A DNA stretch of 37,458 nucleotides, taken from NCBI GenBank assembly GCA_022827945.1, contig JAJEIT010000073.1, positions 1-37,458 of the forward strand. The letters run 5' to 3'. Source of the DNA: Dehalococcoidia bacterium (lineage in GTDB: Bacteria > Chloroflexota > Dehalococcoidia > Tepidiformales > Tepidiformaceae). Shown here in pieces: positions 1-37,458 of the stretch. Each line of letters opens with the position of its first letter. Within the stretch, counting starts at the first letter, position 1. A program made the translations under genes and the position numbers. Under the pieces are notes generated by a model. The model searched no databases. It saw nothing but the letters and a program-made list of their open reading frames with translations, and had not been told where the DNA came from.

Positions 1-1
1 C

Positions 2-538
2 CGCGAGAAGGCCCAGGAGCGGCTCGGCAAGCTCGCCGGCAGCGTCGCCGTCATCCGCGTCGGCGCGGCCACCGAGGTCGAGCTGAAGGAGAAGAAGCAC
101 CGCGTGGAGGACGCCCTGAGCGCGACCCGTGCGGCTGTGGAAGAAGGCATCGTGCCGGGCGGCGGGGTCGCCCTGCTGAACGCCATCTCGGCGCTCGACC
201 GCGTGAAGCTGGAGGGCGACGAGGACACGGGCGCCCGCATCCTCCGCCGCGCGCTGGAGGAGCCCCTCCGCCGCATCGCCATCAACGCCGGCAAGGACGG
301 CTCGGTGGTGGTCGAAGAGGTGAAGGAGCTGAAGAAGGGCCTCGGCTACGACGCCCAGCAGGACGAGTTCGGCAACATGGTTGAGAAGGGCATCATCGAT
401 CCGGCGAAGGTCACCCGCGCCGCTATCGAGAACGCCGTTTCCATCGCCGCGATGGTCCTGACGACAAACTGCCTGGTCACGGAGAAGAAGGAAGCCGGAG
501 GCGCCGCCGCGGCTGTTCCGCCGGCTCCGATGTACTAG
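2..538 (+). CDS. groEL: Chaperonin GroEL, C-terminal part (5' end outside window)
   Basis: This is the 60-kDa chaperonin that, with GroES, encloses and refolds proteins in the cytoplasm at the cost of ATP. The reading frame is open from the first bases of the window, so the start lies upstream; about 178 codons are visible. They cover the end of the apical domain, the second intermediate segment and the equatorial domain. The motif [16 protein letters not shown] contains the aspartate that corresponds to E. coli Asp398, needed for ATP hydrolysis. PGGGVALL and the [16 protein letters not shown] block are typical of the family. The C-terminus ends in an Ala/Pro-rich tail ([11 protein letters not shown]) rather than the GGM repeats of many GroELs. 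No groES is visible, but it could lie to the left. Identification is certain. Confidence 0.98.
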
Positions 539-552
539 GCTCACTCTTCAAC

Positions 553-570
553 CGCCCGCCACGGCGGGCG
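553..570 (+). terminator. GC-rich hairpin after groEL
   Basis: A perfect inverted repeat (CGCCCGCC, 2 nt, GGCGGGCG) begins 14 nt after the groEL stop codon. There is no T-tract, so it may stabilise the mRNA 3' end rather than act as an intrinsic terminator. Confidence 0.5.
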
Positions 571-585
571 CACGAGGAACTCCGG

Positions 586-616
586 CGAGGGGGCGCGGCG
601 AAAGCCCGCCCCCTCG
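586..616 (+). terminator. Second strong hairpin with GAAA tetraloop
   Basis: A 10-bp stem (CGAGGGGGCG pairing with CGCCCCCTCG) continues, after a one-base bulge, into GGC-GAAA-GCC, which closes with a GNRA tetraloop. It lies between the groEL stop and the next start codon, 23 nt before the ATG at 640. It could be part of a tandem groEL terminator or a leader structure of the downstream gene. No T-tract follows. Confidence 0.45.
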
Positions 617-639
617 CTTCACATCCGGGGGTACCGCCC

Positions 640-1092
640 ATGGCCCACTCGGAGAACGGCCTGCAGGTCGACCTGGAGGCGCTGCGGGAGCGGCTGGAGA
701 ACGCCGACCTGATCGTCATCGGGTTCCAGGCCTTCGCCGAGCGGCTGCTGCTGGACGCGCGCAGCTCGCCCAGCGAGGGGCCGCTGGTGGCGGTGGTCGC
801 GCCGGTCTCGAGCGTGCAGGAGCGGTACGCGTGGCTGGGGAAGCACCGCAGCTCGTTCGGGATGCCGGACGACTTCACGTTCGCGATGTGGCCCCACTCG
901 ATCGCGCTCATCCGGGAGCACGACGTGCTCGCGCCGATGGGCGAGCGCATGGCGGCGGTGTCGAACGAGGCGGACCTGGCGATGTCGCGGGCGCTGGCAC
1001 GGCTGGAAGTGCTGGAGCGCCGCACGATCCGGGAGGCGGTGCTGGGCGGCCCGAGCTGGGAGACGCTCTGGCCGGACGAGGACGAGGACTAG
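640..1092 (+). CDS. Conserved-looking hypothetical protein, 150 residues
   Basis: I do not recognise the family. The protein is soluble, with no signal peptide or membrane segment. It starts with an amphipathic, charged helix (LEALRERLENADLIVIGFQAFAER) and ends in an acidic tail (LWPDEDED). The central part contains alternating hydrophobic stretches and the sequence PHSIALIREHDVLAPMGERM. There are no cysteines and no recognisable active-site motif. The gene follows groEL in the same direction but two strong hairpins separate them, so it may be independently expressed. The ATG at 640 is the first plausible start; no good ribosome-binding site is visible. It is convergent with moaA, 9 bp away. 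Codon use matches the neighbours, so it is likely a real gene. Confidence 0.7.
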   Translation: MAHSENGLQVDLEALRERLENADLIVIGFQAFAERLLLDARSSPSEGPLVAVVAPVSSVQERYAWLGKHRSSFGMPDDFTFAMWPHSIALIREHDVLAPMGERMAAVSNEADLAMSRALARLEVLERRTIREAVLGGPSWETLWPDEDED

Positions 1093-1101
1093 TGGGCGGC
1101 G

Positions 1102-2109
1102 CTAGCCGCCGATGTGGGACATCTCGACGCGCTTGAGGTCGGCCGTCGCCTCGGTGCGGAGGTCGGAGTAGCGGTCGTCGCGGACACGCCAGACGCGGGC
1201 GATGGCGTCTGACAGCTCCTGGTCGCTCGCGCCGGCCCGCAAGAGGGCGCGCAAGTCGAAGCCGGTCGCGCCGAAGAGACAGGTGAAGAGCTCGCCTTCG
1301 GGGGAGAGGCGCGCGCGGGTGCAGTCGCCGCAGAACGGCTGCGAGATCGAGGTGATGACGCCGATCTCGCCGCCGCCGTCGCGGTAGCGGTAGCGCCGGG
1401 CGACCTCGCCGCGGTAGTTCGGGTCGATGGGTTCGAGAGGGAGGGCGTCGTCGATGCGCTCGACGATCTCGGCGGCGGGCACGACGTGGTCGAGCACCCA
1501 GCCGTTGGTCGTGCCGACATCCATGTACTCGATGAAGCGCACGATGATGCCCGTGCCGTGGAAGTGGCGGGCGAGGTCGACGATGGTGTGGTCGTTGAGG
1601 CCGCGCTTGACGACGGCGTTCACCTTGATGGGCCAGAGACCCGCGTCGCGGGCGGCATCGATGCCCGCGAGCACCACATCGACGCCAACGTCGACATCGT
1701 TCATCTCGCGGAAGGTGGCATCGTCGAGGGAGTCGAGGCTGACGGTGATTCGCTCGAGGCCCGCCTCGCGGAGGGGGCCGGCCTGGGCGGGGAGGAGGGC
1801 GCCGTTGGTGGTGAGCGTGAGATCCTGGAGGCCGTCGAGGGCGGAGAGCTGTTCGATCAGGAGGGGGAGGTCACGGCGGACGAGGGGTTCGCCCCCAGTG
1901 ACGCGGACCTTCTCGACGCCGTGCGCGACGAAGAGGCGCGAGAGCCGCACGATCTCCTCGTAGGTGAGGATCTCCTCGCGGTCGAGGAACTGGAAGGACG
2001 GCCCGAAGACCTCCTTCGGCATGCAGTAGACGCAGCGGAAGTTGCAGCGGTCCGTCACGGAGACGCGCAAGTCGCGGAGGGGCCGGTCGAAGGTGTCGCG
2101 CACTGGCAT
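1102..2109 (-). CDS. moaA: GTP 3',8-cyclase MoaA (molybdenum cofactor synthesis)
   Basis: MoaA is a radical SAM enzyme that, with MoaC, converts GTP to cyclic pyranopterin monophosphate, the first step of molybdopterin synthesis. The 335-residue protein has the radical-SAM cluster CNFRCVYC (Cys22, 26, 29), the SAM-binding TGGEPL motif, and the second cluster site near the C-terminus beginning [19 protein letters not shown]. The C-terminus ends in Gly-Gly, which the family needs for activity. The frame is open much further upstream, but [20 protein letters not shown] matches the usual MoaA N-terminus, so the ATG at 2109 is chosen. No Shine-Dalgarno sequence precedes it; TAAGCT lies 7 nt upstream and may be the -10 element of a leaderless transcript. 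Other moa genes are not in the window. Confidence 0.96.
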
Positions 2110-2116
2110 CAGGGGT

Positions 2117-2122
2117 AGCTTA
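2117..2122 (-). promoter_or_regulatory. Candidate -10 element (TAAGCT) of moaA, leaderless type
   Basis: On the minus strand TAAGCT is followed by 7 nt and then the moaA ATG. This places the expected transcription start at or next to the start codon. No -35 or Shine-Dalgarno sequence is evident. Confidence 0.4.
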
Positions 2123-2177
2123 CCGGTCCGTCCGCTTTCGATGTGCTGGCTTGAACCTATCGGTCCGTTGCTGGTCG

Positions 2178-2642
2178 TCAGTCGCCCGCGGCGACGGGTG
2201 GGGCGGCCTCGGTGAAGCGCCGCAGCATCTCGTCGTGCTTCTCGAGGCGCTCGGCGAGCTGGACGCGCATCTTCTCCATCTTCGCGACCTTCTGGTCGAG
2301 CAACGCGATCTGGCGGAGGGTGACCTCGCGGGCGATGCGAACCTTCTTCGCCTTCTCCTCGGCCTCGTCGTCCTTGTTCCACTCGGCGCGGATCTGCATG
2401 CGGACGTCCTCGGCTTCGAGCATCTCCTTGATGTCGGCGAGGGAGAACCCAAGGAGCTCCTTCAGCGCCTTGACGCGCTCGATGCGCTCCATGTCGGCGG
2501 GGGAGTAGAGGCGGAAGCCGCCGACCATGCGGGTGGGCGGTGGCAAGAGGCCGCGCTCCTCGTAGTAGCGGAGCGTGCGCTGCGTGAGCTCCGACCGTTC
2601 GGCCGCTTCACCGATCTGCAAGTAGCCGTCGTCGCGTTCCAT
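2178..2642 (-). CDS. MerR-family transcriptional regulator
   Basis: This is a DNA-binding regulator of 154 residues. The N-terminal winged helix-turn-helix is typical of MerR proteins: [29 protein letters not shown], then [36 protein letters not shown] long charged coiled coil (roughly residues 80-145) follows, as used for dimerisation. There is no cysteine cluster and no clear ligand-binding domain, so the inducer cannot be guessed; the layout resembles small HspR/GlnR-like or stress-type MerR members. The ATG at 2642 is preferred because it lies just before the HTH, although the frame is open further upstream. moaA begins 68 bp downstream in the same direction but has its own candidate promoter. 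Confidence 0.9.
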
Positions 2643-2653
2643 GGCGTATTCGT

Positions 2654-2681
2654 AGTCTAGCGGCGGCAGCAAGCGCGTCAA
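2654..2681 (-). promoter_or_regulatory. Candidate sigma-70 promoter of the merR-type gene
   Basis: Read on the minus strand, TTGACG (2681-2676) and TAGACT (2659-2654) are separated by 16 bp and lie 11 nt before the ATG at 2642. It is the best two-element promoter I see in the window. The leader would be only a few nucleotides long. A MerR operator dyad was not identified. Confidence 0.45.
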
Positions 2682-2826
2682 TGCATCGCGCCTTTGGAGC
2701 AGCGCGGCAGCGGCCAACAGGCGCGAGACCATAAGCCGGATGAGGCCGTGAAAGGTCCGTTAATGAAGCCGCGCGGCGAGCCGAAAGTGGTTGCCGCCCG
2801 CGGAGGGGGAGCGCTAGCCTTCATAG

Positions 2827-2846
2827 GTCGCGCTGAGGGGCGCGAC
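2827..2846 (+). promoter_or_regulatory. Inverted repeat in the leader of the dnaA-like gene
   Basis: A perfect 7-bp dyad, GTCGCGC and GCGCGAC around a 6-nt centre, ends 19 nt before the ATG at 2866. The start codon itself has no convincing Shine-Dalgarno sequence. The dyad could be an operator or a leader hairpin controlling translation. The remainder of 2643-2865 is the divergent merR/dnaA-like promoter region; TTGCCG (2791) and TAGCCT (2815), 18 bp apart, form a weak candidate plus-strand promoter. I see no DnaA box clusters there. Confidence 0.35.
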
Positions 2847-2865
2847 ACCCTCTGAGTCATCACCG

Positions 2866-4242
2866 ATGAAGAGCGAGCCGGGGGCGCGCGTGCGCCCCGG
2901 GGAGGGAGCGCGCACGCCCGTGTCAGGTGGGGACCGGGACTCGGCGAAGGCCTTGCGAGGCGCCTGGCAGGCCGTGCTGGGCCGGCTCGAACTCGAGGTG
3001 AGCCGCGCCAACTTCGAGACGTGGCTGGCGGGAACGACCGCGCGCTCGCTGAGCGACCGCGAGTTGGTCGTGGAGGCTCGCTCGGCGTTCCGGGCGGAGT
3101 GGTTGAACGAGAACCTGGCGCCGGTGGTCGAGCGCTGTCTGGACGCAGTCGAGGGCGAACGGCTGGCGGTCCGGTTCGTGGCGCCGGGGGAGGAGCCGCA
3201 CGCAGCGCCGGAGACGGCGGCGTCCTCCAACGAGACGGCCAGGGCGGGCCGCGAGCAGGTGGTGGGGCAGGTGAACGGGTCGTTCACCCTGTCCCGCTAT
3301 TTCCGGTCGGAGGGGAGCGCTCTGGCCCTCGCGAGCTGCCTGAGCCTGGTGGAGGAGGGGGAGCGGGCGATAAGCCCGGTGGTCGTCCACGGCCCGCCGG
3401 GGGTGGGGAAGACCCACCTGCTCCACGGTCTGGCGGCGAGGGCGAGCGACCGGGGACAGCGGGTGGCCTGCCTGAGCGGGGAGGGGTTTACCTCGGGCTA
3501 CCAGCGGGCGCTGCGGCAGGGGAACGTCGAGGCGTTCCAGGACGCCGTGCGGGGGGTGCAACTGCTCATCATCGACGACCTGCACGACCTCGCGGGGAAG
3601 ACGGGGACACTGCGGGAACTGGTACACACGCTGGACGCGGTCACGCACGGGGGAGGCGGAGTGGTGGTGGGGAGCGAGCTGCGCCCGCGAGAGCTGGGGC
3701 TCCCGGAACGCCTCTGCTCCCGGCTGGAGGCGGGGATCGTGGCGGCGGTCGAGCCCTTCGCGGCGGGCGAGCGCCGCGGATTCATCGAGCAGCGCCTGGC
3801 AGACCTCCGGATAGCGCTGCCGTCGTGGTGCCTGGAGGAGCTGGCGGCGGGGACGGGCTCGGTGCGGTCGATCCTGGCGGGGGTGCATGCGGCGGTGGGG
3901 CTGCAGCGACGGGGGCTGCTCAGCGAACTACGGCTGGCGGCCGAAGTGGGGGCGCTCGAATTGCATTCCCGCGGGAACGAGACGGCGAAGGCAGTGATCA
4001 AGCGTATCGCCGAGCACTTCGCGGTGGCCGTGGGGGAGGTGGAGGGGCGCAGCCGCTCCCAGAAGCTGGCGCGTACGCGGGCGGTGGCGGCGGCGGCGTT
4101 GCAGGAGCGGGGGTGCAGCTACAGCGAGATCGGGGCGCTGCTCGGTGGGCGGAGCCGGAGCACGATCAAGGGGCTGGCGGAGCGGGGGCGGGCGCTGGGC
4201 GCAGAGGATCCGGCGGTCGCGAACCTGCTCCGGGCCGGCTAG
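2866..4242 (+). CDS. Divergent DnaA-like replication initiator (AAA+ with altered domain IV)
   Basis: The 458-residue protein has the full DnaA layout. Domain I (about 30-100) contains SRANFETWLAGT. After a short linker, the AAA+ domain has Walker A GPPGVGKTH (176-184), Walker B LLIIDDLHDL (233-242), a sensor-1 region VVVGSELRPREL, an arginine-finger region RLCSRLEAGIVAAVEPF (Arg286), and a sensor-2 helix GSVRSILAGV. Domain IV (about 375-440) ends in LLGGRSRSTIKG. In DnaA this signature is normally GGRDHTTV, whose Asp-His-Thr contacts the DnaA box; here Asp and His are replaced. DnaA opens the replication origin. This copy may be the genuine initiator of a divergent lineage or a paralogue with another target. 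No dnaN, recF or rpmH lies nearby, and no DnaA-box array is seen. The stop shares CTAG with the converging gene. Confidence 0.85.
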   Translation: MKSEPGARVRPGEGARTPVSGGDRDSAKALRGAWQAVLGRLELEVSRANFETWLAGTTARSLSDRELVVEARSAFRAEWLNENLAPVVERCLDAVEGERLAVRFVAPGEEPHAAPETAASSNETARAGREQVVGQVNGSFTLSRYFRSEGSALALASCLSLVEEGERAISPVVVHGPPGVGKTHLLHGLAARASDRGQRVACLSGEGFTSGYQRALRQGNVEAFQDAVRGVQLLIIDDLHDLAGKTGTLRELVHTLDAVTHGGGGVVVGSELRPRELGLPERLCSRLEAGIVAAVEPFAAGERRGFIEQRLADLRIALPSWCLEELAAGTGSVRSILAGVHAAVGLQRRGLLSELRLAAEVGALELHSRGNETAKAVIKRIAEHFAVAVGEVEGRSRSQKLARTRAVAAAALQERGCSYSEIGALLGGRSRSTIKGLAERGRALGAEDPAVANLLRAG

Positions 4243-4568
4243 CCGTCCAGCAGCAGGGCGACAGCGGCGCTCACCCCGGCGATCCCGAACCCGGCGATCA
4301 CGCCCGCACAGGCCGCGCTCACTGGCGAGTGGGTCTCGCCGTCCCAGGGTCCCGGCTCGACGAGGATGACGGTCGCCTCGACGGTCCGGACGGCGCCGGC
4401 AATCATCTCCGCGTCGGGGAGGCCGTCGACACAGAGCACGACATCGCCGCCGGCCTGCCGGAGCGCGGCGGCGACCTCACCGGAGGCCGCGCAGGTGCGG
4501 ACCTTGACGCCCTCGGGGAGCGGGGGCGGGGCGAGGCCGGCGGGGAGGATGACGAGGAGGCCAGCCAT
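4239..4568 (-). CDS. Small hypothetical protein with C-terminal hydrophobic segment, 109 residues
   Basis: I do not recognise this family. The N-terminal 75 residues alternate hydrophobic strands and helices (MAGLLVILPAG, GGDVVLCVDGLPDAEMI, VEATVILVEPG) in a pattern like a small alpha/beta fold. The last 25 residues (AACAGVIAGFGIAGVSAAVALLL) could form one membrane helix or a helical hairpin. It is the last gene of the minus-strand operon from 9303. Its ATG overlaps the stop of the double CoA-transferase by one base (TGATG), which implies translational coupling and supports it being real. Its own stop overlaps the stop of the converging dnaA-like gene. Confidence 0.6.
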   Translation of the reverse strand: MAGLLVILPAGLAPPPLPEGVKVRTCAASGEVAAALRQAGGDVVLCVDGLPDAEMIAGAVRTVEATVILVEPGPWDGETHSPVSAACAGVIAGFGIAGVSAAVALLLDG

Positions 4569-6970
4569 CAGAGGCTCGGGCCGGCGGCGTACTGGGGGTC
4601 GTCGTTGGTGGCGTTGGCGGCATAGAGCGCGTCGATCTCGGCATCGCTCATGCCGAGCAATCCGGAGAACACGTCGCGGTTGTGCTGGGCGAAGAGGGGA
4701 GCGGGGCGGGCGATGGCGCCGGGGGTGCGCTCGAAGCGCCAGGGGAAGCCGGGGAAAACGTGCGTTCCCGCGACCGGGTGGCGCACGGTCTCGAAGTAGC
4801 CGCGGTCGTTCAGGTGGTTATCGCTCACGACCATCCAGTTGGGCATGACGGGGGCGGCGGGCACCCCCGCCTCCTGGAGGGCGGTGGCGGCAGCGGTCAC
4901 GGTCTGCTCGCGGGACCAGGCAGCGATGGCGTCGTTGATCGCGCCAGCGTTCGCGCGACGGCCTTCGACCGACGACAGTGCCGGGTCGGCGGCAAGCTCG
5001 GGGCAACCGGCGACTTCGGCAAGGGAGGCGAAATCGCGTTCGTCGCGCACGGTGAGGGCAAGCCAGTTGTCCTCACCGGCGCAGGGGTAGAGGCCCTGGG
5101 GAGCGTGGACGGGGGAGGCGTTGCCGATGGGCTCGGGGGCCTCGCCGGTAACGGCGTAGGTGAGCAACTCCTGGGAGAAGTAGGGCAGGACGGCCTCGAA
5201 GAGGGAGACGTCGATCCAGCGGCCCTTGCCGGTTGAGCGGCGGGCGTGGAGGGCGGCGAGCATGGCGACGGCGCCGTGATTCCCGGTGACGGGGTCGGCG
5301 TAGTAGCTGCCGGTGCCGAAGTACTCGCCGGGGCCGTAGCCGAGAACGCTGGCGAGACCGCTCATGGCCTCAATGTTGCTGCCGTAGGCGGAGTAGTTGC
5401 GCTCGGGGCCGGTGGCACCGAAGCCCGCCATCGAGCACATGACGAGACCGGGGTTGACCTCACGGAGGACGTCCCAGCCGATGCCGAGCTGGGTCATGAC
5501 GCGGGCAGCGTTGTTCTCGATGAGGCCGTCCGCGTTCCGGACCAGGTCGAGGAGGACGGCGCGGCCCTCGTCGGTGGCGAGGTTGAGGCAGACGGCGCGC
5601 TTGTTGCGGTTGAGCTTGTTGAAGTAGCCGGCGCGGTGGTAGTGGTCCGGCCAGATGTCGGCGGGGACCCAGGCGAGCGTGCGGGTGGCGGGCTTCGTGT
5701 GCAGCTCCACCTTGATGACGTCGACGCCGAGGTCGGCGAAGTGGCGGCCGGCGATCGGTCCCGCCCAGTTGGCGGTGACCTCGATGAAGCGCAGCCCCGC
5801 CAGCGGTCCGTGACCCGCGGGGGCAGAGGTGGGGGCGGGCGGGGCGACACTCACGTTCGCCCAGGGGAAGTCGGGGGCGAGGACGGCGTCGGTGTGCTCG
5901 CCGGGGGCGGCGGCGCTGGTGGCGGGGTCGAGGGCCGTCCCGGGGAGCTTGTAGGGGAGGCCGGGGGCGAGCAGCTCGCGGTCGCCGAGGCAGAGCGTTC
6001 CGAACCAGTCACGGGCGGCGAGCTGCTCGCTGGCGGCGACGTCGGCCATGGTGTTCACGGGGGTGACGGCGATGCGGAGCTCCTGGGCGGCGTGATATAT
6101 CTCCTGCTTCGTCCGCGTCTTCGTCCACTCGCCGAAGGCCTCCAGCACCTCGTCAAAGCGCTCGGTCCAGACGAGGGGCTGCTGCAGGGACTCGTCCTCC
6201 AAGAGGTCGAAACGTTCGATGAGGACGAAGAGGTTGGGGTAGGGCGCGAGGTTGAAGAGGAAGACGAAGCCATCGGCGCAGGGGACGAAGATGCTGCCGG
6301 TGCGGCTCTGGATGACGCCCTGGTGGGTCCAGATGGTCGTGAGCCAGGCGTGGTCGTTGAGGATGGCCTCCTGGTGGGAAACCTCGATGCGCTGCCCCTG
6401 GCCGTGCTCGCGGGCGTGCCGCAGCCCGGCGAGCGCGCCGACGGCGGCATGCGTGCCCGCGTGGAAGGGCACCTGGTGGCCGGGGAGGGCGACGGGCTCG
6501 CGGTCGGGATCGCCGCCGAAGTAGTGGTAGCCGCCGGTGGCGTACTCGGTGAAGGACGTGGCCTGCCACTTGGCGCGGCCGCCGCTGCGTCCGTAGGGCG
6601 AGAGGGAGAGGACGACCGCGCACTCGTTCGCGGCGGCGAGGCGCTCCTCCAGCCGATCGGCTGCTTCGCCCCGCTCGCTGTGGACGATGATGTCGGCGTG
6701 GGCGGCGAGCTGTCCGATGCGAGGGTCGTCGAGCGGCAGCGTCGCGTTGAGCTTGCCCGCCGCCAGCCATGCGAAGAAAGCGCTCTCGCCATCGACGAGG
6801 GGTAGCTCGTCGCGGGCGGGGTCGCCCCCGGGGGGCTCGACCTTGACGACCTGGGCACCGAGGTCGGCGAGCAGCCGTCCGCAGTAGGGACCGGCGACGC
6901 CGGTCGCGAGCTCGAGCACGACGACGTCGGCGAGGGGCGGCGGGGCGAGGTCGGGCGCGGGGGTTGTCAC
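4568..6970 (-). CDS. Tandem-fused CaiB/BaiF (family III) CoA-transferase, 800 residues
   Basis: Family III CoA-transferases move CoA between organic acids. Usual members are about 400 residues and dimerise as interlocked rings; here two complete domains are fused. Domain 1 (about 10-365) opens with VVVLELATGVAGPYCGRLLADLGAQVVKVEPP. Domain 2 (about 388-800) opens with FIEVTANWAGPIAGRHFADLGVDVIKVE. Domain 2 keeps the catalytic aspartate (Asp559, in YYADPVTGNHGAV), equivalent to Asp169 of formyl-CoA transferase. The aligned position in domain 1 is Pro168 (HQVPFHAGTHAAV), and no acidic residue is close, so that half looks non-catalytic. The start is GTG at 6970, overlapping the upstream SDR-like stop by 4 nt (GTGA). 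A small protein follows with a one-base overlap. The substrate is unknown; the operon suggests acyl-CoA catabolism. Confidence 0.93.
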   Translation of the reverse strand: MTTPAPDLAPPPLADVVVLELATGVAGPYCGRLLADLGAQVVKVEPPGGDPARDELPLVDGESAFFAWLAAGKLNATLPLDDPRIGQLAAHADIIVHSERGEAADRLEERLAAANECAVVLSLSPYGRSGGRAKWQATSFTEYATGGYHYFGGDPDREPVALPGHQVPFHAGTHAAVGALAGLRHAREHGQGQRIEVSHQEAILNDHAWLTTIWTHQGVIQSRTGSIFVPCADGFVFLFNLAPYPNLFVLIERFDLLEDESLQQPLVWTERFDEVLEAFGEWTKTRTKQEIYHAAQELRIAVTPVNTMADVAASEQLAARDWFGTLCLGDRELLAPGLPYKLPGTALDPATSAAAPGEHTDAVLAPDFPWANVSVAPPAPTSAPAGHGPLAGLRFIEVTANWAGPIAGRHFADLGVDVIKVELHTKPATRTLAWVPADIWPDHYHRAGYFNKLNRNKRAVCLNLATDEGRAVLLDLVRNADGLIENNAARVMTQLGIGWDVLREVNPGLVMCSMAGFGATGPERNYSAYGSNIEAMSGLASVLGYGPGEYFGTGSYYADPVTGNHGAVAMLAALHARRSTGKGRWIDVSLFEAVLPYFSQELLTYAVTGEAPEPIGNASPVHAPQGLYPCAGEDNWLALTVRDERDFASLAEVAGCPELAADPALSSVEGRRANAGAINDAIAAWSREQTVTAAATALQEAGVPAAPVMPNWMVVSDNHLNDRGYFETVRHPVAGTHVFPGFPWRFERTPGAIARPAPLFAQHNRDVFSGLLGMSDAEIDALYAANATNDDPQYAAGPSL

Positions 6971-7563
6971 GACACAGCCTCGGGGGAGAGGACGGCGAGC
7001 ACGCCCGCGGCGGCCTCGTCGGGGGCGGGAGCGTCGCGGCCGACGACGGTGATGCGGGGTCCGCCGGCGCCGAGGTGGGCCGAGAGCGCCGCGTTCAGCG
7101 CCTTGTCGTCGGCGGGGTCGCGCTCGGGAGCGACGAACACGACAGCGCCGCCGCCCTTGTCGCGCATGAGCTGGCCGAAGGCCTGGGCGGCAAGCAGGGG
7201 CGTGCGGTGGCGACCAGCGAAGGCGCGCTTCTCCTCCACGGGGGAGTCGGGGCTGAGGGTTGGGAGGGAGGAGACGACAACGATGGCATCGCAGCGGCCG
7301 AGCTGGCTCCAGGTTTTCTGCGCGAAGGCGCCCATCTGCTCGGGGTCGGAGGCCTCGATCACATCGGCGAAGTGATCGCGGCCGATGGCCCAGACCTCGT
7401 TGGCGACGGAGTTCACCGAGAACTCCTGGTCGGGGATGGCGTTGAAAGTCGCGAGGGCGACCGAAGCGCCCGCCTCCGCGGCGGCAACGGCGACGGCACG
7501 GTGGTGGGCGTCGCCACCACCAATGGCGGCGATGACCTGTCCGGAGAGTGCGTTGTTGGGCAT
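6967..7563 (-). CDS. Degenerate short-chain dehydrogenase-like protein
   Basis: The 198-residue protein has a Rossmann start (QVIAAIGGGDAHHRAVAVAAAEAGASVALATFN), a middle strand CDAIVVVSSLP, and an SDR-like tail ITVVGRDAPAPDEAAAGVLAVLSPEA. The usual TGxxxGIG loop is changed to GGGDAHH. The catalytic Ser is missing from the GGAVVFVAPER strand. In the Tyr-x-x-x-Lys position the lysine remains (Lys154) but the tyrosine is Pro150. It is also shorter than normal SDRs (about 250). It therefore probably binds a nucleotide or partner without classical SDR catalysis. The ATG at 7563 is chosen because the Rossmann fold begins right after it; the upstream extension is arginine/proline-rich shadow sequence. 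It overlaps the CoA-transferase gene by 4 nt and lies 8 nt after the small membrane gene. Confidence 0.75.
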   Translation of the reverse strand: MPNNALSGQVIAAIGGGDAHHRAVAVAAAEAGASVALATFNAIPDQEFSVNSVANEVWAIGRDHFADVIEASDPEQMGAFAQKTWSQLGRCDAIVVVSSLPTLSPDSPVEEKRAFAGRHRTPLLAAQAFGQLMRDKGGGAVVFVAPERDPADDKALNAALSAHLGAGGPRITVVGRDAPAPDEAAAGVLAVLSPEAVS

Positions 7564-7571
7564 GGCGTCGG

Positions 7572-7799
7572 TTACCGAAGGGCGAACAGCAGGGTGGGGA
7601 GGATCATCCCCATCAGCAGCAGGAGGGCGATGCCGATGCCGATCGAGTTCCAGTCGCGGCGGCGATTGCCGCCGGCGTGGTACTGCCGTTCCCATGAGCC
7701 ATCGAGGAGGTCCCGGTCACGCTCGTCGGGGCCGAACACGACCTCGTCGGCTTCGTCATCGAAGTCGTCGTACTCGTCGTACGGGTCAGCTTCGGGCAT
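7572..7799 (-). CDS. Small acidic protein with a C-terminal membrane anchor, 75 residues
   Basis: The first 30 residues are very acidic (PEADPYDEYDDFDDEADEVVF). A basic patch follows (GGNRRRDWNSIG), then one hydrophobic helix (IGIGIALLLLMGMILPTLLFAL) at the extreme C-terminus. This would be a tail-anchored protein with an acidic cytoplasmic head. It sits between the four-repeat membrane protein and the SDR-like protein with gaps of 9 and 8 nt, so it is translated within the operon. I know no family for it. The hydrophobic/charge layout and tight packing make it likely real. Confidence 0.65.
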   Translation of the reverse strand: MPEADPYDEYDDFDDEADEVVFGPDERDRDLLDGSWERQYHAGGNRRRDWNSIGIGIALLLLMGMILPTLLFALR

Positions 7800-7808
7800 G
7801 GGCCCATG

Positions 7809-8423
7809 CTAGCGAACGGAGGCGCTGTGGTCGTCCGAACGGAAGTCCCACTCGATGCGGGCGGGACGGGGGATGCCGAAGAGGCCGAAGTGGAGGGTGC
7901 TGGCGACGAACGCGAACACGGCGATCCAGTAGCTGCCATCGAGCACGACCATGAGGACCGTCGCAGCGACCCAGCCAAGGATGGCGAAGAGCCCGGCGGT
8001 GGTGTCGTCGCGGGAGTTGGCGACGGAGCCGGCGGTGAGGAACGCAAAGACGGCGATCCAGGCGCCTTCGCCGGTCGCGACCAACGTCACGGCGACGGCA
8101 ACCCAGCTGACTGCGACCGCGAGGCCCGTCAGGAAGGAGTTGCGGTCCATCGCGCTGTAGACGATGGCGCCAGTTGTCAGGAAGGCGAAGACGGACACCC
8201 AGGCGTTGTCGGGGTTGTCGGCGACAACGGCGGCGGTCCCACCCCAGGCGCCGGCGATGGCGAGGACTCGGGCGAGCCCGACGCTGCGCCGGAAGCCGAC
8301 GGCGCCGGTCGCGAGGGCGGCGAAGATGAGAATCCACCAGACATCGCCCTGGAGGACGGCGGCGGTCACGACCCCGCCCCAGATGGCGGCGATGGAGAGG
8401 AGAGCAGTCGCCTTAAGCGTCAC
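7809..8423 (-). CDS. Membrane protein with four internal two-helix repeats, 204 residues
   Basis: The protein is almost entirely hydrophobic and is built from four repeats of about 45 residues. Each has a Trp-containing helix followed by a W(I/V)(A/S)VFAFLT-type helix. The second helices read WWILIFAALATGAV, WVSVFAFLTTGAIV, WIAVFAFLTAGSVA and WIAVFAFVASTLHF. This predicts about eight membrane helices. The C-terminus is short and charged (RIEWDFRSDDHSASVR). No transport or enzyme signature is visible. The start is GTG at 8423, overlapping the stop of the hydratase-like gene by 11 nt. It is embedded in an operon of acyl-CoA-type enzymes, so a role in moving or sensing a metabolite is possible, but this is a guess. 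Confidence 0.8.
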   Translation of the reverse strand: MTLKATALLSIAAIWGGVVTAAVLQGDVWWILIFAALATGAVGFRRSVGLARVLAIAGAWGGTAAVVADNPDNAWVSVFAFLTTGAIVYSAMDRNSFLTGLAVAVSWVAVAVTLVATGEGAWIAVFAFLTAGSVANSRDDTTAGLFAILGWVAATVLMVVLDGSYWIAVFAFVASTLHFGLFGIPRPARIEWDFRSDDHSASVR

Positions 8424-9303
8424 GGAAGAATCCCTTCTCGTCGCGGAGCTCGGGGCGGTCGACGAGGGCCCGCTGGTCGCCGAACTTCGTGTCGCGCCAC
8501 TGGAGGGCGGCCTTGAGGCCGTGCTCGCGGGAGCGGGCGCCGAACTCGGCGACGCTGGGGGCGAGGTGGGCGCGGGCGTCGTTCTCGGTGGCGATGCGCT
8601 GGAGGGTGCGGGCGCCCATCAGCTCGAGGCCGATGTTGATGATGCGCTTGTTCGCCGAGAGCAACTCCGTATCGATCATGGCGAGGCGGTCGGCGAGGCC
8701 CTCGACCTCCTCCTCAAGCAGGTCGAGGGGAAGGGCCTTCATCACAAGGCCGATCTTGGCGGCGTCGGCGCCGGTGACGAAGTCGCCGGAGAGCATGAGC
8801 CGCTTGGCCCACTGGGGGCCGACGTTATAGAGCCACATGTTGTTGGGGAGGGCGCCCTGGGCGCGGGCGGGCGGGAAGCCGATGAGGGTGTCGTCGGCGG
8901 CGATGATCATGTCGCAGAGGAGGGCGACGTCGGTGCCGCCCGCCACGCAGTAGCCGTGGATCTGGGCGATGACGGGCTTGTGCATGTCGAAGATGGCCAT
9001 GCGCAGGCGCTGGCCCTGCTCCATGCGCCAGGCATCGTCGTCGAAGGAGCGACCCTCGCGGGTGTGGTCGTCGGGGTCGCGCTCGGCGAGGGGTCGGGGG
9101 GTGAGGTCGTAGCCGGCGCTGAAGGCGCGTCCGGCGCCCCGCAGGATGACCGTGTGGACGCGGTTGTCGTTGTCGGCGTCCCAGAGGGCCTGGTTCAGCT
9201 CCTGCTGGAGCTGGATGGAGAGCGCGTTCAGCTTCTCCGGGCGGTTGAGGGTGATGCGGGCTCGTCCGCGTTCGACTTCGTAGATGATGGTCTCGTAGTC
9301 CAT
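8413..9303 (-). CDS. Enoyl-CoA hydratase/isomerase (crotonase) family protein
   Basis: The 296-residue crotonase-fold protein has the oxyanion-hole blocks GRAFSAGYDLT (58-68) and HGYCVAGGTDVALLCD (116-131). The two glutamates that act as acid and base in rat enoyl-CoA hydratase (144 and 164) correspond here to Asp125 and Pro145 (IGFPPARAQG). Simple hydration is therefore unlikely; another crotonase reaction, or CoA-thioester binding, is more probable. The ATG at 9303 is chosen because GGGAGG precedes it by a normal distance; an in-frame ATG 45 nt further upstream lacks this. It is the first gene of the six-gene minus-strand operon. A related protein at 22668 keeps the first glutamate. Confidence 0.9.
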   Translation of the reverse strand: MDYETIIYEVERGRARITLNRPEKLNALSIQLQQELNQALWDADNDNRVHTVILRGAGRAFSAGYDLTPRPLAERDPDDHTREGRSFDDDAWRMEQGQRLRMAIFDMHKPVIAQIHGYCVAGGTDVALLCDMIIAADDTLIGFPPARAQGALPNNMWLYNVGPQWAKRLMLSGDFVTGADAAKIGLVMKALPLDLLEEEVEGLADRLAMIDTELLSANKRIINIGLELMGARTLQRIATENDARAHLAPSVAEFGARSREHGLKAALQWRDTKFGDQRALVDRPELRDEKGFFRDA

Positions 9304-9346
9304 GCGGACCTCCCGGAGGCGCCTGTTCGGCGGGTGCGTGGACGCC

Positions 9347-9352
9347 ATTCTA
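9347..9352 (-). promoter_or_regulatory. Candidate -10 element (TAGAAT) for the six-gene minus-strand operon
   Basis: TAGAAT on the minus strand lies 43 nt before the ATG at 9303, giving a conventional leader that contains the GGGAGG ribosome-binding site. No good -35 is seen. On the other strand TGGTATCGT (9383-9391) is an extended -10 candidate for the helicase gene. Confidence 0.35.
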
Positions 9353-9415
9353 GCGCCCGTTTCGGGGCGTTAGCGGCGCCTGTGGTATCGTCAGGGAACA
9401 ACGGGCGCAGCGCCG

Positions 9416-10948
9416 GTGCTGCGAAGCGGGCGGAAAAGCCGCCGCCAGGCCCGGCGCACGAACACCAAGACGCCCCTACCGGCCGCGCACGGACGCGCGG
9501 CGACGAGAGGACAGTTTCCCCCTTTGCCTTTGCGATTGTTCCGGCGTACCAGCACCAAGACCGAACCAGAGACCCAGGACCGACCGACCGACACCGACCG
9601 CTCCGGCGGCGCCGCAACCGCGACGCTGGAGGCTCCAGCCCCGCGGACGGACGAGGACGCGAGCGATCCGTCGCAGCCGCGACGGAGGCGTCGCCGCTCG
9701 CGCGGCGGGAAGCGCCGGCGGCGATCCGAGGGAAGCGCGGAGGCCGTGCACACGAACGGCTCGTCCGCGCCTGCCGAGCGGCGACCCGTTCGCGCATCCG
9801 ACGACGATGACCTGACCGAACCGGCGGCGTTCCATGCCGCCGGCGTGCGCGGCGCGGGCCTGCGCGCGATCGGGGACCTGGGGTTCGAGCAGCCGACGCC
9901 TATCCAGGAACGCTCGCTGCCGCTGCTCTACGAGGGGCGCGACGTAGTGGGGCTCGCGCAGACGGGGACGGGCAAGACGCTCGCCTTCGGCGAGCCGCTG
10001 GCGCGCTCGATCGACCCCGGCCGGAACGAGGTCCAGGGCCTCGTGCTGATCCCGACGCGTGAGCTCTGCGACCAGGTGACCGAGGTCATCGCGCACCTCG
10101 GCGACTACTACGGTTTCACGACGATCCGGCTGGTGGGCGGCAAGCCCATCAACCGCGACCTGGAGGCGCTCGAGCGCGGCGGCCACGTGATCGTGGGCAC
10201 GCCGGGGCGCGTCATCGACCACCTGCGGCGGCGGACGCTCTCGCTGAAGCGGGCCCGTTTCGTGGTGCTGGACGAGGCGGACGAGATGCTCGACATCGGG
10301 TTCGCGAAGGACATCGACCAGATCCTGCGGCAGGCGCCGCTCGACCGGCAGACGGCGCTCTTCAGCGCGACGATGCCGATGAGCATCAGCCGGCTGGTGT
10401 GGCGCTACATGCGTGACTCGGAGCGGGTCGAGGCGGCGCCGACGCAGCTGCAGCCGGTCGAGACGGTCCGGCAGCTCTACTGCGAGGTGGCCTCGCGGGA
10501 CAAGTTCCACGCGCTGGAGCACCTTCACGACACGATGGACCTCGGCCGCTCGCTCATCTTCCGGCGAACGAAGGTCGGCGTAGACAAGCTGACCGACGGT
10601 CTACGGCGCGACGGCATCCAGGCGCGCGCCATCCACGGCGACCTGCGCCAGGGCGAGCGCGACCGCGTGATGCGCGACTTCCGCAGCGGCAAGCTGGAGT
10701 GGCTGGTGGCGACGAACGTGGCCGCCCGCGGGCTCGACATCCCCGACATCGCGCACGTGGTCAACTACGACGTGCCCCAGAACGCGGAGGAGTACATCCA
10801 CCGCGTGGGCCGCACGGCGCGGGCGGGCAAGGAAGGCTCGGCGATCACGTTCGTGGGCGAGTGGGAGCTCGGGGAGTGGGAAGCGATCATCGAGCGCGTG
10901 GGCGAGGACGCCCTGGAACACCTCGATATCCCAACCCGCTTCGACTAG
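9416..10948 (+). CDS. DEAD-box ATP-dependent RNA helicase
   Basis: It unwinds RNA duplexes in an ATP-dependent way, typically in ribosome assembly, mRNA decay or cold adaptation. Numbered from GTG 9416, the motifs are: Q motif FEQPTPIQ (157-164), motif I AQTGTGKT (181-188), PTREL (213-217), TPGR (262-265), DEAD (286-289), SAT (317-319), then the second RecA domain ending in HRVGRTARAG. The core stops soon after (DALEHLDIPTRFD), so there is no long C-terminal RNA-binding tail. Instead, the first 130 residues are low-complexity with a dense arginine/lysine patch (about 89-103). The true start is uncertain. Besides GTG 9416 there are in-frame TTGs at 9524, 9530 and 9536, and GAGAGGA lies 12 nt before the first of these. 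Confidence 0.93.
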   Translation: MLRSGRKSRRQARRTNTKTPLPAAHGRAATRGQFPPLPLRLFRRTSTKTEPETQDRPTDTDRSGGAATATLEAPAPRTDEDASDPSQPRRRRRRSRGGKRRRRSEGSAEAVHTNGSSAPAERRPVRASDDDDLTEPAAFHAAGVRGAGLRAIGDLGFEQPTPIQERSLPLLYEGRDVVGLAQTGTGKTLAFGEPLARSIDPGRNEVQGLVLIPTRELCDQVTEVIAHLGDYYGFTTIRLVGGKPINRDLEALERGGHVIVGTPGRVIDHLRRRTLSLKRARFVVLDEADEMLDIGFAKDIDQILRQAPLDRQTALFSATMPMSISRLVWRYMRDSERVEAAPTQLQPVETVRQLYCEVASRDKFHALEHLHDTMDLGRSLIFRRTKVGVDKLTDGLRRDGIQARAIHGDLRQGERDRVMRDFRSGKLEWLVATNVAARGLDIPDIAHVVNYDVPQNAEEYIHRVGRTARAGKEGSAITFVGEWELGEWEAIIERVGEDALEHLDIPTRFD

Positions 10949-10961
10949 GGGAAGCTACCGA

Positions 10962-11162
10962 CTAGGCGTCCTCGACGACGATGGCGCCGCTGGGGCAGAT
11001 CTCGGCGGCGTCCTCGGCTGCTTCAAGGTCGTCGTCACTCTCGGGGAATTCGACGAGGATGTCGGGCCAGCCCTGGGAATCGGCCTTGAAGATGCTGGGC
11101 TGCAGGTAGTAGCACTGCCCGGCCTTCAGACAAATCGCTCGGTCGACCACGACTTTCTTCAT
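10962..11162 (-). CDS. [3Fe-4S] ferredoxin, single cluster
   Basis: A 66-residue electron carrier. The cysteines are Cys11 and Cys17 (CLKAGQC) and Cys56 (CPSGAI). The position of the middle ligand of a [4Fe-4S] site is not a cysteine (Ala14/Gly15), which fits the [3Fe-4S] ferredoxins that usually serve cytochromes P450 or Rieske-type oxygenases. The rest is acidic (ESDDDLEAAEDAAEI), typical of electron-transfer partners. GAGAGG lies 9 nt before the ATG. It is the last gene after proB and the FAH-family gene. No P450 or oxygenase is present in this window, so its partner is elsewhere. Confidence 0.9.
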   Translation of the reverse strand: MKKVVVDRAICLKAGQCYYLQPSIFKADSQGWPDILVEFPESDDDLEAAEDAAEICPSGAIVVEDA

Positions 11163-11208
11163 TGCGACGCACCTCTCGCGGGTCCGGGAAGCATAGCCGA
11201 TGCCGCGC

Positions 11209-11970
11209 TCAGGAACCGGCGACGACGGGGTTGCTGAGGACGCCGGCGCCGGTGACCTCGACCTCGACGGTATCGCCGGGGTTGAGGGCCTGGGGCTGGC
11301 CCGGCGTGCCGCTGTAGATGATGTCGCCCGGCAGGAGCGTCATGACGGCGGCGGTGTAGCGCACGATCTCGGGGATGTCGAGGATGAGCTCGTCGGAGCG
11401 GCCGTGCTGGGTCTCGACGCCGTTGGTGCGGGTGCGGACCTCGATGGCATCGTGGTCGAGGCCCGTGGCGATTGAGGGGCCGAAGACGCCGAAGGTGTCG
11501 GCGCCCTTGGCGCGCCACCACTGGCCGTCGTTCGCCTGCCAGTCGCGGGCGCTTACGTCGTTTCCGGCGGTGTAGCCAAAGATCCCGGCGAGGGCTTCCT
11601 CGCGGGTGGGGGCGGTGAGCTCGCGCCCGATGACGATGACGATCTCGCCCTCGGGGTCGACGCGGGCGGAGGCGGCCGGGAGGCGAATGGGGTCGCCGGG
11701 GCCGGCGATCGAGGAGAGCGGCTTGAGGAACAGCGTGGGCGGATCGGGCGCGGGGCGTCCGCCAAGGTGGCTGGCGTAGTTGAGACCGACGCAGACGATC
11801 GAGCGGGGCTCGCAGGGCGGCAGGAGGCGCACGTCCGCCAGGGCAATCTCCTCGCCGGTGCGCTCCGTGCGCTCCCAGAAGGGCTCGGCAATCACGGCGA
11901 CGGTGTCGCCCTCGAGCAGACCGGCTCCGGCGGAGCCGTCGGGGCGGGCGAAACGTACGTAGCGGTCCAT
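11209..11970 (-). CDS. Fumarylacetoacetate hydrolase (FAH) family protein
   Basis: The 253-residue protein belongs to the FAH superfamily, which cleaves C-C bonds or decarboxylates/hydrates 2-keto acids from aromatic and related catabolism, using a divalent metal. The FAH core starts at IVCVGLNYASH (58-68). FLKPLSSIAGPGDPI, DPEGEIVIVIGR (Glu107 and Glu109 as metal ligands) and GYTAGNDVSARDWQ (Asp138 as ligand) all match. The C-terminal half, with LLPGDIIYSGTPGQ, is also typical. A GGAGG ribosome-binding site precedes the ATG at 11970. It lies 18 nt after proB and is followed by the ferredoxin gene. The substrate cannot be predicted from sequence alone. Confidence 0.92.
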   Translation of the reverse strand: MDRYVRFARPDGSAGAGLLEGDTVAVIAEPFWERTERTGEEIALADVRLLPPCEPRSIVCVGLNYASHLGGRPAPDPPTLFLKPLSSIAGPGDPIRLPAASARVDPEGEIVIVIGRELTAPTREEALAGIFGYTAGNDVSARDWQANDGQWWRAKGADTFGVFGPSIATGLDHDAIEVRTRTNGVETQHGRSDELILDIPEIVRYTAAVMTLLPGDIIYSGTPGQPQALNPGDTVEVEVTGAGVLSNPVVAGS

Positions 11971-11988
11971 GGGGCCTCCGGGGGGCTC

Positions 11989-13089
11989 CTAGAGGAGCAC
12001 CAGATTGTCGCGGTGGATGACCTCTTCGCCGTAGGCGTAGCCGAGGGTGTCGGCGATGAGGTCGCTGCGAAGTCCGCGGATGCGCAGGACTTCGCTGCTG
12101 GCGTAGTTGGTGATGCCGGCGGCGACGCGCTTGCCGTCGGCGTCGCGGACCTCGATGGCCTCGCCGCGCTCGAAAGCGCCCTCGACGTCCTTGACGCCTG
12201 CGGGGAGCAGGCTGCGCCCGCGCTCGCGCAGGGCGGAGGCGGCGCCGCCGTCGACGACCAGGTGGCCGCTGACGCCCGCGTTGCCGAGAATCCAGCGCTT
12301 GCGGCTCTCGAGCTGGTTGGTGGCGGGGGCGAAGCGGGTGCCGATGGCGGTTCCCTGGGCGGCGGTCAGGAGGGCGTCGGGCGTGCGGCCGTTGGCGATG
12401 ACGACCGCGGCGCCGCCCTGGGTCGCGACGCGGGCGGCGCTGATCTTCGAGGTCATGCCGCCCCGGCCGGGGCCGTCGCCGGCGGCGTCCTCGTGGCGCT
12501 CGTCGATGGCGTCGACCTCGTCGATGAGGCGGGCGGAGGGGTCGAGGGCGGGGTCGGCGGTGTAGAGGCCGTCGACGTCGGTGAGGATGACGAGCAGGTC
12601 GGCATCGATGAGGTTCGCGACGAAGGCGGAGAGGCTGTCGTTCTCGCCGATGCGGGAGGCGAGCACCTCGTCGAGGGCGACGGCGTCGTTCTCGTTGACG
12701 ATGGGGACGGCGCCGCAGTCGAGCAGGTCGCGGAGGGTGGTGCGGGCGTTCAGGTAGCCGAGGCGGTCGCTGAGATCGCGGCGGGTAAGCAGCACCTGGG
12801 CGACGACGGTGTCGTGCCACTCGAAGAGTTCGTCCCAGCTCTGCATGAGGTGGCTCTGCCCGACGCTGGCGAGGGCCTGGCGGCTCAACTCGGGGGCATC
12901 GGGCCGGCGGCCGAGGACGTGGCGTCCGGCGGCCTGGGCGCCGCTCGAAACGATGGCGACCTCGCAGCCGGCCTCGCGCAGGCGCGCGACCTGCCCCACG
13001 AGCCGTGACATCGCCACGAGATCGAGGCGGTCGGAGCCGGCGGTCAGGAGGCTCGTGCCGAACTTGGCCACGATGCGTCGGTAGCGCAT
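11989..13089 (-). CDS. proB: Glutamate 5-kinase ProB with PUA domain
   Basis: ProB phosphorylates glutamate to gamma-glutamyl phosphate, the first step of proline synthesis. The 366-residue protein has the amino-acid-kinase fold starting RIVAKFGTSLLT, with VAIVSSGAQAAGR, VPIVNENDAV, GENDSLSAFVANLIDADLLVILTDVDGLYTADP and GGMTSKISAARVATQGG. A C-terminal PUA domain (about 275-360) begins near KRWILGNAGVSGHLVVD. The family usually has GSS; GTS here is a common variant. The frame is open upstream, but the kinase fold starts immediately after the ATG at 13089. TACCAT lies exactly 6 nt before it. The partner gene proA is not adjacent; instead an FAH-family gene follows. murJ is divergent, 75 bp away. 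Confidence 0.96.
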   Translation of the reverse strand: MRYRRIVAKFGTSLLTAGSDRLDLVAMSRLVGQVARLREAGCEVAIVSSGAQAAGRHVLGRRPDAPELSRQALASVGQSHLMQSWDELFEWHDTVVAQVLLTRRDLSDRLGYLNARTTLRDLLDCGAVPIVNENDAVALDEVLASRIGENDSLSAFVANLIDADLLVILTDVDGLYTADPALDPSARLIDEVDAIDERHEDAAGDGPGRGGMTSKISAARVATQGGAAVVIANGRTPDALLTAAQGTAIGTRFAPATNQLESRKRWILGNAGVSGHLVVDGGAASALRERGRSLLPAGVKDVEGAFERGEAIEVRDADGKRVAAGITNYASSEVLRIRGLRSDLIADTLGYAYGEEVIHRDNLVLL

Positions 13090-13095
13090 GGCTCC

Positions 13096-13101
13096 ATGGT
13101 A
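13096..13101 (-). promoter_or_regulatory. Candidate -10 element (TACCAT) of proB, leaderless type
   Basis: TACCAT on the minus strand is followed by GGAGCC and then the proB ATG. The 6-nt spacing would put transcription initiation at the start codon. GGAG is too close to the ATG to be an ordinary ribosome-binding site. Confidence 0.4.
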
Positions 13102-13164
13102 GCGGCGCGGGGCGATGGCGCTACGTCGCGGGACGTTGCGACCGCAGATCGGGGAGGCCGTACC

Positions 13165-14781
13165 ATGCCCCGCATGGCCGCCGAGGGGTCGTCCGAGGGA
13201 AGGCTGGAGGGAGCCCGCCAGGGGCTCGTGATCGCGGCGGCGATCGTGGCGTTCGGGTTCCTCGGGTCGCGGCTGCTGGGGGTCGTGCGCACGGCGGCGA
13301 TCGCGGATGCGTTCGGCGCGAGCCCCGAGCTCGACGCGTACTGGGTGGCCTTCCGCGTTCCCGACCTGATCTTCCAGGTGCTGGCGGGGGCGACGCTGGG
13401 GAGCGCGTTCATCCCCGTGTTCACGCGGCTGTACCGGCGCGAGGGGACGGAGTCGGCCTGGAGGCTGGCGAGCAACGTCCTGACGATCGTGTTCGTCGCC
13501 ACCGCGGTGCTCTGCCTGATTGCGCTGGCGCTGGCGCCGTGGCTCGTGCCGCTTTTCGCGCCGGGGCTGGGCGACGACATCGGGCGCGGGGACGAGCTGA
13601 CCTCGGAGGCGGTGAAGCTCACGCGGATCATGCTGCTCTCGCCGCTGTTGCTCTCCGTGAGCGGGATGATCACGGGGATCCTGAACGCGCGGCAGCACTT
13701 CTTCCTGCCGGCGCTGGCGCCCTCGCTCTACAACATCGGCATCATCGTCGGGGCGCTGGCGCTGGCGGGGCGGTTCGGGGTGGAGGGGCTTGCGATCGGC
13801 GTCGTCGCAGGCTCGGCGGCGCACCTGGTAATCCAGATTCCGGGGCTGGTGCGAGAACGGATGCGGTACGGGCTCCGCCTCAACCTGGGGGACGCGCCCA
13901 CGCGGGAGGTCGCGAGGCTGATGGCGCCCCGCGTGCTGGGACTAGCGGCGGCGCAGGCGAACTTCGTCGTGACGACGACGTTCTTCGCCTCGAAGGTTGG
14001 AACCTCCGCCATCTCGGGGCTGACGTTCGCGTGGCTGATCGCGAGCCTGCCGGTCGCGCTTTTCGGGATCGCGCTCTCGACGGCGGCGTTCCCGACGCTG
14101 GCGGAACACGAGGCGGCGGGGGACCGGCGCAGCCTCCTGGAGACGGTCTCGAGGGTGCTGCGGACGATCCTGTTCTTCTCCATACCGGCAGCGCTGGGAC
14201 TGGCGTTCCTGCGCGAACCGGCGACGACGGTGCTGCTGGAGCGGGGGGCATTCGGCGCAAGCGACACGGCGATCACCTCGGCGGCGCTGGGGTTCCTGTG
14301 CCTGAGCATCGTGCCGCAGGCGGCGGTCGAGATTCACAGCCGCGGCTTCTACGCGCTCGGGGACACGCGCACGCCGGTCCTGCTGACGGTGGGGGCGGTG
14401 ATCGTGAACATCGTGCTGAGCACGGTCCTCTGGGAGCGGTACGGGGTGGAGGGGCTGGCGATCTCGCTCTCGGTGGCCTCGTGGCTGGAGTGGATCTTCC
14501 TGTACTGGCTGTACGCGGTGCGGACGGGGTCGGCGGCGGAGGCGTTCCGGGACCTGCACGCGATCGCGCGCATCGCGGCGGCAGCCGCGGCCATGGCACT
14601 GTTCCTCGGGCTGGTGCTGCCAACGTTCGACGAGCCGGGATCGGCAGCGGCGTGGGTGACGGTGTTCGCGGCAGCAATCGCCGGGCTGGCGGTGTACCTG
14701 GGGGTCGCGATCCTGCTGCGGGTAGAGGAGGTCGACGAGGCGCGGAGCCGCCTGGCGGCACTGCTGCGACCGCGGGAGTAG
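13165..14781 (+). CDS. murJ: Lipid II flippase MurJ (MviN family)
   Basis: MurJ is the inner-membrane flippase that moves lipid II outward for peptidoglycan synthesis. The protein of about 538 residues has many hydrophobic helices (around 14). It carries family blocks LLGVVRTAAIADAFG, LDAYWVAFRVPDLIFQVLAGATLGSAFIPVF, LLLSVSGMITGILNARQHFFLPALAP, and the later PQAAVEIHSRGFYALGDTRTP. GGGGAGG (13151-13157) favours the ATG at 13165. An ATG at 13174 is equally possible if transcription starts from TACCAT (13161-13166), which would make the mRNA leaderless. It is divergent from proB and convergent with the DUF503 gene, with 6 bp between stops. Its presence implies a peptidoglycan-type envelope or at least this transporter family. 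Confidence 0.94.
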   Translation: MPRMAAEGSSEGRLEGARQGLVIAAAIVAFGFLGSRLLGVVRTAAIADAFGASPELDAYWVAFRVPDLIFQVLAGATLGSAFIPVFTRLYRREGTESAWRLASNVLTIVFVATAVLCLIALALAPWLVPLFAPGLGDDIGRGDELTSEAVKLTRIMLLSPLLLSVSGMITGILNARQHFFLPALAPSLYNIGIIVGALALAGRFGVEGLAIGVVAGSAAHLVIQIPGLVRERMRYGLRLNLGDAPTREVARLMAPRVLGLAAAQANFVVTTTFFASKVGTSAISGLTFAWLIASLPVALFGIALSTAAFPTLAEHEAAGDRRSLLETVSRVLRTILFFSIPAALGLAFLREPATTVLLERGAFGASDTAITSAALGFLCLSIVPQAAVEIHSRGFYALGDTRTPVLLTVGAVIVNIVLSTVLWERYGVEGLAISLSVASWLEWIFLYWLYAVRTGSAAEAFRDLHAIARIAAAAAAMALFLGLVLPTFDEPGSAAAWVTVFAAAIAGLAVYLGVAILLRVEEVDEARSRLAALLRPRE

Positions 14782-14796
14782 GCGTGGTCAGACGCC
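14781..14796. terminator. Small hairpin between converging murJ and DUF503 genes
   Basis: GGCGT and ACGCC flank a 6-nt loop that overlaps both stop codons. The stem is short and lacks a T-tract; it is a weak candidate for a shared terminator. Confidence 0.2.
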
Positions 14797-15075
14797 GATG
14801 AGCTCGGTCTCGATGTCGACGACCTCGGCGTCGAGGCGCCAGCCCTCAACGGCGCGGGCTATCTCCTGGAGTTGGGCGTCGGCGTGGGCGCTCTCGCTGG
14901 AGAGGCAGGCGACAGCGATGGTCGTGAGGTCGAGGGCATCGAGGTCCCCGGCCTCGCTGACGGCAGCGTTGTAGCGATGGCGCAGGCGCTCGACGACCGA
15001 CTTCACGAGGGCGCGCTTCTCCTTGCGGGAGTGGGCGACGAAGCGGAGGCGGATGCGGAGGAGGCCGAGAACCAT
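14788..15075 (-). CDS. DUF503 (YlxP-like) protein, 95 residues
   Basis: The protein matches DUF503 in length and pattern: MVLGLLRIRLRFVAHSRKEKRALVKSVVERLRHRYNAAVSE, then a strand TTIAVACLSS and a final helix/strand EVVDIETELI. In many bacteria members lie in the nusA-infB-rbfA region; their function is not established, though an RNA- or ribosome-related role is often supposed. Here it is instead the last gene after mtaB and scpB, 13 nt from the scpB stop. The ATG at 15075 begins the typical N-terminus; the longer frame upstream overlaps scpB and is Ser/Pro-rich shadow sequence. Confidence 0.85.
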   Translation of the reverse strand: MVLGLLRIRLRFVAHSRKEKRALVKSVVERLRHRYNAAVSEAGDLDALDLTTIAVACLSSESAHADAQLQEIARAVEGWRLDAEVVDIETELIGV

Positions 15076-15088
15076 CGGATGAAGCGGC

Positions 15089-15646
15089 TCAGATGTCGAC
15101 GGTTTCGGGAGGATCGTCCTCGGGGAGGGGAGGGAGGTCGGAGGGGCCGAGGAGGCCGAAGTGCTCGTAGAAGCGCGGCGCGGGCCGGTAGAGCCGGGGG
15201 CGTCCGGGTGAGCGGGCGGTGCCGACGTTCTCGATGAGGCCCCGCTGTTCGAGGTTCGCCACGATGCGGTCGGAGTTGACCCCGCGGATGGCCTCGACCT
15301 CACCACGCGTGCAGGGCTGGCGGTAGGCGACGATCGTGAGGGTCTCGAGGGCGGCGCGCGAGAGGCGCACGGCCGACTCCTGGCCGAGGAGCTGGGAGAC
15401 GTAGGGCGCGTACTCGGGCGCGGTCACGAGCTGGTAGCGCCCGCCCTCCTCCTGGAGCCGGAGGCCGCGGGCCTCGTAGTCGGCAGCGAGGCGGTCGAGG
15501 CCGGTGCGGATGGAGCGCTCGCCGACGCCCGTGGCGCGGGCGAGCGCGGCCGCGCCGAGGGGCTCCTCGGAGGCGAGGAGGAGCGCCTCCAGCACCCAGG
15601 GGAGTTCGTCGCGGGAGGGGCGGTCGGGAGGGGTGGGGTCGGTCAT
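15089..15646 (-). CDS. scpB: Segregation and condensation protein ScpB
   Basis: ScpB is the winged-helix subunit that binds the kleisin ScpA in the SMC complex, which compacts and segregates the chromosome. The 185-residue protein shows both winged-helix units: LPWVLEALLLASEEPLGAAALARATG and LSRAALETLTIVAYRQPCTRGEVEAIRGVNSDRIVANLEQRGLIENVG, the latter being the family signature. GRPRLYRPAPRFYEHFGL closes the second wing. It starts with ATG overlapping the mtaB stop by 4 nt (ATGA). scpA is not in the window, although scpA-scpB pairs are common. Confidence 0.94.
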   Translation of the reverse strand: MTDPTPPDRPSRDELPWVLEALLLASEEPLGAAALARATGVGERSIRTGLDRLAADYEARGLRLQEEGGRYQLVTAPEYAPYVSQLLGQESAVRLSRAALETLTIVAYRQPCTRGEVEAIRGVNSDRIVANLEQRGLIENVGTARSPGRPRLYRPAPRFYEHFGLLGPSDLPPLPEDDPPETVDI

Positions 15647-16929
15647 GCGGCACCCCCGACACGGGCCGCGAGGCCGTCGCCCAGGGGCTCGCCAAGGGTC
15701 GCCGGCGTGATGCGGCCCGCCAGGTCGTCGGCGCTCTGGGTGTAGACGGAGACGTAGTTGTCGGTGAGGCCGTGCCAGCGGGAGCCCTCGGGCGTCGTGC
15801 GCTGCTCCTCCCAGAGCACGGGGCGGACTCGGCCGCTGAATCTGGAGCGGAAGGCCGTGGCGAGGTCGTCGGCGAGAGCGAGGAGGCGGGCCATGCGCTC
15901 CTTGCGCACCTCGACGGGGACCTGGTCGGGCATGCCGGCGGCGGCGGTGCGGGCGCGGGGGGAGTAGGGGAAGGCGTGAATGCGGGCGAAGGCGGCCTCC
16001 TCGCAGAGGGCGAGGGTAGCGGCGAAGTCGTCGTCGCTCTCGCCGGGGAAGCCGGCGATGACGTCGGTGGTGACCGCTGCGTCAGGGACGGCGGCGCGAA
16101 TCCGGTCGAGAGCGGCGCGGTAGCCGGCGGCGTCGTAGCGGCGGCGCATGCGCGCGAGGACGGGGTCGGCGCCGGACTGGAGGGCAAGGTGGAAGTGGGG
16201 CATGAGGCGAGGGTCGTCCCAGAGCGCGAGCAGCCCGGGGGTGATGTCCTGAGGCTGGAGGGAGCTGAAGCGGAGGCGGGGCGTCTCGGACCGGGCAAGG
16301 ACGCCGGCGATCAGGTCACGGGGGATAAGGGGGTCCGGCAGGTCGCGGCCCCAGGCGCCGAGCTGGGTGCCGGTCAGCACGACCTCGCGGGCGCCGCGTG
16401 CGTGGGCGGCCGCGACGTCGCGGGACACGTCGTCGATCGAACGCGAGACCTCACGGCCGCGCGTGCGGGGGACGATGCAGAAGGCGCAGACGTCGTTGCA
16501 GCCTTCCTGCGCCTTCACGAAGGCGCGGGTGTGGAGGGTGGAGGTGGGCGCTGGGGCGGAGGGCGAGGGGACAGGGGCCGACGCGGTCAGCGTAGCGACA
16601 AGGCGGGCGTGCTCGGCCTCGGTCGTGCCGGTGACGAGGTCGGCGCCAAGCGCCTCGACGACCTCCTCGCCGGCGGAGCGGGGATAGCAGCCGGTCACGG
16701 CAACGGGGGCGGAGGGGGAGAGGCGGCGGGCGGCGCGGATGAGGCGGCGCGACTTGCGGTCGGCCGCGTGCGTGACGGAGCAGGTGTTGACGACGACGGC
16801 GTCGGCCTCGCACATGGCATCGACGACGTCGTAGCCGGCGGCACCGAGGCGGGCAGCGATGGCCTCGCTGTCGGCGAGGTTGAGCTTGCACCCGAGGGTG
16901 AGCACGGACGCGACGGGGCGGCGGGGCAT
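15643..16929 (-). CDS. mtaB: tRNA methylthiotransferase MtaB (t6A to ms2t6A)
   Basis: This radical SAM enzyme adds a methylthio group to N6-threonylcarbamoyladenosine 37 of tRNAs that read ANN codons. The 428-residue protein has the N-terminal cluster domain with Cys14 (LGCKLNLADSEA), Cys50 (NTCSVTHAADRKSRR) and Cys81 (TGCYPR). The radical-SAM cluster is GCNDVCAFC (Cys144, 148, 151), followed by the SAM domain and a C-terminal TRAM-like region. The NTCSVTHAADRKSR form distinguishes MtaB from MiaB and RimO. The ATG at 16929 is right before the cluster domain; the longer open frame upstream overlaps other genes. TACCAT lies 6 nt before the ATG and there is no Shine-Dalgarno sequence. scpB and DUF503 follow. 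Confidence 0.94.
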   Translation of the reverse strand: MPRRPVASVLTLGCKLNLADSEAIAARLGAAGYDVVDAMCEADAVVVNTCSVTHAADRKSRRLIRAARRLSPSAPVAVTGCYPRSAGEEVVEALGADLVTGTTEAEHARLVATLTASAPVPSPSAPAPTSTLHTRAFVKAQEGCNDVCAFCIVPRTRGREVSRSIDDVSRDVAAAHARGAREVVLTGTQLGAWGRDLPDPLIPRDLIAGVLARSETPRLRFSSLQPQDITPGLLALWDDPRLMPHFHLALQSGADPVLARMRRRYDAAGYRAALDRIRAAVPDAAVTTDVIAGFPGESDDDFAATLALCEEAAFARIHAFPYSPRARTAAAGMPDQVPVEVRKERMARLLALADDLATAFRSRFSGRVRPVLWEEQRTTPEGSRWHGLTDNYVSVYTQSADDLAGRITPATLGEPLGDGLAARVGGAA

Positions 16930-16946
16930 GGCGGTATGGTATCGCC
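16930..16946. promoter_or_regulatory. Overlapping divergent -10 elements between mtaB and the Nudix-like gene
   Basis: The segment GGCGGTATGGTATCGCC is an imperfect palindrome. On the minus strand TACCAT (16936-16941) lies 6 nt before the mtaB ATG. On the plus strand TATGGT (16935-16940) could serve the gene at 16993. The two hexamers almost coincide, so the promoters may compete. Confidence 0.35.
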
Positions 16947-16992
16947 ACGGGGAGACAGGGGGCAGGGAGGGGCCGAGCGCGGAGGCAGAACC

Positions 16993-17379
16993 GTGAGCGA
17001 GACGCAGCCAGAGCCGGGGAGACCGCGGGTGACGGTGCTGGCGCTCGACCGCTGGGGGAGCGTGCTGGTGGGGGACTCGGGTCCGCCTTCGGCGGTCCTG
17101 CGGGAGGGCGAGAGCGCCGATGCAGGGGCGCTCCGCGTGTTCGAGCAGACGACGGGGGCGCTGCTGGAAGAGCTTCACCTGTTTCGCGACGGAGAGGCCA
17201 GCCACCACGTCTACTACTGCGACCCGGACCTCGTACTGGAGGAGCTCGAGGCCCCCGCGGGAACCGTGCTGCGCTACGTGGCGCCGGTCGAGATCGACGT
17301 AGTCAGCCTGCCGGATGAGGCGAGAGCGCTGCTGGCGCGATTCGTGGTGAGCAGCGCCTACCGGGCCTTGTTCCACTAG
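16993..17379 (+). CDS. Nudix-like protein with degenerate catalytic box, 128 residues
   Basis: The reading frame starts at GTG 16993, seven nt after GGAGG; no good ATG start exists in this frame. The order of blocks resembles a Nudix hydrolase: a first strand RVTVLALDRWGSVLVGD, a box-like helix DAGALRVFEQTTGALLEEL, then HVYYCDPDL and APAGTVLRYVAPVEIDVVSLPDEARALLARFV. In active Nudix enzymes the box is G-x5-E-x7-REUxEExGU. Here the position of REUxEE is RVFEQT, so the metal-binding glutamates are largely lost. It may be a ligand-binding pseudo-enzyme. The assignment to Nudix rests on pattern only. The CNNM gene follows 57 bp downstream in the same direction. Confidence 0.6.
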   Translation: MSETQPEPGRPRVTVLALDRWGSVLVGDSGPPSAVLREGESADAGALRVFEQTTGALLEELHLFRDGEASHHVYYCDPDLVLEELEAPAGTVLRYVAPVEIDVVSLPDEARALLARFVVSSAYRALFH

Positions 17380-17409
17380 CGGCCCTGCTGCGCCCAACAG
17401 CGCTGGACG

Positions 17410-17415
17410 TACCAT
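17410..17415 (+). promoter_or_regulatory. Candidate -10 element (TACCAT) of the CNNM gene
   Basis: TACCAT lies 21 nt before GTG 17437. Unlike the leaderless cases, a clear GAAGGAG ribosome-binding site (17424-17430) sits between it and the start codon. Confidence 0.3.
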
Positions 17416-17436
17416 GGAAGACCGAAGGAGTCCTCC

Positions 17437-18765
17437 GTGTCGGATGTCGGAATCATCATCGGCCTGCTGGCCGTTGTCGCGCTCATAGCTGCGAACGGCC
17501 TCTTTGTCGCGACCGAGTTCGCGTACGTCGCCGTGCGACGCACCCATGTCGAGCAACTCGCGAATCGGGGCCACTCGCGCGCGCGCGTCCTGCTGGGCTC
17601 GCTGAAGCGGCTCGATATGTGCATCGCGACGACGCAGCTGGGTGTCACCATGTCGAGTCTCGGGCTCGGCTGGGTGGGTGAGCCTGCGCTTGCGCGCGTG
17701 ATCGAGCCTGGGCTCGAGAACCTGCTGGGCGACGCGATGGGGACGGCCGCCGCGCACACGATCGCGGTGACGGTGGCGTTCATCTTCATCACGGCCGTGC
17801 TGATCGTGTTCGGGGAGCTGGCACCGAAGCACGTCGCCCTGGCGCGAGCCGAGCGCACGGCGCTCCTGGTGGCGGCGCCCATCGAGGTTTTCACACGCAT
17901 CCTCCGGCCTTTCATCTGGCTCCTGAACGCGATGGGCGTAGGCGTGGCCCGGCTGGCGGGCGTGCGGCCGGTGCGGGAACGGCAGTCAACGCTTGCGCCG
18001 GATGAGCTGGAGCTCGTCATGGAGGCGAGCGCCCGGGCGGGGCTGCTCTCGACGGCAGAGGTGCTGCTGGCGAGCCGGGGCCTCGAGTTCGGCGAGATCC
18101 AGGCGGACCAGATCATGGCTCCGCGCCGGGACGTGGCCGCCATCGATGCGGATTCCTCGATGGACGAGGTACTGGCAATCACTGGGGAGCACCCGCACCG
18201 GCGCTACCCGGTGTACGAGGGCGACCTCGACCACGTCATCGGGCTGCTGGACACGAAGGACCTGATGCGCGTTGTGCGGGAAGGCGGGGAGGACTGGCGC
18301 TCCGTGATCGGCCCGGTGGTCGCGATTCCCGAGTCGGTCAGTCTCGAGGTGGCGGTCACGGAGATGCGCGCGCAGGGCGCGAACCTGGTCGTGCTCATCG
18401 ACGAGCACGGCGGCACGAGCGGCATCCTGAGCGGTGACGACGTGCTCGCACGATTGCTGGGCCAGTGGCACGCGGGGACCCGCCAGCAGGCCGGCGAGCG
18501 CGTGCGCGCGCTGCCAAACGGGAACCTGATGCTGGACGGGCTCGCGCTGGTGTCGGACCTGGAGGACGTGGCGGAGATTGAGCTCGCGGGCGGGGGCGAC
18601 GACTTTGATACGGTCAGCGGCTTCGTGATGGAGCGGCTGGGACGGATTCCCGCCGTGGGCGAGCGGTTCGAGGAAGCAGGCTTCGAGTTCCAGGTGACGG
18701 CGATGGACGGACGGCGCGTGGCTCGGGTCGTCGCGAGACGGGGCGTGCCCGCCGCGAGGGGTTAG
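17437..18765 (+). CDS. CNNM/CorC-type membrane protein with CBS pair (hemolysin-related family)
   Basis: The 442-residue protein belongs to the family often annotated as hemolysin or magnesium/cobalt efflux protein. The N-terminal CNNM (DUF21) membrane domain covers about residues 1-180 (IIIGLLAVVALIAANGLFVATEFAYVAVRR, TTQLGVTMSSLGLGWVGEPAL, VIVFGELAPKHVALARAE). Then follow two CBS domains (about 205-325; DQIMAPRRDVAAIDAD, RYPVYEGDLDHVIGLLDTKDL, LVVLIDEHGGTSGILSGDDVL) and a CorC_HlyC domain (about 345-430; DTVSGFVMERLGRIPAVGE). Known members transport or control transport of Mg2+ or Na+, with adenine nucleotides binding the CBS pair. GTG 17437 is preceded by GAAGGAG with 6-nt spacing. It converges with the PAP2-like gene, overlapping stops. 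Confidence 0.93.
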   Translation: MSDVGIIIGLLAVVALIAANGLFVATEFAYVAVRRTHVEQLANRGHSRARVLLGSLKRLDMCIATTQLGVTMSSLGLGWVGEPALARVIEPGLENLLGDAMGTAAAHTIAVTVAFIFITAVLIVFGELAPKHVALARAERTALLVAAPIEVFTRILRPFIWLLNAMGVGVARLAGVRPVRERQSTLAPDELELVMEASARAGLLSTAEVLLASRGLEFGEIQADQIMAPRRDVAAIDADSSMDEVLAITGEHPHRRYPVYEGDLDHVIGLLDTKDLMRVVREGGEDWRSVIGPVVAIPESVSLEVAVTEMRAQGANLVVLIDEHGGTSGILSGDDVLARLLGQWHAGTRQQAGERVRALPNGNLMLDGLALVSDLEDVAEIELAGGGDDFDTVSGFVMERLGRIPAVGERFEEAGFEFQVTAMDGRRVARVVARRGVPAARG

Positions 18766-19568
18766 CCAGGAGCGAAGGCGGGCAGGAAGCGGGCGAGGGC
18801 GGCCCTCACGAGGCGCACGGCCTCGGGCTGGGCGCGGCGCATGGCCTCGGCGATGGCGAGCCCGGCCAGCGAAACGATGGCTCCGTAGACGGCGTCGATG
18901 ATGAAGTGATTCGCCGTCATGACGATGGAGAAGAACATGAGGACGGGCCACATGACGCCGCCAAACACGATCCAGGCATGGTGGCGTCCCACCCAGGCGA
19001 AGGCGCCGCCGAGGAGCATCGACCAGCCAAAGTGGAGACTGGGCACGGCCGCATAGGGATTCACGAAGGCCTGGGCTTCCTGCGCCTGGTACCCGACGCG
19101 GTCGAGGACGGCCATGCTGTCGATGTAGCCGGCGAAGGGGACGAGGCGGGGCGGGGCGACCGGATAGAGCGCGTAGATGACGACGCCGATCGCGCCCGAG
19201 GCGAGGAAGGCGGTGCGCATGAGGCCATAGGTTGAGCGGTGCCAGACCCAGAGGAAGACGGCGAGCACGATCACGAGGGGCATATGGCCCCAGAAGTAGA
19301 TCCAGTTCATCGCGCGGACGGCCCAGTACTCGTCGATGACCCAGGACTGCCACTGGACCTCCCAGTAGAAGCCGAGGGCGCGTTCGAGCTCGATGAGGTC
19401 GAGGCCGTTGGAGAGGGCCTCGCCGGCGCGGTCGACGACGGCGCCGCGGATGAAGAAGTAGACGAGGAAGGCGATCACCACGACAACCGCTTCCTGGATG
19501 CCGGTGCGCCGGGTGAAGTGCCAGAAGCGGAGGGCGTGGGCTCGCGAGAAGTGCGTGGTGATGGCCAT
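18762..19568 (-). CDS. PAP2/Aur1-like integral membrane phosphatase or phosphotransferase
   Basis: The 268-residue protein has about six membrane helices and the catalytic motifs of the PAP2 superfamily. PSLH (176-179) occurs in NPYAAVPSLHFGWS, and TANHFIIDAVYG (218-229) carries the catalytic His221 and Asp225. The upstream motif is represented by YPVAPPRL. This arrangement, with NPYAAVPSLH, is typical of the Aur1/inositol-phosphoceramide-synthase-like branch rather than soluble acid phosphatases. Such proteins hydrolyse or transfer phospho-head groups of lipids or polyprenyl phosphates at the membrane. The substrate cannot be assigned. It is a single minus-strand gene between converging and diverging neighbours. 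Confidence 0.88.
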   Translation of the reverse strand: MAITTHFSRAHALRFWHFTRRTGIQEAVVVVIAFLVYFFIRGAVVDRAGEALSNGLDLIELERALGFYWEVQWQSWVIDEYWAVRAMNWIYFWGHMPLVIVLAVFLWVWHRSTYGLMRTAFLASGAIGVVIYALYPVAPPRLVPFAGYIDSMAVLDRVGYQAQEAQAFVNPYAAVPSLHFGWSMLLGGAFAWVGRHHAWIVFGGVMWPVLMFFSIVMTANHFIIDAVYGAIVSLAGLAIAEAMRRAQPEAVRLVRAALARFLPAFAPG

Positions 19569-19656
19569 GGCGGGTGGTTCGCGCCTTGCCGCCGCAGGGG
19601 GGACGGCTACACTCTCCGGTGGCGCACGCTACCAAACTTCGGGAAGAGGGCCAACG

Positions 19657-21165
19657 ATGGACATTTCAGTCGTCCGGGGTGACATCAGCGCGACGGAGGC
19701 GGATGTCGTCGTCGTCAATCTGTTCGAGGGCGTGACAAGCCCGGGCGGGGCCACGGGCGCCGTCGACCGCGCGCTCGACGGGGCGATCAGCAAACTGATC
19801 GAGCTGGGCGACATCCGCGGGAAGGCGGGGGAACGCACCACGATCCACACCTTCGGGAAGATCGCGGCGCCGCGCGTGCTCGTGGCGGGGCTCGGCAAGG
19901 CGGACGAGTTCGACGTTCACGCCGTGCGCAACCTCTCGGCGGAGGTCGCGCGCGCCTGCCGCAGGCCGGGGGTCAACACGGTCGCCACGGTCGTCCACGG
20001 GGCGGGCATCGGTGGGCTCAACCCGGATGCGTGCGCGCAGGCGCTGGCGGAAGGCGCTCTGCTCGGCGCCTACCAGTTCCTTCGCTACAAGACGGAGTCG
20101 GACGACGACGACAAGGCCGAGATCGGGCAGCTCACGATCGTCGAGCACGACGCCTCGAAGGTGGAGGGGATGGCGGCGGCGGCGAACCGCGGTCGCGTAC
20201 TGGCGGAGGCGACGAACCTCGCGCGGGACCTCGCGAACGAGCCCGCGAACAACCTGAACCCGACCGATCTCGCGGGACGGGCGGCGGAGGTCGCGAGCGC
20301 GCCGAACCTCGAGCTGGAGGTGATGGAAGAGGAGGAGATGGCGGCGAAGGGCATGGGCTCGCTGCTGTCGGTAGCGCGCGGCAGCGTGCAGCCGGCCAAG
20401 CTCGTGCGCATCAGCTACAAGGGTCGCGGGGGCGAGGGGTACGACCTCGCGCTCGTGGGGAAGGGCATCACCTTCGACACGGGCGGGATCAGCATCAAGC
20501 CGGCGCAGGGCATGGAGGCGATGAAGGCCGACATGACGGGCGCCGCCTCGGTGATCGCTGCGATGCAGGCGGTCGCGGCGCTCGCGCCGAAGGCCGACAT
20601 CCTCGCGATCGCGCCCTGCACCGAGAACATGCCCGGCGGGAACGCGACCCGTCCGGGTGACGTGGTCTCGGCGATGAACGGCAAGACGATCGAGATCCTG
20701 AACACGGACGCCGAGGGACGCCTCGTGCTGGCCGACGGCCTCTGCTACGCGCGGGAGCTGGGCGCCCGTCACCTCGTCGACGTGGCCACGCTCACGGGCG
20801 CGATCAGCGTCGCCCTCGGCGATCAGTGCTACGGCCTGATGACGAACGACGACGCGCTGGCGAAGCGGTTCGAGGCGGCGGCCGAGGCAGCGGGCGAGCG
20901 CAGCTGGCGGCTGCCGATGTTCAAGGAGTACGGCGAGCAGCTGAAGAGCAACGTCAGCGTGGTCAAGAACATCGGAGGGCGCCCCGCGGGGAGCATCACC
21001 GCGGCGAAGTTCCTCGAGCACTTCGTCGACGAGAAGCCGTGGGTGCACCTCGACATCGCGGGCGTGGACATGGCCTCGAAGGACAAGGGCTGGATCACGA
21101 AGGGCGCGAGCGGGCAGGTCGTGCGCGCGCTCGTCAACCTCGCGCTTAGCTTCGAGGACAAGTAG
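19657..21165 (+). CDS. pepA: Leucyl aminopeptidase (M17 family, PepA-like)
   Basis: A cytosolic two-metal aminopeptidase that removes N-terminal residues from peptides. The 502-residue protein has an N-terminal macro-like domain and a C-terminal catalytic domain from about residue 180. The active-site region reads LVGKGITFDTGGISIKP (Lys269, Asp274, Lys281), with Asp292 in MKADMTG and the family signature NTDAEGRL (349-356, Asp351 and Glu353). The bicarbonate-binding arginine (Arg355) is present. The frame is open upstream, but GGGAAGAGGG just before the ATG at 19657 and the typical MDISVVRGDI start decide the choice. It is followed 10 nt later by the first of two duplicated methyltransferases, probably one operon. 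Confidence 0.96.
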   Translation: MDISVVRGDISATEADVVVVNLFEGVTSPGGATGAVDRALDGAISKLIELGDIRGKAGERTTIHTFGKIAAPRVLVAGLGKADEFDVHAVRNLSAEVARACRRPGVNTVATVVHGAGIGGLNPDACAQALAEGALLGAYQFLRYKTESDDDDKAEIGQLTIVEHDASKVEGMAAAANRGRVLAEATNLARDLANEPANNLNPTDLAGRAAEVASAPNLELEVMEEEEMAAKGMGSLLSVARGSVQPAKLVRISYKGRGGEGYDLALVGKGITFDTGGISIKPAQGMEAMKADMTGAASVIAAMQAVAALAPKADILAIAPCTENMPGGNATRPGDVVSAMNGKTIEILNTDAEGRLVLADGLCYARELGARHLVDVATLTGAISVALGDQCYGLMTNDDALAKRFEAAAEAAGERSWRLPMFKEYGEQLKSNVSVVKNIGGRPAGSITAAKFLEHFVDEKPWVHLDIAGVDMASKDKGWITKGASGQVVRALVNLALSFEDK

Positions 21166-21175
21166 CTTCGAGGGG

Positions 21176-21913
21176 ATGGCCGACCCCTTTCCCCGCAGCG
21201 CCGCCTACGACGACTCGTGGGTGACGGAGAACCGCATGGGCCCGAACGTGCTCTGGCTGGCGGAGTCGCTGGCCGAGCGCATGACGCTGGAGCCGGGGAT
21301 GCGCGTGATGGACCTCGGTTGCGGGAGGGGGCTCAGCTCCGTGTTCCTGGCGCGCGAGTTCGACATCGAGGTGTGGGCGACCGACCTCTGGATCAAGCCA
21401 ACGGGAAACTGGGAGCGCATCCGGGAGGCGGGGCTGGAGGGCCAGGTCCACCCCATCTATGCCGAGGCGCACCAGCTGCCGTACGCGGAGGGCTTCTTCG
21501 ACGCGATCGTGAGCCTGGACGCCTACCAGTACTTCGGGACAGCAGACCTCTACCTGCAGTACCTGGCGCCGTTCCTGCGTCCGGGCGGGGAGATCGGCAT
21601 CGTCTGCCCCAGCTTCCGGCGGGAGATCGGGCCGGACGATGTACCGGGCTACCTCACCGACCTGTACGGCGCGGGGGGCTTTCACGCGTTCCACACGGCG
21701 GACTGGTGGCGCGACCACTTCCGCAAGGCCGCAGTCGTGCAGGTGACGCTGGCGGACGAGCCTCCCGAGTCGGACGCGATCTGGGAGGAGTTCATCCCGC
21801 ACACGCGCCCGCACGAGCAGGAAGCGTTGGGCGCCGACGCGACCGGGGAGCGTCTGCTGACCTTCGCGCGGGTGATCGCACGCAGGAGCCAGGAAGCCGC
21901 CGCAGGTGACTGA
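21176..21913 (+). CDS. Class I SAM-dependent methyltransferase, copy 1
   Basis: The 245-residue protein has the Rossmann SAM-binding motif VMDLGCGRG (44-52), an acidic residue after strand 2 (WATD, Asp70), and LPYAEGFFDAIVSLDAYQYFG as the motif II/III region. The N-terminal block RMGPNVLWLAESLAERMTLEPG matches small-molecule methyltransferases related to the UbiE/cyclopropane-synthase-like group. The substrate is unknown. It follows pepA by 10 nt with a CGAGGGG ribosome-binding site, and its stop overlaps the start of a close paralogue. About 24 differences over the first 158 aligned residues separate the copies, with more divergence after that. Confidence 0.9.
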   Translation: MADPFPRSAAYDDSWVTENRMGPNVLWLAESLAERMTLEPGMRVMDLGCGRGLSSVFLAREFDIEVWATDLWIKPTGNWERIREAGLEGQVHPIYAEAHQLPYAEGFFDAIVSLDAYQYFGTADLYLQYLAPFLRPGGEIGIVCPSFRREIGPDDVPGYLTDLYGAGGFHAFHTADWWRDHFRKAAVVQVTLADEPPESDAIWEEFIPHTRPHEQEALGADATGERLLTFARVIARRSQEAAAGD

Positions 21914-22619
21914 CCTCTTCCCCCGCAGCGCCGCCTACGACGAGGAGTGGGTCAACGCGAACCGCATGGGGCCGAACGTGCTCTGGCTGGCGGAGTCGCT
22001 GGCCGAGCGCATGACGCTGGAGCCGGGGATGCGGGTCATGGACCTCGGCTGCGGGAAGGCGTTGAGCTCGGTGTTCCTTGCGCGCGAGTTCGGCCTCGAG
22101 GTGTGGGCGACGGACCTCTGGATCAAGCCGACGGAGAACTGGGAGCGCGTCCGGGAGGCGGGGCTGGAGGGCCAGGTTCGCCCGATCTACGCGGAGGCAC
22201 ACCAGCTTCCGTACGCGGAGGGGTTCTTCGACGCGATCGTGAGCCTGGACGCCTACCACTACTTCGGGACGGCGGACCTCTACCTCGAGAACCTGGCGCG
22301 GTTCCTGCGGACGGACGGGCATATCGGTATCGTCTGCCCCGGCTTCCGGCGGGAGCTGGGTCCCGACGACGCACCGGACTACCTTTCCTGGTACCTGCGC
22401 GAGGGCGCGTATTCGTTCCACACACCCGACTGGTGGCGCGACCACTGGCGCAAGGGCGGCCTCGTGGAGGTGACCTGCGCGGACGAGGCCCCGGAGTCGG
22501 ACGCCATCTGGCAGGAGTTCATCCCGCACACCTTGCCGGATGAGCAGGCGGTCATTCGTGACGACGCGGCGGGGGAGCGCGTGCTGACGTTCTCGCGCGT
22601 GGTGGCGCGCAAGCGGTAG
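21906..22619 (+). CDS. Class I SAM-dependent methyltransferase, copy 2
   Basis: The 237-residue protein is the tandem paralogue of the preceding gene. It shares RSAAYD, RMGPNVLWLAESLAERM, EVWATDLWIKPT and LPYAEGFFDAIVSLDAY with copy 1. The SAM loop is VMDLGCGKA, so the last glycine of copy 1 is an alanine here. The region after about residue 160 (LSWYLREGAYSFHTPDWWRDHWRKGGLVEVT) differs more, suggesting a change of substrate. It starts with GTG at 21906, overlapping the stop of copy 1 by 8 nt. A promoter-like segment and the hydratase-like gene follow. Confidence 0.9.
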   Translation: MTDLFPRSAAYDEEWVNANRMGPNVLWLAESLAERMTLEPGMRVMDLGCGKALSSVFLAREFGLEVWATDLWIKPTENWERVREAGLEGQVRPIYAEAHQLPYAEGFFDAIVSLDAYHYFGTADLYLENLARFLRTDGHIGIVCPGFRRELGPDDAPDYLSWYLREGAYSFHTPDWWRDHWRKGGLVEVTCADEAPESDAIWQEFIPHTLPDEQAVIRDDAAGERVLTFSRVVARKR

Positions 22620-22655
22620 CGGGGCAGGGCAGTCTCCAGAAGTGGGACAGCCTGC

Positions 22656-22661
22656 TAGGAT
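22656..22661 (+). promoter_or_regulatory. Candidate extended -10 (TGC TAGGAT) before the gene at 22668
   Basis: TAGGAT ends 6 nt before the ATG, preceded by TGC as in an extended -10. Transcription would start at or near the start codon. AGGA within the same hexamer could alternatively act as a ribosome-binding site of a transcript starting further upstream. Confidence 0.35.
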
Positions 22662-22667
22662 TCGGCC

Positions 22668-23561
22668 ATGGCTGATTACCAGGACATCCTCACCGACAAG
22701 CGGGACCGCCACGCGATCATCACCCTCAACCGGCCGGAGAAGATGAACGCGTTGAGCCACAACCTTCGCGCCGAGGTGTTCGACGCGATGAAGCACTTCG
22801 AGCTCGACGAGAGCGTGAAGGTCATCATCCTGCGAGGCTCGGGCCGAGCCTTCAGCGCGGGGTACGACCTCTCGGGGACGCCGCCTGACGAGCACAGCTA
22901 CGTCGACACGCGCAGCGGGCTTCCGGGCGTCGGTCCGATCCATCCGGGCCAGGGCCAGTGGCCGCAGCACCTGCTGAGCGGCTACTGGCAAATCTGGGAC
23001 CTGACGAAGCCGGTCATCGCGCAGGTGCACGGCTACTGCCTCGCGGGCGGCACAGAGCTGGCGACGATGTGCGACCTGATGTTCATCGCCGAGGACGCGA
23101 TCATTGGGTACCCGCCGGTGCGGGCGATGACGAGCGTCGACATCATCTACCACCCCTGGCACATGCATCAGAAGAAAGCGCGCGAACTGCTCTACACGGG
23201 TGACAGCCTCACGGGGCTGGAGGCGGTGGAAGTGGGCTGGGCGAACCGGGCGATGCCGGTCGAAAATTTGTGCGAGGCCACGGAGGCGTTCGCCGAGCGC
23301 ATCGCCAACATCGACTCGCCGATGCTGCAGATGACGAAGCGCCAGGTGAACCGCGTGTACGAGATCATGGGGATTCGCACCTCGATGGCGGTGGGCGCCG
23401 ACATCCAGGCGCTCAGCTCCGTGCGACCCGAGGGCGGGGAGTTCGGCCGCATCTCGCGGGAGAAGGGCCTGAAGGCGGCCCTCGACTGGCGCGACGGCCC
23501 CTTCGAGGACTACGGGAAGGCGCCTCCGGGCACGGCTCGACCCAGCGCCGCGACCTGGTGA
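22668..23561 (+). CDS. Enoyl-CoA hydratase/isomerase (crotonase) family protein
   Basis: The 297-residue crotonase-fold protein has ITLNRPEKMNALS, the oxyanion-hole block GSGRAFSAGYDLS, and HGYCLAGGTELATMCD. The first catalytic glutamate of rat enoyl-CoA hydratase is kept (Glu130); the second is replaced by Pro150 (IGYPPVRAM), so the reaction may differ from simple hydration. An inserted segment (about 75-108, rich in Gly, Pro and His) is unusual. It is related to the gene at 8413-9303. The next gene is a thioesterase overlapping by 4 nt (GTGA), so the pair may act on one acyl-CoA intermediate. Confidence 0.92.
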   Translation: MADYQDILTDKRDRHAIITLNRPEKMNALSHNLRAEVFDAMKHFELDESVKVIILRGSGRAFSAGYDLSGTPPDEHSYVDTRSGLPGVGPIHPGQGQWPQHLLSGYWQIWDLTKPVIAQVHGYCLAGGTELATMCDLMFIAEDAIIGYPPVRAMTSVDIIYHPWHMHQKKARELLYTGDSLTGLEAVEVGWANRAMPVENLCEATEAFAERIANIDSPMLQMTKRQVNRVYEIMGIRTSMAVGADIQALSSVRPEGGEFGRISREKGLKAALDWRDGPFEDYGKAPPGTARPSAATW

Positions 23562-23986
23562 GCGACGCTCCCGGCGACGCGAACACCGAGACGTTCGCGC
23601 GGCACTTCGCCGAGCACCCGCTGCACCGGGCGCTGGGCGTGCGGCTGGAGGAGCGGCGCGAGGACTTCGCCCGCATCTCGATCGCGCCGAGCGCGGTCAC
23701 GCAGGGGGGCGTGGCGGGAGGGCTGCACGGCGGCATCCTCGCCGCGCTCGTCGACATCGTGATGCTGGCGGCGCTCTCGACGGTGCAGCGCCCGGGACAA
23801 GAGCCGGCGGGCACGGCCGACCTCAACATCACCTACCTGCGGCCAGCGCTCGGAGCGCGCATCTACGCCGAGGGGACGGTGGTGAAGCGGGGCCGGCAAC
23901 TGGCGATGATCGAAGTCAGCATTCTCGACGAACAGGAGCGGCTCTGCGCGAAGGGGCGGACGCTCTACGCCTTTCGCGGCGGTTAG
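23558..23986 (+). CDS. PaaI-type hotdog-fold acyl-CoA thioesterase
   Basis: The 142-residue protein has the hotdog core: VTQGGVAGGLHGGILAALVDIVMLAAL (the HGG and following Asp of the PaaI/4HBT family), TADLNITYLRPAL, and IYAEGTVVKRGRQLAMIEVSILDEQERLCAKGRTLYAF. Members hydrolyse acyl- or aryl-CoA thioesters in the cytoplasm. The start is GTG 23558, inferred from the 4-nt overlap with the preceding stop codon; there is no ATG between this point and the hotdog core. Coupling to a crotonase gene supports a role in acyl-CoA turnover. Confidence 0.9.
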   Translation: MSDAPGDANTETFARHFAEHPLHRALGVRLEERREDFARISIAPSAVTQGGVAGGLHGGILAALVDIVMLAALSTVQRPGQEPAGTADLNITYLRPALGARIYAEGTVVKRGRQLAMIEVSILDEQERLCAKGRTLYAFRGG

Positions 23987-24702
23987 CTTTCCTCGGCCTC
24001 CGCCTCCACCGCAGCGTCCAGGTCGAGGTCCGCGAAGACGGTACGGACGCGCTGGTACATACGGGTCGCGATACGCACGCCGAGAGCGATGTCCTCGGTG
24101 CCTTCGAGGCCGTTCTGGGCGACGGCGTGGACGATGCGGCCGGTGCGGAAGCAGACGACTGTCTCGACAAGGCGGCCGATCTCGGTCGTCGGCTGGCCGA
24201 CGATGAAGCCCTCGGCGCCATCCCCGATGTCGGCGACCCAGAAGTCGGTGTAGTCGGTGACGGTTCGCTCGTTGATCAGGCTGCCGCAGTAGAGGCTCAT
24301 CGAGTCCTCGGCGGACTCGACATCGGCGTAGAGCGTGGACTGGATGGTGATGAGCGCGGGGCCGCCAAGGTGGGTGAAGGGTTCATTCCAGGAGAACTCG
24401 CGCACCGCGCCGATAATGCGCCCGCGGGCCTCGAGCTGGTTCACCTTGCCCCGGAGGTTTTCGACGTCGAAGAGCTGCGCCCACTCCCCGTTGTCGAAGG
24501 TGTTGGTGTTGGCGTTCTCCATGGCGAGGGGCAGATCCTCGAGGTCCAGGAGCATGTCCTCGAGCGGATACTCGTCGTCGGGGAGGTCGGTGGCGAACTC
24601 CTCCTCGTCGCCGGCGCAGGCGGCGAGGAACACGAGGCCGAAGGCCGCGAGGAGGGGGAGAAGCGTCAGCCGGAGTGAGGCGCGTCGCACGTGGACGTTC
24701 AT
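23983..24702 (-). CDS. Hypothetical lipoprotein, 239 residues
   Basis: The N-terminus is a lipoprotein signal peptide: basic residues (HVRRASLRL), a hydrophobic stretch LLPLLAAFGLVFLAAC, and the lipobox LAAC with Cys29. The mature protein starts acidic (GDEEEFATDLPDDEYPLEDMLLDLEDLPLAM). It then contains an alpha/beta-like region with TLYADVESAEDSMSLYCG, FWVADIGDGAEGFIV and VETVVCFRTGRIVHAVAQNG. The last pattern resembles substrate-free extracellular domains that report exposure (PknH-like sensor fold), but I cannot assign it. There are two cysteines in the mature part. The ATG at 24702 is the only one preceding the signal peptide closely. Stops overlap with the thioesterase gene. Confidence 0.8.
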   Translation of the reverse strand: MNVHVRRASLRLTLLPLLAAFGLVFLAACAGDEEEFATDLPDDEYPLEDMLLDLEDLPLAMENANTNTFDNGEWAQLFDVENLRGKVNQLEARGRIIGAVREFSWNEPFTHLGGPALITIQSTLYADVESAEDSMSLYCGSLINERTVTDYTDFWVADIGDGAEGFIVGQPTTEIGRLVETVVCFRTGRIVHAVAQNGLEGTEDIALGVRIATRMYQRVRTVFADLDLDAAVEAEAEES

Positions 24703-24747
24703 CGTACCGGAGCGCGGGGGTGGCGGCTGCGGCGCGGGGAGGCCACG

Positions 24748-24957
24748 ATGGGGTCCGGTAATGGGGATGGCGCGTTGGCAGGATTCATAGCGGGGGCGCT
24801 GGTGCTGATCGCGGTGGGAATCGTGGTCGGGGCGGTGGTGTTCCGCTGGCGGCGGGCGATCGAGGCGCTGCGCGTGCTGCGCCGCATCGGGTGGGCCTAC
24901 GTGATCGCCATCGTCCTGCTGGCGATCATCTACATCATTCGGGATGGCGGTTTCTGA
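24748..24957 (+). CDS. Small membrane protein, 69 residues
   Basis: After a short Gly-rich start (MGSGNGDGALAG) there are two membrane helices: FIAGALVLIAVGIVVGAVVF and VIAIVLLAIIYII. A basic amphipathic loop (RWRRAIEALRVLRRIG) joins them. GGGGAGG precedes the ATG by 5 nt, which selects this start over an upstream in-frame ATG. It overlaps the following glycerate kinase start by 14 nt. I do not recognise a family. Confidence 0.7.
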   Translation: MGSGNGDGALAGFIAGALVLIAVGIVVGAVVFRWRRAIEALRVLRRIGWAYVIAIVLLAIIYIIRDGGF

Positions 24958-26065
24958 GGCCGTGCGCGTCCTCGTCGCGCCCCAGGAGTTCAAGGAGAGC
25001 CTGACCGCGGAGGAAGCGGCGGCCGCGATTGCCCGCGGCATCGCCGCCGCCCGGCCGGGCTGGACGGTCGAGGAGCTGCCGCTCTCGGATGGAGGTCCGG
25101 GGTTCCTGGCGGCGCTCGCGCGGGCGACGGGCGGGCGGGAGCGGAGCGTGGCGACGCACGACGCGCTCGGCCGCGCGCGGACGGCGCACGTGCTGGACAT
25201 CGCCGAAACGGGCACATGTGCGGTCGAGGCAGCGGTGGCGAACGGCCTCGCGCTGATCGAGCCGCAGGAGCGGGACGCGCTGCGGGCCAGCACGGAAGGC
25301 GTCGGGGAGCTGGTCGCGGCCGCGCTCGAAGGCGGGCCGAGGCGGGTCGTGGTGGGGGTGGGAGGCAGCGCGACGAGCGACGGGGGCTCGGGGATGGCGC
25401 GGGCGCTGGGGGCGCGCTTCCGCGACGGCGCCGGTCGTGACCTCGCGCCGGGGGCGGCCCCGCTCGCCGAGCTGGCGCGTATCGACTGGTCGCCGCCGGA
25501 ATCGCTTGCGGGGGTGGAGGTGCTGGTGGCCACGGACGTGACGAACCCCCTGGTGGGACCACAGGGAGCGGCGGCGGTGTTCGGACCGCAGAAAGGGGCG
25601 TCGCGAGACGACGTGGAGAGAATCGAGGCGGCGCTGCAGCGCTACGCAGCGGTCGTCGAGCGCTCGCTGGGGGTCGCGCTGACGGGGATGACGGGCGCGG
25701 GGGCAGCAGGAGGACTGGGAGGGGGGCTGGTCGCGTTCCTGGGAGGGCGCATCATGAGCGGGTTCGACGTGGTGGCGGAGGCGGTCGGGCTGGAGGAGCG
25801 GCTGCAGACGGCGGACATCGTCGTGACGGGGGAGGGGAGCTACGACGGACAATCGGAGCAGGGGAAGACGGTGGGGCGGCTGCGGCAGCTCGCGTTGGAG
25901 GCGGACACGCGCTGCGTCGTGCTGGCGGGGCGGGCGGCGGCGGGTGCGGACGGGGAGGTGCGAACGCTGGCCGAGATCGAGCCGGACGCGGAGGCGTCGA
26001 TGCGCAACGCAGCGGCGCTGGTGGAGGAACTGGCGGGGCGCTGGGCGCGCTCAGCCGCCGTCTGA
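24944..26065 (+). CDS. Glycerate kinase (GlxK/GarK family)
   Basis: Phosphorylates D-glycerate, usually to 2-phosphoglycerate in this family, feeding photorespiration-, serine- or glyoxylate-derived carbon into glycolysis. The 373-residue protein has the family N-terminus VLVAPQEFKESLTAEEAAAAIARG. ELPLSDGGPGF, GVGGSATSDGGSGMARALG and VTNPLVGPQGAAAVFGPQKGAS are diagnostic, as is GGGLVAFLGGRIMSGFDVV and the late DIVVTGEGSYDGQSEQGKTV. The start codon overlaps the preceding small membrane gene; a second in-frame start just downstream (GTG in EAVRVLV) is possible. The stop overlaps that of the converging CitE-like gene by 15 nt. Confidence 0.93.
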   Translation: MAVSEAVRVLVAPQEFKESLTAEEAAAAIARGIAAARPGWTVEELPLSDGGPGFLAALARATGGRERSVATHDALGRARTAHVLDIAETGTCAVEAAVANGLALIEPQERDALRASTEGVGELVAAALEGGPRRVVVGVGGSATSDGGSGMARALGARFRDGAGRDLAPGAAPLAELARIDWSPPESLAGVEVLVATDVTNPLVGPQGAAAVFGPQKGASRDDVERIEAALQRYAAVVERSLGVALTGMTGAGAAGGLGGGLVAFLGGRIMSGFDVVAEAVGLEERLQTADIVVTGEGSYDGQSEQGKTVGRLRQLALEADTRCVVLAGRAAAGADGEVRTLAEIEPDAEASMRNAAALVEELAGRWARSAAV

Positions 26066-26872
26066 AGCGCGGTCGAGGGTGCGCTTCGCCTGGCGCACGC
26101 GGGGGGCATCGACGACCATCCCGTCGCGACGCGCAACCCACGTGCCCTCGTTCCGGGATTCGTACGCCTCGATGTCGGCGCGGGCGCGCTTCAGGACCGT
26201 CTCAGTGGGGTTGAAGACATCGTTGGCGCCGGGCACGAGGCGGGCATCGTCGAGGACGGCGCCGGCGAAGCCGTAGTTGGCCATGTCGCGCAGTTCGAGG
26301 GGGCTGCCGTCGATAAGAGCGACCGTTTCGTGAGCGGCGGCGGCGGCGATTACGCTGCCGCGCGCGTAGGCGAGGCGAGGGCCGCTCTCTTCGAAGCGAG
26401 CGCCGACGTCGCGGGCATACGGCTCGGAGGCCAGCACGAGACCACCGGTGCGGGGAGCGGCGGCGAGGCTCTCGGCGGCGCGCAGCAGGCCGCGGGCGGT
26501 GTCGATGACGGGGAAGAGGGCTACCTGCCCCGGTTCGATGTCACGGGTGTGCTCGAACTCGCGCAGGAGGACCGCCGTGTCGCGGACGTCCTGGGGCTCG
26601 GTGCAGTGTGGCAACAGGACCGCCGCCAGCCTCGGGCCAGTGACGGCATCGAGGTCGCCACGCGTGAGCTGTGTGCGCGGGTGGTTCAGGGCAACGAGGG
26701 GGATCTTGCCCGCTTCCGCAACGCGCTCAACGGCTTCGGCAGCGGCGGCTCGCAACTCCTCCACCGGCTGCGTCTCATCGGTGAGGGAGAGCAGGATGGC
26801 GTCAGCGTCGGCCTCCAGGGCGACATCGAGGGAGTCGCCGGGACGGGCGCGAAGGATGCTGCGGAGCCGCAT
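26051..26872 (-). CDS. CitE/HpcH-HpaI aldolase-like protein with altered active site
   Basis: The 273-residue TIM-barrel-like protein aligns over its length with citrate lyase beta/malyl-CoA lyase-like proteins: DAILLSLTDE, FPVIDTARGLLRAAESLAA, LVLASEPYARDVG, NYGFAGAVLDDARLVPGANDVFNPT. Several active-site positions differ from the family. DLED is SLTD; the metal-binding Glu in P(L/I)ET is Asp124 (VIDTA); the second metal-binding Asp is Pro151; and the GF(x)GK lysine is Ala. C-C lyase activity is doubtful. The gene begins at an ATG directly adjoining the stop of the DinB-like gene, so they are coupled. The substrate is unknown. Confidence 0.75.
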   Translation of the reverse strand: MRLRSILRARPGDSLDVALEADADAILLSLTDETQPVEELRAAAAEAVERVAEAGKIPLVALNHPRTQLTRGDLDAVTGPRLAAVLLPHCTEPQDVRDTAVLLREFEHTRDIEPGQVALFPVIDTARGLLRAAESLAAAPRTGGLVLASEPYARDVGARFEESGPRLAYARGSVIAAAAAHETVALIDGSPLELRDMANYGFAGAVLDDARLVPGANDVFNPTETVLKRARADIEAYESRNEGTWVARRDGMVVDAPRVRQAKRTLDRASDGG

Positions 26873-27391
26873 CTAGACGCCGCCCGCCACGCTGCGGTCG
26901 AGGGCGGCGATGTGCAGGTCGCCACGCAACCCCATCACACCCTGGAGGTGGTCGAGGGCATGGCGATAGATGACCTCGGCGATCCACTGGCAGGTGACCG
27001 GCCCCCAGTGGCCGTCATCGCGCAGGCGCAGCCAGGAGGTGTCGTCCAGCTCGCGGAAGACGTCGAACTCCTCGTCGCGCACGCGGCCGAGCTGCTCCAT
27101 CAGGTCTCCGAGTGGAACGCTGGCTTCGTAGCGCTCGTCGCGCCAGGTGCGACGGCTGTAGTCGGCGGGTTCGAGCATGTCGGGGATGGCAGCCCAGCGG
27201 AGGAGCGGCAGGTAGACGTGCTCCTCCATGTCGATGAGGTGGGAAACCTGCTCGTGGATGGACCACTCGTCGGGGTCGGAAGTCCAGTGGTGCTGGTCAC
27301 CGGGGAGGTCGCGCACGGCCCAGGCAAGGTCGGCGGTGGTGGCGCGGAGCCGGGCTACCAGCTGGGTGCGGTATTCCGCAGTAAGGCTCAC
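26873..27391 (-). CDS. DinB-family four-helix metal-binding protein
   Basis: The 172-residue protein has the DinB/YfiT-like four-helix bundle. The metal-binding histidines are His51 (EQVSHLIDMEEHVY) and His144/His148 (YRHALDHLQG). WTSDPDEWSIHEQVSHL at the start of the second helix is typical. Members are often thiol-dependent transferases or detoxification proteins, but this one cannot be assigned. It starts with GTG at 27391; TATACT lies 8 nt upstream and there is no Shine-Dalgarno sequence. The CitE-like gene follows with no gap. Confidence 0.87.
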   Translation of the reverse strand: MSLTAEYRTQLVARLRATTADLAWAVRDLPGDQHHWTSDPDEWSIHEQVSHLIDMEEHVYLPLLRWAAIPDMLEPADYSRRTWRDERYEASVPLGDLMEQLGRVRDEEFDVFRELDDTSWLRLRDDGHWGPVTCQWIAEVIYRHALDHLQGVMGLRGDLHIAALDRSVAGGV

Positions 27392-27399
27392 GCCTGTCG

Positions 27400-27405
27400 A
27401 GTATA
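27400..27405 (-). promoter_or_regulatory. Candidate -10 element (TATACT) of the DinB-like gene, leaderless type
   Basis: TATACT matches the -10 consensus at five of six positions and is separated by 8 nt from GTG 27391. It is the strongest -10 in the leaderless group. The rest of the 71-bp gap (27392-27462) contains short direct repeats of TTGGC/TGGCT around 27423-27450. Confidence 0.5.
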
Positions 27406-27462
27406 GACGGTGATCGGGCTACTGGCTCTTGGCCGTTGGCTATTGGGGGACGGGGGAGTCGG

Positions 27463-29349
<1,887 letters not shown>

Positions 29350-29384
29350 CGTTCCTCATGCGGCGGGTGAGCCGCGCTACTCAC

Positions 29385-29390
29385 ATGGTA
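29385..29390 (-). promoter_or_regulatory. Candidate -10 element (TACCAT) of the TIGR03960-type gene
   Basis: TACCAT on the minus strand lies 35 nt before the ATG at 29349. The leader contains an AGGA ribosome-binding site, so this gene would have a normal leader in contrast to the divergent ispD. Confidence 0.3.
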
Positions 29391-29403
29391 GCGGGCGTCG
29401 GTG

Positions 29404-29409
29404 TAGTGT
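29404..29409 (+). promoter_or_regulatory. Candidate -10 element (TAGTGT) of ispD, leaderless type
   Basis: TAGTGT is followed by GCGGCC and then the ispD ATG, the same 6-nt spacing as at proB, mtaB and the gene at 22668. No Shine-Dalgarno sequence is present before ispD. Confidence 0.4.
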
Positions 29410-29415
29410 GCGGCC

Positions 29416-30087
29416 ATGCAGGTCGACGCCGTGGTGGTCGCAGCGGGGCGCTCGACGCGCTTCGGGGAGGGGGACAAGCTGCTGGCCGATCTGAACGGGC
29501 GGCCGGTGATCGCGTGGTCGCTGGGGGCGCTGGCGGCGGCGGAATCGATCGGCCAGGTCGCGATCGTGGGGCGGGACGACCTGCTGGGGGCGCTCGAGGC
29601 AATCGGGCGGGAGGTCCTGGGGGACGAGCTGGCGGCGGTGGTCGCCGGAGGCGCACGGCGGCGGGACAGCGTGGAGGCGGGGCTGCGGGCGGTCACGAGC
29701 GAGTACGTTGCGATCCACGACGGGGCGCGCCCGCTGGTGACGCCGGCGCTCATCGATGCGTGCGTGGCGGAGGCGGAGCGGGCGGCGGGGGCGATCCTGG
29801 TCGGACCGGTGGCGGACACGATCAAGGAGGTGGAGGGGGCGACCATCGTGGCGAGCCCCGACCGGGGGCGCCTGCGGGCGGCGCAGACGCCGCAGGTGGT
29901 CCGTCGCGAGGCGTGGCTGGAGGCAGCGACGCTCTCCGAGGGAGACGAGACGGACGACGCGGCCATGCTCGCGCGGGCGGGGTTGGAGGTGCGGGTGGTC
30001 GAGGGCGACCCCGCCAATCTGAAGGTGACGCGGCCGATCGACCTGACGCTGGCGCGGGCGCTGCTGGCGGAGCGGGGGGAAGGCTGA
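29416..30087 (+). CDS. ispD: 2-C-methyl-D-erythritol 4-phosphate cytidylyltransferase IspD
   Basis: IspD couples CTP to methylerythritol phosphate in the MEP pathway of isoprenoid synthesis. The 223-residue protein opens with VVVAAGRSTRFGEGDKLLADLNGRPVIAWSL, the CTP-binding loop with Lys21. AGGARRRDSVEAGL and YVAIHDGARPLVTPALID are family blocks, and AAQTPQVVRREAW with TDDAAMLARAGLEVRVVEGDPANLKVTRPIDL closes the enzyme. The stop overlaps the ispF start by one base (TGATG), so the two MEP enzymes are made together. No other MEP gene is present. Confidence 0.96.
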   Translation: MQVDAVVVAAGRSTRFGEGDKLLADLNGRPVIAWSLGALAAAESIGQVAIVGRDDLLGALEAIGREVLGDELAAVVAGGARRRDSVEAGLRAVTSEYVAIHDGARPLVTPALIDACVAEAERAAGAILVGPVADTIKEVEGATIVASPDRGRLRAAQTPQVVRREAWLEAATLSEGDETDDAAMLARAGLEVRVVEGDPANLKVTRPIDLTLARALLAERGEG

Positions 30088-30563
30088 TGCGCGTCGGGAT
30101 CGGGGAGGACCTGCACCGCGTGGAGGAAGGGGGTCCGCTCATGCTGGGTGGGGTGGCGATCGAGGGGACAGTGGGGCTGGCCGGCCACAGCGATGCGGAT
30201 GTGCTCCTGCATGCGATCACGGACGCGGTGCTGGGGGCGGCGGGGAAGGGCGACCTGGGCGCGCACTTCCCCAGCTCGGACGAGCGCTGGGCGGGGGCGG
30301 ACAGCAGGGTGTTCCTGACGGAGGCGCTGCGGATGGCGAGGGAGGACGGGTGGACGCTCGCGAACGTCGACGCGACGGTGCGGGCGGAGCGGCCGCGGCT
30401 GGCCGGTCACCTTGCAGCGATTCGCGAGAGCGTCGCGGGAATCGCCGGAGTGGACCTTTCGCAGGTGAACGTGAAGGCGAAGAGCGGGGAGGGGCTGGAC
30501 GCAGTGGGGCGCGGCGAGGCGATCGGGGCGACGGCGGTGGTGTTGCTGGAAGCGGCGCCGTAG
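30087..30563 (+). CDS. ispF: 2-C-methyl-D-erythritol 2,4-cyclodiphosphate synthase IspF
   Basis: IspF releases CMP to form the cyclic diphosphate, two steps after IspD. The 158-residue protein has the zinc ligands Asp8 and His10 (GIGEDLHR) and His42 (DADVLLHAITDAVLGAA), at the same numbers as in E. coli. LAGHSDADVLLHAITDA is the family signature. DLGAHFPSSDERWAGADS and NVDATVRAERPRLAGHL also fit, and NVKAKSGEGLDAVGRGEAIGATAVVLL is the usual C-terminus. It overlaps ispD by one base and is followed by a hairpin with a T-rich tail before the converging rpoC stop. Confidence 0.97.
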   Translation: MRVGIGEDLHRVEEGGPLMLGGVAIEGTVGLAGHSDADVLLHAITDAVLGAAGKGDLGAHFPSSDERWAGADSRVFLTEALRMAREDGWTLANVDATVRAERPRLAGHLAAIRESVAGIAGVDLSQVNVKAKSGEGLDAVGRGEAIGATAVVLLEAAP

Positions 30564-30593
30564 CTCGCGCTACGACGCCGCCCCAGGCGGTTT

Positions 30594-30595
<2 letters not shown>
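30559..30595. terminator. Terminator region between converging ispF and rpoC
   Basis: Two adjacent stem-loops fill the 30-bp gap. CGTAGC-TCGC-GCTACG (30559-30574) overlaps the ispF stop. CCGCC-CCA-GGCGG (30578-30590) is followed by TTTCT on the plus strand, an intrinsic-terminator form for ispF. Read from the other side the same hairpins could end rpoC, but without a U-tract. Confidence 0.6.

Positions 30596-37458
<6,863 letters not shown>

Follow-up and report, generated by a model that had tools for sequence, protein, structure and literature searches.

A divergent DnaA in Tepidiformaceae with an altered recognition motif and candidate non-standard boxes upstream of obgE

Background

In domain IV of the initiator DnaA, base contacts with the DnaA box are made by residues 399, 423, 432–435 and 438–439, and the Asp-His pair of this domain has been termed highly conserved (PMC5043019). 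Variants of the box are known in Epsilonproteobacteria, where the specificity shift was ascribed to the beginning of helix 5 (PMC5043019), and a changed box, TTATCGAAA, has been proposed for Dehalococcoides by Ori-Finder (PMC2275245).

Here we describe a DnaA from a Dehalococcoidia bacterium of the family Tepidiformaceae in which this Asp-His pair is replaced. Its gene lies in a window of 37,458 nucleotides (the whole stretch of DNA analysed; contig JAJEIT010000073.1 of assembly GCA_022827945.1), and the host genome comprises 2.85 Mb in 99 contigs and is 95% complete. The initial annotation of the window had left two readings side by side, namely that the organism uses non-standard origin boxes or that the gene encodes a second DnaA with a new role.

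Results

The motor residues of DnaA are retained

The dnaA gene (positions 2866–4242, + strand) is an ORF of 458 amino acids that matches DnaA_N, Bac_DnaA and Bac_DnaA_C in this order, each above the Pfam gathering score. On the same strand, domain I spans positions 2965–3141 (residues 34–92; PF11638, 42.1 bits), the AAA+ domain III positions 3277–3744 (residues 138–293; PF00308, 97.2 bits) and domain IV, with the DNA-binding helix-turn-helix, positions 3991–4167 (residues 376–434; PF08299, 44.7 bits in the genome search). Domain III contains the Walker A motif GPPGVGKT (3391–3414) and the Walker B motif LLIIDD (3562–3579), and the sensor-2 arginine (residue 334; 3865–3867) lies downstream of the Bac_DnaA match. 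Nearly the whole NCBIfam TIGR00362 equivalog model is covered, at a score of 214.6 bits against a cut-off of 343.9. The full set of AAA+ motifs first reported for this protein extends to its relatives: G181, K182, D237, D238, R286 and R334 are invariant in an alignment of 19 family members, where the motor set was defined as the Walker A lysine, the Walker B Asp-Asp, the sensor-2 arginine and the Arg-finger-type arginine of the SRF/SRL motif. The AlphaFold model (pLDDT 85.8) has a pTM of 0.61, so the relative placement of its domains is unsure; its best matches in the PDB are DnaA structures (B. subtilis and Aquifex, E 5.5e-21). Given the invariant motor residues and the DnaA-like model, the protein has the appearance of a functional initiator rather than of a degenerated copy.

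The gene stands beside a merR-type gene and not beside dnaN, as first described. The MerR-type regulator gene (2178–2732, − strand; PF13411, 80.6 bits) is divergent from dnaA, a small ORF matching no Pfam family and then a CoA-transferase gene follow on the 3' side, and dnaN is found on a separate contig (C34:41187). An Rfam search of the window and the obgE regions returned no match.

Recognition residues are altered across the family

The recognition motif of domain IV (positions 4144–4164, + strand) reads G427-G-R-S-R-S-T433 in place of the canonical GGRDHTT, in agreement with the initial annotation. In E. coli numbering, assigned by alignment to E. coli domain IV, Asp433, His434 and Thr435 are replaced by Ser, Arg and Ser, and Leu438 and His439 by Lys and Gly. 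The equivalents of Arg399 and Arg407 are retained, the former as R397, which is invariant in a wider alignment.

This alteration is shared by the relatives. None of 31 family members has His434, versus 64 of 68 other DnaAs compared, a difference far beyond chance; the position is occupied by R in 16, K in 10, A in 3 and P in 2 of them. At position 433, D is found in 19 members, S in 8, A in 2 and N in 2, and positions 438 and 439 are altered as well. Arg399 (30/31), Arg407, Arg432 and Thr436 are each retained in 30–31 of the 31, and eight of the nine genomes of the window's genus share GGRSRST unchanged. In the tree, the family DnaAs group in a single clade whose long branch has full support. 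Judged from these comparisons, loss of His434 is a trait of the whole family, Tepidiformaceae. A PROSITE-style signature was dropped as a test, as it matched just 24 of 67 ordinary sequences.

Some other Dehalococcoidia DnaAs also lack His434, with motifs reading GDRTPTG (G040, L250), GYKDRTS (G043, L264), GGRSAST (G048, L256) and GGRSPAT (L099).

The divergent DnaA is the only one found

The profile search detected one Bac_DnaA_C domain in the host genome, that of the window's DnaA. A canonical dnaA elsewhere, which together with silence of the present gene had been named as a refuting condition, was not found in this 95% complete assembly. Across the family, Bac_DnaA_C was matched in 34 of 38 genomes, including all 22 good ones, and 33 of these 34 have exactly one. 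Four single-contig assemblies, G004 and the three genomes of genus g13 (G020, G034 and G060; 2.743–2.768 Mb), each hold only the divergent DnaA, which speaks strongly against a special-purpose paralogue whose canonical counterpart was missed in an incomplete assembly. What could favour such a paralogue is one genome of the 38, G016, in which a canonical and a divergent DnaA occur together. There, the divergent gene has a MerR-like gene and the upstream element of the family before it, which identifies it as the native copy. The canonical DnaA groups outside the family clade with marine Dehalococcoidia (L112, L098), and its contig also holds a second obgE; both features (L245, L246, L272, L276) make assembly contamination the probable source of this copy and of the second obgE. 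We therefore regard the paralogue as highly improbable, and the suggestion of a second DnaA with a new role fails. On the same grounds of grouping and second obgE, we rejected the idea that a paralogue had taken over from a canonical DnaA, for which G016 had seemed to be the case.

Classical boxes are at background and dnaA lies far from the parS region

Sites of the canonical box TTATCCACA number 15 over nine family genomes, versus 16 for the reversed control. Within 20 kb around parS, seven genomes contain 0–2 such boxes at up to one mismatch, and none has a cluster. The TTATCCACA clusters of a classical DnaA-box origin are absent from these genomes by this measure.

The parS clusters are flanked by yidD and by a lipoprotein-yidC-jag-parAB cluster; rpmH and rnpA come directly before, and dnaA is absent (gene names assigned by reading translations). 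Together with nearby dnaN and obgE, this parS cluster and rpmH-rnpA-yidC-jag-parAB group make up the gene set of an origin-proximal region. Where obgE and parS share a contig they are 16–40 kb apart; in the g13 genomes dnaN, obgE and parS all fall within ~90 kb, and in G004 dnaN is ~0.7 Mb off. The separation of dnaA from its usual locus, noted for the window, proved to be family-wide: the gene is ~0.37–0.46 Mb from the parS cluster in G020, G034 and G060 and ~0.8 Mb from it in G004. In sister families (G044, G045, G047, G050), dnaA is directly followed by canonical boxes, and where the next gene after dnaA or its boxes was read it is Obg-like (G044; also in G048, in G043 and at the canonical locus of G016).

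Orientation and composition gave mixed signals. The rRNA genes and L2 are co-oriented with an origin at the parS/obgE region in G020, G034 and G060, which belong to one genus and are not independent; the 16S gene of G004 is not. GC skew in G020 is strong (about 0.2) and changes sign from + to − over a broad zone at parS, obgE and dnaN (G020:C1, about 1.10–1.37 Mb; L188–L190, L203, L293, L294), opposite to the usual origin. This leaves two options, an inverted skew in G020 or an origin outside the region, and gene content favours the first. With its sign reversed and its transition broad, skew was set aside as a means of placing the origin, as was gene-strand bias, which is too weak to decide. 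An oriC with its own boxes in the parS intergenic region was also rejected: footprints of three genera share no repeat, and the region is very short in G004. These footprints keep parS. A GAACATATGTTC-type palindrome, resembling the Gram-positive LexA box, lies beside the last parS before the lipoprotein gene (L221–L224, L203–L205) and occurs in two of the three genera and in several more.

A candidate new box clusters upstream of obgE

Upstream of obgE, the g13 genomes carry 5–7 copies of a repeat with the consensus AA/TTCCCAACGG, partly conserved in place across the three genomes. CCAACG cores number 8, 7 and 7 in G020, G034 and G060 within ~250 bp, in both orientations, whereas the background, taken from sampled stretches, peaks at 2 per 300 bp across 400 kb of G020, and no second CCAACG cluster was found in about 85–97 kb around obgE. 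The CCCAACG counts of 7, 5 and 6 were never reached in 2000 shuffles of each genome's own region, and shuffles likewise do not reach the five copies of a similar TTCCCAAC cluster in G015; since the motifs were counted on the sequences that yielded them and relatives are not independent, such p-values are optimistic. Enriched 8-mers were CCCAACGG in the g13 genomes and CCGNACGG / GTNCGGAA in the window's genus, one base apart; simple-repeat clusters nearby also rank in the exact 8-mer listing.

In the window's genus the consensus repeat upstream of obgE is TTCCGNACGG, in 1–4 copies. By shuffle comparison the TTCCGNAC counts (1–4 per genome) are weak in G005 and G002, and G000 has three copies at up to one mismatch where background stretches reach 3–4. 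We consider the TTCCGNACGG cluster modest and only suggestive. Weaker CCCAAC groups occur in G029 and G009 and CCGGAC words in G014, G021 has no cluster upstream of obgE, and in G025 obgE itself was looked for and not found. A separate repeat in G004 (L171, 8778–8917) consists of five ACCGAACGG copies at exact 33-base spacing and is probably a coding tandem repeat.

With canonical boxes at background and another repeat upstream of obgE, the non-standard boxes first suggested receive indirect support from sequence comparison. The proposed check of skew and box clusters came out divided, the obgE cluster in favour and the sign of the skew against.

These data also bear on a relaxed or lost sequence specificity, in which DnaA would still be essential for opening or helicase loading, the origin would be recognised otherwise and the contact residues would drift. 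Differences between genera at residues 433 and 439 fit such drift, as does the weakness or lack of clusters in G021, G014 and G009. Drift is at odds with the near-complete retention of Arg399, Arg407, Arg432 and Thr436, with the constancy of GGRSRST in the window's genus and with the conservation of the repeats in three g13 genomes. We judge this explanation quite improbable.

Conserved elements precede dnaA

Footprint alignments mark two conserved elements upstream of dnaA in the window, GACCATAAGCC (2727–2737, + strand) and CCGTGAAAGGTCCGTTAATGAAG (2746–2768, + strand); at the first, most other genera have two copies of CACATAA[CG]. Family-wide, this upstream region (2727–2768 in the window; L002–L031) usually shows CACATAA[CG] twice, GTGAA lying between the copies and a promoter-like TTGAAC behind them. 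The elements do not match the box proposed upstream of obgE.

The TTAT half of the classical box is the half read by Arg399 in known complexes. The family DnaA might accordingly bind CACATAA[CG] (reverse complement [CG]TTATGTG; GACCATAAGC in the window's genus) upstream of its own gene, keeping the TTAT half of the box, with the obgE-upstream repeats serving another regulator and the origin using few or degenerate boxes. Retention of Arg399 is in keeping with this. So is the wide occurrence of the element, which precedes the dnaA promoter in almost every genus looked at, as a rule twice at a distance of ~50–60 bp. However, in four genomes CACATAA does not exceed its reversed control in frequency, and their sole exact pair within 100 bp lies upstream of the G025 dnaA; it is missing near parS and obgE in four of five genomes, and dnaA itself lies hundreds of kb from that region. 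As an origin box, CACATAA was rejected for want of clusters away from dnaA. We consider this alternative unlikely, if less so than relaxed specificity.

Discussion

The explanation that we think probable is a sole, functional replication initiator with re-tuned box specificity, whose gene moved from the ancestral dnaA-oriC-obgE locus. Non-standard boxes account for the data better than a second DnaA, so that of the two readings originally left side by side the first gains indirect, sequence-based support and the second falls. Under the proposed mechanism, dnaA would have moved away from the ancestral dnaA-oriC-obgE locus, after which domain IV would have lost His434 and, in the window's genus, Asp433. 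The altered DnaA would read a changed box, AA/TTCCCAACGG in the g13 genomes or TTCCGNACGG in the window's genus, and would bind these repeats upstream of obgE. The obgE-upstream region, at the ancestral obgE locus, would then be the candidate oriC, which ATP-DnaA would open in the usual way.

The boxes vary with residue 433. DnaAs with Asp433 are found with TTATC[C]ACA (canonical) and TTTCC[C]AAC (g13 genomes, G015), and those without it with TTATC[G]AAA (Dehalococcoides) and TTCC[G]NAC (the window's genus, with SRST; G004, with ARGT). Because the sample is small and we ourselves chose how to align the family box with the classical one, we offer a rule linking residue 433 to this base as a hypothesis. 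A broader and more doubtful possibility, to which we give some credence, is that the whole family rewrote its DnaA-box code: His434 was lost and the box became TTCC[C/G]NACGG; Asp433 was lost in two separate lineages, Tepidiformaceae and Dehalococcoides, with the sixth base of the box changing from C to G (TTATC[C]ACA to TTATC[G]AAA; TTTCC[C]AAC to TTCC[G]NAC), as a one-residue, one-base rule; and dnaA left the origin.

Tepidiformaceae, probably including the cultured Tepidiforma, with a single DnaA whose Asp-His pair is replaced, offer a natural experiment on the co-change of initiator and origin. Origin finders tuned to TTATCCACA would miss the candidate oriC of this family.

With canonical DnaA (TIGR00362; PF11638/PF00308/PF08299; 8btg, 1l8q, 2hcb), the window's DnaA shares the domain order I-III-IV, Walker A and B, the sensor-2 arginine, the basic-loop Arg399 and the helix-turn-helix fold. 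It differs in scoring below the TIGR00362 cut-off, in lacking His434, in its altered residues 433, 438 and 439 and in a gene unlinked from dnaN, obgE and rpmH. Epsilonproteobacterial DnaA retains a highly conserved Asp-His pair and varies at residues 435, 438 and 439 only (PMC5043019), whereas the window's family has replaced the pair. The Dehalococcoides type, from the same class, is likewise a sole DnaA in which Asp433 and His434 are changed (GGRSAST in G048), and its box set is changed too. The TTCGATAAC/TTCTATAAC repeats that follow dnaA in G048 are similar to the Dehalococcoides box and, with the TTATCGAAA box from Ori-Finder, provide a precedent for a changed box accompanying a changed Asp433/His434. 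Unlike the window's family, the Dehalococcoides type keeps the TTAT half of the box, and its dnaA still adjoins the box cluster and obgE.
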